DNA of 64,000 nucleotides, taken from Calditrichales bacterium MX18-03. GTDB lineage: Bacteria; Bacillota; Clostridia; Lutisporales; Lutisporaceae. A model generated the notes under the pieces. It saw only the letters and a list, made by a program, of their open reading frames with translations, did no database searches and was not told the origin of the DNA. A program made the translations under genes and the position numbers. Location of the stretch: NCBI GenBank assembly GCA_021083345.1, contig JAJGRE010000001.1, positions 930,001-994,000 of the forward strand, in the 5' to 3' direction. Positions within the stretch are counted from its first letter, which is position 1; the number at the start of each line of letters is the position of its first letter. Below, piece by piece: positions 1-64,000 of this stretch.

Positions 1-1287
1 TTAACAGGTCATATCCTGCATACGTCTAAGCTGCAGCAAAACTGAATTATTATCAAGTTCCACCATATCATAAGTGATGATCTCATCCTTCTTCACATCA
101 CAGAGGAGCTTCGCTCCCTTTGCAAGGCCTACCGGAAGCATTTTTCCTTCCTTGGCGACTTCATAAAGGTCGATGCTGGCACGGTAGCAGAATTCGCCAA
201 TGCTGTCCAGCACCTCTCCGGCCTTGAGGTCGCGCTTAGCCACGGTGATGCATTCAGAGGTGAGTCTCTTTTTGGGGTGTGCGGTGGATTCGCCGTATAA
301 AACCGCTTGGGCTACCGTTATTGGTGTTTCTATACTGCAAAGATGATAAGGTCTCAGCAGGAGGTAATTGGGTCCGGGACCCATATCCCGCTGCAGAAGG
401 CCGTCCTTGAGCCGCTCCTGGTCTGTGGAAACGATAACAAACACGCCGGGGTTTATGTCCCCTATGCCGTAATCCACAACACCCTCACGGTTGAGTATGC
501 CGCCCTGATCCTTCCGGCAGAATACCTTGGTCAAGTCTTTTATATTGCATTTGGGGCCATGCATGCCGCGTATGTCCGGCACCAAACCCGTGGCGTTGGA
601 AACGGCAGCCATCTCAATCATGGTCTTTGAGCCGTCCACAAACTCACAAAGCATCTTGGCGCTCATTTGACGGGCATCCGCCTTTGCCTGCAGGTCTGCA
701 GGCGTGGCATAGATGTCAAGGGGGTTATTCTTTCCCTTGCCTACCGCTACGACCTTCAAGCCCAGTGCGGTAGCAAAACGGTAAACTTCTACGATGGACC
801 CAGGTTCATCGCCGGCCGTCAGGGAGTATACCACACCGGCATTCTCAGCCATCTGCCGCAGTATAGGTCCCACCGTTACATCGCACTCCACATTCATCAT
901 GACAATATGCTTTTTGTTGTTGATGCAATCAAGGCTGATTCTGGCTCCCATTTCAGGAGCTCCGGTGGCATCTATAACGACCTGGATGGTACTGGTCAGG
1001 ACTGCCAGCTTATAGTTGGTCGTCGCCACTTTCCTGCCTGCACGGACAGCTTCTTCCGCCACAGCAAGATCGTTGGTCTCAACGATTTCGCCTTCATAAC
1101 CCGAAAGCTTGTAGGCGCTGACTGCGGTTTCGGTTCTCAGGTCAACGACGACGTCGACCTCCATACCTGCCATGCCTGCAATCTGAGCCACAATATCTGT
1201 ACCCATCTGTCCGGCTCCCACCAAGCCTACACGGATCGGCTTGCCCTCATCCTGCAATTTTTTCAGCTTCATATCTATTTCATACAT
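1..1287 (-). CDS. SAF-domain NAD(P)-dependent oxidoreductase (homoserine dehydrogenase-like)
   Basis: Complete 428-residue protein. An N-terminal Rossmann fold starts with GLVGAGQMG at residues 21-29, and the middle resembles the catalytic region of homoserine dehydrogenase. The last 80 or so residues look like an SAF domain (the fold of antifreeze proteins and flagellar FlgA). This combination matches the COG4091 family, whose members sit in carbohydrate and polyol clusters; the exact substrate cannot be read from sequence. The ATG is preceded by AGGAGGG. It is the last gene of a three-gene operon, 29 bases after the alcohol dehydrogenase. I infer oxidation or rearrangement of a sugar acid or polyol intermediate; true homoserine dehydrogenase activity is unlikely given the neighbours. 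Confidence 0.75.
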   Translation of the reverse strand: MYEIDMKLKKLQDEGKPIRVGLVGAGQMGTDIVAQIAGMAGMEVDVVVDLRTETAVSAYKLSGYEGEIVETNDLAVAEEAVRAGRKVATTNYKLAVLTSTIQVVIDATGAPEMGARISLDCINNKKHIVMMNVECDVTVGPILRQMAENAGVVYSLTAGDEPGSIVEVYRFATALGLKVVAVGKGKNNPLDIYATPADLQAKADARQMSAKMLCEFVDGSKTMIEMAAVSNATGLVPDIRGMHGPKCNIKDLTKVFCRKDQGGILNREGVVDYGIGDINPGVFVIVSTDQERLKDGLLQRDMGPGPNYLLLRPYHLCSIETPITVAQAVLYGESTAHPKKRLTSECITVAKRDLKAGEVLDSIGEFCYRASIDLYEVAKEGKMLPVGLAKGAKLLCDVKKDEIITYDMVELDNNSVLLQLRRMQDMTC

Positions 1288-1316
1288 CTAAGACACCCTC
1301 CTGTTTTCATATCTGT

Positions 1317-2363
1317 TTATGCCCATGGCTTAACAACGACGCGCAGTGCCTTCCGCTGCTCGGCATACGCTATTCCCTCCGGAATCCCATCAAGCCCCAC
1401 AGCTTTGGTCACATATTTCTTTGCGGCGATTTTTCCTTCGGCAATCATCTGCACGGCCCGCTTCAAGCCTGCTGCCGGATAAGAAAATGCACCTGTTACC
1501 GATATTTCATTATAATGGATGAGATTGCTGTCCAGAGTCGTCATGGGATTGTTTCTGTTGACACCGCCGAACAGGATCACTTTTCCCCGTTTTCTGACCA
1601 TCTCGACTGCCTGCTGCTGGATGGTGGTGACCGGAGCGGCACATATGACAATATCGGCGCCAATTCCCTCGGTTGCCTGCAGCACGGCTTTGACCGGATC
1701 CTCCTTGTAAGCATCGATCATGATGTCTGGCGCAAAGGTTGCAGCCATCTCCAAGCGGGAGTGTCCGCTCAGGATAATTTTGGAGGCACCTCTTGCACGG
1801 GCAACCTCTATATGAAGACAGCCGATGGGCCCGTCGCCCATGATGACCACCGTATCTCCCGGGCTGACATTGTTTTGCTCCTGGCATGCTATAACCGAGG
1901 ATGCCGGTTCTGCCATCGCAGCTTCATCAAAACTTAAATGCCCGGGGATGGGCTCTATAAACCCGTGCTGCACCACTTCGGGCGGCAGGTAGATATATTG
2001 CGCGAAACCTCCAGGCCAATTGGTGCCCAGCATCCTGTGGTTCATGCAGAGGTTCACCAGGCCGCGCTTGCAGTAATAACATTCACCGCAGCTTACATCC
2101 GGCGCAATGGCTACTCTGTCGCCAGCCTTGAAGCGTTTGATATCGCTGCCGACCTCTTCAACGACGCCTGAGATTTCATGACCCATGATCTGCTGCTGGA
2201 CCCCATACCTCAGGCCGATGTGAAAATTCCGCATGTCACCGCCGCAGATACAGCAGGATTCAACCCGCACCAGTATACCGCCGGCTTCACACGCCGGAAC
2301 CGGCACTTCCCGGACAACAATTGTCTCAATCTTCTCAAAAACAGCAGCTTTCATCGTTCTCAT
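1317..2363 (-). CDS. Zinc-dependent medium-chain alcohol/polyol dehydrogenase
   Basis: A 348-residue MDR-family dehydrogenase. A catalytic-zinc region with closely spaced cysteines lies near residue 38, followed by GHE and the four-cysteine structural zinc loop (C-x2-C-x2-C-x7-C). The nucleotide-binding glycine motif GDGPIG lies near residue 175. Length and motifs fit the sorbitol dehydrogenase/threonine dehydrogenase group. It oxidises a secondary alcohol of a sugar or polyol with NAD(P); the actual substrate is unknown. It lies 9 bases downstream of the SIS gene and 29 bases upstream of the SAF oxidoreductase, so the three are probably co-transcribed and act in one pathway. Confidence 0.8.
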   Translation of the reverse strand: MRTMKAAVFEKIETIVVREVPVPACEAGGILVRVESCCICGGDMRNFHIGLRYGVQQQIMGHEISGVVEEVGSDIKRFKAGDRVAIAPDVSCGECYYCKRGLVNLCMNHRMLGTNWPGGFAQYIYLPPEVVQHGFIEPIPGHLSFDEAAMAEPASSVIACQEQNNVSPGDTVVIMGDGPIGCLHIEVARARGASKIILSGHSRLEMAATFAPDIMIDAYKEDPVKAVLQATEGIGADIVICAAPVTTIQQQAVEMVRKRGKVILFGGVNRNNPMTTLDSNLIHYNEISVTGAFSYPAAGLKRAVQMIAEGKIAAKKYVTKAVGLDGIPEGIAYAEQRKALRVVVKPWA

Positions 2364-2372
2364 CCCATTACC

Positions 2373-2981
2373 TCACTTTCCTCCGGAAAGCAGCCGGTCT
2401 CCCACCGCTCCCCCGGGATGTATTACGGCAAACTGTTCCCGTGTGTAACCCGTATATTGCATCAGCGCAATACAGATGGCGTCAAATACGGCAATTACCG
2501 CCAGCGTGCTCGCTGTTGCCAGCATATTGAATGGACAAGGCTCCTTATCGACTTTGATTTTCAAGAGAAGATCGGATTCCCGGGCCAGGACTGAGTCAGG
2601 GTTCTCCGTGACGCCGATCAGTGCTGCACCCTTGCTTTTGCATGCAGGGACCAGGTTCACAATTTCTTTAGTATTTCCGCCCTTTGAGATGAGAATCAAA
2701 ATGTCTCCCCCTTGAAGAAGTCCCAACGCCCCATGTACCGCATCAGCCGGATTCAGGTAGGTAGCGGGACGCTCTACGCAACAAAGGGAGTGTGCAATTT
2801 TACGTGCTGCTGCGGCAGATGTACCACAGCCCGAAATGATAACCCTTCCTTTGCAATCGCCGATCAGCCGCACAGCCTCACTAACCGCTTCACTGGACAC
2901 TGACGAGACAAGTGCCTTAATGGCATCGGCTTCAATGGACAAGGTGTTTTTGACACTTGACCAGATTTCATGCTTTTCCAT
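2373..2981 (-). CDS. SIS-domain sugar-phosphate isomerase (KdsD/GutQ-like)
   Basis: A single SIS domain of 202 residues with the phosphosugar-binding signature SGCGTSAAAARK and SKGGNTKEI. The CBS pair found in full-length arabinose-5-phosphate isomerase is absent, so this is a short form. The start is placed at ATGGAAAAG, 10 bases after GAGGAG, rather than at an in-frame codon 10 residues earlier. It is the first gene of the operon, behind a strong promoter at 3119-3147. Such short SIS proteins interconvert ketose and aldose phosphates or bind sugar phosphates. The operon (isomerase, dehydrogenase, SAF oxidoreductase) suggests catabolism of an uncommon sugar or polyol, with no transporter in view. 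Confidence 0.75.
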   Translation of the reverse strand: MEKHEIWSSVKNTLSIEADAIKALVSSVSSEAVSEAVRLIGDCKGRVIISGCGTSAAAARKIAHSLCCVERPATYLNPADAVHGALGLLQGGDILILISKGGNTKEIVNLVPACKSKGAALIGVTENPDSVLARESDLLLKIKVDKEPCPFNMLATASTLAVIAVFDAICIALMQYTGYTREQFAVIHPGGAVGDRLLSGGK

Positions 2982-3118
2982 TTTCTTTTTTCTCCTCACA
3001 AAACAAATCATTGAACCCTTTTAAACTTTTCAATTTTTTCATTCTAAAATGAATTTCAACACGTGTAGAAACCATGATTTTTATATAGGCTTACCAAATT
3101 ATCCATTCTATTGATTAA

Positions 3119-3147
3119 ATTATAGCATCCGTATACGATTAAATCAA
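3119..3147 (-). promoter_or_regulatory. Sigma-A promoter of the SIS/dehydrogenase operon
   Basis: On the minus strand, TTGATT (3142-3147) and TATAAT (3119-3124) are separated by 17 bases, about 140 bases before the SIS start codon. The spacer holds the 8-bp palindrome CGTATACG, a plausible operator for a GntR-type regulator. The rest of 2982-3213 is AT-rich, without other genes. Confidence 0.65.
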
Positions 3148-3213
3148 GAAGCACTTTCATTTTTATTTATTAATTATAAAAATAAAACCGTCTTTTATTC
3201 ATACAAAAAATTT

Positions 3214-3240
3214 AATAGGATTCCTTTCCGGAATCCTATT
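3214..3240 (-). terminator. Rho-independent terminator after the Fe-S protein gene
   Basis: AATAGGATTCC and GGAATCCTATT form an 11-bp stem with a 5-base loop overlapping the stop codon. The minus-strand transcript continues with AAATTTTTTG. Confidence 0.75.
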
Positions 3241-4186
3241 TGCTGAGTCCTATGGCGCCTTTCGGGCAGTTTTCCGCACAAATGCTGCATCCCCAGCAGC
3301 GTGCCTTATCAAACTTCACTTTTTTATCCGCTGTCATATAAAATGCTCCAAAGTTGCACATCCGGGTGCATTTTCCGCAGTGGCTGCATCTGTCCGGATC
3401 CCAATCCACCTGATACCCGGAATCAGGCCATTTTCCTTTTGAACCCAGCTTTTCTGCCGCTCTGAAGGGATAACAGCAGCAGCCGTCGCAATTGCACAAG
3501 GCTTCATCCTCGCCGGTGTGCATCAGCCCGCTCTTGTTTGCCTGCGCCAGGATTTCCTTGGCTTTTTCCTTTGTTATCTTCTCCCCCCAGCCCCTGTCTG
3601 CGGGCGAATTCATGCCGCATCCGAACTGGATGCAAACGTTCCTGGGCTTTTCACAGTTCAAGGCGATCGCCTTGCAGTTGCATGGCTGGAGATAGATAAC
3701 CTGTTCCAAGTGATCGATCATCGCCTGTGCTTCCTTCAATGTCATCAGATGGCTGTTATGCAGAGAGACTGTTTCTCCGTTAATTTTTTTTACGACAGTA
3801 TCCTTGATACGCTCAACATACTCAGCCAGACACCATTCATCCAGCTCTTTCCTGTCAGCCGCTGGGATACCATACCATTTCTCCGGCTCGTATTGGGCAA
3901 AGTAGGACATGCGGGTATAAAAATCCGTTATACCGTAGCAAAGTATCCCGTCTTTTTCTGTTTTTCGGATAACCGCACGCCTGTAGCACGCCAGCAAAAA
4001 CGCTTCGGCATTCACATTAAAATCCGACTTTATGATTTGTGAAAACTCATGATGGCTGAGTTCTTCTTTCCCAACCAGCCCAATCAGCTTGATCTCATCT
4101 TTCGTCAGCATTGCCGGAGCTAAATGATAAAACCTTTCCGGCACCTCAAAGCCTGCCATGGCTTGTACCCATTCTTTTCCTTGCAT
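3236..4186 (-). CDS. Cysteine-rich 4Fe-4S ferredoxin-type protein
   Basis: A 316-residue iron-sulfur protein. The C-terminus carries two adjacent 4Fe-4S motifs (C-x2-C-x2-C-x3-C, beginning CSHCGKC and CWGCSIC). The middle holds further cysteine clusters, including CNCKAI and CNCDGCCC, which could bind another cluster. The N-terminal 150 residues look helical and I do not recognise them. The start is set at ATGCAAGG because GGGGGAG lies 5 bases upstream; a longer reading adds 9 residues. It follows the sigma-54 activator by 28 bases on the same strand, so it is probably co-expressed with it and may supply electrons to demethylation or corrinoid reactivation. That role is inference. Confidence 0.7.
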   Translation of the reverse strand: MQGKEWVQAMAGFEVPERFYHLAPAMLTKDEIKLIGLVGKEELSHHEFSQIIKSDFNVNAEAFLLACYRRAVIRKTEKDGILCYGITDFYTRMSYFAQYEPEKWYGIPAADRKELDEWCLAEYVERIKDTVVKKINGETVSLHNSHLMTLKEAQAMIDHLEQVIYLQPCNCKAIALNCEKPRNVCIQFGCGMNSPADRGWGEKITKEKAKEILAQANKSGLMHTGEDEALCNCDGCCCYPFRAAEKLGSKGKWPDSGYQVDWDPDRCSHCGKCTRMCNFGAFYMTADKKVKFDKARCWGCSICAENCPKGAIGLSK

Positions 4187-4214
4187 TGGCTCCCCCCTAT
4201 CCTGATCCTGCATT

Positions 4215-5858
4215 CTATATCCCGAATTTTCTTATCCGGTACTGAAGGCTTTGCCGCATGATGCCCAATTCCTCCGCTGCCCTTGTCACATTGTTTTTAT
4301 GGCGCTTCATGGTATTCCGGATAACCTCTTTTTCATAAACCTCCATGATGTCCTTTAGGGCTTTGACTTGGTTTTCCTCCAGGCCTTTTACATCGCCGTC
4401 GCTTCGCAGATACTTCGGCAAGTGGCTGATCTGTATGATGTCTCCGCTCATGGTATTGAAGCAATATTCAATAACATGGACCAGTTCCCTCACATTGCCA
4501 GGCCAATCATAGGCCCGGAACCTGCCAAGCACCTCTTCGGAAACCCCTTTGACCTGCTTGGAATAGTGGCGCGACAGTTTCTCTACAAAATACCGTGTCA
4601 GCACCCCGATATCTGCCCTTCGCTCCCTGAGGGGCGGAATATTGATGGTAACGGTACTGATCCGGTAATAGACATCCTTCCTTATTGTATTGCTTTCAAT
4701 GGCACGGAAGGGTTCTTCATTGGTAGAGGAAATGATCCTGACATCGCATTTAATATCCTTCAGGCCGCCGACGCGCCTGAATTTATTTTCCTGTAGCACG
4801 CGCAGCAGTTTGGACTGCATATGGAGGCCCATGGAGTTGATCTCATCCAGGAACAGCGTTCCCCCTTCTGCTTGTTCGAACAAACCCATCTTATCGGTGC
4901 TGCCCGTAAAAGAGCCCTTTTCCGTTCCAAACAGGATGCCCTCCAGCAAGTTCTCTGGAATAGCAGCACAGTTAATGGCAACAAACTCCTTATCCTTTCT
5001 GTGACTGGCTGAATGAATGCTCTGCGCAAACAACTCCTTCCCCGTGCCGGTCTCGCCGTAAATCAGGACCGAGCAGTCCCTTTGGGCAATGTTCTGAGCC
5101 AATTCAATGGCTTCCCTGAAGTTTTCATCTTCACCGATCAAATCATCAAACTGATAGTACTTGAAAGCATAATACTTCTTTTTCTTCTTTATGCTCTGCA
5201 AATTTTCGCTCTCTGACAGGAACTTCTCCAGTACAGACGCACTGACTTGATGCTGCTCTACTACAGACGTATCCTCCACCAATCCGACAGCTCCAATGAC
5301 CGTATTTTCAACAAGCAGCGGATATCCGGAATTAATCGTTGTGATCAATTCTCCATTCTTGTTTTTGAAATGATCACATCGATACAATACAGGCGCCTTG
5401 GTTTTTATGGTATTCAAGACGGTGCTGTAATCTTCATTCAGGTCATAAATATCCAGTAAATGTTTTCCTATAATACTGGATCGGTTTGTTTTCTCGATTT
5501 TCTCACTGGATTTGTTGCAGAACAGGAGATATCCGTTTTGATCAAAAATCTGTATGCCGTCAGAAATGCAGTCAAAAGCTGCTTCATATATCTTACTATT
5601 ATCGGCACCTTTCGTTATATAGAGAATATACCCCCTGCCCAATGCATTCTTGATTTTTTTGAACTCAAGCATCATACCCTTAAAGTTGACATACCCGCTG
5701 TTCTTATATAAATCAATATCCAGAAAGCTGTAGATTTCTTTCCCTTTATACTCATTCCAGATGCTGATCTTGTCCATTTCCTCACTGAGGTTCCAGTACT
5801 CGATATGCTTGACCACATTGTTGTCGTCCAGAAAGCAGATGATATCATAGGAGACCAT
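4215..5858 (-). CDS. Sigma-54-dependent transcriptional activator (PAS-AAA-Fis)
   Basis: A 547-residue enhancer-binding protein. A poorly conserved N-terminus and a PAS domain (about 90-200) are followed by a lysine-rich linker, an AAA+ ATPase (about 235-460; Walker A GETGTGKE at 268-275, Walker B TLFLDEI at 334-340, arginine-finger region PPLRERR) and a C-terminal Fis-type helix-turn-helix. The sigma-54 contact loop reads GSFTGS instead of GAFTGA. It diverges from the MttB-like gene, whose promoter is a near-perfect -24/-12 site, and a second such site precedes the BCCT gene. By position this is the activator of both; the PAS domain presumably senses a substrate or the redox state. Confidence 0.88.
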   Translation of the reverse strand: MVSYDIICFLDDNNVVKHIEYWNLSEEMDKISIWNEYKGKEIYSFLDIDLYKNSGYVNFKGMMLEFKKIKNALGRGYILYITKGADNSKIYEAAFDCISDGIQIFDQNGYLLFCNKSSEKIEKTNRSSIIGKHLLDIYDLNEDYSTVLNTIKTKAPVLYRCDHFKNKNGELITTINSGYPLLVENTVIGAVGLVEDTSVVEQHQVSASVLEKFLSESENLQSIKKKKKYYAFKYYQFDDLIGEDENFREAIELAQNIAQRDCSVLIYGETGTGKELFAQSIHSASHRKDKEFVAINCAAIPENLLEGILFGTEKGSFTGSTDKMGLFEQAEGGTLFLDEINSMGLHMQSKLLRVLQENKFRRVGGLKDIKCDVRIISSTNEEPFRAIESNTIRKDVYYRISTVTINIPPLRERRADIGVLTRYFVEKLSRHYSKQVKGVSEEVLGRFRAYDWPGNVRELVHVIEYCFNTMSGDIIQISHLPKYLRSDGDVKGLEENQVKALKDIMEVYEKEVIRNTMKRHKNNVTRAAEELGIMRQSLQYRIRKFGI

Positions 5859-6007
5859 GCCTTATCCTCCTTTACCCTTGTTTTCGTTGAACACTTTAAT
5901 ACTAAAGCTATTCATAAAAATTATCAAGTAGGCACATTGTTTAATTAGCAAGAAGCATACCAGTATTTCATTTGTTTTGTTTCGCTGCCGGTTACCTTCT
6001 CCCTTCT

Positions 6008-6023
6008 TGGCACATTTCTTGCT
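6008..6023 (+). promoter_or_regulatory. Sigma-54 (-24/-12) promoter of the MttB-like gene
   Basis: TGGCAC (6008-6013), five bases, then TTGCT (6019-6023). The invariant GG and GC are correctly spaced. It lies 42 bases before the mttB-like start and downstream of the divergent sigma-54 activator gene. Confidence 0.85.
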
Positions 6024-6036
6024 CTGATATCAATTA

Positions 6037-6053
6037 TGCAAATTGTTATCGCA
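6037..6053 (+). promoter_or_regulatory. Palindrome-like site resembling the BCCT upstream sites
   Basis: TGCAAATTGTTATCGCA lies just after the sigma-54 promoter. It differs by one deletion and one insertion from the minus-strand reading of the palindrome at 11405-11421. It could be an operator of the same regulator; its position near +15 would suit repression better than enhancer binding. Confidence 0.35.
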
Positions 6054-6065
6054 GGAGGAGAAGCC

Positions 6066-7442
6066 ATGAAACCTACCGTCAGGATTTTGACCCATAGGGA
6101 TATAGAGAATATTCATCAATGCACATTGGATATTCTGTCCAGGACAGGTGTCGTTTTTAATAGTCCGAAGGCTGTTGAAGTTTTCAGAAAACACGGTGCA
6201 GCTGTTGAGGGCAGGAAGGTGCTGCTACCGGAAGCAACGGTGGAAGCATACCGGAAAACAGTTCCCCCTCATTTTGTCTTACATGGAAGAGATCAGAATA
6301 AGGATGCCGTTATCGGTCAGGGCAGCACCGTCTGTGCGCCGGCCTGCGGTCCGGTCTATGTCCAGGAAGGGGAAACCGGAAAACGTGAAGGTACCAGCCA
6401 GGATTATCTGAACTTTGTCAAGCTGACGCATCAGAGTGATTTTCTCGATATAAACGGTGACGGCATCCTCTATCCCAATGATATTCCACCCCAGCTGTTC
6501 CACCGCTTTGTCATGTTGACCACCATAAGGCATTCCGACAAGCCGTTGATGGGTCTGACCAACGGTACACAAGTCTCCCGGGAATGCATCGAAATGGCCC
6601 GGATCGCTATGGAAGGCCGCGAGGACAATATTCTCATGGGCATGGCCAATGTCAATTCGCCGCTTTATTATGATGAAGGTATGGCAGACGGCATTATTGA
6701 GTATGCCAGATGGAAGCAGCCAATCGGTATCGCATGCTGCGGAATGGCCGGTTTTACAGCACCTGTAACCATGGCCGGCATGCTGGCGGTCAACAATGCT
6801 GAAATAATGGCAGGCATCATCCTGTCCCAGTTGGTTAATCCGGGCAATCCCGTCATTTACGGCAATACTTCCACTGTAGCCAGCATGAAAACCATGGAAC
6901 TTGCCTTGGGCGCCCCTGAAACCGCTTTACTGGTCACGGCCTCTGCCCAGCTTGCCAAGTATTATGGAATGCCCTTCCGTTCAGGAGGCGGCTTGACAGG
7001 CGCTGCAGCAAACAACATCCAAGCAGGCTATGAATCCATGATGAACCTGTTTGCCACCTATCTCAGTGAAACGGATTTTGTCCTGCATGCAGCAGGCATC
7101 CTGGATAACTTTACAGCCATATCCTATGAGAAATTCATACTGGACGAGGAAATGGGACGAATGATCAAGCATTACATGAAGGGCGTAGAGGTAAATACAG
7201 ATACACTGGCCTACGAGACCATCCATGAAGTGGGGCCTTGCGGTAATTACCTTGTTGCCGACCATACGGTGGATCATTTCAGAAGTGAGCTTTGGGAGCC
7301 GCGCCTGACAAGCCAGAAGGACAGTGCCGATATTGCGGAAGCAGCCCGGAGTGCCTGCAGAAAAAGGCTGGAGCAATATATCCCGCCTGAGCTTAAGGAA
7401 GAAACCGAAAAGAAACTGGCGGATTATTATGACAAAGAATAG
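6066..7442 (+). CDS. MttB-family trimethylamine/quaternary-amine methyltransferase (non-pyrrolysine)
   Basis: A 458-residue member of the MttB superfamily, corrinoid-dependent methyltransferases that demethylate amines. In true trimethylamine MttB an in-frame amber codon encodes pyrrolysine in the QAG-O-E motif. Here the motif is QAGYES with Tyr322 and there is no internal amber. It therefore belongs with MtgB-like enzymes that act on quaternary amines such as glycine betaine, carnitine or proline betaine. The start is ATG at 6066 behind GGAGGAG; an upstream in-frame ATG at 6036 lacks a site. It is expressed from a sigma-54 promoter opposite its presumed activator. No corrinoid protein (MttC) or CoM/THF methyltransferase partner lies beside it. 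The substrate could be a betaine imported by the nearby BCCT carrier. Confidence 0.85.
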   Translation: MKPTVRILTHRDIENIHQCTLDILSRTGVVFNSPKAVEVFRKHGAAVEGRKVLLPEATVEAYRKTVPPHFVLHGRDQNKDAVIGQGSTVCAPACGPVYVQEGETGKREGTSQDYLNFVKLTHQSDFLDINGDGILYPNDIPPQLFHRFVMLTTIRHSDKPLMGLTNGTQVSRECIEMARIAMEGREDNILMGMANVNSPLYYDEGMADGIIEYARWKQPIGIACCGMAGFTAPVTMAGMLAVNNAEIMAGIILSQLVNPGNPVIYGNTSTVASMKTMELALGAPETALLVTASAQLAKYYGMPFRSGGGLTGAAANNIQAGYESMMNLFATYLSETDFVLHAAGILDNFTAISYEKFILDEEMGRMIKHYMKGVEVNTDTLAYETIHEVGPCGNYLVADHTVDHFRSELWEPRLTSQKDSADIAEAARSACRKRLEQYIPPELKEETEKKLADYYDKE

Positions 7443-7487
7443 AAAAGAAGTCCGATAAAGCATATGCTTTATCGGACTTCTTTTCTA
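7440..7487. terminator. Bidirectional terminator between convergent genes
   Basis: A perfect 48-base palindrome centred on GCATATGC, with A-rich and T-rich outer ends, begins at the stop of the MttB-like gene and ends 17 bases before the stop of the lyase gene. Confidence 0.85.
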
Positions 7488-7503
7488 TAAGAGGCGCCTC
7501 ACA

Positions 7504-9075
7504 TCAGAATTTTAAAGCGCCAATACGGTCTTCAACACATTTGACCAGGTTTCCGTTATGAATCAATGTCCTGACATAGTCTATATCGGGACCGAAGTAC
7601 CGGTCTTCATCCACAGTGGGAACCTCTTCTCGCACTAAAGCGTAGACTGCATCCGTCACCGCGGAGCGATTCAGGCCTTCAACAAAGTCCAAGGCTTGAA
7701 CAGCTGTCATCACTTCGATTGCCAGGATGTACTCAAGCTTTTGGGAAACCTGATAGGCCTTCCTGGAAGCGAAATATGCCATGGACACCGGGTCTTCCTG
7801 ACTCGCGCAGGTTGGGATGTTATCGATGCTGGACGGGTGCGAAAGGATCTTGATTTCCCCGACCAACCCGGCAGCGGTGTACTGCGGTATCATATATCCG
7901 TTGTTAAGTCCGGGGCTTTTTACCAGGAAGGATGGGTATCCGCTTAAATGCCGGTTAACCAGACGGTCGGTGATCCTCTCCGAGAGCTTTGCAAGTACGC
8001 CCATGGCGATGCATGCGGAATCGGCATGGATCCCCACATAGGATCCGTCAAAGTTACCGCCGGAAAGGGCAATGCCGTCATCCGCCTCCGGATAAATGAT
8101 CGGATTGTCACTAACAGAGTTCATTTCCTCATGAATGGCCGTCAAAGCCTCTCTCAGTGTTCTTTTTACAGCCCCGTGGGTCTGCGGAAGCGCCCTGAGC
8201 GCCAGGGAATCCTGAACCCTCAGGTTCAGGCTGGCCTTTGCGATCTCACTGTCCTTCAGCATCTCCAGCAGGTTCTCGGCTGTCCTCCATTGTTCAATAT
8301 GCTTCTTGCGGCCGATAATCCTGCCATCACATGCTTTCAGGGTCCCCCGAAGCGCCTCAAAGGCTAGGGCTCCCGCGATATCTGCAGCCTTTGCGGCTTG
8401 AATCGCATTATATAAAGCCATGACTGCCATTGCGGTTACGGAGGTTGTACCGTTAAGCAGCGACAGGCCTTCCTTGCACTGTATCGTGATGGGCTGCAGT
8501 CCTGCCTGCTTCAGCGCATCAGCGCCTTCCAGCAGTTTTCCCCGATACCATGCTTTTCCTTCACCCAAAAGCACCAATGCCACATGGCCTTCTACGCCCA
8601 GATAGCCTACCGACCCTTCCCCGGGTGCGTAGGGCGTTACATCGTGATTAAGGAGATCCCTAAGCAATTCCAGCATTTCCAGCGAAACACCCGAATAGCC
8701 TTGTCCTGTATTCAACAGCATCATAAGCTGTATGCCGCGGACCAGCTCTTTTTCCAGCGGTTCTCCGACGGCACAAGCATGTGAGCGGATAATATTCGTT
8801 TGAAGCTTCACTGAATCCTCCGGTGATATGACATTTCTGACATTATCTCCAAAGCCTGTCGTTACACCATAGATCAGCCTGTTCTCTGCCAGAAATTTCT
8901 CCAGCAGGTCTTTGGTCTTTTTTACGCGTTCCCTGTATTCATCGGAAAAACGGACTTCAGCACCATATCTTGCAACAGCAACAAATTCCTCAATTGTGAA
9001 ATCGCCCTTTCCAAGTACAACTTCCCGGATCTCTTTCGGATCCCTACATAAAACCGTGTCGTCATGATTAAGCAT
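7504..9075 (-). CDS. Aromatic amino acid lyase homologue lacking MIO; ergothionase-like
   Basis: A 523-residue protein aligning end to end with histidine ammonia-lyase (HutH): YGVTTGFG at 69-76, then GSVG at 154-157. The Ala-Ser-Gly that cyclises to the MIO electrophile is replaced by Tyr-Leu-Gly (158-160), so ordinary histidine deamination is very unlikely. The known MIO-less enzyme of this family is ergothionase, which eliminates trimethylamine from ergothioneine to give thiourocanate. The setting agrees: a BCCT (betaine) carrier and a small membrane protein upstream, a methyltransferase of the trimethylamine family downstream, and no other hut genes. I infer a trimethylammonium lyase for ergothioneine, hercynine or a similar betaine. 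Start ATG behind GGGGAGG. Confidence 0.75.
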   Translation of the reverse strand: MLNHDDTVLCRDPKEIREVVLGKGDFTIEEFVAVARYGAEVRFSDEYRERVKKTKDLLEKFLAENRLIYGVTTGFGDNVRNVISPEDSVKLQTNIIRSHACAVGEPLEKELVRGIQLMMLLNTGQGYSGVSLEMLELLRDLLNHDVTPYAPGEGSVGYLGVEGHVALVLLGEGKAWYRGKLLEGADALKQAGLQPITIQCKEGLSLLNGTTSVTAMAVMALYNAIQAAKAADIAGALAFEALRGTLKACDGRIIGRKKHIEQWRTAENLLEMLKDSEIAKASLNLRVQDSLALRALPQTHGAVKRTLREALTAIHEEMNSVSDNPIIYPEADDGIALSGGNFDGSYVGIHADSACIAMGVLAKLSERITDRLVNRHLSGYPSFLVKSPGLNNGYMIPQYTAAGLVGEIKILSHPSSIDNIPTCASQEDPVSMAYFASRKAYQVSQKLEYILAIEVMTAVQALDFVEGLNRSAVTDAVYALVREEVPTVDEDRYFGPDIDYVRTLIHNGNLVKCVEDRIGALKF

Positions 9076-9114
9076 TACATTTTCCTCCCCATTCTACCCT
9101 CTCACTCAATGCAC

Positions 9115-9381
9115 TTACTTCTTGCAATAGTCCATTTTCCTGAACATAGCCCTATAGAGTACGATCAATCCCCAAGATGTGGATAAAGCCGGCATTGCGG
9201 CCGTTAAAACCGCTTCAAAGGGCGGCATTGCAGAAAAGCTCAGGGGACCAAAAAACGCAATAAAGCTAAGCGTCAGAAAAACAACAAGCATAACACGTTC
9301 GACCATTGACGACGGCGGAGATAGAAAGATTTTAGCAACATCGACTTTGACTTCCAGCTTTGCATTCTTTTTTGTTTTCAT
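9115..9381 (-). CDS. Small membrane protein, two predicted helices
   Basis: 88 residues, family not recognised. A polar, lysine-rich N-terminus of about 25 residues is followed by two hydrophobic segments (about 30-48 and 58-78) and a short basic tail. The start is preceded by AAGGA. It lies 39 bases upstream of the MIO-less lyase and 227 bases after the BCCT gene. It might be a transporter accessory or anchor subunit; nothing in the sequence decides this. Confidence 0.55.
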   Translation of the reverse strand: MKTKKNAKLEVKVDVAKIFLSPPSSMVERVMLVVFLTLSFIAFFGPLSFSAMPPFEAVLTAAMPALSTSWGLIVLYRAMFRKMDYCKK

Positions 9382-9458
9382 CTTTGCACCATCCTTCCTG
9401 TTCTTGCACCTGTCAAAACCCTCTTTTTATAGTAACAAAGGCGGCCAATAGCCGCATT

Positions 9459-9474
9459 TGAAGCCCATGTGCCA
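9459..9474 (-). promoter_or_regulatory. Weak candidate sigma-54 site before the small membrane protein gene
   Basis: The -24 element TGGCAC (9469-9474) is perfect, but the -12 position reads CTTCA instead of TTGCA, so the invariant GC is missing. It would restart transcription after the 9521-9565 terminator. Listed as a possibility only. Confidence 0.25.
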
Positions 9475-9520
9475 TTTTCGAGTTTATGAGAAAATGATGG
9501 CGTGGGCAGTTAAATCAAGG

Positions 9521-9565
9521 TTTTTTATAGTGTAGGAAAGTTATACTTTCCTACACTATAAAAAA
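9521..9565 (-). terminator. Terminator after the BCCT gene
   Basis: A perfect 20-bp stem with a 5-base loop and A6/T6 ends, beginning 43 bases after the BCCT stop. Confidence 0.85.
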
Positions 9566-9607
9566 GGGTATTGAATACCCTTCTTTACTATACCATGTGG
9601 TCTATGT

Positions 9608-11176
9608 TTATTCTTCAACCTTGTCTATATAGAACATTTTAACACAGGCCACAACCTGTAGGGTAAACAGGAACAGTACAACAAAACCGCCTGCGGCCGA
9701 AAGATATTTGACGCCGTCAACACCCTGTACGCCGCCGCCAAAGGTTACCATCAGGTATGCCATCAGGCCGATGGAAACCGCCCACGCCAGCTTTTGCCAG
9801 GAAGCAGGTTCCTCATCAAAAGCGATATCCTTGGTGCATAAGCCTGCAACCGTTCTGGTGATGGAGTCTGCACAGGTGGAGAAGGAGATGATCAATGCAA
9901 ACATGATAGCAGGAATGAAAATGGCACCCAAGGGCACATGCTGCAGGAAAGTCCATAAGGCTGCCACCGCACCGCTGCTGTTGATAGACCCGATGAGATC
10001 CACTACACCTGTGGACTGCCATAAAATGGCGGTTGAACCGAAAATACCGAACCATATGATGCTGAATACCGAAGGCATAATCCAGTTGATCACCATGAAC
10101 TGGCGAATGGTTCTGCCATAAGAGATGACGGCAAGGAATATCCCCATGAGGGGTGCATAAGCAATCCAGATCGCCCAGTCATACAGCGTCCACCACATGA
10201 CCAGCGCCTCGCCGCCGATATCGATGGGATCAAGACCCCATATCCAGAAATTCTGCAGCCAGTAGGCCATTCCTGCGGTAGTCGTTCTGAGTATGTACAG
10301 GGTAGGTCCCAGAAGGAACAATGCGATCAAAAGAATATAGTACAGCTTCGCATTCAAATCCGCACAGAATTTGATCCCCCTGTCCAACCCGACTAAAGCT
10401 GAGATGGAGAAGGTTGCTGTTATGATGACTGTCAGAATAAACCAGATTACCGGTCCCTGTTTGATGCCATATGCTATTTCCAGACCGGCGCCGACCAATG
10501 TCAATCCGGCACCCAGCGAAGCGGACAAACCAAGGGCAATGCCCAATATTGCCAAGGTATCCACCAGTTCTGCCCAGAACCCTGTGGTAATCTTGTCCCC
10601 AAACAGCGGAATAAGGGATGACGCCACCGACAGGGGCTTTTTCTTGTTAAAATACATGTAGGCTACCACAAGTCCGCATAACGAATACATGGCATAAGGT
10701 ACAAAAGTCCAGTTATAGAAAACACGGGCCAGAGAGAAAACTGCGGCTGTTGCGGATTGGGGCGTGACGCCGGTCTGTGCCAGCTCTCCCCAGATGTTTC
10801 CGAAGTAAATGATGGGTTCATTGACACCCCAGGTTACGATGCCTGTGGCAATGCCCCCAGTGAGCGCCATGGCAAACCAGGCCATAAACGAGTATTTGGG
10901 CTTTGCTTCTGCTCCGCCGAACCGGAGCTTACCCAGCTTTGTAAAGGTAATAAAGCCAACGAGGATCAGTGCGACGACAGAGATGATCTGGTACAGCCAG
11001 CCGAAGCTGCTCAGCGTCCATAGGAAAACTTTCTGGAAAGTATCCGTCATGATCTTATTATTGGCAAGTCCCAGCAAGGCCGAACCTGCTATGATAATAA
11101 ATGACGGCAGAAAAACACCCATCCGGAGTGGCTTGGCTTTTTTCGCTTTTACGGTATTCGTTTCCTCTTTTAACAT
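9608..11176 (-). CDS. BCCT-family betaine/choline/carnitine transporter
   Basis: A 522-residue, strongly hydrophobic protein with about 12 membrane segments, as usual for BCCT carriers. The family core is visible: GGIATGIVTWGVNEP in the third helix region and the tryptophan-rich WTLYDWAIWIAY followed by GRTIRQF in the eighth. BCCT proteins import trimethylammonium compounds such as glycine betaine, choline, carnitine and, in some bacteria, ergothioneine. The gene has a near-perfect sigma-54 promoter 45 bases before its start codon. It lies in the same direction as, and upstream of, the MIO-less lyase, which makes the lyase substrate its likely cargo. Energy coupling (sodium, proton or exchange) cannot be read with confidence. 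Confidence 0.88.
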   Translation of the reverse strand: MLKEETNTVKAKKAKPLRMGVFLPSFIIIAGSALLGLANNKIMTDTFQKVFLWTLSSFGWLYQIISVVALILVGFITFTKLGKLRFGGAEAKPKYSFMAWFAMALTGGIATGIVTWGVNEPIIYFGNIWGELAQTGVTPQSATAAVFSLARVFYNWTFVPYAMYSLCGLVVAYMYFNKKKPLSVASSLIPLFGDKITTGFWAELVDTLAILGIALGLSASLGAGLTLVGAGLEIAYGIKQGPVIWFILTVIITATFSISALVGLDRGIKFCADLNAKLYYILLIALFLLGPTLYILRTTTAGMAYWLQNFWIWGLDPIDIGGEALVMWWTLYDWAIWIAYAPLMGIFLAVISYGRTIRQFMVINWIMPSVFSIIWFGIFGSTAILWQSTGVVDLIGSINSSGAVAALWTFLQHVPLGAIFIPAIMFALIISFSTCADSITRTVAGLCTKDIAFDEEPASWQKLAWAVSIGLMAYLMVTFGGGVQGVDGVKYLSAAGGFVVLFLFTLQVVACVKMFYIDKVEE

Positions 11177-11220
11177 CTGCTTTCCTCCTTACAAATAAAT
11201 AAAGGTCAAAATCCTATATT

Positions 11221-11236
11221 TGCAAGAACAGTGCCA
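11221..11236 (-). promoter_or_regulatory. Sigma-54 (-24/-12) promoter of the BCCT gene
   Basis: On the minus strand, TGGCAC (11231-11236), five bases, TTGCA (11221-11225); same layout as the mttB-like promoter. Confidence 0.85.
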
Positions 11237-11318
11237 TGTTGTTTTTGTGGATGAAAGCTTCTACAGGCATTGCAGGAAGTTGTTTTCTATTCACAAGATT
11301 CAAATGGAACCAGATGAG

Positions 11319-11335
11319 TGCAAATTCATTTTGCA
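11319..11335. promoter_or_regulatory. 17-bp palindrome upstream of the BCCT sigma-54 promoter
   Basis: TGCAAA and TTTGCA flank TTCAT, 83 bases upstream of the -24 element: a plausible enhancer site for the activator at 4215-5858. A related copy lies 86 bases further upstream. Confidence 0.45.
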
Positions 11336-11404
11336 GCTCAATGCGAATTCTGCCAGAAGCACGCTTATAACAAAGCAAAGAGATGCTAAGAATTTTAGCA
11401 CCCC

Positions 11405-11421
11405 TGCATAACAATTTTGCA
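11405..11421. promoter_or_regulatory. Second 17-bp palindrome upstream of the BCCT gene
   Basis: TGCATAACAATTTTGCA shares the TGCA...TTTTGCA arms with the site at 11319-11335 and is near-identical, in reverse, to 6037-6053. Confidence 0.4.
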
Positions 11422-11433
11422 CTTTTGTCCTAC

Positions 11434-12318
11434 TCAATTAGCCGCCCACTCTGAAATCTGTTCAAACATGATGGCTACAGCCAGCAAGTCGGCTGACCCG
11501 CCCGGACTGATATGCTTCTCAATGAATACACGATCCATTTCAAATACCAGCTCCTTGCCTTGATCTGTCAGCATGCCGCCGGCATCCAAAGCACGACGGG
11601 CATTTTGCTTTACATATTCCAGCGCTTCCATGTCATGTCTTGCAGCAACATTGGTGTCTTCATTCACCGACATCAGGTGAAGGAGCGTCTGCACGTAAAT
11701 ATCATTGGTATGATATTTTTTTTCTGATTTCAGCTGCAACAACACAGGCAGTGCGCAGCGCCTTACCGTTGGAAACCCGCCTTCAACTTCTCCCCGGATC
11801 CCTCTGAGCCCATATTTTTTATACAGCCTTTCACCGGCGGTGAGGCCTTCTGTCTTGCTCATAGAAGACAGTTCCTGAAAGCATAGGCCTTTTGTCATTA
11901 TGGAGACCTTTGAACAAATGGCATCGACATCCATGCTTTTACCCCTATTTTCTGCCACGCAGCAAGCTGAGGCGGCACAAATGATCCCCAAGGAAAAAAT
12001 CAGGCCTTTATGCGTATTGACGCCGCCTGTCGCTTCGAACATGACTCTCTCAGCTCTTATTCCGATCCCTCTTAAGGCCTTGAAAAGTGCCTGGGGGTCA
12101 CAGCCGGCAAACTGCATGCCCGCTTCTGCACAGGCAGAAAAATAAAAAACCAGCGATGCACTGCTGGACATGAAGGTAAAGAAATCCATGTCCCGGTGGG
12201 CTCCCGAATTGAACCGGTCTACAAGCCCCGGTTTTGGACTGGCTGAAACCTCATACATCAAGGCTAACAGTGCTTTTTGCGAGATCATTTGTACGATGCG
12301 TTCATCCTTATTCGACAT
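11434..12318 (-). CDS. citG: CitG, triphosphoribosyl-dephospho-CoA synthase
   Basis: A 294-residue protein of the CitG/MdcB family. It makes the precursor of the citrate lyase prosthetic group from dephospho-CoA and ATP. Visible family features are SASPKPGLVDRFNSGAHRDMDFFTF near the N-terminus, TGGVNTHKG and, at the C-terminus, SPGGSADLLA. The start is ATG with GGAGG 4 bases upstream; a longer frame adds 11 residues without a site. It is the last gene of the citrate cluster, 84 bases after tctA with a hairpin between. Together with CitX it completes the set needed to activate the acyl-carrier subunit CitD. Confidence 0.9.
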   Translation of the reverse strand: MSNKDERIVQMISQKALLALMYEVSASPKPGLVDRFNSGAHRDMDFFTFMSSSASLVFYFSACAEAGMQFAGCDPQALFKALRGIGIRAERVMFEATGGVNTHKGLIFSLGIICAASACCVAENRGKSMDVDAICSKVSIMTKGLCFQELSSMSKTEGLTAGERLYKKYGLRGIRGEVEGGFPTVRRCALPVLLQLKSEKKYHTNDIYVQTLLHLMSVNEDTNVAARHDMEALEYVKQNARRALDAGGMLTDQGKELVFEMDRVFIEKHISPGGSADLLAVAIMFEQISEWAAN

Positions 12319-12351
12319 ATATCCTCCATCATCGTTCCGAAATCGAAACAA

Positions 12352-12395
12352 CGGCCAAACCTGACGGACATTTAGCGCGCAGCCAGGTTTGACCG
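12352..12395 (-). terminator. Hairpin between tctA and citG
   Basis: CAAACCTG (12356-12363) pairs with CAGGTTTG (12384-12391), extended by flanking CGG/CCG, with a 20-base loop. No clear T-run on the minus strand follows, so it may be a partial terminator or an mRNA-stabilising element. Confidence 0.4.
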
Positions 12396-12402
12396 TATCC
12401 TT

Positions 12403-13914
12403 TTATTTCATTGAAATTGAGCTTCCCTGTCTGCTCTTTTTCATGCTCTTTATGATAGGCATTATAACGGAACCGATTGTTAAGGCCAGAAGCGTGATTG
12501 CTATAGGAGAACCCACAAAGATTCCCATGCTGCCGTCTGAAATCACCAGCGCCTGCCTGTAGGAAATTTCCATCATGTTTCCGACGATGATGGCCAAAAT
12601 AAAGGGTGCTGACGGAATCTTCGCCTTTTCCATAAAGAAGCCTACGATCCCGAAAACGATCATGATATAGAAATCAATGACGCTGTTGCTGATGGCATAG
12701 GTTCCGATGAAGGCAAGGCCGAGAATGATGGGATAAAGGATCTTCGGTGGAATGGCCAAGACCCTGACCAAAGCGCCGGCCATAGGGATGTTGACAATAG
12801 CCAGAATGACATTACCCACCACCATACTGGCAATCAAGCCCCAGGCAATATCGGGATGGTTCTGGAAAAGCATCGGACCGGGCTGCAGCCCTAGCATGAG
12901 CAGTGCACCCATCATGACGGCCGTTGTACCGGAACCGGGGATCCCCAGGGAAAGCATTGGAATCAAAGCGCCGACGGAGGATGCATTGTTTGCAGCTTCA
13001 GGCGCGGCCAGGCCAATAATCTCACCCTTCCCGAAGTCCTCCGGATTCTTTGAGAGGTTTTTTTCATTATTGTATGCCATCAGTGCGGCCATTGTCCCGC
13101 CTGCACCTGGCAGCGCACCGATAAGGAATCCAAGCGGCGTGCTTCTCAGAATGGGTTTCCAGGTCCTTCTCCAGTCTTCCCTGGTAATCCATATCTTTCC
13201 GAACTTTGTCTGCATCTTTTTGGTGCCTTCCCGTATATCCTTGAAGCACTTGAATACCTCTCCAAGAGCATAAATGGCAATGATGACGGTCAGAAAGTCT
13301 ATCCCGGACTGCAGCTCCAGGGAGCCGAAGGTAAAGCGGTTGACGCCTGACTGTGGGTCCAAGCCCACCATCGCAATCATCAGCCCGAGGAACATGGACA
13401 GAAAGCCTTTGATGACATTCCCCTTATTCATGGAAGAGGTCATGGCAATTGCCATCAGCATCAGGAGAAAATACTCTGCAGGCCCGAACTTCAGTGCAAA
13501 CCTGGCTACAGGTGTTGCCAGGAAGATCATGAATACGGTTGCAATCATGCCGCCGATAAACGAAGCAATGGCAGAAATCGCAAGTGCAGCCTCAGCTCTT
13601 CCGTTCATGGCCATGGGATAGCCGTCGAAGGTCGCGGCTATGGCAGCGCCGTCCCCTGGTGTATTTATCAGTATGGAGCTTCTGGAGCCTCCGAACATGG
13701 CACCGTAATAAACACCGCACATGGTGATCAGCGCGCCGGTAGGTCCCATTGCATAGGTCATGGGAAGAAGAACGGCAACCCCTGTAGCAGGGCCAAGTCC
13801 CGGCAGCATTCCGATGATGGTGCCCAGAATACCGCCCAATGTGACCCAGAACAGGTTGATGGGTTCAAAAGCAACCTGGAACCCGTTCATCAGGTTTTGT
13901 AAAATCACATCCAT
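12403..13914 (-). CDS. tctA: TctA, large membrane subunit of tripartite tricarboxylate transporter
   Basis: A 503-residue polytopic protein of the TctA family. The family signatures GMLPGLGPATGVAVLLP (near residue 37) and the mid-protein GALPGAGGTMAALMAY repeat are present, as is GIPGSGTTAVMMGALL. About 11-12 membrane helices fit the family. With TctB and the binding protein TctC it forms a secondary, ion-driven importer for citrate or a related tricarboxylate. It lies 19 bases after tctB. Its place inside the citrate lyase operon makes citrate the likely substrate, in contrast to the CitS carriers of classical citrate fermenters. Confidence 0.92.
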   Translation of the reverse strand: MDVILQNLMNGFQVAFEPINLFWVTLGGILGTIIGMLPGLGPATGVAVLLPMTYAMGPTGALITMCGVYYGAMFGGSRSSILINTPGDGAAIAATFDGYPMAMNGRAEAALAISAIASFIGGMIATVFMIFLATPVARFALKFGPAEYFLLMLMAIAMTSSMNKGNVIKGFLSMFLGLMIAMVGLDPQSGVNRFTFGSLELQSGIDFLTVIIAIYALGEVFKCFKDIREGTKKMQTKFGKIWITREDWRRTWKPILRSTPLGFLIGALPGAGGTMAALMAYNNEKNLSKNPEDFGKGEIIGLAAPEAANNASSVGALIPMLSLGIPGSGTTAVMMGALLMLGLQPGPMLFQNHPDIAWGLIASMVVGNVILAIVNIPMAGALVRVLAIPPKILYPIILGLAFIGTYAISNSVIDFYIMIVFGIVGFFMEKAKIPSAPFILAIIVGNMMEISYRQALVISDGSMGIFVGSPIAITLLALTIGSVIMPIIKSMKKSRQGSSISMK

Positions 13915-13933
13915 GGATCAATTCACCTCCAAG

Positions 13934-14410
13934 TTAAATTTCCAGAATCGGCATCATCGGAAGCGGAATTGCCAGGAGCTTGAGGAAAATGACATAGACT
14001 CCTATGCTGAAGGCTGCCGCTACGATCAGATTGGTCTTCCATTTTTCTTTTCCGTTTAATGCGAACAGCATCGCATTCATGAAGATAATTGTTGACAGTA
14101 CATATCCTATGCGTTCAAACAGCAGGGCATATACCAGGGTCACAAAGCAGGTATAAATGATTAGCTTGCTGTCATGAGACAGCCCGTTTGCTTTCTTGGT
14201 TTCCTTGACCGCCTGTTTTTTCCTGCCTTCTATAACTGTAAGTAAAATTCCGCAGATAGTGGTTCCGCTTCCCAGCATCAAGGGGAATATCTTTGGCTCC
14301 ATCGGATTGCCGATGGTTGCATCAGGGAGCATGTAAGCCATGATGCTGTATATGACGCCGAACGCTGTAGAGATCAGACCCGTCATAAGATTAATATTCA
14401 CTTGCTTCAC
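13934..14410 (-). CDS. tctB: TctB, small membrane subunit of tripartite tricarboxylate transporter
   Basis: 158 residues with about four hydrophobic helices, the usual size and pattern of TctB. The frame opens with GTG at 14410. A second in-frame GTG at 14401 has GGGGTG at better spacing and may be the real start, removing three residues. It is separated from tctC by a strong hairpin (14429-14457) and is followed closely by tctA. TctB is needed for transport but its mechanistic role is poorly known. Confidence 0.85.
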   Translation of the reverse strand: MKQVNINLMTGLISTAFGVIYSIMAYMLPDATIGNPMEPKIFPLMLGSGTTICGILLTVIEGRKKQAVKETKKANGLSHDSKLIIYTCFVTLVYALLFERIGYVLSTIIFMNAMLFALNGKEKWKTNLIVAAAFSIGVYVIFLKLLAIPLPMMPILEI

Positions 14411-14428
14411 CCCGCTTTTTATGGTGCA

Positions 14429-14457
14429 TATGAGGTGCCGGAATCCGGCACCTCATA
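14429..14457 (-). terminator. Intercistronic hairpin after tctC
   Basis: A perfect 13-bp stem (TATGAGGTGCCGG) with a 3-base loop and no T-run. In this position, after a binding-protein gene and before membrane subunits, such hairpins commonly raise the ratio of binding protein to channel by stabilising the upstream mRNA or by partial termination. Confidence 0.6.
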
Positions 14458-14472
14458 TAGCTTCCTTTATAC

Positions 14473-15510
14473 TTACTGCTTCAGCATGCCGATTTCACTG
14501 AGCAGCATTTTGCTGTTTTCATTCTCCTGTTCCAGGAACTTGACGAACTCATCCCCGCTGGCGAAAGTATTATCCCAGCCATTGGATTTGCAGGCATTTT
14601 TCCATTCCTCGGTTTCAGACATTTTCTTCAGGGTTTCCTGCCAGAACTTCACAGCATGCTCCGGCATTTCAGGCGCGCCGAAAAGTCCTCTCCAGTTGAT
14701 GAAGGTTGCATCAATACCTAGTTCCTTGCAGGTCGGTATTTCAGCAATTTTGCCTTCCCCAATCCGCTTGTCGGCTGTTGTTGCCAGTGCAACCAGGTCT
14801 CCGCTTTCCATCAGTCCTTTTGCATCAGCTATGCCTGTGGATAATAGATCTACATGCCCTCCCATGACCTGTGCAGGACCGGAGCCATCCTGGAAGCTGA
14901 TGTAGGCAATTTCTTTGACGTTTTCTACGCCGGCTGCTTTTGCGATCTTAAGGAACTGAAGGTGATCCATGCTGCCTGCTGCTGAGGTTCCGCCGACCTT
15001 GACACTCTTGGGATCCTTTTTCAGGGCATCCATGACTTCAGTGATGGACTTATACTTTGAGTCCTTAGATACCACAAAGCACGCATAATCTGCAATCAGT
15101 CTTGCCAGTGGCGTGGTATTCTTATAGCCTAAGGGTGTGGAGCCGTTGAGGTTGATCAATATCAATGGCGGAGAATATACGGTGACGATACTGTCGCTGC
15201 CCTTTTTTTCCTCCAGGTAAGCAAGTGCTACGCCGCCGCCGCCGCCCGGCTTGTTGGTTACAGGCATCGGCACCGATACCAGCTTGGTGTCCTGGAGTGT
15301 CTTTGCTACGGTACGGATGGTGGTATCCCAGCCGCCGCCCGCGCCCGCCGGCGCAATGAACTCTAGGGCTTTTTCCGGGTACTTGACTTCCGGTGCTGCC
15401 GGCGCTTCTCCCGCTGCAGGAGCAGCCGGTTTGCCTGCACAGCCTGTAAGCAGCATGGCCGTTACCACTGTACCTGCAATCAATGTAGTCATTGTCTTTT
15501 TAAATGACAT
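14473..15510 (-). CDS. tctC: TctC, extracytoplasmic tricarboxylate-binding lipoprotein
   Basis: A 345-residue protein with a lipoprotein signal peptide (lipobox LTGCAG; Cys24) and an Ala/Pro-rich linker. The TctC (Bug-type) solute-binding domain follows, with PAGAGGGWDTTIRTVA and NKPGGGGGVALAYL loops typical of carboxylate binding. It captures citrate or a related tricarboxylate outside the membrane and delivers it to TctAB. It follows citX after 107 bases that carry a repeated GTATAC operator-like element, so transcription may be boosted or adjusted here. Confidence 0.92.
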   Translation of the reverse strand: MSFKKTMTTLIAGTVVTAMLLTGCAGKPAAPAAGEAPAAPEVKYPEKALEFIAPAGAGGGWDTTIRTVAKTLQDTKLVSVPMPVTNKPGGGGGVALAYLEEKKGSDSIVTVYSPPLILINLNGSTPLGYKNTTPLARLIADYACFVVSKDSKYKSITEVMDALKKDPKSVKVGGTSAAGSMDHLQFLKIAKAAGVENVKEIAYISFQDGSGPAQVMGGHVDLLSTGIADAKGLMESGDLVALATTADKRIGEGKIAEIPTCKELGIDATFINWRGLFGAPEMPEHAVKFWQETLKKMSETEEWKNACKSNGWDNTFASGDEFVKFLEQENENSKMLLSEIGMLKQ

Positions 15511-15582
15511 TTTTCTTCCCCCTTTAATTTTGGTTTTATCCCTTATCCCTTGGGTTTAAAGCCCTAGGCATAATCCATTTTT

Positions 15583-15602
15583 GTATACTGCATACTGTAT
15601 AC
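15583..15602. promoter_or_regulatory. GTATAC repeat between citX and tctC
   Basis: GTATACTGCATACTGTATAC contains GTATAC at both ends and a third, near-copy CATAC between, at a 7-base period. GTATAC-type sites are typical for GntR-family regulators. It would allow separate control of the transporter genes. Confidence 0.4.
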
Positions 15603-15617
15603 TTTGATATATTTTTT

Positions 15618-16136
15618 TTAATAATAAGCCTTCGCAATGGCTTTGATTTTTTCCATCAACGCGTCGATGGAATGCTTCCTGCTGCGCCCGCATGCATGTG
15701 CTTCATCCTCGCACAGCAGGCATTTGCGTTTGGGATACCCCATCATTTCCCTGGAAATGTTGCAGCCATCGAGTCCAATGACGTCAAAGTCAAACAATCT
15801 TCCCATGGGATGTGCATCTTCTATCTCCAGCATGCATTCCTTCAGAATGCGCTCATCCAGCTTCACTGCCAGCAGTGCTTCATACCCTGTATCCAGCAAG
15901 TAAGTTTCTTTGAAAACAATTTTACGCTTACCTTCAGATAGTTTTTCCAGCAGTGCTGCAAATCCGGTCTCAAAAACTCTGCAGCTCATAGGCATCCTTT
16001 TGCAGGCACCCGGCATATTGACTGTAAATGAGACTATGGGTGCTTCAAAGATTTCAACCAGTTTTTTCTGCCTTGCTGCACGTGCTTCCCGTGAATCCAG
16101 CAGCTGCTCCAGTGTGATCTCGATGCCCTCGGTCAT
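15618..16136 (-). CDS. citX: CitX, apo-citrate lyase phosphoribosyl-dephospho-CoA transferase
   Basis: 172 residues, the standard size of a stand-alone CitX. The family pattern is clear: GRLFDFDVIG near residue 110, then RKCLLCEDEAHACGRSRKH. CitX transfers the prosthetic group made by CitG onto the serine of CitD. It follows citF by 3 bases in the same operon. CitX and CitG are separate here, unlike the fused CitXG of some bacteria. Confidence 0.92.
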   Translation of the reverse strand: MTEGIEITLEQLLDSREARAARQKKLVEIFEAPIVSFTVNMPGACKRMPMSCRVFETGFAALLEKLSEGKRKIVFKETYLLDTGYEALLAVKLDERILKECMLEIEDAHPMGRLFDFDVIGLDGCNISREMMGYPKRKCLLCEDEAHACGRSRKHSIDALMEKIKAIAKAYY

Positions 16137-16139
16137 ACT

Positions 16140-17696
16140 CTACTCCTTTTTTACCTGTCTGATGACGTCGATGATGGAACCATCCCGGTATTTGACCAGG
16201 CCAACGATTTTGTCCTCCCATTGGATGGGTTCCGGAATCCCGACGATGCGGTCGGTCTTGGCCTTCAGCTCCTCGATGGAAATCACCGGCAGCCTTGCAG
16301 CCTTCAGGTTGTACAGCAGGTCCTGCCGCACCGGGTTAACCGCTATTCCCTGGTCTGTTACCAGCACATCCACGGTATGCCCGGGTGTGATGACGGTATT
16401 GACCCTGTCCAGTATGGAGGGCATTCTGCCCCGGATAAGCGGTGCAACGATGATGGCTACCGAAGCGCCTGCAGCCGTATCGCTGTGCCCCCCCGAAGCG
16501 CCCCGGATAACACCGTCGGAGCCGGTAATGACGTTGACATTGAAGTCAAGGTCGATTTCCAGCGCACTAAGTACCACGACATCCAGTTGGTGTGCGGCGC
16601 AGCCTTCATTATCGGGGCTCGCATAATACTCCGCATCGATCTGGTGGTGGAAACGGTTGTTCTTCAGCGACTCCACCGCCCTCAGATCAAAGCTCTGAAC
16701 ATCCAGCAGCTTTTTAATCAAGCCTTCCTCGTGCAGCTCTACAATCTGCTGGGTAATACCGCCTAATGCGAAGCTGGCCTTGATATTGGCAGCAATCATT
16801 TTCTCCCTCAGGAAGCGTGTCGTGGCAAGTGATGCGCCGCCGGAACCCGTTTGAAGCGAAAAACCGTCTGCAAAATAGCCCGAGGCTTCGATGACATCCG
16901 CTGCACATTTTGCAATCAGGAGGTCTTTGGGGTTATTGGTATATCGAGTAGCTCCGGACACAATACCTTTTGAATCCCCGATGGAATCCACAACAACAAT
17001 ATAGTCCACTTGGGACTCCGGTATGCCGAAGGGCACATTAGGATAGCCCACCAGGTTATCCGTTATCAGGACCACCTGTTTTGCATGCAGAGCGTCAACC
17101 TTGGCATAGCCTAAGGAACCGCATGCAGAAGCCGCTGCGTTTTCCCGGGAGTACCCGTTTGCATTTCCGTAAGCATCGCTGGAGGGAACACCCAAGAAGG
17201 CTACATCTATGGGCAGCTCTCCGGAAGCGATTGCCCTGGCCCTGCCGCCATGGGAGTTGATAACAACGGGTATATTCATGAGCCCGTTGGATACCGCTTG
17301 AGCCAAAGCGCCTCTCAGGCCACTGGTTTCAATCCTTCTGACCACCCCGTTCTCTATATGTCCGATCAGGGGGGCATGTATATCCGACAGCGAGCTGGGC
17401 GCCAGGGTCAGATCCTTTATCCCCATTGCGGCGATGGTTTCCATGACCATATTCACCACATGATCCCCATTCCTGAAATGGTGATGAAAGGAAATGGTCA
17501 TGCCGTCTCTCAGACCTGTGGCTCTGACTGCTGCTTCAATTGATTCAATGATCTTGTTCCGCTCCGGATTTCTCTGCCGCTCCTTGGACCTTTGAAGGTT
17601 TTTCACCTGGCCGTTTGCCGTGACCTTCTGATACGTACGCAGTGCTCCGATTCCGGAAATATCAACGGGAATTTCTCTCCCTACTCCATTAAGCAT
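16140..17696 (-). CDS. citF: CitF, citrate lyase alpha subunit
   Basis: A 518-residue protein of the citrate lyase alpha family (citrate:acetyl-ACP transferase). It exchanges the acetyl group on the acyl carrier protein for citrate. Full length, with conserved GLRDGMTISFHHHFRNGD near residue 56 and GASGGHSDTAAG near residue 405. The start ATG follows the citE stop by 4 bases with GAGGTGATAG as ribosome site. Central gene of the citCDEFX block; acts in the cytoplasm as part of the alpha-beta-gamma complex. Confidence 0.95.
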   Translation of the reverse strand: MLNGVGREIPVDISGIGALRTYQKVTANGQVKNLQRSKERQRNPERNKIIESIEAAVRATGLRDGMTISFHHHFRNGDHVVNMVMETIAAMGIKDLTLAPSSLSDIHAPLIGHIENGVVRRIETSGLRGALAQAVSNGLMNIPVVINSHGGRARAIASGELPIDVAFLGVPSSDAYGNANGYSRENAAASACGSLGYAKVDALHAKQVVLITDNLVGYPNVPFGIPESQVDYIVVVDSIGDSKGIVSGATRYTNNPKDLLIAKCAADVIEASGYFADGFSLQTGSGGASLATTRFLREKMIAANIKASFALGGITQQIVELHEEGLIKKLLDVQSFDLRAVESLKNNRFHHQIDAEYYASPDNEGCAAHQLDVVVLSALEIDLDFNVNVITGSDGVIRGASGGHSDTAAGASVAIIVAPLIRGRMPSILDRVNTVITPGHTVDVLVTDQGIAVNPVRQDLLYNLKAARLPVISIEELKAKTDRIVGIPEPIQWEDKIVGLVKYRDGSIIDVIRQVKKE

Positions 17697-17700
17697 CCTA

Positions 17701-18591
17701 TCACCTCGCTAAAATATAACTGTTCTTTACGGCATCATTCAGCTCCAGAACCCTGCGTGCCCTTTCCACGATCGGCTTATCAATCATTCTGCCGTCGAGG
17801 CTGATGACACCTGATCCCTTTTCCTCTGCTTCCCCGATTGCCTCAATGATCCTGACGGATTTCCTGACCTCCTCTTCGGAGGGTGCAAACAGCTTGTGTA
17901 CGATTTCGATTTGTCTGGGATTGACGATGGATTTTCCATCAAAGCCCATTTGTTTGATTAATCTGACTTCCCTGGCAAAGCCTTCTTCGTCATTGACGTC
18001 AGAGAAAACGGTATCCAGAGCATCTATCCCTGCTGCCCGGGCAGCAAAAAGAATCTGGCTTCTGGCTGTCAGCAGCTCTATTCCTTCCGCTGACCGGCTT
18101 GTTTTCAGGTCTGTCACAAAGTCCTCCGCTCCGATGGCAATACCGATCAGACGCTTGCTGGCTGTAGCAATTCCGTATGCGTTTATAACCCCAAGCGCAC
18201 TTTCCACTGCTGCCATCAGCTTTATGGTGCCTTGCACCATGCCGATTTGCTCTTCTATCCGGCTGATCAGTGCATCTGCTTCTTTAACATCTTCCGGCGT
18301 CTCTGTCTTGGGCAGACGGATTGCATCCGGCTTTGCCCTTACCATGGCCTCAAAATCCGCCCCTCCATAGGGCGTGTTCAGACCGTTGACCCTTACCACC
18401 ACTTCAGTACAGCCGTAATCAATGGTTTTCAGTGAGTGGTATACCAGCTGCCTCGCAGCATCTTTCTCTTTGATGGAGACAGAATCCTCCAGATCAAACA
18501 TGATGGCATCAGAGCCGTAGATATGCGCATCTCTGATCATGCCTGGATGGTTGCCCGGTACATAAAGCATCGTTCGCCTCAGCCTACCCAT
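17701..18591 (-). CDS. citE: CitE, citrate lyase beta subunit
   Basis: A 296-residue HpcH/HpaI-fold lyase. It cleaves citryl-ACP to oxaloacetate and acetyl-ACP with a divalent metal. Visible motifs are LYVPGNHPGMI at the N-terminus, MFDLEDSV (metal and substrate region), VRVNGLNT, and GAEDFVTDL near residue 150. Start ATG behind GGGAGGTG, directly after citD. Size and motifs fit the beta subunit; its place between citD and citF rules out the related malyl-CoA lyases. Confidence 0.95.
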   Translation of the reverse strand: MGRLRRTMLYVPGNHPGMIRDAHIYGSDAIMFDLEDSVSIKEKDAARQLVYHSLKTIDYGCTEVVVRVNGLNTPYGGADFEAMVRAKPDAIRLPKTETPEDVKEADALISRIEEQIGMVQGTIKLMAAVESALGVINAYGIATASKRLIGIAIGAEDFVTDLKTSRSAEGIELLTARSQILFAARAAGIDALDTVFSDVNDEEGFAREVRLIKQMGFDGKSIVNPRQIEIVHKLFAPSEEEVRKSVRIIEAIGEAEEKGSGVISLDGRMIDKPIVERARRVLELNDAVKNSYILAR

Positions 18592-18885
18592 CTATTTCAC
18601 CTCCCATGGAAAACAGCTGCTGTGGGTTGCCCTGCTGACCGCCGTCAGCAGCCTGGCACGGATGGTGCAGTCCAGTGCCCCCTTATCGGTGGCGCGCACA
18701 AGCACATCTGTGATGCCCAACTCCTGCAAAGTTTCCTGGATAACATGCCTTATCTGGTTTCCAAACTGATTCAGAACCGTGCTCTTCAGCTGGATTTCAA
18801 TCCCCTTGCCCTCATTCTCCTCAATATGAATCGTAATATCGCTTGATTCAAGCGTTCCTGCTATTCCTGCCTGATGAATCTTCAT
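18592..18885 (-). CDS. citD: CitD, citrate lyase gamma subunit (acyl carrier protein)
   Basis: 97 residues with the start set at ATGAAGATTC, 9 bases after AGGAGG. With this start the acceptor serine in GTLESSD is residue 14, the classical position of the phosphoribosyl-dephospho-CoA attachment in CitD. An in-frame GTG three codons earlier is too close to the ribosome site. It carries the acetyl and citryl thioesters between CitF and CitE. Its stop is adjacent to the citE start. Confidence 0.95.
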   Translation of the reverse strand: MKIHQAGIAGTLESSDITIHIEENEGKGIEIQLKSTVLNQFGNQIRHVIQETLQELGITDVLVRATDKGALDCTIRARLLTAVSRATHSSCFPWEVK

Positions 18886-18899
18886 TTTGAACACCCTCC

Positions 18900-19946
18900 T
18901 TAATGCCTTCGACTGCCTGACCGAATTTGTCTGATAATTTCCTGAGCCTCCTCCGACAAGAGAAAGCTGTAAGTTGTCTCCGGCACAAGCGTTCTCACTT
19001 CCTGAAGCTTTTCCGACCGGATCAATTCACGTACCCGGGATGCGCTGATGGCCTCACCATCTGCCAGCTTCCTTGGTACGACCTCCACTTCTATGCCATG
19101 TACCGGGAGCAGCGCTTTCATTATGGCATTATATGCGGCAGTGACTTTGCAATAGGGCTCCTCCCCTACAAAGCGCTTCCTGATCCCAAGCGCCGGAGCG
19201 ATATACCGGGAAAATATTTCAAGATCCAGCTTTGCATGAGTCTCCACCAGCTCCTGATAGGTTTTGATGAAATATGAGGGAAAGGTTGCGTCGGAGATGA
19301 TATAATCCTTTCCCTGATGAAGTACCACATTGGAAAGGTGCCGTGTTCCTTCCTTTACAAGCCGGTATCGGATTTCTGCCGGAAAGCTGGACCGGTCCTC
19401 CCAAAGAACAAAGACGTGAAGCCGTTGGCACCTGGATGCAGCATATTCGATCAGATACCGGTGCCCCAATGTAAACGGATTGCAGTTTACAACAACTGCA
19501 GCCGAATCTGCTTTGCTCCCGTTTTCTTTGGCAAGTGTTTCAATATATCTCTTGATCCCATCCGGTCTGTTCTCCATAAGAACCACCTTTGACGGCACCT
19601 CAGCAATGGCATAAAAACCCAGTTCAGAGAAGATTGCCTTATTTTCCGGTTTTGTATAGACAAAAAGATGCGTTCTTTGTTTTTCATAAGCTTCACTGAT
19701 CAGATGGGATACCACTTTGGCGGATAATCCGGAGTTCTTGTATGCCTCATCCACTGCGATGCATTTTAAAACCCTACCATCCAATGCACCTGAAGCTGCC
19801 ATCTTTTCGCCATCCATTACCGCTACGGCATATTCAACATTCCCGTCCAGTGCCAAGCCCTGCCTTTCCAGAAATGCCAGCAGCCGATACTTTTCCTCAG
19901 GCAATTGAAGGTTGATTGTTTGCTCTCTGAAATTACCGTACCACAT
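18900..19946 (-). CDS. citC: CitC, [citrate (pro-3S)-lyase] ligase
   Basis: A 348-residue enzyme that acetylates the prosthetic group of CitD with acetate and ATP. An N-terminal GNAT-like domain (about 1-120) is followed by a nucleotidyltransferase domain with NCNPFTLGHRYLIEYA near residue 152 and the C-terminal EISASRVRELI loop (ISAS-R type). The start ATG is preceded by GGAGAG, 14 bases after the kinase stop, so the sensor kinase and the citrate genes are probably one transcript. Confidence 0.93.
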   Translation of the reverse strand: MWYGNFREQTINLQLPEEKYRLLAFLERQGLALDGNVEYAVAVMDGEKMAASGALDGRVLKCIAVDEAYKNSGLSAKVVSHLISEAYEKQRTHLFVYTKPENKAIFSELGFYAIAEVPSKVVLMENRPDGIKRYIETLAKENGSKADSAAVVVNCNPFTLGHRYLIEYAASRCQRLHVFVLWEDRSSFPAEIRYRLVKEGTRHLSNVVLHQGKDYIISDATFPSYFIKTYQELVETHAKLDLEIFSRYIAPALGIRKRFVGEEPYCKVTAAYNAIMKALLPVHGIEVEVVPRKLADGEAISASRVRELIRSEKLQEVRTLVPETTYSFLLSEEAQEIIRQIRSGSRRH

Positions 19947-19960
19947 CTCGATCTCTCCGT

Positions 19961-22231
19961 TTATTCTTCATTTTCAAAAACCTTGCTGATGGTCTTCGCC
20001 AATTGTTCGCCTGTAACAGGTTTGGCAACATATTCGTCGATGATCATCTTATCCAGGTAATCCAGAACCCTTTCCTCAACAAATCCTGTAACTATGATCA
20101 ACTTTATGCGGGGATTTATAACCTTGAGGCGCTCTGCAAGCTCCGTCCCTTTAATATAGGGCATGGTCTGGTCCATAACGGCAACATCGAATCTGGCCGG
20201 GTTGCGGCTGAATAATTTCAACGCCTCAATACTGTTTTCTTCTGCAACCACCTTAAAACCGAATTGCTCCAGCCCTTTTTTCATGACCCTCAGCACTTTC
20301 TGCTCATCATCCACCAACAGTACGGTTTTGGGCTGTTTCAAGCCCATGAAATGAATATGCTCTTGTTCTTCCTGCTTGTGCTGGATTCTGGGGAAATAGA
20401 CCTTGAAGGTGCTTCCTTTTCCAGTCTCACTCTCTACTGTGATAAGCCCTTTGTGGTTTTCAACAATACCCTGTACCACGAACAACCCCAGTCCCGTACC
20501 TTCACCCGTAGGCTTAGTAGTGAAAAACGGGTCATATATCTTTTCTATGGTTTCCTTGCTCATCCCATAGCCGTTATCGCTTACTGTAATGCATACGTAG
20601 GTATCCGCATCATGGGCAAATTTACTCAGTTCCCGGATATCGTCTCTTTTGACGGTGTCCAGTGATATTGCCATTGTTCCGCCTGAATACTTCATGGCGT
20701 GAAAGGCATTGGTACAAAGGTTGAAAATAACCTGATGGATCTGGACTCTGTTTGCCATAATACAGCCGGTATCGGTCTTTTCTTCAAAGACCACCTCTAC
20801 ATTGGGTGTTATGGTGGATCTTACCAGGTTCAGGGTTTCTTCCACGATCTGCCTGACTTGTACAGGCCTATACTTTGAGGCGTTATTGTCAGACCGGCTG
20901 AACACCAGAATCCGTTCAATGATATCCTTTGCTTTATGTGAAACATCATAGATCTCATTGATATAATCATAGCTCTCGCTGCCCTTGTCCAATTTGTTTC
21001 TCAGGATTTCCGCATATCCGAGGATTGGCGTCAGCAGGTTGTTAAACTCATGGGCTATTCCTCCGGTCAGTGTTCCCACAACCTGAAGCTTTTGGGAATG
21101 CTGCAGCTGCATATCCTTTTTTCTCAGTTCCTCCATTGCTGAATTCAATTCCTTGAGATATTTTGTCTCAACCTCCAGGGCTTCCTTGTTCTTTTGGATC
21201 TTTAGAATGATGAATATTGCTGTTGCCAGTATGAGAATAATGAAGATAAAAATTTCGATGATTTTTATCTGATTCTGCCTTAATGGAACTTCGACCTCAT
21301 CATAGGACATAACCATGGCAACGACCCAAAAATGTTCTCCCAAACGCGCTCTTGAAAATGCATTGAGCTTTTTGGTCTTTTCAAGCACCTCATCCGTCCA
21401 CCAATAGGAGTAGTACTCCTGTGTGCCTTCCTCATTGTTGTACTGCTGGTTAATAAGCTCCTCCAGCTCGCTGAAATCAAAATTGGGGTGAAGCTCTTTT
21501 CTGGTCTTGATGACATCGATACCTATCTGATCCGCTGCAGGGTGCATTAAAATTATGCCATTGTCATCCTTCACCATTCCGTAGCCCTTTTGCCCTACCT
21601 TTACAGGCATGACAAGCTTTTTATACATGGTCTCCAAGCTCACTGAGGCCGCAATGACCCCTTCAAACTCGCCGCCCAAAAATACCGGTTCAAACAGAAA
21701 AAGCTTGAACTGTCCGCTTTTATCCTGTCGGGCGCTGCTGAGAAATGAAGTCTTATCCCGCAATACCCGCTCGATATCCGCTCTAAGCATTGCATCATAC
21801 TCCAAAGCGGACTCTTCACCCATTCTGGGATAACGGTAAAGGATCCGTCCTTCTTTACTGATCTGATAGACTCTCTGGATATCGTTTTCCTGTGCATCGA
21901 CAAAAGCTTTCAATGCAGCCTGTACAGACGAATCGTTGGCATTTTTCATACCGAGTCCGATTTCACTGTTCAGGGCCAATATCTTCAAACTATCCATCTT
22001 TTCGCTTGCAAAAACCTCAAGGCTTCTGCTGGTGGATTTGCTGATGGTAAGAAGATGCTGCAGCTGCTGATCGATAATCATATTCCGGTTCGTTTTATAG
22101 GTCTGAAATGTCATTTGAACCAGTATGATAAGAAGCACCAGTATGATCAGGGTGGAATAAAAAATAATCTTCTTATTAAGAAGCTTGCGGATAACTGTGT
22201 TTATTTCAAACTTAATATCTTCTCCCGACAT
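19961..22231 (-). CDS. Hybrid sensor histidine kinase with extracytoplasmic Cache-like domain
   Basis: About 756 residues. Order: membrane helix (about 22-42), extracytoplasmic region of about 280 residues resembling a double-Cache sensor, second helix (about 325-345), short coiled linker, HisKA with the phospho-acceptor in GGIAHEFNN (His near 394), HATPase_c (NLCTNAFHAM, DNGYGM, GTGLGL) and a C-terminal receiver (VDDE near 640, acceptor Asp near 687 in AVMDQTMP). The start is placed at ATGTCGGG, 9 bases after GAGGAG. It lies 14 bases before citC and so is likely co-expressed with the citrate genes; the ligand may be citrate or another carboxylate. It is not a CitA-type kinase. Confidence 0.88.
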   Translation of the reverse strand: MSGEDIKFEINTVIRKLLNKKIIFYSTLIILVLLIILVQMTFQTYKTNRNMIIDQQLQHLLTISKSTSRSLEVFASEKMDSLKILALNSEIGLGMKNANDSSVQAALKAFVDAQENDIQRVYQISKEGRILYRYPRMGEESALEYDAMLRADIERVLRDKTSFLSSARQDKSGQFKLFLFEPVFLGGEFEGVIAASVSLETMYKKLVMPVKVGQKGYGMVKDDNGIILMHPAADQIGIDVIKTRKELHPNFDFSELEELINQQYNNEEGTQEYYSYWWTDEVLEKTKKLNAFSRARLGEHFWVVAMVMSYDEVEVPLRQNQIKIIEIFIFIILILATAIFIILKIQKNKEALEVETKYLKELNSAMEELRKKDMQLQHSQKLQVVGTLTGGIAHEFNNLLTPILGYAEILRNKLDKGSESYDYINEIYDVSHKAKDIIERILVFSRSDNNASKYRPVQVRQIVEETLNLVRSTITPNVEVVFEEKTDTGCIMANRVQIHQVIFNLCTNAFHAMKYSGGTMAISLDTVKRDDIRELSKFAHDADTYVCITVSDNGYGMSKETIEKIYDPFFTTKPTGEGTGLGLFVVQGIVENHKGLITVESETGKGSTFKVYFPRIQHKQEEQEHIHFMGLKQPKTVLLVDDEQKVLRVMKKGLEQFGFKVVAEENSIEALKLFSRNPARFDVAVMDQTMPYIKGTELAERLKVINPRIKLIIVTGFVEERVLDYLDKMIIDEYVAKPVTGEQLAKTISKVFENEE

Positions 22232-22386
22232 TTTATCACTCCTCATTGCGTCAGTACCTTTCTATCATTATACTTTGTCCATAGCCGTCCTTCCATATAG
22301 AAATACTGCCGCAGCGCTTCCGTTCCTGATCAACCGGCGGCATGCCGGCTGCTGATAAAATACAGGCTGCTTATTTTCCTTCACTA

Positions 22387-22435
22387 TCTTTAATGATAAA
22401 GCCTAAATCTTAAAATATTCTGACAAAGTCTTAAA
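22387..22435 (+). repeat. Three TCTTtAA direct repeats at 21-bp spacing
   Basis: TCTTTAA at 22387, TCTTAAA at 22408 and TCTTAAA at 22429: exact 21-base steps (two helical turns), ending 25 bases before the -35 box. This is the arrangement expected for OmpR/PhoB-type dimers binding head to tail, and suggests autoregulation. Confidence 0.5.
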
Positions 22436-22460
22436 GTTTTTTAAGATTTGCATGACTTTC

Positions 22461-22490
22461 TTGTTTTCCGATTCCGCAGGGTGGTATAAT
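22461..22490 (+). promoter_or_regulatory. Promoter of the response regulator gene
   Basis: TTGTTT (22461-22466), 18 bases, TATAAT (22485-22490) with an extended TGG just before the -10 box; 57 bases before the start codon. Confidence 0.7.
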
Positions 22491-22547
22491 TTTATATGCA
22501 ACTGTGTTTGCAAATTCCGTCATAATGCTCAAGGGAGGTTGGAGACA

Positions 22548-23246
22548 ATGGCAAAAACAAAAGTACTGATTGCCGATGATGAAGCTCATATCAGGAAATT
22601 GGTTGCAGCATCTCTTGAATGTGAGAACATAGAGGTCGTTCAGGCATGCAATGGAAGCGATGCGCTTGAGCTGGCGAGGCAAGACGCCTTTGATCTGATC
22701 ATTCTGGATATTATGATGGAGGATATCACCGGCTATGATGTCATCAGCAGAATACGTTCGCTGGGTATCAATACCCCGATTTTTCTCTTAAGCGGACGGA
22801 GTGAGGATCACGATAAAATCATCGGATACGGTATCGGCGCAGATGGTTATATCACAAAACCTTTCAGCCCCTCCGTGCTCTGTGCCCAAGTGAAGACACA
22901 CATCCGGCGCTACAAGGAGCTGCTTGGTGCAAAGGAAAAAAGCTCTAAAATAAACCTGGGCCCCTTTACTTTCAACGAAAAAACATACACCTGCAGCAAG
23001 AACGGCATCCTTTTGAATCTGTCGTCCAAGGAGCTGCAGCTTCTGAAGTTTTTCATGGAAAACCCCAACCAGGTTTTTACCAAGGAGCAGCTGTACCAGA
23101 ATGTATGGGGTGATATCGTCATTGATGATAATACCATCATGGTATATGTACGTCATCTCCGGTCGAAGATTGAGGATGTGCCCGAGAAACCCAAATACCT
23201 GCAGACCGTATGGGGAATCGGCTACAAGTTCTCGGCTGAAGGATAG
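22548..23246 (+). CDS. OmpR/PhoB-family response regulator
   Basis: 232 residues. The receiver domain has the acidic pair DD at 10-11, phospho-acceptor Asp54 and the conserved Lys near 104 in ITKPF. A winged-helix DNA-binding domain (about 130-230) ends in the usual YVRHLRSKIE and TVWGIGYKF. The start is ATG at 22548 behind GGGAGG; an upstream in-frame ATG adds 32 unsupported residues. It diverges from the hybrid kinase of the citrate operon, its most likely partner, although that kinase has its own receiver domain. The promoter shows direct repeats suited to autoregulation. Confidence 0.9.
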   Translation: MAKTKVLIADDEAHIRKLVAASLECENIEVVQACNGSDALELARQDAFDLIILDIMMEDITGYDVISRIRSLGINTPIFLLSGRSEDHDKIIGYGIGADGYITKPFSPSVLCAQVKTHIRRYKELLGAKEKSSKINLGPFTFNEKTYTCSKNGILLNLSSKELQLLKFFMENPNQVFTKEQLYQNVWGDIVIDDNTIMVYVRHLRSKIEDVPEKPKYLQTVWGIGYKFSAEG

Positions 23247-23249
23247 GAG

Positions 23250-23294
23250 AAGGGCTCTCCCGCCCTATGTCAATTCATAAGCTGGAAAGCCCTT
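23250..23294 (+). terminator. Terminator hairpin of the response regulator gene
   Basis: AAGGGCTCTCC (23250-23260) pairs with GGAAAGCCCTT (23284-23294) across a 23-base loop, 11 pairs with one G-U. On the minus strand the same element would form the 3' hairpin of the structured RNA described next. Confidence 0.55.
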
Positions 23295-23396
23295 CATTAG
23301 ATAGCTGCGCTTTTGCGTTAATGCGGTACGCCTAACGTGCTTACTCGGTAAGCTTTTATCCTGTTACGGAAAGGTGCGGCAGCAAAAGCACCCATC
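23250..23396 (-). ncRNA. Putative structured guide-type RNA downstream of the dead TnpB-like gene
   Basis: Minus-strand reading, directly 3' of the TnpB-like stop codon. A 10-bp helix, GUGCUUUUGC (23391-23382) with GCAAAAGCGC (23316-23307), encloses about 65 nt containing a UCC/GGA hairpin (23370-23359), a perfect GCUUAC-CGA-GUAAGC hairpin (23353-23339) and a GUUA/UAAC hairpin with an inner GCG/CGC pair (23336-23317). After the closing helix come 12 unpaired nt (23306-23295), then an 11-bp hairpin shared with the terminator on the other strand. A perfect TATAAT lies just upstream. Position and shape match the omega/guide RNAs encoded at the 3' end of tnpB genes. No family-specific sequence was recognised, so the call rests on structure and place. 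Confidence 0.55.
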
Positions 23397-23401
23397 TTAT
23401 A

Positions 23402-23407
23402 TTATAC
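23402..23407 (-). promoter_or_regulatory. -10 box for the structured RNA
   Basis: TATAAT on the minus strand, preceded directly by TG, begins one base after the TnpB-like stop codon. No good -35 hexamer is seen, as in some TG-assisted promoters. It predicts RNA starts near 23395. Confidence 0.45.
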
Positions 23408-23408
23408 A

Positions 23409-24914
23409 CTAAACAAACTCTATCAGCTTCATAAAATCCGGCACGCTGCGAATTTTCTTGGCGATGCTGGCTTTTTTATTCCTTTCCCTATTCCAGGTTT
23501 CACTGCTTTGCAGCAGAATGTCATCCACAATCAGACTGATTTTTTCGCGAAGCCTTTCAATCTGATTCTCATGATGTGGCACAAAATAGTTCAGCCCGAT
23601 CAGCCGGCTTATGAACCATACTCCGTCATCGGCGCTCCGGACTTTGATCTTGAAGGTTGAATGCCTGTAGTTGATCAGCTTTCTCGCCAGGTTGAGGCTT
23701 CCCAGTTTCTCAATTTCCAAGGTTGCACCGCAGCTGGTACAGATAAAGGTATCCTTGTTGAACCGGTTCAATTTGGAGTTGCAGCCGCATACATGGCAGC
23801 TGTAAAATATGCCCACCGAGCTGACCTTTACAGGGGCCGGCAGCCCCTTTTCCGGCAGCTTGAATGCTAGAAGCCTTGCCATCCTGATATAGGCATCGCA
23901 GTTGTAAATTGGCTGGCTGTTCATAAAGTCATCTGCCCAATGCAGTCTGTCGCCTTTCTCCAAAAGGTTCTGAAGGATGACGGCGGACTTGTACTCCAGG
24001 GCAATCTCCACAATGCTGTTGGCAGCCTTATGCAGCTCATCCAAAGGCACTGCTGCGTTCTTAGACGTTTGCCCGGTGCGAGAAAGGGTCCCGGCTGCCA
24101 CAACATTTCCTTCCGGATCGGCAACGGTATAGCATAAATCATTCTTTAGTCCTCTCGCTACGCCCAGATAAGTTTCTGTCCTGATCTCTTCGGCTTTTCC
24201 GGTATCAACACTGATGGCCAGATAGTACGAACCGTCTTTCCTGCCCAGCTTGGCCGTCCTCAATATCTCCGGCCTTTCCAGGGAAGCTCGGAGGATCTCT
24301 TCCTGGTATTTCCCGAAGGACAAGGGCACGATTATATAGGCTTCCTTGCTTTTTCCCCGTTCCACCACACCGGCGGACCGATGAATATAAGTCAGCTTTC
24401 CCTCCTGATCCCCCTGCTGCGGCACCACTTTATTGGCATGCTTTGCATTTAAGAGGTGCAGTTTTGCAAAATACCGGTTTTTTTCACTGTCATAAAGCAG
24501 GCAATAGCTCCTGCCGGTATCGTATCTGCAGAAATAAACAGGCCTGAGCCTTTCAACCTCCGTACCCGTACGGCAGTTGGCAAGCGGAAAGCTGGTACCC
24601 GGCCTCAGTGCCTTGAGCCTGAAATAGCCTGCCAAGGTCATCCCTACCTCCAGCTTCAGGGCATCTTTGAACGGTTGTACATCAAACTGGTTCAGCTCTT
24701 TGCTCCGCTCGCTGCTCACCCATTTGGAAAGGGCCAGCGCATTCTGTGTGCCTTTGGTACCGGCAAATGCATCCTTGATTTCCTTAAGCTCGGTATAAGC
24801 CTTTTCCAGTAAAAAGCGGTATGCCCTGTTGTAGTTGGTTATGGCTTCATCTATGACCAGGCATTTGCGCTTGCTTGGCTTATTCAATTTTAATACGATC
24901 GTGCGTAAGCCCAT
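23409..24914 (-). CDS. Nuclease-dead TnpB-like protein (TldR-type)
   Basis: 501 residues related to TnpB/IS605 OrfB and small Cas12 proteins. The C-terminal half shows the RuvC framework, but every catalytic acid is replaced. RuvC-I reads LGVARGLKN with Ala253 instead of Asp, RuvC-II reads VILQNL with Gln315 instead of Glu, and RuvC-III reads LGSLNLARKL with Ser406 instead of Asp. The inserted zinc finger is intact (Cys373, Cys376, Cys392, Cys395). About 90 residues follow RuvC-III. No TnpA or element ends lie nearby. The start is ATG at 24914 behind GAGG, which overlaps the phosphatase stop codon; a TTG five codons earlier lacks a site. Known dead TnpB proteins (TldRs) are RNA-guided repressors. 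Here the gene is the last of a sensory-hydrogenase operon. Confidence 0.85.
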   Translation of the reverse strand: MGLRTIVLKLNKPSKRKCLVIDEAITNYNRAYRFLLEKAYTELKEIKDAFAGTKGTQNALALSKWVSSERSKELNQFDVQPFKDALKLEVGMTLAGYFRLKALRPGTSFPLANCRTGTEVERLRPVYFCRYDTGRSYCLLYDSEKNRYFAKLHLLNAKHANKVVPQQGDQEGKLTYIHRSAGVVERGKSKEAYIIVPLSFGKYQEEILRASLERPEILRTAKLGRKDGSYYLAISVDTGKAEEIRTETYLGVARGLKNDLCYTVADPEGNVVAAGTLSRTGQTSKNAAVPLDELHKAANSIVEIALEYKSAVILQNLLEKGDRLHWADDFMNSQPIYNCDAYIRMARLLAFKLPEKGLPAPVKVSSVGIFYSCHVCGCNSKLNRFNKDTFICTSCGATLEIEKLGSLNLARKLINYRHSTFKIKVRSADDGVWFISRLIGLNYFVPHHENQIERLREKISLIVDDILLQSSETWNRERNKKASIAKKIRSVPDFMKLIEFV

Positions 24915-24925
24915 TGTTCTTTTCC

Positions 24926-26098
24926 TCAACTGTATTCGATTCTTACCTGCTTTCCGATGCTTCTCAGGCAGTGGACGATCTCTTCCACCAGCTTGAGTTT
25001 CAAACTCAGACTCAGCGGCAGCTCGGTGTTCTGGTGGGCCGGATTCATGGCACGGCCTACATAAATGTCAATATTTGTACTTTCATCCATAATCATCTTT
25101 GCCAGTCTGGAAGCGCCATCCTTATTGTTCAGGTTCAGAAAATCCTCCATGGTACTCTCCGAAGCTGTGCAGGCCTTTATCAGCTCCAATGCCCGCCTGA
25201 TGGTCAGCACACCTTCTGTTACCAGGCTGATACCTTCAATCTCCGCTGTAGGCGGGATTGCTGGGTTGAAATAATCAAAGTTGGGTACAACCTTTTTGCC
25301 CGATTCCCTTGCCACGATTTGGGCTGTCGTTCCGCCGCACACGACTTTGATGCCTTCTTTCTCAAGGAATTTTGCAACCACCTGGGAATCCTGCTCCTTA
25401 TATACAGGCGGTCCCACCATCAGGCTCAGATTGAGAGGCTTCTTCACTCTGACAGCCGATACGGTTGTATCGTCTCCCGGCCTTTGGGCGTACAAGCTGG
25501 TGCAAGCTGATAAAAGCAGTTTGGTAACAGCCTTTGAAGACATATCGGCTTTATAGGCGTTCTGAAGGAATTGCGCCACGTTTCCCCACTGCCAGCCCAG
25601 GTTCAGCCTTCCCCCGATCCCTGCATGAATGACACCGTCGCTGACCATGACAAATAAGTCATCCTGTTCCAGCTCAAACCGGGCTTCCTTTACGGTTTTT
25701 CCGCTGATGGACCTGGTGACGGTTTCCAAAGGCTGCAGCCTGCCCTTCCGAAGTCTGAAGATGGACGGGTTGTCGAACTCTACCAGGTAACCCTTTCCAT
25801 TGCTGAAAAGCTGGAGAATGGTAAAAGTGGAATAGGCGATAGCCCTTTCCTTGCAAACCGGGAGCGTACTGGCAATGGTTTCTACCGCTTCGTCCAGATC
25901 AGACCCGCCTGCCAGCATGGTTGCGATGATCTTGGCGGTAAGCGTCGCCAGGATGTTGGCTTTCACACCGCTTCCCAGCCCATCTGCCAGCACAATGATG
26001 ACGGATTGGTCGTTTCGGATGATTTCCACCTTATCACCGCACAGCTCCTCTTTATGCTTGCTCAGGCTTTCAAAATAAGTTTCCAGATAAAAACTCAT
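24926..26098 (-). CDS. SpoIIE-type PP2C protein phosphatase
   Basis: 390 residues. The N-terminal 230 form a PP2C/SpoIIE phosphatase domain with metal-binding aspartates in VLADGLGSG, MVSDGV and PGDDTT. The C-terminal 160 residues (from about VGPPVY) are a separate domain that I do not recognise. Its start overlaps the hydrogenase stop (ATGA), so the two are translationally coupled. PP2C phosphatases next to group C [FeFe]-hydrogenases are a known arrangement and are thought to pass the hydrogen signal on by dephosphorylating a partner. No kinase or anti-sigma partner is in this operon. Confidence 0.85.
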   Translation of the reverse strand: MSFYLETYFESLSKHKEELCGDKVEIIRNDQSVIIVLADGLGSGVKANILATLTAKIIATMLAGGSDLDEAVETIASTLPVCKERAIAYSTFTILQLFSNGKGYLVEFDNPSIFRLRKGRLQPLETVTRSISGKTVKEARFELEQDDLFVMVSDGVIHAGIGGRLNLGWQWGNVAQFLQNAYKADMSSKAVTKLLLSACTSLYAQRPGDDTTVSAVRVKKPLNLSLMVGPPVYKEQDSQVVAKFLEKEGIKVVCGGTTAQIVARESGKKVVPNFDYFNPAIPPTAEIEGISLVTEGVLTIRRALELIKACTASESTMEDFLNLNNKDGASRLAKMIMDESTNIDIYVGRAMNPAHQNTELPLSLSLKLKLVEEIVHCLRSIGKQVRIEYS

Positions 26099-27816
26099 TT
26101 GCTATCACTCATCTCTGCCATGATGGATTTTTTCAGCTTTGTCAAAGCCACCTTGGTTTCAGCTGTGGTTTCTCCCAGAAGGCTGGCAATTTCCTGGGCG
26201 ACCCGCATCTGCTTTTCAATGACCTTCTGGGCAATATCCACGTTCTCGGAGCGGAGCTGGTGCATATGACGGTACCGCTGCTCCTCCTCTGTGATATCTT
26301 TTATGATGACGACGGTGATCTTTTGTTCAGGAATATAAATGATGGATTGCTCGGCAATAACGCCGTAGTCCTCATAGAAAAACTTGCTGGCGTTAATATT
26401 ATTGCCGCTTTGGTGAACTTTTTCGATGTCTTCGCACTTCAGGATTTCGTGTATCTTTCTGCCTTCCACGGTTTGGGTATCCAGTCTGAACATCCTTCTC
26501 GCAGAGTTGTTCACCTCATGAATGCACAGCTCGCTGTCCAAAGCGAATATCGCATGGGGCGTCGTTTCGATGATCAGGTTGGATATGGATTCCGCTCTTT
26601 CCTTCATATAGGGTAAACACATATGGAGCGATGCCTTTTTATGGTAGACGGCAACGGCCTTATCACGGCAGGTCGAGTAACCGCAAGCGCCGCAGTTCAA
26701 TTCCTTGTCCTTGGTAAATTTGCCGATACTGTTCAGAATGCTCTGTATGGCTTCCTGGGTCGGCATCATATTGCTGTTGGACCGGCTGGAAAACTTCCTG
26801 CTGAAATCGATTTTTACGGCTGCAGCCGGTAAGGCATTCTCCTTGACGGAACTCCGCTTGACAAATTCAATCAGCCTTGTCCTGGCTTCCAGTGCTCCGC
26901 CCTTGACATAGCTCATACAAGGGCCGCCGATACAGCCTCCGGAACAGCTGTTCATCTCTATGAAATAGTTTTCGGTCCCATCGTTCTTAATGGAGTCCAA
27001 AACCTTCATGCAGCGGTCTACACCATCGACACTGATGCACCTGTAATTCTTCTTGGCTTTATTGTCAATGGTCTTCAAAATGCCTCCGGGCAATGGATAA
27101 ATCCGTGTGGATGTTTCTTTTGCCGCTTTGACCTCCTCGGAGAACTGACCATCTGCATAGATTCCCGATTCCGTCATCCATTCCTCCAATTCTTGAAAGG
27201 TCAGAACCGCATTGATGGTTCCGAAGTTGTGCATATCGCTGCATTCCTGCTTTTTTGAGGCGCAGGGACCGATAAAGACCACCTTGATCCTGGAACCGTA
27301 TGTTTCCCTGAGCATCTTTGCATGGGCAACCATGGGTGAAATCACCGGCGCCATTTGGCTGACCAGTTCCGGATAGTATTTTTCTATTAAGTATACAATG
27401 GCGGGGCATGCCGTTGTGATAATGTTTTTCATTTCACGGGCATTCATCAGCTTTTCGTACTGTCTGGATACCTGTATTGCACCAAAGGCTGTCTCTTCCA
27501 CATGGGTAAAGCCCAACCCCTTCAAAGCTTGTACCATCCACTTTTCATTGACGTTCTCGAAAGCTGAAACAAAGGAGGGTGCCAAGCTCACATAGACCTT
27601 CTCCTTCTTTTTTATGAAATTTTTAACGATTTCGGCATCTTGCCGGATGCTTTTGGCATTCTGAGGACAAACCGTGAGACAGTTGCCGCAAAGGATGCAG
27701 TCATCCTCAATAAGCTCCACCTGGCTGTTATTGAAAGCAATGGCTTTCACCGGGCAGTGCCGAATGCATTTGTAACAATTCCTGCAATCCGCTTTTTTAT
27801 ATTGAATGATACTCAT
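26095..27816 (-). CDS. hydS: Sensory [FeFe]-hydrogenase (group C, HydS-like) with PAS domain
   Basis: 573 residues. Two N-terminal 4Fe-4S motifs (C-x2-C-x2-C-x3-C) are followed by an H-cluster domain with variant signatures: TTACPAIV in place of TSCCPxW, GPCASKK in place of MPCTAKK, and SCSGGCIGGPC. The first cysteine of the usual pair, the proton-relay residue, is Ala. A further Cys-rich segment (CGACGYSTC) and a PAS domain (about 430-540) end in a helical tail. This is the layout of hydrogen-sensing group C enzymes rather than catalytic ones. It overlaps the 2Fe-2S gene upstream and the phosphatase gene downstream, forming one signalling operon with the dead TnpB-like gene. Confidence 0.85.
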   Translation of the reverse strand: MSIIQYKKADCRNCYKCIRHCPVKAIAFNNSQVELIEDDCILCGNCLTVCPQNAKSIRQDAEIVKNFIKKKEKVYVSLAPSFVSAFENVNEKWMVQALKGLGFTHVEETAFGAIQVSRQYEKLMNAREMKNIITTACPAIVYLIEKYYPELVSQMAPVISPMVAHAKMLRETYGSRIKVVFIGPCASKKQECSDMHNFGTINAVLTFQELEEWMTESGIYADGQFSEEVKAAKETSTRIYPLPGGILKTIDNKAKKNYRCISVDGVDRCMKVLDSIKNDGTENYFIEMNSCSGGCIGGPCMSYVKGGALEARTRLIEFVKRSSVKENALPAAAVKIDFSRKFSSRSNSNMMPTQEAIQSILNSIGKFTKDKELNCGACGYSTCRDKAVAVYHKKASLHMCLPYMKERAESISNLIIETTPHAIFALDSELCIHEVNNSARRMFRLDTQTVEGRKIHEILKCEDIEKVHQSGNNINASKFFYEDYGVIAEQSIIYIPEQKITVVIIKDITEEEQRYRHMHQLRSENVDIAQKVIEKQMRVAQEIASLLGETTAETKVALTKLKKSIMAEMSDSK

Positions 27817-28063
27817 TTTTCAACCTTCTTACTATTTTTTCTTCAAAAATCTGTTTGGCATTGGCGGCATTCACGCCCCCAAGAAAATCGTCGCCGATTT
27901 TTACGGCAACACCGTTGGTACATTGACCCAGGCAGAACGATGCTTTCAGTTCCACCTTATCCTGCAGCCTATTGGCTTTGATAAGCTCCTGAAATAATCT
28001 GACGATCTCGTAAGAACCCTTTAAATGGCAAGAGCTTCCCACGCATATATATACTTCCAGCAT
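27797..28063 (-). CDS. Thioredoxin-like [2Fe-2S] ferredoxin
   Basis: 88 residues with the NuoE-type 2Fe-2S fold: C-x4-C (CVGSSC) near residue 7 and C-x3-C (CLGQC) near residue 44. It lacks the N-terminal helical part of full NuoE/HydC. Its reading frame overlaps hydS by 20 bases. It is the first gene of the sensory hydrogenase operon and likely exchanges electrons with HydS. Confidence 0.85.
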   Translation of the reverse strand: MLEVYICVGSSCHLKGSYEIVRLFQELIKANRLQDKVELKASFCLGQCTNGVAVKIGDDFLGGVNAANAKQIFEEKIVRRLKNEYHSI

Positions 28064-28127
28064 AAACAGGTCATCACCCCTTAATACGATTCGGTTTCAT
28101 CGGTTTTCCGCATATAATCCTGTTATT

Positions 28128-28156
28128 ATTTTATCATAATGCATGATATCCTGCAA
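28128..28156 (-). promoter_or_regulatory. Promoter of the sensory hydrogenase operon
   Basis: On the minus strand, TTGCAG (28151-28156), 17 bases, TAAAAT (28128-28133). Two AAACCGA direct repeats lie between it and the first gene. Confidence 0.55.
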
Positions 28157-28171
28157 ATCACAAATATAGTA

Positions 28172-28204
28172 AACCGGCTTGAGCATAGACTGCCCAAGCC
28201 GGTT
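28172..28204 (-). terminator. Terminator after the StnA-like gene
   Basis: AACCGGCTTG and CAAGCCGGTT form a perfect 10-bp stem with a 13-base loop, 21 bases after the stop codon. The T-run is weak. Confidence 0.7.
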
Positions 28205-28224
28205 CCATCACACATCAGCAGGTT

Positions 28225-31200
28225 TTAAATTTTTATGCCGTTTTCCCTGGCATATTTTTCAAATCGGTTGTCAATCGTACAATAGACCGCCCTTTTCCTG
28301 AAGGGTGGCTCGAATGAAGCAGCAGCTTCATCACGGCCTGCTTTTGCAGCTTTCTCTACATAGCCGCTGACATCCTTCATGATGCCTTCACGGACGGCAT
28401 TGATGTCCCGGATGCCCACTTCCAGTTTGTTGCCCAGCTCAAGCAGCACCTCCATGCCTGTTTTGCCGGTTCTTGGTTTTATAGCAGGTGCAGCAGACTG
28501 TACCATGCCATCACAGCGCGTAAAGCTTCCGCCGGATTCCGCGAAGCTGACAAGCGGCAGCACCAGATCCGAGAGCCCTGCTGTCTCTGTCATATAGAGG
28601 TCGGCAGTCATTAGGAAATCCAGCTTTTTCAGGGCAGCCTTCATGTTTCTTCCAGCCTGTGCCACATCCTCGCCCAAAACCACAAGGGCCTTTATCGTCC
28701 CATCGGTAATCTTGCCTGTCAGTTCCCTGCCGGACTGGGTTATGCCCAGATCCAAAAGCCCCTGGCTGTTGTTCTTGCTTCTCGTAATAATGATACCAGT
28801 CCTGTTGTTAGCCGTTTTTGAAAGCTTTGACAATACGGTCACGGCATCATCGGATACCGTATCCTCATCAATAACGATAATCGGCTTCCGGGCCGCTTCA
28901 ATTGCCTTTACAAGGCTATCCGGCAAGCCGGCCGCGGAGATTTCACCGCTCCTAACATCCAGTCGTCTTGTGCCTTTGGATGCAGCCTGATTGATGCTGA
29001 TATCCATCACTTTATGGTTCTCCGCGATATTTCCTGCAGCAAGGATCAGATCAGCAGCCTGAAGATCCTCACAGCTGGCTGTGGAGGCTTCCATTGCAGC
29101 AGAGATTTCCGTAACCGGACCTATTACAGCTGTATTAAGACTTTTCGCGATTTCTTTTGCCAAGTAGGCTTCCTCATTGGTCAGCCCCGGTGATAGAACG
29201 ACGGCAATGCTGTCCTTACCATACTTTTCCGCTGCTGCCTTCAGCTTGCCTGCGGCAAACGTCAGCGCCTCATCCCAGGCGGCCTCTTCATGGCGTGATG
29301 CCTTTTTAAGCAGAGGTCTCAGCAGTCTTTCCTCATCATTCATATGCCATATGCCGAACCTTCCCTTTGCACAAAGGAAGCCGTTTTCATATGGAAGTGC
29401 CCTGTAAACCTTGTTTCCGTTGGATTGCAGCACCATTTTGCAGCCCACGCCGCAGTAGCTGCATATGGATACAGTACTCTCGAAGGCCAGCGGCACCTGC
29501 TTTTCCACAGCTTCCTTCTCCATGCAGGCTCCCGTTGGGCAAACTGCTGCACACATGCCGCAGGAGATGCAGCTGCTTTCCTTGAGAGGCTGGCAGAACT
29601 CAGGCTTCACAATGGAATCAAAGCCCCTGTCCACCAGGCCCAGCGCGGTTGCGCCCACCGCTTCGTCACAGGCCCTGACGCACAATCCGCAAAGTATGCA
29701 TTTATCAGAATTCCTTTCAATAAAGGGATGCTCGTCACTTTCTTTCCTCTTGTGCTTTTCACCGCTTGTCTTCTGCGGATCGATTTCATAAGCTTGCGTG
29801 TATTTCAACAGTGCACACTCGAAATAGTCGCGGCATCCGCACTCCAGACACCGGGCTGCTTCCTTGCGCGCTGCTTCCTCAGTCATTGTATGTGCCACTT
29901 CATCGAAGTTATGCTTACGGACTTCCGGATCAACAGCGTGATGGCAAGCCCTTGCCAGCTTCGGTCTGTCTGCAAAATCCTCCGGTGTCAGGTCCGTCTG
30001 TTTCACAAGCATTGGTTCCGTCTGCGGCATCTGTTTGTTGTTCATATAGCCGTCCATGGCAATGGCGCATCTTTTTCCGTAGCCCACCGCTTCAATGGCA
30101 ATCTTAGGGCCTGTAACAGCATCACCGCCTGCGAATACACCCGGTATATTGGTTTCATAGGTTCTTTCATCGATCTCAATGGTGCCGTATTTTGTCAGCT
30201 TGACACTGTTTATGCCTTCCATGGTTACCTTCTGTCCAATGGCTGATATGACGACATCGGCCTCGAACAATACCACTTCCCCCGGCACAGGTTCCGGCTT
30301 TCTCCGGCCTGATGCATCCGGCTCGCCAAGCCGCATTCTCTGGCACTTCAGGCCGACGGCTTTGCTGCCGTTCCCTACAACCTCAATGGGCGCATACAGG
30401 AAGTTGAATTCGACGCCTTCTTCTCCGGCCTCCACAACTTCAATATCCTCAGCGGGCATCTCTTCTCTGGTCCGTCTGTAGATGACGGATACTTTTTCTG
30501 CACCCAGCCTGACAGCTGTTCTGGCTACGTCCATGGCCGTATTGCCGCCGCCCACGACCAGCACCCTGTTTCCGATTTTCATGCTCTTATTGAAGGCAGC
30601 TTCTCTCAGGAAGTCTATACCGCCCAGCACACCTGCCATGTCCTGACCTGCACAGCCCAGAGCCGAGCTCTCCCAAGCACCAACAGCCAGACAAACAGCG
30701 TCGTATTTCTGCTTAAGCTCATCAATAGAAATGTCCCTGCCCAACTTGGTATTATAAATGATCTCGACACCCATCCGCTGGATCAGTTCAACCTCCTGAT
30801 CCAGCACAGCCTTTGGCAGGCGGTACTCCGGTATGCCGTAGCGCAGCATGCCGCCGGGATTCGGCATGGCTTCGTACACCGTCACGCTATGGCCTTCCCT
30901 AGCCAGGAAGTAAGCACAGGTGAGTCCCGCAGGGCCAGCTCCTACAACAGCAGCTTTCTTCCCAGTCAGAGCTTTTATATCCGCCATGTAGCTCTCACCC
31001 TGAAGGTCCAAATCGCCCACAAATGCTTTTAACGCTGCTATGGCCACCGGCTCCTCCACCATCGTCCTTCTGCATGCGCTTTCGCAGGGATGAGGGCATA
31101 CCCTGCCGATGCTTGCCGGTATCGGCAGCTGCTCTTTGATGAGGGCTACCGCTTCTTTATACTGGCCGTTGGCAATCAAGCCTACATAGCCCTGGCAATC

Positions 31201-31536
31201 GGTATGGGCCGGACATTCCAGTACACACGGCGGCCTGCAGTCTCCCCGGTGATCGGACAGCAAAAGCTTCAAAGCGCTTTTTCTCGTAGAGGTTGTACGC
31301 TGGGTATCGGTCTTTATGACCATGCCTTCACTGATGTTGGTAGCACAAGCTCTCAGCAGCTTGGGGCTTCCCTCCACCTCCACCACACAGAGCCCGCATG
31401 CACCGTACGGCTTAACTCTTTCGTCATGACAGAGGTGCGGTATTTCTATACCATTCTCCAGGGCTGCCTGGAGAATGGTTTTTCCCTGCTCGGCAGTTAT
31501 CTCCCTATCGTTGATTTTAAGATTCACAATAGTCAT
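28225..31536 (-). CDS. StnA-like fusion: NuoG 2Fe-2S, NfnB/GltD flavoprotein, ferredoxin and degenerate molybdopterin domain
   Basis: 1103 residues. Order: NuoG-type 2Fe-2S domain (Cys36, 47, 50, 64) and following Cys-rich part; GltD/NfnB-like FAD and NAD(P) domain (about 190-600; GAGPAG near 197, GGGNTAMD near 328); two 4Fe-4S motifs (about 617-690); the Fe4S4 motif of molybdopterin oxidoreductases (CSYCGVGC near 693) and a shortened molybdopterin domain. The Cys/Sec of formate dehydrogenases is missing: after TNEEAYL the segment holds no cysteine. With the NuoF and NuoE genes upstream it fits a Sporomusa-type transhydrogenase (StnABC) that bifurcates electrons between NADPH, NAD and ferredoxin. 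A NADH-linked formate dehydrogenase is the alternative, made unlikely by the missing residue. Confidence 0.75.
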   Translation of the reverse strand: MTIVNLKINDREITAEQGKTILQAALENGIEIPHLCHDERVKPYGACGLCVVEVEGSPKLLRACATNISEGMVIKTDTQRTTSTRKSALKLLLSDHRGDCRPPCVLECPAHTDCQGYVGLIANGQYKEAVALIKEQLPIPASIGRVCPHPCESACRRTMVEEPVAIAALKAFVGDLDLQGESYMADIKALTGKKAAVVGAGPAGLTCAYFLAREGHSVTVYEAMPNPGGMLRYGIPEYRLPKAVLDQEVELIQRMGVEIIYNTKLGRDISIDELKQKYDAVCLAVGAWESSALGCAGQDMAGVLGGIDFLREAAFNKSMKIGNRVLVVGGGNTAMDVARTAVRLGAEKVSVIYRRTREEMPAEDIEVVEAGEEGVEFNFLYAPIEVVGNGSKAVGLKCQRMRLGEPDASGRRKPEPVPGEVVLFEADVVISAIGQKVTMEGINSVKLTKYGTIEIDERTYETNIPGVFAGGDAVTGPKIAIEAVGYGKRCAIAMDGYMNNKQMPQTEPMLVKQTDLTPEDFADRPKLARACHHAVDPEVRKHNFDEVAHTMTEEAARKEAARCLECGCRDYFECALLKYTQAYEIDPQKTSGEKHKRKESDEHPFIERNSDKCILCGLCVRACDEAVGATALGLVDRGFDSIVKPEFCQPLKESSCISCGMCAAVCPTGACMEKEAVEKQVPLAFESTVSICSYCGVGCKMVLQSNGNKVYRALPYENGFLCAKGRFGIWHMNDEERLLRPLLKKASRHEEAAWDEALTFAAGKLKAAAEKYGKDSIAVVLSPGLTNEEAYLAKEIAKSLNTAVIGPVTEISAAMEASTASCEDLQAADLILAAGNIAENHKVMDISINQAASKGTRRLDVRSGEISAAGLPDSLVKAIEAARKPIIVIDEDTVSDDAVTVLSKLSKTANNRTGIIITRSKNNSQGLLDLGITQSGRELTGKITDGTIKALVVLGEDVAQAGRNMKAALKKLDFLMTADLYMTETAGLSDLVLPLVSFAESGGSFTRCDGMVQSAAPAIKPRTGKTGMEVLLELGNKLEVGIRDINAVREGIMKDVSGYVEKAAKAGRDEAAASFEPPFRKRAVYCTIDNRFEKYARENGIKI

Positions 31537-31554
31537 TTTCTCATTCTCCCTCCG

Positions 31555-33309
31555 CTAGTCCAGCCTGACAGCTTTGAATTTGCACACTTCCAGGCACTTG
31601 CCGCATTTGATGCACTTTCCGCCGTCGATGGTATGGGCCTGCTTCTTTTCGCCGGATATTGCGGCCACCGGGCATTTTCTTGAGCATAGACCGCAGCCGA
31701 TACAGCTTTCGGCATCGATGGTATAGGTCAACAGGTTCTTGCAGCTCTTTGCCGGGCATTTTTTATCCTTGATATGGGCGATGTATTCGTCCTTAAAATA
31801 TTTCAATGTTGTCAAAACCGGATTGGGAGCCGTCTGACCGAGACCGCACAGGGATCCATCCTTTACAGAGAGCGCCAGCTCTTCCAGTTCTTCCAGGTCA
31901 GTTTCCTGCCCTTTTCCGTCGCAGATCCGTTCCAGTATCTCCAGCATCCGCTTGGTTCCGATACGGCAATATATGCACTTCCCGCAGGATTCCTTACAGG
32001 TGAAGTCCAGGAAGAACCTTGCCATATCCACCATACAGGTGTCCTCATCCATGACGACCATACCGCCGGAGCCCATGATGGCACCGGTCTTTGTGATGGA
32101 CTCGTAGTCAACGGGTGTATCCAGGAGCGCTGCCGGAATGCAGCCGCCGGAAGGACCTCCCATCTGCACGGCTTTGAATTGCTTATCCGCCTTGATTCCG
32201 CCGCCTATGTCATAGATAACCTCTCTCAGCGGCATGCCCATGGGTACTTCCACGAGACCGCCGTTCTTGATCTTGCCTGCCAGGGCAAACACTTTCGTGC
32301 CCTTGCTCTTTTCGGTGCCGAGGGCGGCATACTCGCTTCCGCCGTTCAGCATGATCCAGGGCACGTTGGCGAAGGTTTCAACGTTGTTGATATTGGTGGG
32401 CTTTGCGAAGTAACCGGACTGCGCAGGGAACGGCGGCTTAAGCCGCGGCATGCCCCTTTCGCCTTCCAGTGAGGCGATGAGCGCCGTTTCTTCACCGCAT
32501 ACGAAAGCACCTGCGCCCTTCTTGATCCGGATGCTGAAATTGAAGCCGCTGCCCATGATATTGCTGCCCAGCATGTTGCGGCTTACCGCCTGCTCTATGG
32601 CTATTTCCAAACGCTCAATCGCCAGCGGATACTCGGCGCGCACGTAAATGATACCTTCATTTGCACCAATGGCATATCCCGAAATCGCCATACCTTCCAG
32701 CACTGCATGAGGGTCACCTTCCAGAACGCTTCTGTCCATGAATGCACCTGGATCTCCTTCGTCAGCATTGCATACGATGTATTTGATGTCACCCTTGGAC
32801 TGCCTTGCCGCATTCCATTTGAACCAGGTGGGAAAGCCGGCGCCGCCCCTGCCCCTGAGCCCTGATGTCTTGATCTCCTCAATGACCTGCTCCGGTGTCA
32901 TGGTATCCAGTATCTTCTTCAAGCCCATGTAGCCGTCATTGGTCAGATATGCATCGATGTCTTCCGGATCGATGTGTCCGCAGTTCTTCAAAGCGATCCG
33001 CACCTGCTTCTCCATCAGAGGATTCGGTTTTTTTGAGCTGGAAATGATATAGTGCTCTAAGGGCTTGCCATTCACTACATGGGATGTAATGATCTCCTCT
33101 GCGATTGCTTCTGTCACATTGCCGTAGGTATAGATCTCATCCCCGTCGATCAGGTCCAGTATCGGCTCATAAAAGCACATCCCAATGCAGCCTGCAGATT
33201 CTATCTCGATTTTGATGCCCTGATGGGCTGTTTCCTTCTTCAGAAGCTCCATCACCTTTTTCCCGCCCGATGCGATGCCGCAGCTTCCAAGACCAATTCT
33301 AAGCTTCAT
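31555..33309 (-). CDS. NuoF/HydB-type flavoprotein subunit (StnB-like)
   Basis: 584 residues with the start at ATGAAGCTTAG, behind AGAGGG; 14 upstream codons in frame are unsupported. An N-terminal thioredoxin-like 2Fe-2S domain (about 1-85), the FMN/NADH core with GRGGAGFPTWFKW (near 155), the SLBB domain, the 4Fe-4S site CGKCIYCRIGTKRM and two C-terminal 4Fe-4S motifs all match HydB-like subunits. It overlaps the NuoE gene by 11 bases and is 18 bases before the StnA-like gene. It provides NAD(H) binding and the FMN, probably the bifurcating site. Confidence 0.88.
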   Translation of the reverse strand: MKLRIGLGSCGIASGGKKVMELLKKETAHQGIKIEIESAGCIGMCFYEPILDLIDGDEIYTYGNVTEAIAEEIITSHVVNGKPLEHYIISSSKKPNPLMEKQVRIALKNCGHIDPEDIDAYLTNDGYMGLKKILDTMTPEQVIEEIKTSGLRGRGGAGFPTWFKWNAARQSKGDIKYIVCNADEGDPGAFMDRSVLEGDPHAVLEGMAISGYAIGANEGIIYVRAEYPLAIERLEIAIEQAVSRNMLGSNIMGSGFNFSIRIKKGAGAFVCGEETALIASLEGERGMPRLKPPFPAQSGYFAKPTNINNVETFANVPWIMLNGGSEYAALGTEKSKGTKVFALAGKIKNGGLVEVPMGMPLREVIYDIGGGIKADKQFKAVQMGGPSGGCIPAALLDTPVDYESITKTGAIMGSGGMVVMDEDTCMVDMARFFLDFTCKESCGKCIYCRIGTKRMLEILERICDGKGQETDLEELEELALSVKDGSLCGLGQTAPNPVLTTLKYFKDEYIAHIKDKKCPAKSCKNLLTYTIDAESCIGCGLCSRKCPVAAISGEKKQAHTIDGGKCIKCGKCLEVCKFKAVRLD

Positions 33310-33835
33310 GATTTGCACCCTCTTTTTCCTTTTTGTAGATGTCCCTGACAATCTGTCTCGCAGAATCCGGCGTCAGCTTTCCGTAGGCCTCGCCGTCTAT
33401 CATGATAACGGGAGCCAGACTGCAGCACCCCAGGCAGGCCACATCTTCCAACGTAAACATGCCGTCTTCAGTGGTGTCTCCGGGGCTTATGCCCAGCTCT
33501 TCGCACAATGCCGAGCTCACTGCCTTTGAGCCATTTACATGACAGGCGGTCCCCTGGCATTGCAGAATGATATGCCTTCCAACAGGCTTCAGCCTGAACT
33601 GCGTGTAAAATGTAGCAATCCCGTAAACCTTTGCCCTTTTTACACCTGTCCTGTCTGCAATTGTCCTCAGTACGTCAAGAGAGAGATAACCATATAAGTC
33701 CTGTGCCTTCTGCAGGATGCTGATGACGCTTCCTGCCTTGCCTTCATATTCCCTGAATACGGGATCAAGGCGGCTCAAATCTGCTTCCTTTTCAGAAAAT
33801 CCTTGTTCCATTTTCTTTTCACAACCATCACACAT
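33299..33835 (-). CDS. NuoE/HydC-type [2Fe-2S] subunit (StnC-like)
   Basis: 178 residues from ATGTGTGATGG, 6-7 bases after GAGGTG; an upstream ATG adds 15 residues without a good site. The thioredoxin-like 2Fe-2S ligands are CQGTAC and CLGCC, preceded by the usual helical N-terminal domain. An extra N-terminal CDGC pair precedes the family core. First gene of the three-gene complex that transfers electrons with the NuoF-type and StnA-like subunits. Confidence 0.88.
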   Translation of the reverse strand: MCDGCEKKMEQGFSEKEADLSRLDPVFREYEGKAGSVISILQKAQDLYGYLSLDVLRTIADRTGVKRAKVYGIATFYTQFRLKPVGRHIILQCQGTACHVNGSKAVSSALCEELGISPGDTTEDGMFTLEDVACLGCCSLAPVIMIDGEAYGKLTPDSARQIVRDIYKKEKEGANHEA

Positions 33836-33893
33836 TGCATTCACCTCATTTACATTAAGTTGTTCCCTAATCCTGTGCATTCGGGACCAAATG

Positions 33894-33931
33894 AAAAGCT
33901 GCCCGTAGAAAAAATGATGCGAGCAGCTTTT
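33894..33931. terminator. Hairpin between the small Cys-rich gene and the StnC-like gene
   Basis: AAAAGCTGC (33894-33902) pairs with GCAGCTTTT (33923-33931), 20-base loop. On the minus strand only four T follow, so partial read-through into the complex genes is possible. Confidence 0.5.
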
Positions 33932-33954
33932 TGTTCTGTTTGATCTGAATATCT

Positions 33955-34146
33955 TTACACCGCTAAAGCTTCATAGGACTCATATCTTTCCTGAGCTGCC
34001 ATGCTGATCAGGAAACCAAGGTAATTATCATCCTTGCAAGGGAACTCGGTGTCGGCTTTTGCTTCGTCCACTGCAAACATACAGTTTTCAAACTGGCAGG
34101 TCTCACCTTTTTGTTTATAATATGTGCAATACTTACAGTTCATCAC
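33955..34146 (-). CDS. Small cysteine-rich protein, unknown function
   Basis: 63 residues (GTG or the following ATG as start, GGAG 7-10 bases upstream). Six cysteines, in the pattern CKYC near the N-terminus, C-x4-C (CQFENC) and one more near residue 37, suggest zinc or Fe-S binding. I do not recognise the family. It lies downstream of a Rex-like site and of the 20-bp motif also found before hydABC, and upstream of the Stn-like genes with only a weak hairpin between. Confidence 0.6.
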   Translation of the reverse strand: MMNCKYCTYYKQKGETCQFENCMFAVDEAKADTEFPCKDDNYLGFLISMAAQERYESYEALAV

Positions 34147-34236
34147 TGATTCACTCCTTTCTCACTTAAAAAAGTTTAAATTCATTTTTAAAGCATGCTA
34201 TACGATCTGTTCTATCAACTGGTTTCCCTAAACGCC

Positions 34237-34254
34237 TTGTTAATTGTTTGTCAA
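34237..34254. promoter_or_regulatory. Rex-like operator upstream of the small Cys-rich/Stn-like genes
   Basis: TTGTTAATTGTTTGTCAA matches the clostridial Rex consensus TTGTTAA-N4-TTAACAA at 12 of 14 positions. On the minus strand it contains TTGACA, a good -35 hexamer. Confidence 0.55.
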
Positions 34255-34328
34255 CTTTATTGTAACCCCACGGAAGCACCCTTTCAATCAAGATAAGTAT
34301 GCAAGTTGCTGCTTCCATGTCATGCATT

Positions 34329-34348
34329 TATTATTAGATACGGTTTTT
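34329..34348 (-). promoter_or_regulatory. Shared 20-bp motif, copy A
   Basis: Plus strand TATTATTAGATACGGTTTTT; identical at 19 of 20 positions to 55576-55595 before hydABC. It lies 75 bp from the Rex-like site, compared with 76 bp there. It contains TATCTAAT on the minus strand, also present in the unpaired segment of the putative guide RNA. Confidence 0.5.
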
Positions 34349-34359
34349 ATAGTATGAAA

Positions 34360-34401
34360 AAAGCGGGTAAATGCGCCGTAGACAGCGTATTTACCCGCTT
34401 T
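34360..34401 (-). terminator. Terminator of the sugar transport operon (after rhaM)
   Basis: AAAGCGGGTAAAT and ATTTACCCGCTTT form a 13-bp stem; the minus strand continues with TTTTTTC. Confidence 0.85.
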
Positions 34402-34418
34402 ATGAGGTTTTAGAATAT

Positions 34419-34742
34419 CTAATCACAGTGGAATACCTCTTCCATAGAGGCCCACCATTCTCCTTCTTTTCTTGTTTCAATGGGGTCCTGGCAAGGCTTG
34501 CACACCTCCCACCATTTTTGCGTGGTTGGGTCTGCCGCCATTTTTGCCATATCGCCTTCATAATCCGTACCCATGTATTCAAAGTAGCTGAAAAGAAAGT
34601 TGTCTTTGAAATAGATGGAATAGTTCCTGATATTGCAATCCCGGATCATCTTCAATACATCCGGCCATACGGCAGCATGCAGCGCTTTATATTCCTCAAG
34701 CTTTTCGGGCCTTATACCGATTAAGGATCCATACCGCTTCAT
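34419..34742 (-). CDS. rhaM: L-rhamnose mutarotase
   Basis: 107 residues of the RhaM/RhaU (DUF718) family, which interconverts alpha and beta anomers of L-rhamnose and can act on L-fucose. HAAVWPDV near residue 22, the central YFEYMG and the Trp-Trp pair WWEVC are the family marks. Start ATGAAGCGG, 7 bases after AAGGAG. Last gene of the ABC transporter operon, 16 bases after the UroD-like gene. Confidence 0.88.
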   Translation of the reverse strand: MKRYGSLIGIRPEKLEEYKALHAAVWPDVLKMIRDCNIRNYSIYFKDNFLFSYFEYMGTDYEGDMAKMAADPTTQKWWEVCKPCQDPIETRKEGEWWASMEEVFHCD

Positions 34743-34758
34743 ATTCATTCTCCTTACA

Positions 34759-35916
34759 TTATAGTTCTTCCAGCTCTTTCTGAATCCGCTGGATGTTCAA
34801 AGGATAATTTCCATATTCACGCAATATCTCGATGGCAAGCTTATAGCTTTCTGGTGCCACACCGCTGCTGACGGAGTGATCTGACTGAAAAATCCATCCG
34901 CCGTTTTTACCGGCCTGCATTTTATAGAGCAGTTCTTTTTTGATGACCTTTGGATCGCCGCTTTCCAATGCCCTGACGTCGATATTCCCCACAAATGACA
35001 GCCTTTTTGCGTAGTTTTCCTTCAATTTCACAACGTCCAGGCCCGCTTTTACTTCCAGCGGATTGTATGAATCGAGGCCGATCTCCACCATATCTTCGTA
35101 TATTTTTGTTGCGTTGCCGCATCCATGGTATACAATCATCAGTCCATGCTCATGGCATAAATCGATCAAGGCTTTGACATGGGGCTTGAATACTTTTCTC
35201 CATAGCTCCGGACTGAACAGCATGCCATTTTTGTATGCCACGTCTCCCCAGATGTACATTCCCGAGAGCCGTCCCTTTCCAGCCTCTATCTGTGCCCGGC
35301 AGAATTCTAATGCAAAGGTCCCGATGCGGTCAACAAAGTTTTTCAGGAGCTCCGGTTCCTCCATCATCCAATACATGGCATTTTCCGTTCCGATGACGCG
35401 CCAGAGGTACTCATAAGGCTCGCACACCGAGCCGAATACGGCAAAATCTTCCGCATAGGCGTTTACACGTTCATCCCATGCCGGTATATCCCTTAACAAA
35501 GCATCCCCCACACAGTTGATCTGGTCATCCCCCCCCATGTAAAAACGTCTCGGATCTGCCGGATCATCAAAAATGAAGCTTTCCAGCTCTTCCGGCGTCT
35601 TGATGGAAAAGCTCTCATAATGAGGCATCACGACGGTTCCGGAGCGCTTGATGGTTGCTTCAAACCCTGTCCTTATGACAATGTCTTCACCTTTCTGCTC
35701 CAGGATTTCAAAGGGCTTGATATGGGGATCCATATTGGGTGTAATGACGATATAGTCCAGATCGAAGTAGCGGTACGGATCAAAATCCTGCCCCCACTTC
35801 TCCCTGGCATTTCTCATAAAGCCGGTCCAGAAGAAATCACCCACAGGAATGCGGTCATGTTCTTCATGATTCAATGCTTTCCTCAATCTCAGCTTTTTCT
35901 CTTCACTGCGTGCCAT
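34759..35916 (-). CDS. UroD-superfamily protein 1
   Basis: 385 residues of the uroporphyrinogen decarboxylase/MtaA superfamily. The start is placed at ATGGCACGC, since the 21 preceding codons lack a site. Near residue 265 it carries YHGCGNA, the H-x-C-G segment that in MtaA-type methyltransferases helps bind zinc. This argues for a methyl-transfer or related function rather than haem synthesis. It sits between the sugar-binding protein and rhaM in an operon with LacI-type operators. Two related proteins are encoded nearby (41272-42399 and 43460-44518). No corrinoid protein is adjacent, so the substrate is open. Confidence 0.75.
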   Translation of the reverse strand: MARSEEKKLRLRKALNHEEHDRIPVGDFFWTGFMRNAREKWGQDFDPYRYFDLDYIVITPNMDPHIKPFEILEQKGEDIVIRTGFEATIKRSGTVVMPHYESFSIKTPEELESFIFDDPADPRRFYMGGDDQINCVGDALLRDIPAWDERVNAYAEDFAVFGSVCEPYEYLWRVIGTENAMYWMMEEPELLKNFVDRIGTFALEFCRAQIEAGKGRLSGMYIWGDVAYKNGMLFSPELWRKVFKPHVKALIDLCHEHGLMIVYHGCGNATKIYEDMVEIGLDSYNPLEVKAGLDVVKLKENYAKRLSFVGNIDVRALESGDPKVIKKELLYKMQAGKNGGWIFQSDHSVSSGVAPESYKLAIEILREYGNYPLNIQRIQKELEEL

Positions 35917-36030
35917 TCCTTGCACCTTCCTTCCTATAATCCTCTTGCTGCAGCAATGCCTGCAGAAGTGAGAAGCCACGAGCCATAAGCCCGCGGCTCC
36001 CCATCCTTGACTGTTCAGATTAAACTTATA

Positions 36031-37236
36031 CTACCATTGAGCAGGCATATAGTTGTCAACATCATCCTTTGTGATAACATGCTTCGGCAGATAACGGACC
36101 GGCTCTACTTCTTTACCGTTGAACCAGTCGGCTGCCATCAGCACCGGAACAGCACCGTCAGCCTCTGCGGACTGATAAGTAATGGCATTGATATTTCCAG
36201 CTTTTACACCGTCCATACCAACCTTGCTGTTACCTGCTGCATACACGACGATATCCGTCCTGTTTGCCTTCTTCAACGCTTCTGCAATACCGATTGCCTG
36301 GGCAGAGTCGTCTGCTGCAACGATACCCTTCAGCTTGGGACCAAACTTGGTGATCCAGTCGGAAACAACCTGCATGGTCTTTTCTGCTTCAAAGCCGGGC
36401 GCCTGCATATCCAGGACTTCCATCTTCGGTGCTATCTTCTTAAGCTCTGTAATAGGTCCATAGGTTCTTGCAAAGAACGGTGATCCGCCCGGCGCATGTC
36501 TTATGTAAGCAATGCCGCCTTCGTTGTTCAGAGTCTTTGCCAAATGCTGTGCAAGCAATCTGAACTGACCCCAATCGTCAGGTCCGGTCCAGCCGATAAC
36601 ATATTTCATACCTTCGTCTTCAGGAAGCATGTTGCTGGCGATGCAGGGGATTCCTGCCTGGTTGATCTTCCTGAACTGCTGAACGGCTGCTTTTGCATCC
36701 AGGGGTACCAATATGATCATATCCGGCTTTGAGTTGATGGCCTGGTCGATCATCTGATTCTGTACATTCAGGTCCCAGTTGGGGGACATGACTTTAAGGT
36801 CCATCTTATAAGCCTCTGCCAATTTCTTGGCGCCGTTGCTGTAGGCTGTCAGATACGGGTGGTCCCCATTAATGATGGTGACAACCTTTTTGCCTATAGC
36901 GCCGTTTGCCGGTGATTTGGGAATATTGATCTTTTCTGCACTCCAGCCTGCGAATTCCATATCATACCAGTGCAGGGCGTCTTCTTCCGGAAGAGCAGCC
37001 GGGTCAGCGGGTCTTGCGGGTATCTCTTTCTTTTCCATCGGAAGGATAAGCGGTTGTCCGTCAGTGCCTTTTAATGTAGAGATATCAATTGCCAGTGAAT
37101 CTTCCAGGTTCTTTTTATTCGGGTCTTCTGCAGTTGTTGCGGCAGGTGCCTCTGCCGGTGCCGGTGCAGCACAGCCTGCAAAAAGAGATGCCACCATTGT
37201 CAACACGAGTAATAGAACTAAAGACTTCTTTAACAT
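36031..37236 (-). CDS. Sugar ABC transporter substrate-binding lipoprotein (RbsB-like)
   Basis: 401 residues: lipoprotein signal (lipobox LFAGCAA, Cys22), an Ala/Pro linker, an unusual extension of about 90 residues, then a type I periplasmic-binding fold from GKKVVTIING near residue 115. The later parts (VPLDAKAAVQQ, AADDSAQAIGIAEAL) match ribose/rhamnose-type binding proteins. It binds a sugar outside the membrane for the two permeases and ATPase encoded upstream in the operon. The RhaM, FucI and RhaB homologues in the same regulon suggest L-fucose or L-rhamnose. Confidence 0.88.
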   Translation of the reverse strand: MLKKSLVLLLVLTMVASLFAGCAAPAPAEAPAATTAEDPNKKNLEDSLAIDISTLKGTDGQPLILPMEKKEIPARPADPAALPEEDALHWYDMEFAGWSAEKINIPKSPANGAIGKKVVTIINGDHPYLTAYSNGAKKLAEAYKMDLKVMSPNWDLNVQNQMIDQAINSKPDMIILVPLDAKAAVQQFRKINQAGIPCIASNMLPEDEGMKYVIGWTGPDDWGQFRLLAQHLAKTLNNEGGIAYIRHAPGGSPFFARTYGPITELKKIAPKMEVLDMQAPGFEAEKTMQVVSDWITKFGPKLKGIVAADDSAQAIGIAEALKKANRTDIVVYAAGNSKVGMDGVKAGNINAITYQSAEADGAVPVLMAADWFNGKEVEPVRYLPKHVITKDDVDNYMPAQW

Positions 37237-37276
37237 GATTCGCTCCTCCTACAATTTTATTTTATTTTGAACAACC

Positions 37277-37308
37277 GCCGCATGCTTAGTACTGTCCCCG
37301 CATGCGGC
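37277..37308 (-). terminator. Intercistronic hairpin before the binding-protein gene
   Basis: GCCGCATGC and GCATGCGGC, 9-bp stem with a 14-base loop, between the permease stop and the binding-protein start. It may protect or separately set the level of the binding-protein mRNA. Confidence 0.45.
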
Positions 37309-37398
37309 TTACCAGTGAGACCGCTGACCATCCAACCTCCTTCCTCATTTTTGGACATTATCTGAAATATTGCAGCCGCCGTTTTAGCGATGGCTGTG

Positions 37399-38430
37399 CT
37401 AAATCTTCTTAAATCTTCCGTCTTCAAGCTCCTTAAGCAGCTCCGGGCGCTGGCCTCTCAGCCTATCCTGCTTGTAAAGCGCAAAGGCTTCATACAGGAC
37501 GACGATTGCCAGTACCAGTCCGCTGGCAAATATCTGAACTTCATACCCTGTGCCAAAGCAGTTCAAGCCGTTGAATAAGGTTCCAAGTGCGATAACCGCT
37601 ACTGCACTCTTGACAATACTACCTTTGCCGCCGGCCATGGAGGTTCCGCCGATGATAGTAGCAGCCAGCACGATCATCAGGGGACTGACACCCTTTTCTC
37701 CCATATTGGGGACTGCGGAGCTGATGCTGATGGAGAACAGGGCGCCTCCCAATGCAGCCATCAGTGCAGAAATGGTAAAGGCATTGATCAGATACCGGTC
37801 GGTGTTGAAGCCGGCCAGCCAAGCCGTTTCCTTGTTGCCCCCTACCATGTAGAAGCCTTTTCCGTATGGTGTCCTGGTAAGGAATACCTCGAACAGGGCA
37901 ACAGCGATGACTGTAATCAAAACCCTCGGGGGCAGCAGCGGAATCACTGCTTTATCAATCCAGTCCGCCAGTGCAAAATCCGTTACATTGATTGACGAAC
38001 CATGACTGTACATATAGATGATGCCTTGCACGATGGTCATCGTTCCCAGGGTGACGATAAAGGAATGGATCTTCGCCTTTGCCACAAGCAGGCCGTTGAT
38101 GATACCGACGATCCCGCCGGCCAATACCGCTGCAATAAGGCTGACCGTCCAGCCGAATCTCGGCTGCATCCCGATGACCAGGATGGCTCCAAGGTTCAGG
38201 GTGGAAGCAACGGACAGATCCATATGCCCGCATATCATGACGATGGTGAAGCCGATTGCCACCATCATCCCCAGGCTGGCGCCGCGCAGTATATTCGTCA
38301 GATTGAACAGATTGAAAAAGTTGGGTGCGAAGGCAGTAGCCAGCAGGAATACAACAATGAAGATCAAATATATCCGATTGTTGTCAATCCACTTTGAGAT
38401 GTTTTTACTTCTTATAATATTAAGCATCAT
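37399..38430 (-). CDS. Sugar ABC transporter permease (RbsC-like) 2
   Basis: 343 residues, about 8-10 membrane helices, BPD_transp_2 family. Family segments GATIIGGTSMAGGKGSIVKS (near residue 255) and GHMDLSVAS (near residue 68) are present. It overlaps the first permease gene by 11 bases. It forms the channel with the other permease for import of a pentose or deoxyhexose. Confidence 0.88.
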   Translation of the reverse strand: MMLNIIRSKNISKWIDNNRIYLIFIVVFLLATAFAPNFFNLFNLTNILRGASLGMMVAIGFTIVMICGHMDLSVASTLNLGAILVIGMQPRFGWTVSLIAAVLAGGIVGIINGLLVAKAKIHSFIVTLGTMTIVQGIIYMYSHGSSINVTDFALADWIDKAVIPLLPPRVLITVIAVALFEVFLTRTPYGKGFYMVGGNKETAWLAGFNTDRYLINAFTISALMAALGGALFSISISSAVPNMGEKGVSPLMIVLAATIIGGTSMAGGKGSIVKSAVAVIALGTLFNGLNCFGTGYEVQIFASGLVLAIVVLYEAFALYKQDRLRGQRPELLKELEDGRFKKI

Positions 38431-39442
38431 CTCTCCCCAGCTTTCTTAAAGATTTGGCATTTATGCCGACAACGATAATAAATATAATGCCCTTGACGAT
38501 GGCCTGAGAAAAAGTATCGACGCCGATCAATGTCATAATGTTGCTCAGCAGGCCCAGCGTGAATACGCCGCCCAGCACCCCGATAGCGTTGCCTCTCCCC
38601 CCGGCCAAGGTCATACCGCCCAGTACAATGGCCGTAACCGCATTGAAATCGTAACCGATTCCATTGTAGTAGGCACCTACCTTTGCCAGAGAGGTGAGAA
38701 AAATTCCGCCGATGGAAGTTGTAACCGATGACAGGATAAAGGCGAGGCCAACCGTTCTGCTGACATTTACCCCGGTCATTTTCGCTGCTTCATAATTTGA
38801 GCCAATCAGCTTCAGCTGCAGCCCGAATTTTGTCTTTGTCAACAGAATCTGGCCGATGATGACAACGATGAACATGACCAATACCATAAGCGGCAGACTG
38901 CCGAATACATTCATTCTTGAAAGGTTCACAAAGATCTGTCCGGCTACATTACCCTTGGATTCGACATCGGGGTATATCTGATTCCCGCTGTAAGCCCAAC
39001 GGATAAAGCCATTCATGACAAACGCCACGGCCAGGGTCCATATGATGGGATTGGCTCTGAGCTTTCCTATGACAAAAGCGTTTACCAGGCCGATGGACAG
39101 CCCGGCTGCTATACCCAGCAGGATGCTGATGACGATGCCGTATTTCACCGCTCCTACAGCAATGATGCCGGAGAATGCCATGATCACTGGAACGGACATG
39201 TCTGCAAAATGGCCGCTGTAGGTGATAAAGGATACACCTACGGCAACAATGCCCAACATGGCAACCGCCTGTATGATATTCATGAAGTTGCTGACTGTCA
39301 GGAATTTGTCGGAAATCAGTGTTCCGAAAGCAATAAAGAGGATGACCATAAAATAGACGCCGAACTTATTGAGCCATAAATTCCATTTTGCATGCTTGGA
39401 GCTTCGTCTATCCAGCTTGGTGCTCATATTTTCAGTTGACAT
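38420..39442 (-). CDS. Sugar ABC transporter permease (RbsC-like) 1
   Basis: 340 residues, same family as its downstream neighbour, with GHFADMSVPV and LGGMTLAGGRGNAIGV as the conserved loops. About nine membrane helices. Start ATG behind GGGGGA, overlapping the ATPase stop by 11 bases. Two different permeases rather than a homodimer fits rhamnose- or autoinducer-2-type importers. Confidence 0.88.
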   Translation of the reverse strand: MSTENMSTKLDRRSSKHAKWNLWLNKFGVYFMVILFIAFGTLISDKFLTVSNFMNIIQAVAMLGIVAVGVSFITYSGHFADMSVPVIMAFSGIIAVGAVKYGIVISILLGIAAGLSIGLVNAFVIGKLRANPIIWTLAVAFVMNGFIRWAYSGNQIYPDVESKGNVAGQIFVNLSRMNVFGSLPLMVLVMFIVVIIGQILLTKTKFGLQLKLIGSNYEAAKMTGVNVSRTVGLAFILSSVTTSIGGIFLTSLAKVGAYYNGIGYDFNAVTAIVLGGMTLAGGRGNAIGVLGGVFTLGLLSNIMTLIGVDTFSQAIVKGIIFIIVVGINAKSLRKLGRDDA

Positions 39443-40952
39443 TCACGAATCCCCCTTCCCCGTTGGCCGCCAGCAAAACCGTTTCTTCATTAAACTCCCC
39501 TTTGTTCATTTCCCCGATAAGGTGTCCCTTTCTCATGATGACGACCCGGTCCGACATGGCCACCAGCTCCGGCAGGTCGGATGAAATCAGTATGACGGCG
39601 TTGCCTTGTCCTGCCAGTTTCTCAATGGCCTGGTGTATGATCATCTTGGCCCCGATGTCCACCCCTCTGGTTGGTTCATCCAGTATCAGCACCTTGGGGG
39701 ATATGGAGAGCCATTTTGAAAGCAGCACTTTTTGCTGGTTGCCGCCCGACAGGTTGCCTACCGTTCTGGAGGGATCCGGCGGATAGATCTGCAGATCACT
39801 GATCAGCCTGTCAAGTACGGGCTTGTCATCCTTTCCTGAGTAGAAGAAGTTTTTTGTATGTTTGGGGATCAATGCTGCCAAGGCATTTTCTCCCACTGTA
39901 AGCCTTAATGCCAGGCCTTGGGTCTTCCGGTTCTCAGTAAGATAGGCAACACCGGCTTCAAGGGCCTGCCCCATATTCTTATGTGCCAGTTTCTGACCTT
40001 TTAAGTGAATCTCACCTTCATCGATTGGATCTGCTCCGCAGATGGACCGGCCCAATTCACTGCGCCCCGCCCCGGCCAGTCCGTATAATCCCAGTATTTC
40101 ACCGGCTCTTACATTGAAGGAGACATCATGAAAAAATCCGTACCTGCTCAAGTGCTCTGCCCTCAACATTTCCTCTCCAAGGTGGGTGCTCCTGCTGCTA
40201 TAGAATTCCGATACCGAACGGCCCACCATCAGTTCCACCAATTTACCCGCATTGACCTCTTCTATCTCATAGGTACCTACTCTTTTCCCATCCCGCATCA
40301 CCGTCACTCTATCCGCCACCCTGAATATCTCCGGCAGGTGGTGAGAAATATAAATGATGGCCAGACCTTGCTTCTTCAGGCTGTCTATGATCTTGAAAAG
40401 CCTTTCCACTTCTTCCCTGGAAAGTGCCGAAGTGGGTTCATCCATTACCAGTATGCAGGGATTGTTTCCCAGAGCTTTTGCTATTTCTACCAGCTGTGCT
40501 TCATGCTGGCTGATATCTTTAACGGGCATAAGGGGGTCAAGGTGCTCCAGCCCCACCCTTTTCAACCTGTCACGGGTCCTTTCAACCATCGCCTTCCTAT
40601 CGACAAAAATACCCTTCGTGGGAAGATTTCCTACCAGTACATTTTCTGCGATGCTCAGTGAAAGAGCCAAGCTTAGTTCCTGATAGATCATTTCGATTCC
40701 GTTTTCTTTCGCGATGGATGGGGAAGACAGTCGGACTTCTTTCCCGTTGATGCAGATTTCTCCGGTATAGTCGCTGAAAGAACCGGCAATCATCTTCATC
40801 AATGTTGATTTTCCGGCACCGTTTTCTCCGATCAATGCATGAACCTCACCGGAACAGACTTCAAAATCAACACCGTCAACAGCAAGAGTACCCGGATATC
40901 TTTTACTCACATGATTCATCGAAAGTGCTAACCCAGATTTGTTTTCTCCCAC
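39432..40952 (-). CDS. Sugar ABC transporter ATPase (RbsA-like, two domains)
   Basis: 506 residues with two ABC domains. The first has Walker A GENGAGKST near residue 42 and Walker B LVMDEPTSA. The second has a degenerate Walker A (GLAGAGRSE) but an intact signature LSGGNQQKV and ILDEPTRGVD. This is normal for RbsA/MglA-type proteins. First gene of the operon, behind a LacI-type operator pair. Confidence 0.92.
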   Translation of the reverse strand: MGENKSGLALSMNHVSKRYPGTLAVDGVDFEVCSGEVHALIGENGAGKSTLMKMIAGSFSDYTGEICINGKEVRLSSPSIAKENGIEMIYQELSLALSLSIAENVLVGNLPTKGIFVDRKAMVERTRDRLKRVGLEHLDPLMPVKDISQHEAQLVEIAKALGNNPCILVMDEPTSALSREEVERLFKIIDSLKKQGLAIIYISHHLPEIFRVADRVTVMRDGKRVGTYEIEEVNAGKLVELMVGRSVSEFYSSRSTHLGEEMLRAEHLSRYGFFHDVSFNVRAGEILGLYGLAGAGRSELGRSICGADPIDEGEIHLKGQKLAHKNMGQALEAGVAYLTENRKTQGLALRLTVGENALAALIPKHTKNFFYSGKDDKPVLDRLISDLQIYPPDPSRTVGNLSGGNQQKVLLSKWLSISPKVLILDEPTRGVDIGAKMIIHQAIEKLAGQGNAVILISSDLPELVAMSDRVVIMRKGHLIGEMNKGEFNEETVLLAANGEGGFVNVN

Positions 40953-41031
40953 TAAAAAAACCTCCTTATGCCGGCTTCTGCTTTTTTGATGGCTGTTTCA
41001 GAAAATAAATATTTGTATTTGTCAGATAATT

Positions 41032-41039
41032 AAACGTTT
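41032..41039. promoter_or_regulatory. LacI-type operator 1 (AAACGTTT)
   Basis: AATTAAACGTTTTG; downstream member of a pair flanking the start of transcription of the ABC operon. Confidence 0.65.
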
Positions 41040-41142
41040 TGTTATTTTGCTTCTCTTTTAACGCAAAATATTACATATTTGTATCTTTTACCCGCTTTCT
41101 AAGACGCAGTTTAATTGAAAGAGAATACAATTTGAAAAAGTG

Positions 41143-41150
41143 AAACGTTT
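41143..41150. promoter_or_regulatory. LacI-type operator 2 (AAACGTTT)
   Basis: GTGAAACGTTTAGC, 13 bases downstream of the -10 box, where a bound repressor would block initiation. Confidence 0.75.
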
Positions 41151-41162
41151 AGCTTTATAACT

Positions 41163-41191
41163 ATACTAACATTATTTTCCCATTGAATCAA
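41163..41191 (-). promoter_or_regulatory. Promoter of the sugar ABC operon
   Basis: Minus strand TTGATT (41186-41191), 17 bases, TAGTAT (41163-41168). The fucI promoter has the same two hexamers and spacing. Confidence 0.7.
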
Positions 41192-41200
41192 TACATTAAT

Positions 41201-41231
41201 AAAAAAAACTGTATTGATTATCACAATACAG
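41201..41231 (-). terminator. Terminator of UroD-like gene 2
   Basis: CTGTATTG/CAATACAG 8-bp stem followed on the minus strand by T8. A second, imperfect copy of CTGTATT-TGATAAT lies just upstream (to about 41253). Confidence 0.75.
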
Positions 41232-41271
41232 CTATTCATTATCATAATACAGTTTTAGCCTTTATGTCTAA

Positions 41272-42399
41272 TCAAATCTGACTCTCGTACCGGCATTCTC
41301 TGCAGGCCTCCGCAAAGGCCGTAAGGTTTTCAACAGGGGTATCGAAAAAATGGTCACTGGCTGAGCATATATAACCTCCTTCATATCCAACCGTCTCAAA
41401 AAGCCGGAATACGGCTTTCCTGATTTCGTCTTTTGTACCGCTGGTCAAGGTGTTGTATTGGTCGATGCCGCCGATACAGGCAATCCTGTTACCGACTTTC
41501 CTTTTGAAATCCCAGGGCTCCTGGTTGCCGCCAATACTCCTGGGCGCCAGTGTTTCAGAGGCATCGGCATGATTTGCCACGATCAGCTCCTCAATCCCAT
41601 AGGTTCCCCCGCAAGTATGGTAAGTGGTTTTAAATCCCAGGCTGTGTAAAGCATCATGCATCTTCCTGTCGTAGGGCATGCAAAATTCCTCATGCAGCTT
41701 TGGGGAAATCAATGTTGTGGAGGAAGCACCGCCTCCGGTTTCTATCAGATCAAACCTTGCACCCTTCAGGGATTCGATGAACTGCATTTTCTTATCCAGC
41801 AACAGCTTCAGAAGGGAATGCACCCACTCCGGCTCATCAATGGCTTTGAGAATCAGGTCGTTGATGTCCATCAGACAAGCCGCATGCTGCCAACAGCCGG
41901 CCTGGTCACCCCATACGAAGCCGCGCAATATCCCCCTGTCACCCAGCTCCTCGTATTTTTTTGCTACCGGCTCCAAATTCAATTTGGGTACCGGCATATA
42001 CTTTCTGATCAGCTCAATATCTTCATCCTTCTTGATCAGATATTCGGTTATCCAGGTTGTTTTGCTGTTCCCGGCTGTTTTGTAGGTCAGAACGCCCTCC
42101 GGTGTGAAGATCTTGTGATTAGTAACACGGTTTTCCGGATGATTGCTGACTATTTCAGGCTCATCCTTCCAGGTGGGTGTATTCAGTTTGGTGAAATCGG
42201 CATCTACCAGCCAAAACTGTGCCATATCCTCAAAGTACTGTATCTGCGCATCCATGCCGCATTGCTCAAAGGCTTCAATGTCGCTGATGCCACCCATGTA
42301 CCTGTTCAGATGATAGCCCTGCCATTGATGGATGCTGACCGGCAGACGGTCCGGTTTTTCCCTGTTCAGCGCAAGCATCATGCGTTCCTTGGACTTCAT
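41272..42399 (-). CDS. UroD-superfamily protein 2
   Basis: 375 residues; start at ATGAAGTCC, 7 bases after GGGGAGG. The N-terminus KERMMLALNREKPDRLPV is typical of the MtaA-like branch, and TYHTCGGTYGIEEL near residue 250 carries the H-x-C-G segment. It stands alone between a terminator and a divergent AraC regulator (42578), its likely controller. The substrate is unknown; a methyltransferase or lyase acting on a plant-derived compound is possible but not shown. Confidence 0.75.
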   Translation of the reverse strand: MKSKERMMLALNREKPDRLPVSIHQWQGYHLNRYMGGISDIEAFEQCGMDAQIQYFEDMAQFWLVDADFTKLNTPTWKDEPEIVSNHPENRVTNHKIFTPEGVLTYKTAGNSKTTWITEYLIKKDEDIELIRKYMPVPKLNLEPVAKKYEELGDRGILRGFVWGDQAGCWQHAACLMDINDLILKAIDEPEWVHSLLKLLLDKKMQFIESLKGARFDLIETGGGASSTTLISPKLHEEFCMPYDRKMHDALHSLGFKTTYHTCGGTYGIEELIVANHADASETLAPRSIGGNQEPWDFKRKVGNRIACIGGIDQYNTLTSGTKDEIRKAVFRLFETVGYEGGYICSASDHFFDTPVENLTAFAEACRECRYESQI

Positions 42400-42435
42400 A
42401 AACAAGCCTCCCCAAATACATAATATTATTATCCA

Positions 42436-42464
42436 TTGACATTAAGATATGGATTATTTAACAT
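42436..42464 (+). promoter_or_regulatory. Promoter of the first AraC-type regulator gene
   Basis: TTGACA (42436-42441), 17 bases, TAACAT (42459-42464), 114 bases before the start codon. Confidence 0.55.
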
Positions 42465-42577
42465 TAAATATAGCATTTATAACATGATAAGCACATGAAC
42501 AAAAACATGATAAATATATATAATATTAGCTTATATACCGGAGGCCATTCTGTTGGATAGAAAAAGGGGGGGGCATC

Positions 42578-43408
42578 ATGATAAGCGATTTGAATCTGAA
42601 TCTGCAAAGCGGGGGCTTTCACCACTGCACAGCCGCATGGAGCGCTGGAGCCTCTGCCAGAAACCGCTGTTACAAGCTTTATATCCCGGTGAAGGGTGAA
42701 GCGTTCCTGGTCATGAATGATAGAACCTGGACCCTCAGACCGGGACATGCTTACTTGATAAACGGTTTCAATATCCAGCGGCAAGTATGCCGGGATTTTA
42801 TGGACGTATATTGGGTGCATTTCTTTCCTGAGTCCCTTTTTTTCAACTACTGTCTCAGCAGCATCACCGATTTCTGCAGCTGGCGCATTGAGGACATCCC
42901 TTTGAAGGAGGATGACTATGCCTTGATACCCAGGCTGTTTGAAAACCCCGGCTCAGAAGATAACCGCGTTGCACCCAATGCCTCTCTTGCACTGACCTGC
43001 AAAATCACATCCATTCTGCTGGATTTGATAGGCGATCTTGTTGAATGCAGGGGTGGTGAGGTAAGCGAAGAGTCCTACAAGCTCTTTCTCAGGCTGAAGC
43101 CGGCCATTGATTTCATGAACAGCAACCTGGGCAGGAAGCTCACCTTGAAGGAAATATCCGGCCAAGTAAACCTGAGTCCTGTCTATTTTCAGAAGCTGTT
43201 CAAAGCCAAGCTCAATATCACACCCTATGAGTACCTTCTGGAAAAAAGGCTTTATGCTGCACGCCGCTGCCTTTCGGAAACCGACCGCTCCATATCGGAG
43301 ATAGCCGACGCACTGGGCTTTTGCAATCAATTTCATTTTTCCAGAACATTCAAGCGGTACTTTCTGGAAAGCCCCTCCAGATACCGGACGCAGCACAGTG
43401 TCCCATAA
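42578..43408 (+). CDS. AraC-family transcriptional regulator 1
   Basis: 276 residues: an N-terminal cupin-like sensing domain (about 1-150) and a C-terminal double helix-turn-helix (about 175-275), with LTLKEISGQVNLSPVYFQKLFK and the second helix in SISEIADALGF. Start ATG behind a G-rich ribosome site. It diverges from the UroD-like gene 2 and converges with UroD-like gene 3, so it probably senses a sugar or related effector for one of them. Confidence 0.88.
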   Translation: MISDLNLNLQSGGFHHCTAAWSAGASARNRCYKLYIPVKGEAFLVMNDRTWTLRPGHAYLINGFNIQRQVCRDFMDVYWVHFFPESLFFNYCLSSITDFCSWRIEDIPLKEDDYALIPRLFENPGSEDNRVAPNASLALTCKITSILLDLIGDLVECRGGEVSEESYKLFLRLKPAIDFMNSNLGRKLTLKEISGQVNLSPVYFQKLFKAKLNITPYEYLLEKRLYAARRCLSETDRSISEIADALGFCNQFHFSRTFKRYFLESPSRYRTQHSVP

Positions 43409-43447
43409 AACAAGGTGAGCCGGACCATTGGTCCGACTCGTCTTGTT
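43409..43447. terminator. Bidirectional hairpin between AraC 1 and UroD-like gene 3
   Basis: AACAAG, GAG and GGACC on the left pair in order with GGTCC, CTC and CTTGTT on the right: an imperfect 14-bp stem with small internal loops between two convergent stops. Confidence 0.65.
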
Positions 43448-43459
43448 AATTTGCTTCCA

Positions 43460-44518
43460 TCAATAAATGCCGTACTCCGCTGCGGTATCATACATAGCCA
43501 GCACATTTTCAACCGGCGTTTCCTCCAGGAGGTAATCATGGCTTGGCGATAAGATGAAACCGCCGCCGGGCATCATGACCGTCAAGACCTCTCTGGTCTT
43601 CTCCCTCACCCATTCCGGTGTCCCATCTATGAGGACATTGTGAGAATCAATGCAGCCATTAAAGACCATGATGTCGCCATAGTGCTTTTTCAGTGCTGCC
43701 GGTTCCATGCCGGCTGCGTCGGGCTGAAGGCTTTGCAGTGCATCTATCCCTGCCTCTGCCAGGCAGGGGATCAGGGGTGCGAACCCACCGCAGCAGTGGA
43801 GCATCACTTTGAGTCCATATTGGTGCCCCAGGTCTGCCAGCCTTTTCAAATGAGGCAGCAGGAACCTTCTGAACAGCCGCTCCCCGACGATGGGACCTTT
43901 CTGGCTGCCTAAATCATTCCCGATAAAATAGATGTCAATGACATCACCAGCCGTTTTGAATATATTCTCACTGACTGCTGCGTAATAGTCCACGATATGC
44001 CCCAGCACTGCATCGACTATCTCCGGTTCCTCGTACATCTTGACCAGAAGCTCTTCCATACCCATCATATCGATTGCATCATGCCAGAAGGGCGACCAGT
44101 CCCCTCCGAGAATGGCATATTCGCCTTTCCACTTTTCTGCGTCTTCTCTGATGTATTCTGCGCTTATCCAGGTCGGGTCAGGCCAGGGGTAGGCGTGAAC
44201 TTCTTCCAGTGTTGCATTGGCCAGCGGGTGGTTGATGGGCTGCCCGTACCCGTAGCCATGCCGATCGATGCCGAAAGGAGAGCGATAGGTGACGCCCGCA
44301 GGCAGGTTGTAATCCGGCGCGTGCTCTTTCGGGCCTGCATATACCCCATAGACTCTTCTGAAATCATCACCGAACCTTTTATAAACACTTTCTGCATCCG
44401 TCAAACCGAGATGCACCATCGCTTTTCGAATGAATTCAGGTGATGCGCCGCACCACACAGGAACGCGGTCAGGCTGCCTATGCTGGAATGCAAGCATCAC
44501 TCTTTCCTTGGAGGTCAT
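43460..44518 (-). CDS. UroD-superfamily protein 3
   Basis: 352 residues from ATGACCTCC, 9 bases after AAGGAG; an ATG two codons earlier is also possible. KERVMLAFQHRQPDRVPV at the N-terminus and MLHCCGGFAPLIP near residue 240 mark the same MtaA-like branch as the other two copies. It diverges from the second AraC regulator. Three such paralogues around one sugar system suggest a shared chemistry rather than haem synthesis. Confidence 0.75.
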   Translation of the reverse strand: MTSKERVMLAFQHRQPDRVPVWCGASPEFIRKAMVHLGLTDAESVYKRFGDDFRRVYGVYAGPKEHAPDYNLPAGVTYRSPFGIDRHGYGYGQPINHPLANATLEEVHAYPWPDPTWISAEYIREDAEKWKGEYAILGGDWSPFWHDAIDMMGMEELLVKMYEEPEIVDAVLGHIVDYYAAVSENIFKTAGDVIDIYFIGNDLGSQKGPIVGERLFRRFLLPHLKRLADLGHQYGLKVMLHCCGGFAPLIPCLAEAGIDALQSLQPDAAGMEPAALKKHYGDIMVFNGCIDSHNVLIDGTPEWVREKTREVLTVMMPGGGFILSPSHDYLLEETPVENVLAMYDTAAEYGIY

Positions 44519-44658
44519 TAACATCAACTCCTTAAGCAAATTTTGCGGTATATCCCTATTGTATATGAAAGTCCTTTTTGATAATTGCCATAATACGTAA
44601 GAAAATTGACATATTGCGTAATGCCCTATATGATGAAAGGGAAAGCAAGGTGATTTTT

Positions 44659-45573
44659 ATGAATGAAAAGCTGGTTTCCAACACCGGCTGTATTGTGGGA
44701 ATGCAAGTGGAGGAGAGTTTCGGTAAATACGGCATATCCTGCCGGGTAGGCGCTTTCTGCAATTTTGATCTGAATCAGATATCCAACCAGCTCCACCAGC
44801 ATAATTGCTATGAACTATGCATTGTCACCTCAGGCTCCGGCCTGTTTATTCACCGTGACAGGAAATATAAGCTGGAGGAGGGCGATGTATTCATGGCTGA
44901 CCCCTACACCGTCCATGAGGTGCAAGCTAACCGGCTGCAAAACCTGCAATTGATTTATTTCTTCCTTGAAATCAAGGGCAATGAGTCGCTGCGTATCAAA
45001 GGCCGCCAGGACCGGATCCTTCATGCCTTCATCAGTGGCCACAAAGTGCTTGCCCCTGCCCAGAAACACCTTCTGTCCTATTTCGTTTTTATTGAGAGCT
45101 ATCACGTGTCAAAGAAAAGCAGGAGCTTCGGTATAGAGCAGGCCCTGAAAAATCTTATTCTGGAAAGCCTGGAGGCCTTATCGACCGAGGGTGACCACCT
45201 TTCCAGCCCACAGGCAGTGGCATGCAACACCCTGGAGCTTTCCCTGGATTTCATCGACAATAACCTGAACCGGCAGATCAAGCTGGAGGAAATCGCAAAG
45301 CATGCCTGCACCTCCTGCCGCAACCTGCAGTTTCTATTCAACAAACATCTGGGAAAAACCGTTATTGAGTATATAAACGAAAGAAAAATCGCCCTGGCCG
45401 CCCATTACCTGATACGCCAGTTCAGCGTTCACGACACGGCGAACCTGGTGGGCATAGACAGTCCATCGAGATTTACCAGACTTTTCAAGAAATACAAGAC
45501 TGTAACCCCTAAAAAGTACCAGCAAATACATGCTACCAATGAAAAAGGTTTTGGCAGGCGGTTAAATTGCTAA
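44659..45573 (+). CDS. AraC-family transcriptional regulator 2
   Basis: 304 residues from ATG at 44659 behind AAGGTG; an upstream ATG adds 27 residues without support. N-terminal cupin domain with HQHNCYELCIV near residue 38 and EEGDVFMADPYTVHEV. C-terminal helix-turn-helix pair from IKLEEIAKHACTSCRNLQFL. It diverges from UroD-like gene 3 and lies 70 bases upstream of the LacI-type regulator. Confidence 0.88.
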   Translation: MNEKLVSNTGCIVGMQVEESFGKYGISCRVGAFCNFDLNQISNQLHQHNCYELCIVTSGSGLFIHRDRKYKLEEGDVFMADPYTVHEVQANRLQNLQLIYFFLEIKGNESLRIKGRQDRILHAFISGHKVLAPAQKHLLSYFVFIESYHVSKKSRSFGIEQALKNLILESLEALSTEGDHLSSPQAVACNTLELSLDFIDNNLNRQIKLEEIAKHACTSCRNLQFLFNKHLGKTVIEYINERKIALAAHYLIRQFSVHDTANLVGIDSPSRFTRLFKKYKTVTPKKYQQIHATNEKGFGRRLNC

Positions 45574-45579
45574 ACGTTT
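45572..45579. promoter_or_regulatory. LacI-type operator 3 (AAACGTTT)
   Basis: GCTAAACGTTTCAC, 12 bases upstream of the -35 box of the LacI-type gene; overlaps the end of the AraC 2 gene. Suggests autoregulation. Confidence 0.7.
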
Positions 45580-45591
45580 CACTTTTTTTGT

Positions 45592-45620
45592 TTGACTTCC
45601 TTGCATGAATGCTTTAATAT
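45592..45620 (+). promoter_or_regulatory. Promoter of the LacI-type regulator gene
   Basis: TTGACT (45592-45597), 17 bases, TAATAT (45615-45620), 23 bases before the TTG start. Confidence 0.6.
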
Positions 45621-45643
45621 CTATTTAGGGCAGGTGATAGAAA

Positions 45644-46660
45644 TTGGGCGCAACCATAAAAGATGTCGCTAAGCTATGCGGTATTTCCATTGCAACTGTT
45701 TCAAAATATATCAATGGCGGCAATGTGACCAAGGAAAACAGGAAAAACATAGAAAATGCCATCAAGCAGCTGGATTACCGGGTGAATACCTTTGCCAGAG
45801 GCTTGAAGATGAACCGTTCCATGACCATCGGCGTGCTTGTGGACAGCGTAACCAATACCTTCTACACCAGCATCATCTCGGTTATTGAGGATTGCCTGCA
45901 TCCCAAGGGATATAGCAGCATCATATGCGAGACCAAGGAAAGTGAAGAGATTCAGGAGCAAAAGCTTGAGTTTCTGGTCAACAAAGGTGTGGACGGCATC
46001 CTGATCTTCACAACGCACATATCTGCCGAGCTCCTGAATACCTATATCCAGAAGGGTGAGCACATCGTTGTCATCGATAGTGTCGTTAACGGCGTAGACT
46101 GCGATTTTATAGCCACTGACAATATATCCGGTGCATACCAGGCTACCGAACAGTTTATTTTGAAAGGGCACAAGCGAATTGCCATTATTACAGGCGAAGA
46201 GAAAAACTTCTCCGCGGTGGAACGCCTTAAAGGGTATAAGCGGGCACTGGAGGATTACCGTATTGAACTGGATGACGGTCTGGTATACCAAAGCTCGTAT
46301 AATCTGAACGGCGGTTATAATTCCTTTAAGAATATGGTATCCGATGCCAATAATCTTCCAAGCGCCGTGCTGATTGCTAATTATTTCATGACCATCGGCG
46401 CTGTGATTGCCATAAATGAAGAAAACATCAATATTCCCGAAGACTTATCGGTCATTTGCTTTGATGATCTGGAGCTGAGCAATGTGTTTAAACCCAGGCT
46501 TTCCTCCATCAGCCAGCAAACGGACGAAATGGGAAAAAGAGCTGTGGAGCTGCTGCTTGAAAGATTGGATGGCGATATCAAGGAAAGCAGGATTATCCGG
46601 GTTGCCCCCAAAATCCTGATTACCACTTCAATCAAGAAGATGGATAATGATAGCCAATAG
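45644..46660 (+). CDS. LacI-family transcriptional regulator
   Basis: 338 residues with a TTG start behind AGGTGATAG. The N-terminal helix-turn-helix reads TIKDVAKLCGISIATVSKYI. A periplasmic-binding-like effector domain follows (about 60-330), with the usual GVLVDSVTNTFY and CFDDLELSN. LacI proteins bind palindromes with a central CG. Five AAACGTTT sites occur, at its own promoter, the ABC operon and the fucI-rhaB operon, making it the probable regulator of all three. The effector is likely an intermediate of fucose or rhamnose breakdown. Confidence 0.9.
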   Translation: MGATIKDVAKLCGISIATVSKYINGGNVTKENRKNIENAIKQLDYRVNTFARGLKMNRSMTIGVLVDSVTNTFYTSIISVIEDCLHPKGYSSIICETKESEEIQEQKLEFLVNKGVDGILIFTTHISAELLNTYIQKGEHIVVIDSVVNGVDCDFIATDNISGAYQATEQFILKGHKRIAIITGEEKNFSAVERLKGYKRALEDYRIELDDGLVYQSSYNLNGGYNSFKNMVSDANNLPSAVLIANYFMTIGAVIAINEENINIPEDLSVICFDDLELSNVFKPRLSSISQQTDEMGKRAVELLLERLDGDIKESRIIRVAPKILITTSIKKMDNDSQ

Positions 46661-46677
46661 CAGTTATAAATATGATT

Positions 46678-46720
46678 AAAAACGTTCATTCTCAGGCTGT
46701 GACTGAGAATGAACGTTTTT
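46678..46720. terminator. Bidirectional terminator between lacI-type gene and kinase gene
   Basis: Perfect 18-bp stem (AAAAACGTTCATTCTCAG) with a 7-base loop, followed by T on the plus strand and by TTTTTAATC on the minus strand. Confidence 0.9.
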
Positions 46721-46724
46721 TTGT

Positions 46725-48215
46725 TTAAGCTTTTGAAATGCGGAGGTACCGCTTATACAGCGCTTCCCATCTGCTGTCTCTGACCGGCTTGTATTCCGTT
46801 ACGTCGAAGGAGTTCTTGATGATCTGTTTCCCTTCCTCCCTGTCTTTCACCAGGCCCATTGTCTGTGCTTGAATGATGATGTTTCCGATGGCAGTGGCTT
46901 CAACGGGTCCCGCCAGTACGCGCTTGTTTGTTGCTGCCGCTGTCAACTCACATAGCAGTTTATCTTGTATGCCGCCGCCAACCATGTGGATGGCTTCAAT
47001 TTTCCTTGCCGTAATTTCTTCAAGCTTTTCAATAGCCCACCTGTACTTCAGCGCCAGGCTTTCTTCCACACACCGGATGATTTCTCCCACAGACTGCGGA
47101 ACCGGCTGGTCAGTCCTTCTGCAGAATTCCCTGACCTTTTCCGGCATACCGCCCGGTTCATAGAATAATGGATCATCGGGGTCGATAAAGCTTTCCCCGC
47201 CCTTTTCACTTGCCGCTAATGCCACCATTTCAGCAAAATTAAAGGACATGCCCTCCAATTCCCAAGTTCTTTTGCATTCCTGTACGATCCATAAGCCCAT
47301 AATGTTTTTCAGAAGCAGGACCTTGTTGTTGACTCCGCCTTCGTTTGTGAAGTTGTACCGGTATACCTTGTCATTGATGATGGGTGCATCATTTTCAATT
47401 CCAAGCAGAGACCAGGTGCCGCTGCTGATGAATACATGGCTGTCGCCCTCGGCTGGAACAGCAGAAGCGGCAGAAGCCGTGTCATGGCTGCCCACAGCTG
47501 TTATGCTGACAGGCTTGATGTTCAATTCCCTGGAGATGCGGTCTCTCAGTGTCCCTATGACCTCACCAGGCTGGACGATCCTGGTGAACAGGTGCCTGGG
47601 GATATTCAGTTTTTCCAGGATCCCTTCATTCCAGTTTTTTTTGTCGTAGCTATACAATTGGGTCGTAGTGACCTCTGTGAATTCCGATACCTTTTCACCC
47701 GTCAGCATATACGCGATCAAATCCGGCATCAGCAGAAGCGTATCTGCAAGCTGAAGCTTCCGGTCGTTGCCTTGCACCATGGCCAATAGCTGATAAATGG
47801 TATTGTAGCTGGCGAACTGAAGCCCTGTTTCGTTGAACAGTACTTCCTTGCCGATGTGTTCAAAACATTTCTCCATCATATTGACGGTCCGGTCGTCCCT
47901 GTAATGATAAGGATTGGACAGAAGTTCCCCTTCCTGATCCAATAACCCGAAGTCAACACCCCAGGTATCGACGCCCAGACTTTTTATGTCATACCCCAGG
48001 TTCTTGCATTTCAGCAGGCTTTGCTTGACTTCATGGCAAAGCCTTAATATATCCCATTGCAGGTGGTTCGAAAATATGACAGGATCATTGCTGAACCGGT
48101 GGACCTCTTTCAATGTCAGCCTGCCGTTCCGGATCTCCCCTGCGATGGCGCGCCCGCTGCTGGCCCCAAAATCAAAAGCCAGCAGCTGGGGGCTGAAGCC
48201 GTCCTGCTCTCCCAT
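46725..48215 (-). CDS. rhaB: Rhamnulokinase-family sugar kinase (RhaB-like)
   Basis: 496 residues of the FGGY kinase family. The N-terminal phosphate loop is LAFDFGASSGRAIAG, then LGVDTWGVDFGLLD near residue 80; the second ATP motif MVGGGIQDKLLCELTAAA is near residue 400. Closest to rhamnulokinases, which phosphorylate L-rhamnulose and, in Clostridia with FucI, often L-fuculose. The start ATG lies behind GGGAGGG; an ORF extension of 36 codons is unsupported. It follows the fucose isomerase gene in one operon. Confidence 0.85.
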   Translation of the reverse strand: MGEQDGFSPQLLAFDFGASSGRAIAGEIRNGRLTLKEVHRFSNDPVIFSNHLQWDILRLCHEVKQSLLKCKNLGYDIKSLGVDTWGVDFGLLDQEGELLSNPYHYRDDRTVNMMEKCFEHIGKEVLFNETGLQFASYNTIYQLLAMVQGNDRKLQLADTLLLMPDLIAYMLTGEKVSEFTEVTTTQLYSYDKKNWNEGILEKLNIPRHLFTRIVQPGEVIGTLRDRISRELNIKPVSITAVGSHDTASAASAVPAEGDSHVFISSGTWSLLGIENDAPIINDKVYRYNFTNEGGVNNKVLLLKNIMGLWIVQECKRTWELEGMSFNFAEMVALAASEKGGESFIDPDDPLFYEPGGMPEKVREFCRRTDQPVPQSVGEIIRCVEESLALKYRWAIEKLEEITARKIEAIHMVGGGIQDKLLCELTAAATNKRVLAGPVEATAIGNIIIQAQTMGLVKDREEGKQIIKNSFDVTEYKPVRDSRWEALYKRYLRISKA

Positions 48216-48234
48216 ACGGAACCCTCCCTTTCTT

Positions 48235-48267
48235 ATTGAATAGGAAATTATAGATTTCCTATTCAAT
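48235..48267 (-). repeat. 14-bp inverted repeat between fucI and rhaB
   Basis: ATTGAATAGGAAAT and ATTTCCTATTCAAT around TATAG, just upstream of the kinase ribosome site. It could be an mRNA stability hairpin or an operator. Confidence 0.5.
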
Positions 48268-48371
48268 AAAAATTTATATTTGACTGCACGTGACAAATAT
48301 TCCAATTGCATTGGAAAGGTCACTTGTGCTTCAAATGCGGCGAAGCCGCCTTTGTTCCATTACCCCTGTAC

Positions 48372-48404
48372 AAAGAAAGTACTGATGTGATCAGTACTTT
48401 CTTT
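48372..48404 (-). terminator. Hairpin after fucI
   Basis: Perfect 15-bp stem (AAAGAAAGTACTGAT) with a 3-base loop; strong enough to end transcription or to reduce expression of the kinase gene. Confidence 0.7.
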
Positions 48405-48426
48405 CATTTAATCTATGTACTTCGGG

Positions 48427-50214
48427 CTATTTACGCCCGTAAAGGGGGCCAAAGTTCTCGCAGGCCCTGTAGTCGGCCGCTTCCAGGTCCGCAGTGCCAA
48501 AGGCATTCCAGGTGCTGGGCCTGAAGACCTTTTCTTCCGGGACATTGTGCATGCACACGGGAATCCGAAGCATTGACGCAAGTGTAATCAGCTCCGCACC
48601 GATATGGCCGCAGCTTATAGCGCCGTGATTGGCACCCCAGTTGCTCATGACGGAATAGACATCCTTGAAGGCACCCTTCCCAGTCAGGTTGGGAACAAAC
48701 CAGGTGGTAGGCCAGGAAGGGCTGGTTCTTTTATCCAGAACACTGTTTATATCCTCCGGCAGATCCACGGTATAACCCTCTGCGATCTGCAGCACCGGAC
48801 CCAAGCCGTCAATCAGGTTCACCCTGGACATGGTAACCGGCATATCACCCTTTGAAAGGAAGCAGGAAGAGTATCCGCCGCCCCTGAAGTATTCATATTC
48901 CGCCGCATCCCAAGCCGTTGCCTCCAGGCATTTTTTCATTTCCTCCTGAGTGATCTCCCAGAAAGGCTTCATTGCAGGTTTTCCGTCCTTGGACTGCTGT
49001 CCTGTGGCATCCAGCGTTGTCGCCCCGGAATTGATCAAATGGATGATTCCGTTCTCCGCCATTCCTGTAAGCGGTTTTCCCGTTACACGTTCCACCGCTT
49101 CCGGACTCCAGTAGGTCCTTACATCCGAGAATATCTGCGACGTATTGGTCAAAAGGTGTCCGAACAGCATGGCGACACCGTTCAAGCTGTCGTTTTCAGT
49201 AGCCACGACAAAGGCTTCCCTTATGCCGTTCCAATCAAAGGATGAGCACAGCATGGCTTCCAGGAAATCGCCATTTGGGAAATGATCGGTCCATTGCCTT
49301 TGTCCCTGGAAACCGGCAGCAATGGCATTATGGCCTTCGCTTTCCTCTACAAAGCCCATTTCCGCAAGCCTGGGATTTCCAATCATCAGGTCCCTGACAA
49401 TCAGCGTCATCTTGACAACGGTTTCCCAGTCTTTATCCTTCTGCTCCCGGGTCTTGACATATTCAGGCTTATTGATGTCCTTGCCCTCTTTGCAGTTTTC
49501 TCTGGTCCATTTTAATGCCTTCTCGAATTCGGCTTTATCATATATGCCTTCTTCCATCCTTCTGACCAGCTCCGACATATCCACATACTCGTTCCGCATA
49601 CCCAGATACTTCTGGAAGAAAGCCGGGGATACCACCGATCCTGCAATGCCCATGGACACGCTGCCTACGGACAAATAGGACTTGCCCTTCATCATGGCTA
49701 CAGCCAAGCCTGCCCTCGCAAACTGCAGCAGCTTTGTCTTTACGTCTTCCGGGATGCTGCTGTCATCGACGTCCTGCACATCATGGCCATAAATGCCGAA
49801 AGCCGGCAAACCTGATTGGCTATGACCTGCAAGGGCTGCTGCCAGGTATACGGCACCGGGTCTCTCCGTTCCGTTGAATCCCCAGACCGCTTTGGGCATA
49901 GCCGGATCCATATCCGTAGTTTCCGTTCCATAGCACCAGCATGGCGTAACGGTGATCGTTAATCCGACATTTGAATCTGCAAACTTTTGGGCACATTTTG
50001 CCGCCTCAGCCGCACCGCCGATGGTGGTGTCCGCAATAACGCATTCCACCGCTTCGCCGCTGGGGTACCGCAGATTCTCCTTTATCAGCTGTTCCAACAT
50101 TCTGGCCATATTCATTGTCTTTGCTTCGAGAGATTCCCTGACGCCTTTTCTGCGTCCGTCTATAGTGGGCCTGATCCCGATTCTTGGCAAGGTTCCGATT
50201 AATCTACTGCTCAT
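48427..50214 (-). CDS. fucI: L-fucose isomerase
   Basis: 595 residues, the size of FucI, which converts L-fucose to L-fuculose (and D-arabinose to D-ribulose) with Mn2+. Conserved parts include [15 protein letters not shown] near 85, [15 protein letters not shown] near 350 and the C-terminal [13 protein letters not shown] with a metal ligand His. Start ATG behind AAAGGAGG. First gene of an operon with the RhaB-like kinase, under two LacI-type operators. No fuculose-1-phosphate aldolase is in this window. Confidence 0.93.
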
Positions 50215-50270
50215 AATTGACCTCCTTTACTCTATCTATTGCTCAATCTTCATATGGTCCCCCGATAATT

Positions 50271-50278
50271 AAACGTTT
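50271..50278. promoter_or_regulatory. LacI-type operator 4 (AAACGTTT)
   Basis: AATTAAACGTTTCG, 57 bases upstream of the fucI start codon; same flanks as operator 1. Confidence 0.65.
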
Positions 50279-50436
50279 CGTCTCTTGCTTTTTAAAATGC
50301 CGCTTCTCAAAAAGCGGCTATTTTTTGCATAATAAAGGTCTGATTCTTAGATGTATCGTCTCCTGTTGTCCGTTGTGCACCGTCCTTACGGCTTCTGTAT
50401 TTCACGCTTCCACAACAATTGCCCAAATAAAAAGCG

Positions 50437-50444
50437 AAACGTTT
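50437..50444. promoter_or_regulatory. LacI-type operator 5 (AAACGTTT)
   Basis: GCGAAACGTTTAGC, 13 bases downstream of the -10 box, the same position as operator 2. Confidence 0.75.
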
Positions 50445-50456
50445 AGCTCTTCCTTA

Positions 50457-50485
50457 ATACTATCACTTATTGATGCCTGAATCAA
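50457..50485 (-). promoter_or_regulatory. Promoter of the fucI operon
   Basis: Minus strand TTGATT (50480-50485), 17 bases, TAGTAT (50457-50462). Confidence 0.7.
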
Positions 50486-50504
50486 TATGTTTGGAAAAAA
50501 AATA

Positions 50505-50533
50505 AAGCTGCATTGCTTCCTACAATGCAGCTT
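50505..50533 (-). terminator. Terminator after the Cys-rich protein gene
   Basis: AAGCTGCATTG/CAATGCAGCTT 11-bp stem followed on the minus strand by ATTTTTTTT. Confidence 0.88.
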
Positions 50534-50542
50534 CAGCTGCCG

Positions 50543-51196
50543 CTAATGGGTGTCTATAAATTCCTGAATCTCCTGATGCCACGCATCCGGCTCATAGGTC
50601 CCGGCTTGTGTCTCTTCTCCGAACAACAGGTCAACCAGATAGCGCGGCTTTTTACCGCCTATGTGCATTGATTTGACACAGGATACGCAATAAACAGCCA
50701 CATCCTGGCAGGGCATTTCACCGGCACGTTTTTTCATTTGTGCCTTGACCTCTTCAACCGGCAGCACCCCATAATAGCTGTCTCCGCAGCAGGTTCCTTT
50801 CGTCCGGGTTTTATCCGGTTCCACAACCTTGATATTCATCTTTGAAAGCAACGTCCGGACAGCGTTATGAACCCGCTCTTCCGTACGGGTAGGGCAGGCG
50901 TCCAGTATTGCCATCTCCTTGCCATTATAGTCCGGGAACGGGAAAGTCCGGCTCTCCGCCAGCACCTCCCATAAGGAAATGGTGGAGATGCCCTCATATA
51001 GCGATCTGTAACGCCTGTCGCAGCCCGCACATACATTGATGATCTGCGTCCCGGCTGGCAGCCCGGGTTCATGCCTGCAGCAGGTCAGGTGCTGCGGTAC
51101 ATTCCCCAGTTCCCTGTTAAGATATTCCAGCAGTCGCTGCCCCAGCTCAGGCTTATATATCATCAGGGCACAGCCCGGTGCAAAAACTTGTTTCAT
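50543..51196 (-). CDS. Cysteine-rich (CCG-like) Fe-S protein
   Basis: 217 residues with cysteine-rich segments resembling the CCG domain of heterodisulfide reductase HdrB and related proteins: FAPGCALMIY, VCAGCDRRYRSL, GTCCGDSYYG and YCVSCVKSM. Such domains bind non-cubane or 4Fe-4S clusters and take part in thiol/disulfide electron transfer. It lies 166 bases downstream of hydA, beyond a terminator, in the same direction. A role in electron transfer from HydABC is possible but not shown. Confidence 0.65.
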   Translation of the reverse strand: MKQVFAPGCALMIYKPELGQRLLEYLNRELGNVPQHLTCCRHEPGLPAGTQIINVCAGCDRRYRSLYEGISTISLWEVLAESRTFPFPDYNGKEMAILDACPTRTEERVHNAVRTLLSKMNIKVVEPDKTRTKGTCCGDSYYGVLPVEEVKAQMKKRAGEMPCQDVAVYCVSCVKSMHIGGKKPRYLVDLLFGEETQAGTYEPDAWHQEIQEFIDTH

Positions 51197-51322
51197 TCAC
51201 TCTTCCTCCTCTGTATGTCTGTTTAAGGAACAACTAAATACAGTTTACACGAAATATGTCATAAAATCATCCTGAATCTTGCGGACTAATTTTTAGCTTT
51301 GACGGTAGTCCGGATTGAAAAT

Positions 51323-51358
51323 AAGAAAGCCCTATCCTCTGACAGATATGGCCTTCTT
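51323..51358 (-). terminator. Terminator of the hydABC operon
   Basis: AAGAAAGCC pairs with GGCCTTCTT (one G-U), 18-base interior; the minus strand continues with ATTTTC. Confidence 0.65.
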
Positions 51359-51362
51359 GATC

Positions 51363-53063
51363 CTAAGATTCTTTATTCAATTCATGCCTGTGAAGCAGTT
51401 CATGCTTGTCTTTCAGTATGCCTTCATACAGCGCTATAATGGTGGGGTTTTCTTCCGACCGCTTGATGGTGGACCCGCTGTCTGCATTGTAGATCCCTTT
51501 TGTCCGCTGCTTCTTGATGTGTGCTGACTGGGGCACCGGCTGACCGGCACCGCCGATGCAGCCGCCCGGGCAAGCCATTACTTCTACAAAATCGTATTGC
51601 TTTTCTCCGGCTTTGATCATTTTCACAAGTGCTTCGGCGTTTTTGAGTCCATGCACCACTGCAATGGTTACTTTTCTGCCATCCAGTTCAATCTCAGCTT
51701 CCTTAACGCCTTCCATACCCCTGGTGCCCGCAAAAGCGAGATTCTTCAGGCTGCCTATCGTTTTATCACTGCATAGATGCCGCAGCACAGCTTCTGCTAC
51801 CCCGCCGCTTGCACCGAAAAGGACGCCTGCTCCGCTTGAAAGTCCGAATGGCATATCCACGGCTTCTTCTTCCAATTCGTTGAACATAATACCGTTCTCT
51901 TTGATCATCATGGCAAGCTCCTGAGTGGTAATCACCATATCCACGTCACGGGTGCCGCTGTTGCGGTTTTCAGGTCTTGCTGCCTCATACTTCTTTGCTG
52001 TACAAGGCATGATGGATATGACCACTGTCTCTCTTCCTTCTGCTTCCCTATCGGTCTTGAAATGTTCTTTAATGACAGCACCAAACATCTGCTGGGGTGA
52101 TAAGCATGTGGAAACCTGCTCCATGAGCTCCGGGAATTTTTGCTCCGCATACTTGAACCAGGCCGGGCAGCAGGACGTGAACAACGGAAGCCTTTCCCCC
52201 TTCTGCAGGCAGCCTGCAAATTCCCGGCTTTCCTCCATGACGGTAAGGTCGGCGGCCATCGAGGTGTCATATACCTGATTGAAGCCCATCCTTCTCAGTG
52301 CGGCCACAATTTTCCCCATGGTTACGCTGCCGGGCTCCAGTCCGAATTCCTCGCCGATGGCTACCCGCACCGCCGGAGCGATCTGGGCTATGACAAACTT
52401 GTTTTTATCGTTCAGCACTTCCCATGCGTTGTCGATATCTCTTTTGATAACCAGAGCCCCTGTCGGGCAGACCGTCCTGCATTGCCCGCAGTTTACGCAG
52501 TTTACGTTGCTGATGGGCCGGTTGAAGGCTGTGGTTACCTGCATTTTTGCTCCCCTGTAGGCGAAGTCTAACGCGCCAACGCCTTGAACTTCATTGCACA
52601 TCCTGACACAGTCGCCGCAGAGAATGCACTTGTTGGGGTTTCTGACAATGGATACACTGCTGTTGTCAACCGGCAGCTCCTTTTCATCCTTGTCAAACCG
52701 GACCTTCTTGATGCCGAACCGTATTGCCAGTTCCTGCAGGATGCATCTTCCTGTCTTTTCACATACCGTGCAGTCCCTGTCATGGTTTGCCAGGATCAGC
52801 TCCAGGATCATTTTTCTGTGCTTTTTCAGCTTTTGCGTATTGGTATATATCTCCATCCCATCCTTGGGAACCGTTGAACAGGAGGCCATTATTCCGCCCC
52901 ATTTGTCTTCTACCATGCACATTCTGCAAGCCCCGTAAATACTCAGCTCAGAATGATAGCAGAACGTCGGCAGGTCTATGCCGGCTTTTCTTATAACCTC
53001 AAGGATATGTTTTTCTCCGTTGAAATCTACTCTTTGTCCGTCAATCAGCATGCTCCCTTTCAT
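51363..53063 (-). CDS. hydA: HydA, catalytic subunit of bifurcating [FeFe]-hydrogenase
   Basis: 566 residues: 2Fe-2S domain (about 1-75), His-Cys 4Fe-4S site (HDRDCTVCEKTGRC), two 4Fe-4S motifs (about 140-200), then the H-cluster domain with all three canonical signatures TSCCPAW, MPCTAKK and CPGGCIGGAGQP, and a short tail with the small-subunit part. It reduces protons or oxidises hydrogen. With HydB and HydC it couples NADH and reduced ferredoxin to hydrogen formation. Starts 4 bases after the hydB stop behind AGGAGG. Confidence 0.95.
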   Translation of the reverse strand: MKGSMLIDGQRVDFNGEKHILEVIRKAGIDLPTFCYHSELSIYGACRMCMVEDKWGGIMASCSTVPKDGMEIYTNTQKLKKHRKMILELILANHDRDCTVCEKTGRCILQELAIRFGIKKVRFDKDEKELPVDNSSVSIVRNPNKCILCGDCVRMCNEVQGVGALDFAYRGAKMQVTTAFNRPISNVNCVNCGQCRTVCPTGALVIKRDIDNAWEVLNDKNKFVIAQIAPAVRVAIGEEFGLEPGSVTMGKIVAALRRMGFNQVYDTSMAADLTVMEESREFAGCLQKGERLPLFTSCCPAWFKYAEQKFPELMEQVSTCLSPQQMFGAVIKEHFKTDREAEGRETVVISIMPCTAKKYEAARPENRNSGTRDVDMVITTQELAMMIKENGIMFNELEEEAVDMPFGLSSGAGVLFGASGGVAEAVLRHLCSDKTIGSLKNLAFAGTRGMEGVKEAEIELDGRKVTIAVVHGLKNAEALVKMIKAGEKQYDFVEVMACPGGCIGGAGQPVPQSAHIKKQRTKGIYNADSGSTIKRSEENPTIIALYEGILKDKHELLHRHELNKES

Positions 53064-53067
53064 TTTC

Positions 53068-54939
53068 TCATACCTCCTCTACTGCAGAAAACGGACAGGC
53101 TTCCACGCATGCGCCGCATTTTATGCATTTCCTATTGTTTATGACAAAGGCTTCCTTTACTTTTCCGGTAATCGCTGTTGCAGGACATGCCTTTGCACAT
53201 TTGCTGCAGCCTTTGCACAGCGCTTCATTAATGACAAAGGAGCTTAAGCTTTTGCAATTGCGGGTGGGGCATTTCTTTTGCACCACATGAGCCAGGTATT
53301 CGTCCCTGAAATACTTCAATGTACTGATTACCGGGCTGGGTGCAGTCTTGCCCAGGCCGCAGAGCGCGGTACTGCTGATGGTATCCGCCAGCTCTTCCAG
53401 CATGTCCAGGTCTTCCAGGCTGCCTTTCCCTGCAACGATTCCCTCCAGTATTTCCAGCATTCTTTTTGTCCCTTCCCGGCAGGGGACGCATTTGCCGCAG
53501 GATTCCTTCTGTGTGAAGTTCATAAAGAACCTTGCCACTTCAACCATGCAGGTGTCTTCATCCATGACAACGAGGCCGCCGGAACCGATCATGGCGCCTA
53601 CTTTTTTCAGCGAATCAAAATCAAGAGGCAATTCCATATGGGTTTCTGTCAGACAGCCGCCGGAAGGTCCGCCGATCTGGACCGCTTTGAACTTCTTGCC
53701 GTCGTTGATGCCGCCGCCGATGTCGAATATGACTTCTTTCAGAAGGGTTCCCATCGGAACCTCTATCAGTCCCGTATTGTTAACATTGCCTGTAATGGCA
53801 AAGGCCTTGGTTCCGGGACTATTTTCCGGTCCGATAGAGCGGTACCACTGGGCTCCCTTCAGTATGATATGCGGTACATTGGCAAAGGTTTCAACATTAT
53901 TCAGCATGGTCGGTTTGCCCCACAAGCCCTGTTCGACGGTTCTTGGCGGCTTCACCCTGGGCATGCCTCTCTCCCCTTCTATGGACTGGGTCAGCGCACT
54001 GCTCTCTCCGCACACGAAAGCACCGGCACCCTTGTTGATCTTTATGTCAAAGCTGAAGCCGGAACCCAATATGTTTTCACCCAAGAGCCCTATTTCCCTG
54101 GCCTGCTCCACTGCCAGCTGCAGCCTTGCAACCGAAAGCGGGTATTCCGCACGGACATAGATATAGCCTTCCGATGCCTTGCATGCGTACCCTGCGATAA
54201 TCATGCCCTCCAGCACGCTATGGGGATTTCCATCCATAACGCTTCCATCCATGAAAGCGCCTGGGTCTCCCTCGTCCCCATTGCATACCACATACTTGAC
54301 TTCACTATTCTGGGCTAATACCTGAGACCATTTTCTTCCTGCCGGATAACCGCCGCCCCCTCGTCCCCTCAGATTCGATTTGGAAATTTCGTCGCAGATC
54401 TGCTCGGGTGTCATTTGGAGCAGCGCCTTGCCTGCTGCAGTATAGCCGCCCTTGGCAATATATTCCATAATGTTCTCACAATCAATCTGCCCACACTGCC
54501 CCAGCACCAATCTGGTTTGTTCGCTGTAAAAGGGTATTTCAACCGGTGTATGGCACACGCGGCTGCCGGACTGATACATCAGCCTTTCGACGGGTTGGTT
54601 CTGAAGCAGCGTTTTTTCTATGATCTCGACGCAATCCTGCTTGTCCACCCTGAAATATTGATAATCGAAGGGTTCTACCCTGACAAGCGGTCCCAGCTGA
54701 CAAAGACCCTGGCAGCCGCTTTTTTTGATGCCAATGCCCTTTTCTTCCGCCTCCAGCACGACATCAACCAGCAATCCTTTTTCCGCTACAAGCCGCTTAA
54801 GTTCTTCATATATGCCAAATGAGCCGGCTGCAACACATCCCGTTCCGCAGCAGACAAAGACGCGCTTTTCCTGGTTTTCAAGCGCTTTGCGGGCTGCTAC
54901 AGCAACTTTTTCAAACTGTTCTATGTTATTAACCTTCAT
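53068..54939 (-). CDS. hydB: HydB, NAD/FMN subunit of bifurcating hydrogenase
   Basis: 623 residues: N-terminal thioredoxin-like 2Fe-2S domain, NuoF core with LRGRGGGGYPAGRKW (near 190), SLBB, 4Fe-4S site CGKCVPCREGTKRM and two C-terminal 4Fe-4S motifs (CKGCSKC and CIKCGAC). It carries FMN and the NAD site. Its ATG overlaps the hydC stop (ATGA). About the same layout as the StnB-like protein at 31555-33309, so the two complexes are paralogous. Confidence 0.93.
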   Translation of the reverse strand: MKVNNIEQFEKVAVAARKALENQEKRVFVCCGTGCVAAGSFGIYEELKRLVAEKGLLVDVVLEAEEKGIGIKKSGCQGLCQLGPLVRVEPFDYQYFRVDKQDCVEIIEKTLLQNQPVERLMYQSGSRVCHTPVEIPFYSEQTRLVLGQCGQIDCENIMEYIAKGGYTAAGKALLQMTPEQICDEISKSNLRGRGGGGYPAGRKWSQVLAQNSEVKYVVCNGDEGDPGAFMDGSVMDGNPHSVLEGMIIAGYACKASEGYIYVRAEYPLSVARLQLAVEQAREIGLLGENILGSGFSFDIKINKGAGAFVCGESSALTQSIEGERGMPRVKPPRTVEQGLWGKPTMLNNVETFANVPHIILKGAQWYRSIGPENSPGTKAFAITGNVNNTGLIEVPMGTLLKEVIFDIGGGINDGKKFKAVQIGGPSGGCLTETHMELPLDFDSLKKVGAMIGSGGLVVMDEDTCMVEVARFFMNFTQKESCGKCVPCREGTKRMLEILEGIVAGKGSLEDLDMLEELADTISSTALCGLGKTAPSPVISTLKYFRDEYLAHVVQKKCPTRNCKSLSSFVINEALCKGCSKCAKACPATAITGKVKEAFVINNRKCIKCGACVEACPFSAVEEV

Positions 54940-55418
54940 TTTGATTCATTCTCCTTAATCTCCTTAATGACCGCTAAGGCAGACTCCGGTGTCATCTTGG
55001 CATATACCTTGCCGTTGACGAGGATGACCGGAGCAAGTCCGCATGCTCCAAGGCAGGATACCGTTTCCAAAGTAAAAAGAAAATCATCAGTGGTATGCTT
55101 TGAACTGTTCAGTCCCAGCTCTTTTTTTATGGTGTCCAGGATGGGAATGGATTTCTTGACGTGGCACGCTGTACCGTCACAGATCTTGATGATATATTTT
55201 CCCTTTGGCTCCAACGAAAAGTTTTCGTAAAAAGTGGCAACGCTGAAGATTTTTGAAAGAGGTATGTCGATTTCGGTTGAAATGTGCTCAAGCACCTCTT
55301 CCGGCAGATAGTTGTATGCACTCTGGATTTCCTGCAGCATGGCGATCAACGCCGACCGGTTATAGGCATATCCGGCTAAGATGCCGTCAACCTCCGGGTA
55401 TTTGCTTTTGTCCAACAT
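54936..55418 (-). CDS. hydC: HydC, [2Fe-2S] subunit of bifurcating hydrogenase
   Basis: 160 residues, NuoE family, with 2Fe-2S ligands CDGTAC and CLGAC. The start is ATG at 55418 behind AAGGAGG; an in-frame GTG three codons earlier lies inside the ribosome site. First gene of hydCBA. Upstream lie a Rex-type operator and the 20-bp motif shared with the Stn-like region, so expression probably follows the NADH/NAD ratio and possibly the hydrogen signal. Confidence 0.93.
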   Translation of the reverse strand: MLDKSKYPEVDGILAGYAYNRSALIAMLQEIQSAYNYLPEEVLEHISTEIDIPLSKIFSVATFYENFSLEPKGKYIIKICDGTACHVKKSIPILDTIKKELGLNSSKHTTDDFLFTLETVSCLGACGLAPVILVNGKVYAKMTPESALAVIKEIKENESK

Positions 55419-55482
55419 GGGAAGCACCTCCTTAAAACTATAAATTGTGTGTTGTACAATGTATACAATTCATGTCGCTATC

Positions 55483-55500
55483 TTGTTAATCAATTCACAA
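55483..55500. promoter_or_regulatory. Rex-type operator of hydABC
   Basis: TTGTTAATCAATTCACAA matches TTGTTAA-N4-TTAACAA at 13 of 14 positions. On the minus strand TTAACA with TATACA 18 bases downstream could be the promoter, with the operator over the -35 box. Confidence 0.7.
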
Positions 55501-55575
55501 AATCTAGTTTATCTTCTGGCTGCTCCGCCAGCAACAGGAATAATTTTTAATTTTGAAACAGTATTGATTATGCCG

Positions 55576-55595
55576 TATTATTAGATATGGTTTTT
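55576..55595 (-). promoter_or_regulatory. Shared 20-bp motif, copy B
   Basis: Plus strand TATTATTAGATATGGTTTTT, 19 of 20 identical to 34329-34348, 76 bp from the Rex-type site and about 160 bases before hydC. Contains TATCTAAT on the minus strand. Confidence 0.5.
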
Positions 55596-55680
55596 TGGAT
55601 CACTTACCTGGCATTCTGCCTTGTATCCATGCTCCCTGCCATGTTAAAATGGTGATATCCTGTATGATGGAGGAACCAGC

Positions 55681-56766
55681 GTGGACTTAAAGCAGAAGGT
55701 TAAAGAACTCCCCTCCTGCCCCGGTGTATACCTGATGAAGGATGCACAAGGCAGTGTGATATATGTGGGCAAGTCAAAAAATCTCAAGAGCCGGGTAGGG
55801 TCCTATTTTCAAAGTTCAAAGGCGCATCCCCCCAAGGTTGTAAAAATGGTAAGACACCTGCGGGATTTCGAGATTATCCTGACGGATACGGAGTTCGAAG
55901 CTCTTATGCTGGAATGCCGGCTGATCAAGGAGATCAGACCGCTTTACAACAGGCTGATGAATCGTGACCAATCCTATGTTTACCTGAGGATCAAGATAAA
56001 TGAAGCCTATCCCGAAATCGAAATTTCAAAGGAGTCGGAGAAGGTCAGCGGGGATCTGTACTTTGGACCGTATACGAATAAAAACACAGTGATAAGAGGC
56101 CTGCAAGGCATTAAGGAATGCTGCCGGGTTTTATGCACCGGCAAGCCGCGGAAAAACTCAACCTGTTTAAATCACGCTTTGGGTCTCTGCATCGGTGTAT
56201 GTTCTGACGACACGCTGCAAACGCAGTACCTTGCTTTTGTGGAGAAGCTGGTAAAGCTCCTCAGAGGCGCTGATACAGACATTATGGAGGAATTGAGCCG
56301 GAATATGAAGCTGGCAGCAGACAGATATGATTTTGAAGGGGCTGCCAAATACAGAGACTACTTGAGCGCTGTCAAGCATCTTCTCGGCAGAAATAAAGTC
56401 ATTGAATTCACGGAAGTCAATAAGAATATTGCCGTACTTGAACCTTTAAGCGAGGACAGCGTCAAATTATTCCTCATAAAGGGCAGCCGGGTCATTTTCA
56501 ACGAAAAATACGCTCTTTCCCACTTTTGCCCTGGTACGCTGAATGGCGTGTTGAAGACCAGAATCCTGACTTGCTTCAGCGGTCAGGATCAAAGCGCTGC
56601 CTCAGAAATCGGCAAAGAAGAAATCGATATGTCTCAAATCATTTACACTTACCTGAAAGGCAAGGACAGCAGCTGCAGATATGCCATCATCCCCAAAAGC
56701 TGGCTAGGGAGTCCGGATAACCCCCGCTTTGACAAAGCGCTGAATAAGCTGCTGGCCGCGGAATAG
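55681..56766 (+). CDS. UvrC-like GIY-YIG nuclease, N-terminal half only
   Basis: 361 residues with a GTG start behind ATGGAGG. GIY-YIG domain (PGVYLMKD...VIYVGKSKNLKSRV, about 14-95), a linker with a Cys-rich segment (CCRVLC...TCLNHALGLCIGVC) as in UvrC, and a UVR motif (about 215-250, RYDFEGAAKYRD). The C-terminal RNase H-like nuclease and helix-hairpin-helix domains of full UvrC (about 600 residues) are absent. No frameshift is visible and the stop is close to the next gene, so this is a short form that could cut only the 3' side of a lesion, like Cho. Confidence 0.82.
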   Translation: MDLKQKVKELPSCPGVYLMKDAQGSVIYVGKSKNLKSRVGSYFQSSKAHPPKVVKMVRHLRDFEIILTDTEFEALMLECRLIKEIRPLYNRLMNRDQSYVYLRIKINEAYPEIEISKESEKVSGDLYFGPYTNKNTVIRGLQGIKECCRVLCTGKPRKNSTCLNHALGLCIGVCSDDTLQTQYLAFVEKLVKLLRGADTDIMEELSRNMKLAADRYDFEGAAKYRDYLSAVKHLLGRNKVIEFTEVNKNIAVLEPLSEDSVKLFLIKGSRVIFNEKYALSHFCPGTLNGVLKTRILTCFSGQDQSAASEIGKEEIDMSQIIYTYLKGKDSSCRYAIIPKSWLGSPDNPRFDKALNKLLAAE

Positions 56767-56767
56767 G

Positions 56768-57490
56768 CTATTCTATTCCATACTGTCCATGCCTTTCATC
56801 GATATCCGGCTGTTTGACGGAAACATATAGATTCCCCGATGTATCAAGACCCGCATAGAAAACCTTCTGTACATTGGTGATACCTTGATTTGACAATTGC
56901 ACATCGAGCCAGTGCTCATCCAGATCAATGGATTTCAGGTTTTCTTCAAGCACCCTTCCATCCATCACCAAATCCTTCGTCAATCCTTTATAGCCGGTAG
57001 GCAGATTCAGGTCCGAGGGTGTCAACGGCTGTTTCTGCGATTTAGGCAAAACTGAAATCTGTCCGTCGTTTTCTATGATGGCGAATTCCACATCAGCCAG
57101 GTTAAACATGTTCTTTTTTCTCAGCAGCGTCGTCAGCTCATCCATGGTAAAACGCACCCTTTTAAGGTTTTTGTCTATAATCCTGCCGTTTTCAACAGCT
57201 GTGACCGGTTCACTGTTTGTCAGCTTTCTGATCCACATGCTTTTTATATGCAGATAACCGGTTAGAACCGAAAGCAAACCCAGTGTTATTAAGACAGCTG
57301 CAGCAGAGGCTGTGGAATTATCTTGCCCCATTGCGAGATTGGCTGACACCGAACCCAGGGAAATGATGACGGAAAAATCAAAAAAAGTCATCTGCGACAG
57401 TGCTTTTCTGCCCATCAGCCTTGCAACTGTCAATAACAGCAGGTAGGTGACCGTTGTCCTCATCATGGCGTTTACAATCGTCTGCACCAT
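56768..57490 (-). CDS. DUF421 (YetF-like) membrane protein
   Basis: 240 residues: three N-terminal membrane helices (about 10-80) and a soluble DUF421 part with ENGRIIDKNLKRVRFTMDEL (about 100) and LADVEFAIIENDG. YetF-like proteins are common in spore formers; their role is poorly understood. It is convergent with the UvrC-like gene, stops 1 base apart. A short remnant of a similar protein may lie at 60069-60170. Confidence 0.82.
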   Translation of the reverse strand: MVQTIVNAMMRTTVTYLLLLTVARLMGRKALSQMTFFDFSVIISLGSVSANLAMGQDNSTASAAAVLITLGLLSVLTGYLHIKSMWIRKLTNSEPVTAVENGRIIDKNLKRVRFTMDELTTLLRKKNMFNLADVEFAIIENDGQISVLPKSQKQPLTPSDLNLPTGYKGLTKDLVMDGRVLEENLKSIDLDEHWLDVQLSNQGITNVQKVFYAGLDTSGNLYVSVKQPDIDERHGQYGIE

Positions 57491-57526
57491 ACAATATCCT
57501 CTCTTGCTCAGTCAAAGTTCACCGCG

Positions 57527-58066
57527 TCATGTGTTCAGATTAAGAAACTCTTCCCTTAAGATCCCCATCGCAACCTTGTCATAATAGCGTCCATCCTTGT
57601 AAATCTCCTGCCTTAACCTTCCCTCTTCCACAAAGCCGCATTTTTCATAGCATCGGATAGCCCTTTCATTGAGTGCATAACAGGTCAGCCGGACTTTATG
57701 GATGTTCATCTCATTGAATATAAACGATACGAGAGTATTCACGGCATCTGTGCCATATCCTTTACCCCAGTATGTCTTATCACCAATAAATATTCCTATC
57801 GTTGCCGTACTGTTTTTCCAGTCTACGTCATTGATGCTGCAACCTCCAATGAAGCGCAAATCATCCAGAGTTTCTATTGCGAACTTGTATGTATCCTGCA
57901 GCGCTGAAATAGATTCGAACCATTTTTCTTCTTCCTGCAAGGTAAGGGGATATGGAATATCCGATACGATGGTCCTTAGAATCTCAGGGTCATTTATATA
58001 GCTTAAGCGCAACGAAAGGTCTTCTTTCCGGTATGCCCGCAGCCTGACTTTTTTTCCGGTGTACAT
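57527..58066 (-). CDS. GNAT-family N-acetyltransferase (RimJ/RimL-like)
   Basis: 179 residues with the GNAT fold: R-L-R-A-Y at the N-terminus, GIFIGDKTYWGKGYGTDAV (acetyl-CoA loop, near 90-108) and LTCYALNERAIRCYEKCGF near the C-terminus. Start behind AAGGAG. Acetylates an amine on a protein or small molecule; the substrate is unknown. Confidence 0.85.
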   Translation of the reverse strand: MYTGKKVRLRAYRKEDLSLRLSYINDPEILRTIVSDIPYPLTLQEEEKWFESISALQDTYKFAIETLDDLRFIGGCSINDVDWKNSTATIGIFIGDKTYWGKGYGTDAVNTLVSFIFNEMNIHKVRLTCYALNERAIRCYEKCGFVEEGRLRQEIYKDGRYYDKVAMGILREEFLNLNT

Positions 58067-58274
58067 CAGCTTCTCCTTATATTGTACATTTTTGCATAAC
58101 GGGATGAATTGTTATGCCTGTACTTCTATAGGATACCTGATAAAATCTGCTAATATGCAGACGTTGCTAATTTGTGCACTTTCTAGAATGATACCGATAT
58201 TTTTCATACCCTTGAGTCTGGAGAATTATATTGGTAATACTATTTTCATCAAGCACAAAAAGGTGGGATTGTGA

Positions 58275-59417
58275 ATGAACCGGCTGCTATTGAAAAACTG
58301 CATGCTCCTGGATAAATCCGTCAGAAGCATTCTGATTGAGGATGGAAAAATCGCTAAGATGGATGCTGAATCTGCCGCCGGTGAAGATGGTGTGAAAATA
58401 CTGGATGCCGGTGAAAAGTATGTCGTCCCGGGCTTTATTGATTGCCATACCCATCTGGGTATTATTGAAGAAGCCACCGGCAAGATCGGCATGGATAACA
58501 ACGAACGCTCTGATCCGATTACGCCCCATTTGCGCGGCATAGATGCGATCAATCCCTTTGATATTGCTTTTAGTGACGCTGTAAAATCCGGTGTGACAAC
58601 CGTCATGAGCGGACCGGGAAGTGACAATGCGGTGGGCGGCTTGAGTATCGCACTAAAGACAAGTGGGACCATTATTGACAGAATGATGATCAAGAACCCT
58701 GTAGGGCTGAAAATCGCACTGGGGGAAAATCCCCTCAGCGCATATGGTATAAGCAACAAGTGCCCTGTGACCCGGATGGGGACCGCAGCCTTGATAAGGG
58801 AACTTTTTGCTAGGGCTCAGGATTATGCGGAGAATAAGAAGCGCAACACAATCAAGGAAAGGAACCTCCGGCTGGAGGCAGTTCTCCCCGTTCTGGAGGG
58901 CAAGCTGCCTGTCAGAGCCCATGCTCATAGGGCAGATGACATAGTGACAGCACTTCGGATTGCAGAAGAATTCAAAATCAGCAGACTCGTCATAGAGCAT
59001 GGTACTGAAGCCCACCTGATCAAGGATTATCTTAAGGAGAAAAAGGTGCCGGTAGCCTTTGGCCCCATGCTGACGCCAAGAATTAAAATGGAATTGAGGC
59101 AGAGGAGCTATCGTTCTGCAGTTGAATTGGCAGAGGCTGGGGTAAAGGTCGCTTTGATCACGGATCATCCCTATAACTCCATAGATCAGCTCAGAACGGT
59201 AACCCTCCTGACTGTATGTGAAGGTTTGAACCAAAATGAGGCAATCCGGTGCATCACGGTCCATCCAGCAGAAATTCTGGATTGCGGTGATAGGATCGGC
59301 AAGCTCCAGGAAGGGTATGATGCCGACCTGACTATCTTTGATGGGAATCCCTTTGATTTGAATTCAAAAGTGGTTATGACACTGATCAATGGCAACATAG
59401 TGTTTGAAAGAAAATAA
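58275..59417 (+). CDS. Amidohydrolase (imidazolonepropionase-like)
   Basis: 380 residues of the metal-dependent amidohydrolase superfamily. Metal-binding HTH in GFIDCHTHLG near residue 58, a second site in VRAHAHRADD near 214, IEHGTE near 243 and the Asp in ITDHP near 297. Start ATG behind AGGTGGG. The group includes imidazolonepropionase and prolidase-like enzymes; the substrate is not evident. It stands alone, ended by its own hairpin. Confidence 0.85.
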   Translation: MNRLLLKNCMLLDKSVRSILIEDGKIAKMDAESAAGEDGVKILDAGEKYVVPGFIDCHTHLGIIEEATGKIGMDNNERSDPITPHLRGIDAINPFDIAFSDAVKSGVTTVMSGPGSDNAVGGLSIALKTSGTIIDRMMIKNPVGLKIALGENPLSAYGISNKCPVTRMGTAALIRELFARAQDYAENKKRNTIKERNLRLEAVLPVLEGKLPVRAHAHRADDIVTALRIAEEFKISRLVIEHGTEAHLIKDYLKEKKVPVAFGPMLTPRIKMELRQRSYRSAVELAEAGVKVALITDHPYNSIDQLRTVTLLTVCEGLNQNEAIRCITVHPAEILDCGDRIGKLQEGYDADLTIFDGNPFDLNSKVVMTLINGNIVFERK

Positions 59418-59441
59418 GCTACCATGCAGGCAGCTTATTTT
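59411..59441 (+). terminator. Terminator of the amidohydrolase gene
   Basis: AAAATAAGCT/AGCTTATTTT 10-bp stem with an 11-base loop, overlapping the stop codon. Confidence 0.75.
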
Positions 59442-59463
59442 CGCCTTATCGTAAGGGTGCCGC

Positions 59464-59760
59464 TTATTCCGGCAGATTCATGACCTTCTGTGCATTTTGA
59501 ATATCCAGCTTCAGCTGCTCATTTATATCCTTGGCATGATACCAGCCCTTGCTGATCATGAAGTTTGAGATCTGTTCATGGGTTGATATGGCATCATTCA
59601 ACTGCATTTTCAATGTATTTCTGACTTCCGGCGTTGATGCTTCCGCTAAAGCAGCAGCATAGCCTTTAATACCTGCCTTTGCTGAGTTCAGGAAGTCCGC
59701 AGCGATCACTTGATCGGAAAGTTTATCCGTTCCGGTAATTGCTTCCAAAATATTATTCAT
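59464..59760 (-). CDS. CotF-like spore coat protein
   Basis: 98 residues, mainly helical, with the CotF-family core: IAADFLNSAKAGIKGYAAAL, then repeated helices and ISNFMISKGWYHAKD. Proteins of this type coat spores or appear in late sporulation. It follows a second, shorter coat-like gene by 24 bases. Confidence 0.78.
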   Translation of the reverse strand: MNNILEAITGTDKLSDQVIAADFLNSAKAGIKGYAAALAEASTPEVRNTLKMQLNDAISTHEQISNFMISKGWYHAKDINEQLKLDIQNAQKVMNLPE

Positions 59761-59784
59761 CCCTGTTTCCTCCTTTCTGCTATT

Positions 59785-59988
59785 CTAAAAACCTGTGTTT
59801 TGTATCAGACCTTGCAGGTCGCTGATATGCTTCTTGGACAATTTTACGTCCTGGCTCAGCATGGCTTTCAATTGCGGATCGGATACCAGTCCTGACATGG
59901 TGGATGCTTTGGTGGCACATAAGGATTTGAAGCTGATTATTTCATGAAGCTCCAGGGCTTCATGAACACCCAACTTGTTTACAGCCAT
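59785..59988 (-). CDS. Small coat-like protein (CotF N-terminal type)
   Basis: 67 residues from ATGGCTG, behind GGAGGTG; three more upstream codons are unsupported. Two helices with LHEIISFKSLCATKA and LSKKHISDLQGLI, typical of the small companions of CotF-like proteins. Probably co-transcribed with the gene downstream during sporulation. Confidence 0.7.
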   Translation of the reverse strand: MAVNKLGVHEALELHEIISFKSLCATKASTMSGLVSDPQLKAMLSQDVKLSKKHISDLQGLIQNTGF

Positions 59989-60068
59989 TCGAATCACCTC
60001 CTACATCATGTATTATGAATTGATTCCGATTTTAATATTCCAGCAAGTCTAGGAAGCTGTTATTAGTT

Positions 60069-60170
60069 GTGGTGATACAGAACAGTCATATCCTGGAGCA
60101 GAATAAGCTTACCCGGGAATGGCTGGCACAAGTGCTGAACAAACGGCAGATCAACAATGTGGAAGATTAA
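60069..60170 (+). pseudogene. Possible remnant of a DUF421 gene
   Basis: A 33-codon frame ending in TAA encodes a peptide beginning VVIQNSHILEQ and continuing KLTREWLAQVLNKRQINNVED. This resembles the NGRIIDKNLKR...ELTTLLRKKNMFNLADVE part of the DUF421 protein at 56768-57490. There is no ribosome site and both flanks are missing. It may be decayed coding DNA; a small functional gene is less likely. Confidence 0.35.
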
Positions 60171-60172
60171 AA

Positions 60173-60209
60173 AAACTCGTCAAACGGTATCTTGACCGTT
60201 GACGAGTTT
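60173..60209 (-). terminator. Terminator of tRNA-Ala
   Basis: AAACTCGTCA/TGACGAGTTT stem with an inner ACGGT/ACCGT pair; the minus strand ends in seven T. Confidence 0.88.
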
Positions 60210-60219
60210 ATCATCTTTT

Positions 60220-60295
<76 letters not shown>

Positions 60296-60382
60296 ACTTT
60301 TCAAATCACAATATTTATTTTAATTCATTTTCAAAAAAATATCAACAGCAAATGTTAGAAAAACATACATTTGTTTAAAACA

Positions 60383-62194
60383 CTACGCATTGATCAGTGC
60401 TTCCATCTGGTCCAGCAGGCTTTCGAAAACCTTCAGCGCCTTGTCTACCGGCTCCGGCGTCGACATATCCACATTGGCGATCTTCAGTAGCTCAATGGGA
60501 TAATCCGAGCCGCCGCTCTGCAGGAATTTTTTGTATCTTTCCACTGCCGGCCTGCCTTCCTTTAAAATCTGATCTGAAATGGAAATCGCTGCCGAGAAAC
60601 CGGTTGCGTACTTATATACATAAAAGCTGGAGTAAAAATGCGGTATCCTTGCCCACTCAATTTGTATGTAATCGTCAACTACGATATCCGGTCCATAGTA
60701 TTTCACATTCAACGCCTTGTAGATTTCGCACAGGGAATCCGCAGTCAGTGCTTCTCCCGCTTCCGCCTTCTCATGGATGAGCTTTTCGAATTCGGCAAAC
60801 ATGGTCTGACGGTAGACGGTGGTCCTGAACTGCTCCATGAAATAATTGAGCAGATACATTTTCTGCATTTTATCGGTTGTATTCTTTAGAAGGTGATCCA
60901 TGAGCAGCGCCTCATTCAAGGTAGAAGCCACTTCTGCAACGAAAATGCGGTACTGTGCATAGATGTACGGCTGGTGTCTATCCGAATAAAAACTGTGGAG
61001 CGCATGCCCCATCTCGTGTGCCAGCGTAAACATATGGTTCAGCGTATTGGTATGATTCAAGAGCACATAGGGATGGGAATCATAGCAGCCCCACGAGTAG
61101 GCGCCACTCCTTTTCCCTTCATTTTCATACACATCGATCCAGCCTTCGCTGAAGCCTTTTTCCAGATCCGCCAGATAATCCGCTCCCAGAGCTTCAAGTC
61201 CCTGCTTGACCGTCTCTCTGGCCTGCTCGAAAGGAATCTCCATTTTGACTTCCTTCAGCATCGGGGTATAAAGGTCATACATGTGCAGCTCATCCAGGCC
61301 CATCAGCTTCTTTCTGAGGTTGACATAGCGGTACATCAGATGCAGATTGCTGTGTATGGCATTGATCAGGTTATCATATACCGACACCGGTATATTATCT
61401 GCAAAAAGGGACTGCTCCCTTGCGGAAGGATGCTTTCTTACCCTGGCACTGAATATATTCGCTTTCACATTGGCGCTCAAAGTGGCGGCAATGGTGTTCC
61501 GCTGTTTCCAATAGCTGCTGTACAAAGCATCGAATACATCCTTCCTGACACGACGGTCGGCGCTCTCAATCAACTGGAGATACCTTCCCTTGGTCACTTC
61601 CACCTCATTGCCGTTCTCATCCTTTACCACCGGGAATTTGATGTCGGCATTGTTCAGCATATTAAAAATGTTTCCCGGTGCCTGTGCCAGTTCGCCGGCC
61701 ATTGCCAGCAGCTGCTCCTCCTGAGCGCTCAGGACATGTGGCTTCATTCGTCTGATCTCATCCAGGTATCTGCCGTAAAAACGGAGACCCTCACTTTCTT
61801 TCAAAAACGCTGCCATCCGCTCATCCGGAATGGCCAGGATATCCGGTTCCATAAACGCATTGGCGCTGGAAACTGCTACATTCAATGAATCGGACCGGTC
61901 CGACAGGCCCTGATAGTAGGAATTTGTGCTGTCCTCATGGCTCCTCATGTGGGCATAGACATATACTTTTTCAAAAAGCCGCATCATATCCGCATTCAGG
62001 TTCAGGCATTCCAAAAGCTGCTCAGAACCTTCGTTCAAACGCCCGATATAGACCGAAAGCTTTTCAGCCATCGCCTTTACCTTCTGGTAGTCCTCTTCCC
62101 ATAAAGCATCGGTAGAATAGATATCTTCCAGCCTCCATTTGCATTCCGCCGGTATTTCATTCCGCTTAGGAACTCCGCTGCTGTTGTTATTCAT
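60383..62194 (-). CDS. pepF: Oligoendopeptidase F (M3 family)
   Basis: 603 residues, full length for PepF, a cytoplasmic zinc metallopeptidase that cuts short peptides. The active site is HEMGHALHSF near residue 387, with the downstream glutamate in EVASTLNE near 415. Start ATG behind AAGGTGGGG. Monocistronic; not linked in function to its neighbours. Confidence 0.95.
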   Translation of the reverse strand: MNNNSSGVPKRNEIPAECKWRLEDIYSTDALWEEDYQKVKAMAEKLSVYIGRLNEGSEQLLECLNLNADMMRLFEKVYVYAHMRSHEDSTNSYYQGLSDRSDSLNVAVSSANAFMEPDILAIPDERMAAFLKESEGLRFYGRYLDEIRRMKPHVLSAQEEQLLAMAGELAQAPGNIFNMLNNADIKFPVVKDENGNEVEVTKGRYLQLIESADRRVRKDVFDALYSSYWKQRNTIAATLSANVKANIFSARVRKHPSAREQSLFADNIPVSVYDNLINAIHSNLHLMYRYVNLRKKLMGLDELHMYDLYTPMLKEVKMEIPFEQARETVKQGLEALGADYLADLEKGFSEGWIDVYENEGKRSGAYSWGCYDSHPYVLLNHTNTLNHMFTLAHEMGHALHSFYSDRHQPYIYAQYRIFVAEVASTLNEALLMDHLLKNTTDKMQKMYLLNYFMEQFRTTVYRQTMFAEFEKLIHEKAEAGEALTADSLCEIYKALNVKYYGPDIVVDDYIQIEWARIPHFYSSFYVYKYATGFSAAISISDQILKEGRPAVERYKKFLQSGGSDYPIELLKIANVDMSTPEPVDKALKVFESLLDQMEALINA

Positions 62195-62404
62195 CGGAAA
62201 ACCCCACCTTTCAATCTATTGAAATATAACCACCGTTCACCCCATTATTGTATCTCTTTTTGCCAGTTTTTACTACATCGGATTTCAACTGTCCGGATGT
62301 ATTATCTTCCAGCCGGGTGCAATACTTATACTTTGACTTACTGCGTCTCTTTCCGTTAAAATGAGGTTAAACGGAACTTTGAAGCGATTGCAGGAGGTAT
62401 CCCT

Positions 62405-64000
62405 ATGATCAGCACACCCAAGCGAGTCGCCCTGATAACAGGCACCGAATCTACACGAATCGAACTCTTGAGGCAGCTGGAACCCCTGTTGAAGGATTAT
62501 GTGGAAGTTGTCAGCTTTGCCAGTGATGAAGGCATTCCTGAAAAGATCAATACCGACCTGGCCGTTATTTCCTCCAGACTTATCATGGACGAAGTCAGAC
62601 CGTTCCTTTACCCCGGCTGCCCCACCATTCTTGCCAGAAGGGCACTTAATATTTCCAATATCGACAAGCTTTTCTCCATTCCTGAAGGCACAAAAGCGCT
62701 GCTGGTCAACGATACGCCGGAAACAGCCCATGAAGTCATCGGACTCTTAAAGGAAATCGGCATTGACCATATACGTTTTATACCCTATTTCCCAGGCTGC
62801 AGGGCGGATTCCGGCGCCAAGCTGGCTGTTACGCCGGGAGAAACGGAGCTGGTTCCTTCCCACATCGATACGGTGATCAACATCGGTCCGCGAATCATTG
62901 ATCTGACAACCATTGTTGAGATACTGGAAAAGCTCGCTCTGTTGGATGAGCGGGCAAATTTCGTATCGGCTAAATATATGGAGACCATCGTACGGCTGGG
63001 CAAGCAGCTCAGCCAGTCCATCAACGACTCCAACCGAATCAATGACTACCTGGTCAAGGTGCTGAACGGGATCAATGACGGCATTCTGGCTTTCGGCAAG
63101 GACGGCCGCATCACGGTATTCAACCAGAAGAGCGAAGCGCTGCTAAAGCTGCGGCAGGCTTATGTCCTGGGAAAAAACATCTCCCAGATCATAAAGGATA
63201 AGGAGATCCTGAACTTCCTTCAGAAATCCCATCCAAACAGCGACAAGCTTTGTAAAATCAATGACTGTGAAATCATGATCAGCAAATTTCCTGTGGAAAA
63301 AATGGATTCGGTGGTCTGCACATTGAAAAGCACCAGGGAAATGGCTGAAATGGAGCACAAAGTGCGAATGGGTCTGATAAAAAAAGGCTTTATCGGCAAG
63401 TACTGCTTTGAAGACATCGTAGGCAGCTCCAGAACTATCACCGGTACCATCCACACTGCAAAGAAAATAGCCGGAACCGATTTAAGCATTCTGATTCACG
63501 GCGAAAGCGGCACTGGTAAGGAGCTGTTTGCCAGCGCCATTCATAATGAATCACCCCGGCGCAGCGGCCCGTTCCTGGCCGTCAATTTCAGCGCGCTGCC
63601 GGAGGATCTGGTTGAAAGCGAGCTTTTCGGCTATGAGGAGGGCGCCTTTACCGGAGCAAAAAAAGGCGGGAAAGTCGGGCTTTTTGAGCAGGCTCAGAAC
63701 GGTACCATCTTTCTGGACGAAATCGGCGACACCTCCCCCAAGATACAGGCTCGGCTGCTGCGGGTCCTGCAGGAGAAAGAGCTGATGCGGGTAGGGGGTG
63801 CGGAAATCGTACCCGTGAACGTTCGGGTTATCGCCGCTACCAACAAGGACCTTTTCAGAATGTGCACCGAAGGAAAATTCAGAGAAGACCTCTATTACCG
63901 CTTGAGACGGCTGTATCTCAAGACGCCGCCCCTTCGGGAGCGTTACGAGGACCTGGAGGGCCTGGTACAGCATTTCCTTCAGAAGAACAACCGTCAGGAC
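62405..64000 (+). CDS. Sigma-54-dependent transcriptional activator, truncated by window end
   Basis: 532 codons from ATG behind AGGAGG, open to the window edge. An N-terminal effector-sensing region (about 1-200; receiver-like or PrpR_N-like, not firmly assigned) and a PAS domain (about 220-320) precede an AAA+ domain with Walker A GESGTGKE near 366, canonical GAFTGA near 413 and FLDEIGD. The DNA-binding end lies outside. Its targets are not in this window; it is distinct from the GSFTGS-type activator at 4215-5858. Confidence 0.9.
   Translation, partial: MISTPKRVALITGTESTRIELLRQLEPLLKDYVEVVSFASDEGIPEKINTDLAVISSRLIMDEVRPFLYPGCPTILARRALNISNIDKLFSIPEGTKALLVNDTPETAHEVIGLLKEIGIDHIRFIPYFPGCRADSGAKLAVTPGETELVPSHIDTVINIGPRIIDLTTIVEILEKLALLDERANFVSAKYMETIVRLGKQLSQSINDSNRINDYLVKVLNGINDGILAFGKDGRITVFNQKSEALLKLRQAYVLGKNISQIIKDKEILNFLQKSHPNSDKLCKINDCEIMISKFPVEKMDSVVCTLKSTREMAEMEHKVRMGLIKKGFIGKYCFEDIVGSSRTITGTIHTAKKIAGTDLSILIHGESGTGKELFASAIHNESPRRSGPFLAVNFSALPEDLVESELFGYEEGAFTGAKKGGKVGLFEQAQNGTIFLDEIGDTSPKIQARLLRVLQEKELMRVGGAEIVPVNVRVIAATNKDLFRMCTEGKFREDLYYRLRRLYLKTPPLRERYEDLEGLVQHFLQKNNRQD

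Follow-up and report, generated by a model that had tools for sequence, protein, structure and literature searches.

A MIO-less relative of histidine ammonia-lyase as a probable hercynine trimethylamine-lyase

INTRODUCTION

Two described enzymes come closest to the lyase reported here, namely histidine ammonia-lyase (HutH; P. putida 1b8f and T. acidophilum 7tqr) and the ergothionase of T. denticola (6s7j/6s7q). HutH is the nearer of the two by sequence (about 330 bits) and by fold (Z of 41 to 42), and the new protein has in common with it the catalytic and imidazole-binding residues, the predicted product, and a linkage to hut genes; it differs in that Ala142-Ser143-Gly144-Asp145 of HutH is lost, and with it MIO, in that His330 and Tyr280 are replaced by Asp and Leu, and in that the cut-off of the HutH model is not reached. 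Ergothionase resembles the new lyase in its MIO-free PAL/HutH fold, in having Leu at HutH position 280 and an acid at position 330, in retaining His83, Arg283, and Glu414, and in its BCCT neighbours in Clostridia. The two nevertheless belong to separate clades (about 27% identity) and differ in their loops (Y-L-x-x-E in the clade described here, [GS]S[VI]G-x-x-D-I in ergothionases) and in their surroundings, since loci of the new clade carry true hutU, no thiourocanate hydratase, and another BCCT subfamily.

The gene lies in a 64,000-nucleotide stretch of the genome of Calditrichales bacterium MX18-03 (positions 930,001 to 994,000 of contig JAJGRE010000001.1), which we refer to as the window.

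RESULTS

A complete lyase of the HutH/PAL family

The lyase gene (7504..9075, minus strand) runs from 9075 down to 7504 through 523 codons without interruption, and in a profile search PF00221 covers the whole 523-residue protein (530 bits), as expected of a complete aromatic amino acid lyase. The HutH equivalog model TIGR01225 assigns it 524.8 bits, less than the curated cut-off of 539.15, and no NCBIfam model scores it above that model's own cut-off. Solved HutH chains match it at 325 to 332 bits and the T. denticola ergothionase 6s7j at 162 bits. The predicted AF2 structure (pLDDT 85.6) is most similar to HAL 7tqr (Z of 42.2), followed by 1b8f (41.2) and ergothionase 6s7j (38.9), values so close that the shared fold is the sole safe inference from the model.

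Loss of the MIO precursor and changes in the active site

Residue and neighbourhood comparisons were based on 40 full-length relatives from the clade of the window lyase, 33 MIO enzymes, and 10 ergothionases, with neighbours counted at 42 window-clade and 11 ergothionase-clade loci. The HutH MIO loop GSVGASGDLAPLAH corresponds to GSVGYLGVEGH in the window lyase; where residues 155 to 164 read SVGYLGVEGH (8584..8613, minus strand), HutH has SVGASGDLAPLAH, and three residues are deleted. In the alignment with the 33 MIO enzymes, HutH Ala142 becomes Tyr158 and Ser143-Gly144-Asp145 is deleted, in the window lyase and in all 40 relatives. Judged from this alignment, the MIO precursor (Ala/Ser-Ser-Gly-Asp) is absent, and because Ala142 is replaced and the following three residues are gone, MIO cannot form. 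The original prediction of a MIO-less lyase homologue is thus borne out, and Tyr-Leu-Gly does occupy residues 158 to 160 as it stated, but what it took for a simple exchange of Ala-Ser-Gly for Tyr-Leu-Gly is a three-residue deletion.

Neither chance nor sequencing error explains the altered loop, since 40 full-length homologues have it too: the motif G-S-V-[GA]-Y-[LI]-x-x-E is common to all of them (Clostridia, Bacilli, and one Neomarinimicrobiota MAG), and Tyr158, Glu162, and Asp343 are invariant throughout. The ergothionase loop pattern is not matched, as GSVGYLGVE lacks the ergothionase Asp.

All HutH active-site residues tested (Tyr53, His83, Gln277, Arg283, Phe329, and Glu414) are present in the window lyase, which also retains Asn195. 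Five of these (Tyr53, His83, Gln277, Arg283, and Glu414), which in HutH are known to serve imidazole and carboxylate binding, are invariant in the clade (40/40). Phe329 (Ala, Pro, or Cys in some members) and Asn195 vary between subclades, and subclades with Ala, Cys, or Pro at Phe329 may act on other substrates.

Asp343 (8047..8049, minus strand) lies at HutH His330, a position that is Asp in 40/40 members of the window clade and Glu or Asp in 10/10 ergothionases but acidic in 0/33 MIO enzymes, of which 32 have His and one has Gln. No other column has an acidic residue in 90% or more of each MIO-less clade and in none of the MIO enzymes. HutH Tyr280, in turn, is replaced by Leu in 32 of 40 window-clade members and in all 10 ergothionases. 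Leu at this position would suit a quaternary amine, and a natural reading of Asp343 is that its carboxylate would lie near the departing ammonium.

Phylogeny and the other lyases of the genome

Quick trees including 30 to 40 members of the window clade place the window lyase in a separate clade (SH-aLRT of 99-100) and ergothionases in another (support of 100), and the two MIO-less clades stand apart in unconstrained trees. A phylogeny against ergothionases and HutH had been proposed as a check on the original ergothionase-type assignment, and in it the window lyase falls outside the ergothionases. An AU test does not reject uniting both MIO-less clades as one (P of 0.414), so the features that they share, the acid at 330 and Leu at 280, may be inherited from a common MIO-less ancestor rather than convergent; for the same reason, we do not claim two independent losses of MIO.

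Four PF00221 genes are present in this genome: the window gene, two MIO-type HutH genes (C8:123363, with ASG, and C13:209683, with SSG), and C7:1334991, which by its match to T. denticola 6s7j (527 bits, 50% identity) is the genome's true ergothionase orthologue. After the orthologue (G000:C7:1334991-1336361; L082:6878-8398), the same strand carries genes for Mo and FAD subunits resembling xanthine dehydrogenase and for a BCCT, a set found again in L065, L090, and L091. True ergothionase orthologues and window-type lyases also coexist in C. peptidivorans, P. agri, and G476. The C13 paralogue of HutH (L002; G000:C13:209683-211062), in which Ser-Ser-Gly replaces Ala-Ser-Gly, has as its neighbour a hutU homologue that most resembles S-methyl-thiourocanate hydratase (644, below the cut-off of 880). 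Paralogous pairs occur in three loci (L006, L021, and L025), where MIO-less lyases from two different subclades are adjacent; in L006 and L025, a sodium-solute-symporter-like gene lies between the paired lyases or close to them. P. agri has further divergent PF00221 proteins (L068:5030-6703 and L071:1937-4848), namely one in which the MIO site reads Ala-Cys-Gly and a pair of neighbouring, highly divergent ORFs without a recognisable MIO motif.

Some relatives of the window lyase lie beside urocanate-degrading genes

Urocanate hydratase (hutU) occurs within about 10 kb of the lyase in 11 of 42 window-clade loci and thiourocanate hydratase in none (0/42), whereas the corresponding counts at ergothionase-clade loci are 0/11 and 4/11. 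The HutU of the Paenibacillus cluster is a true urocanate hydratase, with 999.8 bits to TIGR01228 (cut-off of 375), and its scores against the thiourocanate models, 705 and 735, are below their cut-offs of 930 and 880; the hydratases next to ergothionases reach 1021 and 1007 bits with NF058530 (cut-off of 930) and are adjoined by thiohydantoin desulfurase (NF058529). Many of the clade loci with hutU come from close relatives and are not independent. Separate arrangements are those of Paenibacillus, Fictibacillus L014 and G763 (MFS carrier), G682 (BCCT), and the Lachnospiraceae MAG locus L022, in which the lyase ORF is interrupted. In one Paenibacillus genus, hutU is common overall (23 of 30 genomes), but it lies no more than about 5 kb from the lyase in 6/6 clade-positive genomes, which argues for linkage and not mere co-occurrence.

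One strand of G682 carries, in order, HutH (with ASG), a transporter, hutU, hutI, hutG, a second transporter, a BCCT gene whose product is 64% identical to the window BCCT, and the lyase. Because this HutH already makes urocanate from histidine, the second lyase should use another substrate; most simply, it would form the same product from a compound imported by the betaine-type carrier. At the Paenibacillus hut locus of G479, a canonical HutH and an amino-acid-permease-like protein replace the MIO-less lyase and MFS carrier found in most relatives. The window-type lyase of P. alginolyticus lies inside a hut cluster and is the only PF00221 protein detected there.

In Bacilli, the lyase usually has genes for an MFS carrier and an N-methyl amino-acid oxidase as its neighbours instead of a BCCT gene; oxidases of this kind (MSOX/MTOX type) lie near 17 of 42 clade loci, all from Bacilli, and at none of the BCCT-type loci. 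Genes resembling xdh are found near 3/42 clade loci, one of them in an operon with an ergothionase, and none is present in the window. The single-strand gene set of L085:1-7741 (BCCT, MIO-less lyase, small membrane protein, xdh-like subunits, and ergothionase) resembles one operon and includes members of the two MIO-less clades.

Genes and elements around the window lyase

Directly upstream of the lyase is a small membrane-protein-like ORF of 88 aa (9115..9381, minus strand), homologues of which (55-57% identical) are found next to the paired BCCT and lyase genes in L064 and L085. Farther upstream is a gene for a BCCT carrier (9608..11176, minus strand; PF02028, 374 bits), so that lyase, small ORF, and BCCT are all on the minus strand, and the three homologues also occur together in L064 and L085. 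The window BCCT is 65-66% identical to those of L064 and L085 and 32-37% identical to BCCTs beside ergothionases; across the clade, BCCTs next to window-type lyases are 65-74% identical among themselves and 32-39% identical to ergothionase-linked ones. By these identities they form one dedicated subfamily, distinct from the ergothionase-linked carriers. The interval from the small ORF to the BCCT gene contains, at 9521-9565, a near-perfect 20-bp inverted repeat (TTTTTTATAGTGTAGGAAAG...), putatively a terminator or small mobile repeat, and because this strong repeat intervenes, we do not claim a strict BCCT-lyase operon. A sigma-54-like -24/-12 element (TGGCACTGTTCTTGCA; 11221..11236, minus strand; 1 mismatch) is located 45 bp before the BCCT start. 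Farther along, window positions 11434-18894 hold CitG (11434-12351) and then genes resembling, by eye, a tripartite tricarboxylate carrier and citrate lyase subunits.

On the other side, beyond a terminator-like 20-bp inverted repeat (7440..7487), is a convergent gene for a methyltransferase of the MttB superfamily (6066..7442, plus strand; PF06253, 397.7 bits; TIGR02369, 307 bits, below the cut-off of 525), whose more likely start, 6066, is preceded by the ribosome-binding site AGGAGGAG. Since the ORF has no internal TAG, the gene is of the non-pyrrolysine kind and not a pyrrolysine trimethylamine methyltransferase, and it is not a conserved partner of window-clade lyases. Upstream of it is a sigma-54-like element that matches the pattern exactly (TGGCACATTTCTTGCT; 6008..6023, plus strand). 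The pattern has 8 matches in the 64-kb window versus 4 expected, so the two elements situated just before the MttB and BCCT genes are suggestive only. A PrdR-like PAS/sigma-54 activator (4215..5858, minus strand; PF00158, 219 bits) has homologues near 13/42 clade loci, essentially the clostridial ones, and shares 68-70% identity with its C. peptidivorans and C. aminobutyricum counterparts. Homologues (42-45%) of the adjacent 4Fe-4S protein (3236..4213, minus strand) directly adjoin the lyases of L024 and L025.

No hut genes were seen among the ORFs of window positions 1-22246. In the whole genome, hutU is confined to contigs C8 and C13, and C8 carries a hutU-ftcD-hutI-fchA cluster without hutH, through which this genome could use urocanate. 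The original prediction had drawn on a nearby BCCT carrier, an MttB-family gene, and the distance from any hut gene. Both neighbours are there, and the reading as a lyase of the trimethylamine type with a betaine carrier close by is supported as probable. The MttB gene, though present, is weak evidence for trimethylamine, being non-pyrrolysine and not a conserved partner, and we dropped it as proof of trimethylamine release; the distance from hut genes holds locally but misleads, given that the relatives' genes lie inside hut operons.

DISCUSSION

We infer, for both substrate and product, that the window lyase is probably a MIO-independent trimethylamine-lyase converting hercynine (N-alpha-trimethyl-L-histidine, histidine betaine) to urocanate. 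Urocanate is very likely the product, and hercynine is a likely substrate. In the proposed reaction, the BCCT carrier would import hercynine, His99 and Glu427 (HutH His83 and Glu414) would hold the imidazole and Arg294 (HutH Arg283) the carboxylate, and Tyr69 (HutH Tyr53) would remove the beta proton. The trimethylammonium group would sit by Asp343, in space provided by the shortened loop and the change of Tyr280 to Leu, and would leave as neutral trimethylamine; the hut enzymes would then convert the resulting urocanate to glutamate. Because a quaternary amine departs as neutral trimethylamine, no electrophilic cofactor would be needed, and MIO could be lost. The linkage of relatives to true hutU, hutI, and hutG, in several separate arrangements, points the same way. 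Against the hercynine reading, the window lyase is not beside hut genes in its own genome and only about one-quarter of the clade loci are, the L085 lyase shares an operon with an ergothionase, and in the window a terminator-like repeat comes between the BCCT gene and the lyase. In Bacilli, where the MFS carrier and N-methyl amino-acid oxidase take the place of BCCT, the substrate could be another N-methylated histidine.

It is quite unlikely that the window lyase is an ergothionase, releasing trimethylamine and thiourocanate from ergothioneine. The missing MIO, Leu at 280, and the acid at 330 are as in ergothionases, a BCCT gene is nearby, the clade member in L085 is in an operon with an ergothionase, and common MIO-less ancestry is not rejected; however, a true orthologue exists in the same genome and accompanies the window-type clade in three others, the loop and BCCT subfamily differ, and thiourocanate hydratase adjoins none of the clade loci. 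The ergothionase identity originally predicted is rejected on the grounds of that orthologue (C7:1334991), the separate clade with its different loop, and the true urocanate hydratases beside relatives. The substrate could instead be an N-alpha-substituted histidine of the mono- or dimethyl kind, from which a different amine would be released; urocanate would still be the product, the hut linkage would agree equally, and the MSOX/MTOX-type oxidases of Bacilli fit such substrates. We consider this unlikely, since secondary and tertiary ammonium groups are not obviously better leaving groups than ammonium without MIO, BCCT carriers transport quaternary ammonium compounds, and the oxidase is absent at BCCT-type loci.

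MIO-free deamination of histidine would accord with the closeness to HutH (524.8 versus 539.15 for TIGR01225) and with P. alginolyticus, where no second PF00221 protein was detected beside the lyase of the hut cluster. It is highly improbable for the window lyase: the G682 operon contains a canonical HutH as well, two of the PF00221 genes in the window genome are MIO-type HutH genes, Asp at 330 stands in place of the His of MIO enzymes, and, to our knowledge, MIO is required for ammonia loss in every characterised family member. That the clade includes true MIO-free histidine (or N-methylhistidine) ammonia-lyases at all is likewise highly improbable, with P. alginolyticus as the test case; if true, they would be exceptions to the rule that, in this fold, expelling an unactivated amine requires MIO. 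Variation between subclades at Phe329 and Asn195 would allow for a substrate that is a betaine of something other than histidine, aromatic or not, or for lost activity, which we regard as very unlikely in view of the invariance of His83 and Glu414 and the linkage to urocanate-degrading genes; strong conservation across phyla also speaks against decay.

Our literature search returned no paper that names a hercynine lyase or joins hercynine with urocanate and trimethylamine, though most subscription papers were outside its coverage and an earlier report is possible; we likewise found no published gene and no curated family for this conversion. If the hercynine reading is right, the window lyase represents a second clade of MIO-less lyases that has a substrate of its own, and genes of this type, now annotated as histidine ammonia-lyase, would gain a name. 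The acid at HutH 330 and Leu at 280 would then amount to a simple structural rule for predicting trimethylamine-lyases in this fold. Hercynine is the fungal and actinobacterial precursor of ergothioneine; soil and gut bacteria would have a route from it to trimethylamine and urocanate, adding a bacterial source of trimethylamine.

What the first reader, a model, noticed from the sequence alone, without database searches (positions are those of the whole stretch)
23250..23407. Structured RNA locus with its own -10 box directly 3' of the dead TnpB-like gene
A 10-bp long-range helix (23382-23391 with 23307-23316) closes a multi-hairpin scaffold including a perfect 6-bp stem with a 3-nt loop. A perfect TATAAT lies one base past the stop codon. 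Then come 12 unpaired nt before an 11-bp terminal hairpin. TnpB guide RNAs arise from exactly this position. The 12-nt segment would be a short guide, similar in length to the short guides known for some TldRs.
Basis: partly seen in the sequence, partly recalled or inferred. Interest (0 to 1): 0.9.

Follow-up and report, generated by a model that had tools for sequence, protein, structure and literature searches.

The report
RNA-guided regulator of hydrogenase genes
A dead relative of the DNA-cutting protein TnpB, with a small guide RNA encoded right behind it, appears to steer itself to the switches of hydrogen-metabolism genes in clostridia, which would make it an RNA-programmed part of a hydrogen-sensing circuit.

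Summary
The RNA locus is real and best read as the guide RNA of a nuclease-dead TnpB/Cas12f-like regulator (TldR-like). Its scaffold follows the gene in all 40 loci examined (32 distinct genomes) and its stems covary. The TATAAT has no -35. The guide starts three bases later than proposed: TATCTAATG, 9 nt. AAAACC[G/A/T] followed by the guide's first 5-10 nt stands before hydrogenase operons. In the window's genome all three intergenic copies precede nuoE-type genes. Own guides match targets better than shuffled guides (2 of 5000 as high), and genomes whose guide reads TATTTA have TATTTA sites (4 of 4). The gene sits beside a HydS-type sensory hydrogenase in 32 of 32 genomes. Sites lie upstream of predicted -35 boxes at repeated spacings, suggesting an RNA-guided activator; that step is inferred. 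Nine of 32 genomes gave no site, one a mismatched site. No expression or binding data exist. The open library searched showed no HydS-linked TldR, but it lacks most subscription papers.

The parts
23409..24929 (-). tldR-like gene, 506 aa, dead TnpB/Cas12f-like protein (A258, Q320, S411 at the RuvC triad positions) with an extra C-terminal part of about 80 aa
23304..23397 (-). guide RNA scaffold: hairpin 1 23392-23388/23377-23373, pseudoknot 23383-23379/23308-23304, hairpin 2 23353-23348/23344-23339
23295..23303 (-). guide segment TATCTAATG
23250..23294 (-). terminal hairpin, terminator-like
23401..23406 (-).
34333..34348 (-). predicted target site AAAAACCG|TATCTAAT (motif 34348-34341, guide match 34340-34333) upstream of the nuoE-type gene that heads the formate-dehydrogenase/hydS/tldR gene run
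55580..55595 (-). predicted target site AAAAACCA|TATCTAAT (motif 55595-55588, guide match 55587-55580) upstream of hydrogenase genes
24926..26098 (-). SpoIIE/PP2C-type phosphatase, 390 aa
26095..27816 (-). HydS-type sensory [FeFe] hydrogenase with PAS domain, 573 aa
27797..28063 (-). thioredoxin-like [2Fe-2S] ferredoxin, 88 aa
28225..31536 (-). 1103-aa molybdopterin oxidoreductase fused to a pyridine-nucleotide oxidoreductase (formate-dehydrogenase-like)
33299..33880 (-). nuoE-type gene following the first target site
51363..53063 (-). [FeFe] hydrogenase HydA (group A6-like), part of the run following the second target site
54936..55427 (-). nuoE-type gene following the second target site

Best explanation
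The locus encodes the guide RNA of a TldR-like RNA-guided transcription regulator that belongs to a hydrogen- or redox-sensing operon (HydS, PP2C, TldR). The RNA is probably cut out of the 3' end of the operon transcript, is held by the dead Cas12f-like protein through the pseudoknotted scaffold, and exposes a short guide beginning TATCTA. The complex recognises a 5' motif (A)AAAACCN in DNA and pairs with the 5-10 nt that follow. The sites lie in one orientation, upstream of the predicted -35 box of hydrogenase and hydS operons and, in some genomes, of NfnA-like and alcohol-dehydrogenase genes. Bound there it most likely activates transcription by touching RNA polymerase, with the signal coming from HydS and the phosphatase. 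Shown by sequence: dead nuclease, conserved RNA with covariation, guide-target matches, linkage to hydS, repeated spacing to predicted promoters. Inferred: RNA processing, RNA and DNA binding, activation, hydrogen signalling. My confidence is about 0.85 for RNA-guided promoter binding and about 0.6 for activation given binding; the figure below is for the whole statement with either sign weighted.
For: Triad lost: RuvC-I D and RuvC-III D absent in 32 of 32 homologues, RuvC-II E in 23 of 32. RNA in 40 of 40 loci, 93.5% paired cells, covariation reached by 0 of 500 shuffles. Three of three intergenic AAAACCNTATCT copies in the window's genome precede nuoE-type genes. Forward 24 of 111 against reverse 1 of 105 near-matches. 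Own against shuffled guides. TATTTA guides with TATTTA sites, 4 of 4. Motif in 9 of 14 tldR-positive and 32 of 377 negative genomes. Spacing of 52-54 nt to the best -35 in 6 of 10 lineages, 0 of 1000 shuffles. HydS next door in 32 of 32.
Against: Nine of 32 genomes gave no site in the scanned regions, one (L022) has a mismatched site and one could not be examined. TATCTG guides mostly face TATCTA sites. Motif copies per genome are no more frequent than the reversed pattern. The TATTT change is one clade, so perhaps one event. Promoters are predicted. No transcript or binding data. Positions beyond the guide match are also alike between targets (AT-rich), which a plain protein-binding site would also give.
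Confidence: 0.75

Rival explanations
1. Same RNA-guided promoter binding, but as a repressor as in known TldRs: the complex hinders the hydrogenase promoters until HydS signalling releases it.
For: All TldRs described in the passages read are repressors (PMC13418256). Known ones also use very short guides.
Against: Best predicted -35 boxes lie downstream of the site, by 23, 41-42 or about 51-54 nt in most lineages, so the core promoter is not covered; one orientation only (24 to 1).
Confidence: 0.3
2. The promoter motif AAAACCNTATCT is the site of an unrelated DNA-binding protein, and TATCT in the RNA is a structural part of the scaffold; the match is chance or shared ancestry.
For: TATCT is nearly constant in the RNA, and target sequences resemble each other beyond the guide match.
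Against: Matches extend to 8-10 nt with the genome's own guide more often than with shuffled guides (17 of 5000 for 8 nt or more). RNA and site change together to TATTT in Oscillospiraceae. The motif is found before hydrogenase genes in tldR-positive genomes, in none of 21 negative loci read.
Confidence: 0.12
3. The structure is only a terminator or 3' untranslated element between the convergent tldR and response-regulator genes, or an antisense read-through product.
For: It lies between convergent genes in the window and ends in a hairpin.
Against: The scaffold is conserved in all 40 loci whatever gene follows, with covarying internal stems and pseudoknot upstream of a separate, variable terminator.
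Confidence: 0.05

Closest known systems
TldR (TnpB-like nuclease-dead repressors), fliC- and csrA-linked
   Same: Dead TnpB-like protein, guide RNA directly 3' of the gene, very short effective guide (6 nt suffices in one case, PMC13418256, passages read), linked to non-transposon genes
   Different: Partners are a sensory hydrogenase and phosphatase; predicted targets are several hydrogenase and redox operons; sites lie upstream of predicted -35 boxes at repeated spacing; AACC-type 5' motif; extra C-terminal part
Cas12f / TnpB nucleases (AsCas12f1, ISDra2 TnpB)
   Same: Fold over residues 7-424 (AsCas12f1 Z 20.9, 349 aligned; ISDra2 TnpB 8h1j Z 16.0); pseudoknotted RNA (that theirs is pseudoknotted is recalled)
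   Different: RuvC catalytic residues lost; no transposon or CRISPR array seen in the stretch scanned
dCas12f with dedicated sigma factor (RNA-guided transcription; recalled, PDB titles 9n9c and 9n9m)
   Same: Dead Cas12f-like protein that would recruit transcription
   Different: Here ordinary sigma-70-like boxes follow the site; a linked sigma factor gene was not searched for
HydS / hfs clusters (sensory [FeFe] hydrogenase with serine phosphatase)
   Same: PAS-containing hydrogenase beside a serine phosphatase (PMC11837493, PMC10055695, passages read)
   Different: In the loci without tldR that were read, other genes follow the phosphatase; here an RNA-guided regulator does

Membership tests
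TldR | TnpB/Cas12f-like protein | tested here: met
   (below curated Pfam and NCBIfam cut-offs)
TldR | RuvC nuclease residues lost | tested here: met
   RuvC-I and RuvC-III aspartates absent in 32 of 32, glutamate in 23 of 32
TldR | Structured guide RNA encoded beside the gene | tested here: met
TldR | Guide matches a host promoter site with an adjacent motif | tested here: met
   21 of 32 genomes with a site, 1 mismatched, 9 none, 1 not examinable
TldR | Linked to non-transposon genes (domesticated) | tested here: met
   hydS upstream in 32 of 32
TldR | Binds guide RNA and target DNA | not testable with these tools
   needs RIP-seq and ChIP-seq
TldR | Represses its target | not testable with these tools
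   geometry suggests activation instead
IS200/IS605 TnpB nuclease | Intact RuvC triad | tested here: not met
Type V-F CRISPR-Cas (Cas12f) | CRISPR array beside the gene | tested here: not met
   no array-like repeat family in window 22300-26200; elsewhere not searched
dCas12f with dedicated sigma factor | Linked sigma factor gene | not tested
   neighbouring ORFs were listed but not all annotated

The most novel reading that the evidence does not exclude
An RNA-guided transcription activator, derived from a dead TnpB/Cas12f nuclease, that works with ordinary sigma-70-type promoters from a fixed, helically phased upstream position and is the output of a hydrogen-sensing hydrogenase-phosphatase pathway, co-ordinating several hydrogenase and redox operons with one guide of 5-10 effective nucleotides.
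Probability: 0.5. Interest if true: 0.95.

Novelty: new variant of a known kind. Interest (0 to 1): 0.88.

Why it matters
How HydS-type hydrogen sensors reach transcription is not settled: the passages read call the regulatory role predicted or apparent. This locus offers a directly testable answer. It would extend RNA-guided transcription factors from flagellin control to the core energy metabolism of clostridia, with a regulon of several operons, and possibly from repression to activation. It could also provide a compact activator that works with a very short guide.

Tried and rejected
Own promoter (TATAAT): no partner box. Long guide matches (12 nt or more): the first search gave mostly terminator arms and chance hits; targets became visible only with 7-8 nt. 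Extra guide RNAs elsewhere in the genomes: none convincing, next-best E 0.0056 against 4.8e-13 or better for the true copies. A conserved AAAAACCGTATCTGA stretch inside a 183-aa ORF of G100, G127 and G193 was set aside as probable coding conservation (not tested further). C-terminal part: best fold match an antitoxin, 3k6q, E 0.1, TM 0.64, not significant. Rfam: only a tRNA at gathering score. The first genome-contig scan, with the single protein, found nothing; with the alignment it found 26 loci. Six genomes, five of them without a site near hydS or nuoE, were scanned genome-wide with a loose pattern; counts were like the reversed control and the hits were not read.

Rows dropped: alignment A2 has 26 of the 31 distinct RNA sequences; near-duplicates and two with long insertions were left out. 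In one search, 18 of 101 hits were not fetched (all 10 of G253, 8 of 10 of G214). Of the 38 motif hits in tldR-negative genomes, 21 were read. In one search I chose one promoter per lineage by hand (10), and I chose that promoter model and window width. Alignment A1 has 14 and A3 has 13 of the 32 proteins.

Full report
What was checked. The minus strand of 23250-23407 folds far better than shuffled sequence (z -4.59, 0 of 200 shuffles as good). A sigma-70 scan finds no promoter there on the minus strand. Rfam has no family for it at gathering score.

The protein. The 506-aa product of 23409-24929 is a distant TnpB/Cas12f relative: PADLOC Cas12f E 5.8e-10, tblastn to an annotated TnpB E 9e-18 at 28% identity, but below the curated cut-offs of Pfam and NCBIfam. 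An AlphaFold2 model (pLDDT 82.7, pTM 0.55, 14 sequences) aligns to AsCas12f1 with Z 20.9, 349 residues, rmsd 3.0, over residues 7-424; the last 80 or so residues are extra. In 32 distinct homologues the RuvC-I and RuvC-III aspartates are absent in all, the RuvC-II glutamate in 23 (A258, Q320 and S411 in the window). That these columns are the catalytic triad rests on motif context and recall.

Where it occurs. In 391 genomes of the class, 14 including the window's own have it at E 1e-8; in the order, 1 of 22, the window's own. A named scan gave 26 loci, among them Ruminiclostridium, Petroclostridium, Caloramator, Christensenella, Caproiciproducens and Clostridium rhizosphaerae; I judged 8 to repeat earlier ones, leaving 32 distinct. 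A HydS-type hydrogenase precedes it in 32 of 32; in the window the gene order is HydS, SpoIIE/PP2C phosphatase, tldR, and the 13 class homologues show ORFs of the same lengths and N-termini in that order, with an 868-aa ORF between phosphatase and tldR in three of them. The phosphatase occurs in 107 of 391 genomes, and all 14 tldR-positive genomes are among them. In 16 loci without tldR other genes follow the phosphatase.

The RNA. The scaffold GTGCTTTTGCTGCCGCAC ... CTTACAGAGTAAGC ... AAAGTGCAGC|TATCT, with variation, follows the gene in all 40 loci. On 26 sequences hairpin 1, hairpin 2 and the pseudoknot GCUGC/GCAGC give 93.5% paired cells, 10 pairs and 58 cells with changes on both sides; 0 of 500 shuffles reach any of these, while the number of further pair types is not raised (371 of 500 as high). 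The pseudoknot helix pairs in 26 of 26, with GC to AU in five and CG to UA in one; RNAalifold picks the same helix unprompted. Hairpin 1 is unpaired at several positions in four GC-rich sequences. A covariance model finds one strong copy in each of 24 genomes, E 4.8e-13 or better; the next best is 0.0056. So close to the stop codon in some genomes, the RNA is more likely cut from the tldR transcript than made from its own promoter (inference).

The targets. The segment after GCAGC begins TATCT in most lineages, TATTT in four Oscillospiraceae and TATCC in one MAG. Copies of its first nucleotides preceded by AAAACC[G/A/T] stand in front of hydrogenase operons. In the window's whole genome AAAACCNTATCT has 6 copies: three lie inside ORFs; the three intergenic ones all precede nuoE-type genes and match the guide over 8 nt (Pfam 2Fe-2S_thioredx). 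The number of motif copies per genome is no higher than for the reversed pattern, so the signal is in the place, not the count. Of 83 hits read in 13 tldR-positive genomes, 19 are intergenic with a gene downstream: 14 precede nuoE-type or hydS genes, 2 an NfnA-like FAD/NAD-binding gene, 1 an iron alcohol dehydrogenase, 2 others.

Controls. Upstream of nuoE and hydS, AACCN followed by at most one mismatch to guide positions 1-6 occurs 24 times in 111 forward and once in 105 reverse. For ACCNTAT sites in 25 genomes, own guides match on average 5.84 nt against 4.86 for shuffled guides (2 of 5000 as high); 16 genomes reach 6 nt (6 of 5000 as high), 5 reach 8 nt (17 of 5000). Relatedness inflates these figures. 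All four genomes with TATTTA guides have AAAAACCA|TATTTA upstream of hydS-like genes, one of them on another contig; this may be a single evolutionary event. AAAAACCRTATCTRA occurs in 9 of 14 tldR-positive genomes (20 hits) and 32 of 377 negative ones (38 hits); of 21 negative loci read, 18 are inside ORFs and 3 intergenic, none before a hydrogenase gene.

Against. Of 32 genomes, 21 have a site with at least the first five guide nucleotides after a CCN-type motif, some with a weaker motif (ACCG, GCCG). Nine gave none in the scanned regions (four Christensenella-type, two Caloramator, three MAGs), one (L022) has a site with a mismatch, and one could not be examined. Guides with TATCTG mostly face TATCTA; a G-T wobble is possible but untested.

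How it may act. The best-scoring sigma-70-like -35 lies 52-54 nt downstream of the guide-match start in 6 of 10 hand-chosen promoter lineages (0 of 1000 shuffles reach 6). Tandem sites add one at 23 nt; Ruminiclostridium has 41-42; one window-genome site has 30 and one MAG 86. The main classes differ by roughly whole helical turns, and sites have one orientation. This fits an activator touching RNA polymerase better than a roadblock, but promoters were predicted, not mapped.

What is known. TldRs are RNA-guided repressors linked to flagellin and CsrA, and 6-nt guides suffice in one case (PMC13418256, passages read). The discovery paper could not be read. HydS is described as a PAS-containing sensor predicted to regulate hydrogenase genes, and a serine phosphatase accompanies its relative in hfs clusters (PMC10055695, PMC11837493, passages read). 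Searches of the open library (listings) showed no HydS-linked TldR; subscription papers and preprints are mostly absent, so a prior report cannot be excluded.

Verdict. The finding stands, corrected in detail: a guide RNA locus of a TldR-like regulator with predicted hydrogenase targets. Every TldR feature that could be tested is met; repression is not testable here, and the geometry argues for activation.

Noticed in passing
L024, L027, L029, L030, L031 hydrogenase promoters; window about 34258-34242: Boxes of the form TTGTTAA..TTAACA or TTGACA..TTAACA near the predicted promoters, resembling sites of the redox repressor Rex (Rex recalled). Hydrogenase genes may be under both controls.
   Followed up: partly
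window 23409-23650, C-terminal end of the protein: About 80 residues beyond the Cas12f-like core, present in all homologues aligned; predicted as three strands and two helices (pLDDT 80), no significant fold match. A candidate contact surface for polymerase or a signalling partner.
   Followed up: partly
L153, L157, L161: The motif also precedes an iron alcohol dehydrogenase and NfnA-like genes in tldR-positive genomes, hinting at a wider redox regulon.
   Followed up: partly
L114 about 2029-2560: In G370 an intergenic AAAACCTTATCT stands just before a 178-aa ORF that looks like a sigma factor by eye; not annotated.
   Followed up: no
L180 and genome G238: A genome without detected tldR has four copies of AAAAACCRTATCTRA; the one read lies inside an ORF.
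   Followed up: no

What the first reader, a model, noticed from the sequence alone, without database searches (positions are those of the whole stretch)
23409..24914. Nuclease-dead TnpB-like protein encoded in a sensory [FeFe]-hydrogenase operon
Seen: TnpB/Cas12-like protein with intact zinc-finger cysteines but RuvC residues replaced (Asp to Ala253, Glu to Gln315, Asp to Ser406). Its ribosome site overlaps the stop codon of the SpoIIE-type phosphatase, and no transposase or element ends are nearby. Known: dead TnpB proteins (TldRs) have been exapted as RNA-guided repressors in other operons. Inference: here the module is the output of a hydrogen-sensing pathway (HydS, phosphatase, TnpB-like). 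I know of no described TldR tied to hydrogenases.
Basis: partly seen in the sequence, partly recalled or inferred. Interest (0 to 1): 0.95.

Follow-up and report, generated by a model that had tools for sequence, protein, structure and literature searches.

The report
RNA-guided switch for hydrogen-metabolism genes
A gene-editing-type (Cas12f/TnpB-like) protein that has lost its DNA-cutting site sits, with its own small RNA, beside a hydrogen-sensing enzyme in several groups of anaerobic bacteria, and the RNA's short tip matches a DNA signal in front of hydrogen- and redox-metabolism genes, so it looks like a natural RNA-guided gene switch that responds to hydrogen.

Summary
Window 23409-24914(-) encodes a nuclease-dead Cas12f/TnpB-fold protein: RuvC-I Asp->Ala253 and RuvC-II Glu->Gln315 are right, but RuvC-III aligns to Glu402, not Ser406. 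Twenty-one further genomes of the class carry a homologue, one copy each. All 22 genes lie by a sensory [FeFe]-hydrogenase gene (hydS) and a SpoIIE-type phosphatase gene; RuvC-I is dead in all 14 aligned.

New here: just 3' of all 22 genes lies a structured RNA unknown to Rfam, its helices and pseudoknot supported by compensatory changes. It ends in UAUCU(A/G)... before a hairpin. Promoters of hydCBA and the hydS operon carry AAAACCN-TATCTA. In the window's genome the RNA's 8-nt tip UAUCUAAU matches three sites exactly, the only AAAACCRTATCTAA sites in 4.7 Mb, each before a hydC/nuoE-type operon. Comparable loci of tnpB-negative genomes lack the motif. Sites lie at fixed offsets upstream of predicted -35 boxes (about -90, -79, -60), as class-I activator sites do.

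Best reading: a hydrogenase-linked RNA-guided transcription factor with a very short guide, more likely an activator than a TldR-type repressor. RNA binding, DNA targeting, direction of control and the H2 signal are inferred, not shown.

The parts
23409..24914 (-). Nuclease-dead Cas12f/TnpB-like protein, 501 aa; residues 1-420 Cas12f fold, 418-501 extra C-terminal domain
23249..23392 (-). Conserved structured RNA (candidate guide RNA): P1 hairpin, pseudoknot, P3 hairpin, unpaired tip, terminator-like hairpin
   Evidence: 22 of 22 homologous loci, covariation; 5' end approximate
23304..23308 (-). 3' strand of pseudoknot, GCAGC, pairs with GCUGC in the P1 loop
   Evidence: Paired 5/5 in 22 of 22, two compensatory positions
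23296..23303 (-). Candidate guide UAUCUAAU, unpaired, between pseudoknot and terminator hairpin
   Evidence: 8/8 identity with three genomic sites
23249..23295 (-). Terminator-like hairpin after the guide (weak U run)
   Evidence: Fold
24926..26098 (-). SpoIIE-type (PP2C) phosphatase
   Evidence: PF07228 E 2.1e-17; adjacent in 22 of 22 loci
26095..27816 (-). HydS, sensory [FeFe]-hydrogenase with FeS and PAS domains
   Evidence: PF02906, PF04060, PAS
27797..28063 (-). Thioredoxin-like 2Fe-2S protein, first gene of the hydS operon in most relatives
   Evidence: PF01257
28225..33880 (-). Upstream redox genes of the same strand: molybdopterin/2Fe-2S oxidoreductase, HydB/NuoF-like, HydC/NuoE-like
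   Evidence: Pfam
34333..34347 (-). Candidate target site 1, AAAACCG-TATCTAAT, upstream of the operon that leads to hydS and the Cas12f-like gene
51363..55427 (-). hydCBA, [FeFe]-hydrogenase operon with NADH-binding subunit
   Evidence: Pfam
55580..55594 (-). Candidate target site 2, AAAACCA-TATCTAAT, upstream of hydC

Best explanation
A catalytically dead Cas12f-like protein has been domesticated as the DNA-binding output of the HydS/phosphatase H2-sensing module. It binds the structured RNA encoded just 3' of its gene. The RNA's unpaired tip, directly after the pseudoknot (UAUCUAAU here), is a very short guide. The complex recognises AAAACCR (PAM/TAM-like, read by the protein) followed by TATCTA(AT) on DNA upstream of hydrogenase and other redox operons. 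Bound at about -90, -79 or -60, on one face of the helix relative to RNA polymerase, it most likely activates transcription, with HydS and the phosphatase gating it in response to H2 or redox state. Shown by sequence: dead RuvC-I, conserved linkage, conserved and covarying RNA, guide-site match, co-occurrence of sites with the protein, fixed spacing to predicted promoters. Inferred: RNA binding, DNA binding, activation, control by H2.
For: Fold: complete Cas12f fold; RuvC-I Asp lost in 14 of 14. Linkage: 22 of 22 next to HydS-phosphatase, single copy; the HydS of tnpB+ genomes form nearly one clade. RNA: 22 of 22; P1 5/5 pairs in all with double changes at 3 pairs, pseudoknot 5/5 in all with compensatory changes at 2 pairs, P3 with double changes at 4 of 5 pairs. 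Sites: recognisable in 17 of 21 hyd loci; in the own genome 3 exact AAAACCRTATCTAA, all before hydC/nuoE-type operons, all with 8-nt guide identity; in relatives also before nfnA-like and iron-alcohol-dehydrogenase genes; not found in 16 hydS and 30 hydB loci of tnpB-negative genomes. Guides fit their own genome's sites better than swapped guides, P 0.00025. Best-scoring -35 at 48-50 nt in 10 of 13 promoters against a shuffle mean of 0.5 and maximum of 4 in 500. A published TldR works with guides as short as 6 nt (PMC13418256).
Against: No expression, RNA-binding or DNA-binding data. Guide-site identity is only 5-7 nt in many genomes (10 nt in L018, 8 in L015 and L114) and 3-4 nt in L034 and L109. 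Four f50 loci (L019, L039, L107, L108) have RNA and protein but no recognisable site. UAUCU is invariant in the RNA and could be scaffold rather than guide. The guide and promoter statistics use related genomes. Activation rests on predicted promoters only; the -35/-10 of the window hydC promoter is weak (shuffle P 0.4).
Confidence: 0.72

Rival explanations
1. The same RNA-guided complex acts as a TldR-like repressor of the hydrogenase operons, and the HydS/phosphatase signal relieves it.
For: Known dead TnpB homologues with adjacent guide RNA are repressors (PMC13418256). The site in L110 nearly touches the -35.
Against: Most sites lie 18-50 nt upstream of the predicted -35, at helically spaced positions and as pairs 30-31 nt apart. 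Deletion of a related sensor/phosphatase operon lowered hyd expression in Thermoanaerobacterium (PMC8924675), though that organism was not checked here for this protein.
Confidence: 0.17
2. AAAACCRTATCTA is the box of an ordinary, unidentified transcription factor; its likeness to the RNA tip is coincidence, and the RNA serves the protein in some other way.
For: The shared invariant core is only five bases. If any register were allowed, an 8-nt match between a 110-nt RNA and a 15-bp box would arise by chance a few times in a hundred (rough estimate). Bases after TATCTA are conserved in sites beyond what the guides match.
Against: The match sits exactly where a guide should start, directly after the pseudoknot, and in the window ends where the hairpin starts. 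Box and protein co-occur. TATCTG sites occur only in genomes whose RNA reads UAUCUG, and own guides fit better than swapped ones.
Confidence: 0.08
3. The protein is a fossil or defence-type Cas12f that has merely become trapped in the operon and has no regulatory role.
For: RuvC is inactivated; the closest profiles are CRISPR effectors.
Against: Full-length, single-copy and collinear in 22 of 22 loci from five families, with conserved zinc ribbon and covarying RNA; no CRISPR-like repeat.
Confidence: 0.03

Closest known systems
TldR (TnpB-like nuclease-dead repressors; PMC13418256 and the earlier Wiegand 2024 paper, the latter not held)
   Same: Dead RuvC, RNA encoded beside the gene, short guide (6 nt suffices in one TldR), lasting chromosomal gene partners
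   Different: Closer to Cas12f than to TnpB; C-terminal extra domain; tip apparently 5-10 nt and nearly invariant across bacterial families; sites upstream of the -35, so probably activation; tied to HydS and a phosphatase
Exapted dCas12f that works with a sigma factor (structures 9n9c, 9n9m; its function is from my own knowledge, not read here)
   Same: Dead Cas12f-like protein, guide RNA, positive control of transcription
   Different: No sigma-factor gene seen as constant neighbour; sites lie upstream of predicted ordinary -35/-10 promoters; match to 9n9c (Z 15.3) is below that to AsCas12f (Z 20.1)
Type V-M Cas12m2 (PMC10442227)
   Same: Cas12 whose RuvC does not cut double-stranded DNA and which acts by binding
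   Different: Works in CRISPR immunity; no CRISPR-like repeat here
Type V-F Cas12f (AsCas12f1, OsCas12f)
   Same: Whole fold over residues 1-420, zinc ribbon
   Different: RuvC-I Asp lost; no CRISPR-like repeat; C-terminal extension
HydS/HfsB-phosphatase modules (Ruminococcus albus, Thermoanaerobacterium; PMC11837493, PMC8924675)
   Same: Sensory hydrogenase with a serine phosphatase beside hydrogenase genes
   Different: No RNA-guided output is mentioned in the passages read here

Membership tests
TldR | TnpB/Cas12-superfamily fold | tested here: met
   AsCas12f1 Z 20.1, TnpB 8h1j Z 15.7
TldR | inactivated RuvC | tested here: met
   RuvC-I Asp lost in 14 of 14 aligned; RuvC-II Glu lost in 13 of 14; RuvC-III Glu or Asp
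TldR | structured guide RNA encoded next to the gene | tested here: met
   As a covarying RNA locus in 22 of 22; binding to the protein cannot be tested here
TldR | guide matches a genomic site beside a TAM at a promoter | tested here: met
   Own genome 8/8 nt at three sites with AAAACCR; weaker in several relatives
TldR | represses transcription | not testable with these tools
   Site positions upstream of the predicted -35 argue against it
TldR | descent from transposon TnpB | tested here: inconclusive
   Nearer Cas12f by HMM and fold; no superfamily tree was built
CRISPR type V-F Cas12f effector | catalytic RuvC triad | tested here: not met
CRISPR type V-F Cas12f effector | adjacent CRISPR array | tested here: not met
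   No regularly spaced 12-mer triplets in the window and ten related loci
dCas12f-sigma RNA-guided transcription system | dedicated sigma factor beside or fused to the gene | tested here: inconclusive
   Constant neighbours are only hydS, the phosphatase and usually the 2Fe-2S gene; not every neighbour was run against Pfam
Group C sensory [FeFe]-hydrogenase (HydS) | H-cluster domain plus C-terminal FeS and PAS domains | tested here: met
   PF02906, PF04060, PAS
Group C sensory [FeFe]-hydrogenase (HydS) | senses H2 | not testable with these tools
   By family only; the role is called putative in PMC8924675

The most novel reading that the evidence does not exclude
A natural RNA-guided transcription activator that works from class-I upstream positions with a 6-8 nt guide fixed by evolution, gated by an H2-sensing hydrogenase through a phosphatase, and controlling the cell's hydrogenase and redox regulon.
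Probability: 0.55. Interest if true: 0.95.

Novelty: new variant of a known kind. Interest (0 to 1): 0.9.

Why it matters
How sensory [FeFe]-hydrogenases pass on their signal is not known; their sensory role itself is still called putative (PMC8924675). This gives a concrete, testable output: a named protein, a named RNA, a DNA motif and a short target list. It would also place an exapted Cas12 protein in central energy metabolism, with guide and targets held together across several bacterial families, and would be a case of natural RNA-guided activation at ordinary promoters. It bears on control of H2 and ethanol formation in fermenting bacteria.

Tried and rejected
A long guide (12 nt or more) with a full match elsewhere in the loci: none apart from hairpin self-matches and chance; the short tip was recognised only after aligning promoters. 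Rfam: no match. CRISPR array: none. A family member elsewhere in the phylum: none in 398 sampled genomes apart from the window's own. Sequence search of genome contigs: one locus, on a contig of the same length as one in G074, so taken as the same genome. The adjacent OmpR regulator and histidine kinase as partners: not constant neighbours in relatives, though other two-component genes flank the f50 loci and L113. Motif hits inside genes in relatives were taken as chance: genome-wide counts of AAAACCNTATCTR do not exceed the reversed control pattern, so only position and co-occurrence carry weight. Foldseek of the C-terminal domain gave no match under E 0.001; the second look favours 3k6q at Z 8.9, too weak to name a function. 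Profile search of that domain in PDB sequences: nothing credible. The Wiegand 2024 TldR paper (PMC11702177) and the R. albus paper (PMC4248817) are not held.

Full report
What is there. The ORF at 23409-24914(-) encodes a 501-aa protein. Alone it scores weakly against Pfam, but it hits Cas12f profiles (PADLOC E 5.6e-10; NCBIfam Cas12f2 E 2.7e-7). All 14 aligned family members hit Cas12f models. The AlphaFold2 model (mean pLDDT 82.9) aligns over residues 2-420 with AsCas12f1 at Z 20.1 and with TnpB 8h1j at Z 15.7. The RuvC-I Asp is lost in every aligned homologue; the other two positions vary. The zinc ribbon is kept. Residues 418-501 are an extra domain (pLDDT 88.7), whose only fair structural match is 3k6q, an antitoxin-like protein (Z 8.9).

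Conservation and linkage. Searches of the class and of three families found 21 further genomes with a homologue, one copy each, from families f21, f25, f50 and f53; f1 is the window's own. A sample of 398 genomes of the phylum gave no other. In all 22 loci the gene follows HydS and a SpoIIE-type phosphatase; in most, hydCBA lies close by. In three f21 loci an AdhE-type gene (Pfam of L015) sits between phosphatase and Cas12f-like gene. HydS itself occurs in 117 of 391 genomes of the class; those with the Cas12f-like gene form nearly one clade (two label changes on the tree against 12.3 when shuffled). This looks like vertical, domesticated inheritance and not a mobile element.

The RNA. Directly 3' of the stop codon lies a conserved noncoding stretch in all 22 loci. 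Hairpin P1 (GGUGC...GCACC in the window) pairs 5 of 5 in all 22, with double changes at three pairs. Its loop GCUGC pairs with a downstream GCAGC, 5 of 5 in all 22, with A-U in L014, L018 and L112 and U-A in L017. Hairpin P3 changes sequence between families while staying paired, with double changes at four of five pairs. After AGC every RNA reads UAUCU, then A or G and a few variable bases; the examples folded have a terminator-like hairpin next, weak only in L017. Rfam has nothing similar. A pseudoknot shortly before the guide is the layout expected of TnpB/Cas12f guide RNAs (own knowledge).

The sites. Aligning promoters of hydC and of the 2Fe-2S-hydS operon showed AAAACCN-TATCTA. It is recognisable, in places with one or two changes, in 17 of 21 loci whose promoters could be read; the exceptions are four close relatives in f50. 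In the window's genome AAAACCRTATCTAA occurs exactly three times in 4.69 Mb: upstream of the operon that leads to the Cas12f-like gene (34333-34347), upstream of hydCBA (55580-55594), and upstream of a third nuoE/nuoF-type operon elsewhere. All three share 8 of 8 bases with the RNA tip UAUCUAAU, which is exactly the unpaired stretch before the hairpin. In relatives, further intergenic sites precede an nfnA-like gene in G100 and G193, and an iron alcohol dehydrogenase and a separate hydC in G100 (these gene names come from reading the translations). No AAAACC-TATCT box occurs in 16 hydS loci or 30 hydB loci from genomes without the Cas12f-like gene. Guides fit their own genomes' sites better than shuffled guides (P 0.00025); the genomes are related, so this is support and not proof. 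The overall number of motif hits per genome is no higher than for a reversed control: the signal is in where the hits lie.

Direction. Scoring sigma70-type promoters downstream of each site put the best -35 at 48-50 nt in 10 of 13 promoters (shuffles: mean 0.5, maximum 4 in 500). This corresponds to site centres near -90; f25 hydC promoters give about -79, and second copies in f21 about -60. Pairs of sites lie 30-31 nt apart. Steps of about one or three helical turns upstream of the -35 are what class-I activators such as CRP show (own knowledge). This is why I prefer activation; the promoters are predictions and the window hydC promoter is weak.

Mechanism proposed. HydS senses H2 or redox state, the phosphatase relays it, and the Cas12f-like protein with its RNA binds AAAACCR by protein contact and TATCTA(AT) by a short R-loop, recruiting RNA polymerase to hydrogenase, Nfn-like and alcohol dehydrogenase operons, with feedback on its own operon in the window. 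A 6-nt guide suffices for a published TldR (PMC13418256), so so short a guide is workable. Deletion of a related sensor/phosphatase operon lowered hyd expression in Thermoanaerobacterium (reported in PMC8924675).

Limits. Nothing here shows expression, binding or regulation. Guide identity is 5-7 nt in many relatives. Four f50 loci lack a visible site. UAUCU might be scaffold. Whether the substrate of the phosphatase is this protein is unknown.

Verdict. It is a new variant of RNA-guided transcription factor. I do not file it as a TldR, since repression is untested and its nearest kin look like Cas12f; it does appear to work like one in being guided by an adjacent RNA.

Noticed in passing
L015, L017, L018, L038, L109, L110 promoters: Palindromes of the form TTGTTAAN4TTAACA(A/T) near hyd and other promoters look like Rex boxes, suggesting that NADH/NAD control is layered on the same promoters.
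   Followed up: no
L015 10639-13242; ORFs of similar length in L016, L018 and L038: In three f21 loci an AdhE-type aldehyde/alcohol dehydrogenase gene (Pfam of L015) lies between the phosphatase and the Cas12f-like gene; in L038 an ORF of the same length lies downstream.
   Followed up: partly
L019, L039, L107-L110, L113: In f50 a hybrid histidine kinase and a response regulator follow the RNA; in L113 a Cache-domain histidine kinase does.
   Followed up: no
window 33955-34143(-): A small cysteine-rich protein (62 aa, no Pfam match) is the first gene after target site 1; a similar reading frame seems to lie upstream of the 2Fe-2S gene in some f25 genomes.
   Followed up: no
window 19961-23246: A histidine kinase with receiver domain (-) and an OmpR-type regulator (+) lie beside the module, the latter converging on its terminator; they are not constant neighbours in relatives.
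   Followed up: partly
L109 and L110, just upstream of the RNA: AAAACCATATAC, close to the target motif, directly precedes the RNA; it may be a degenerate site or chance.
   Followed up: no
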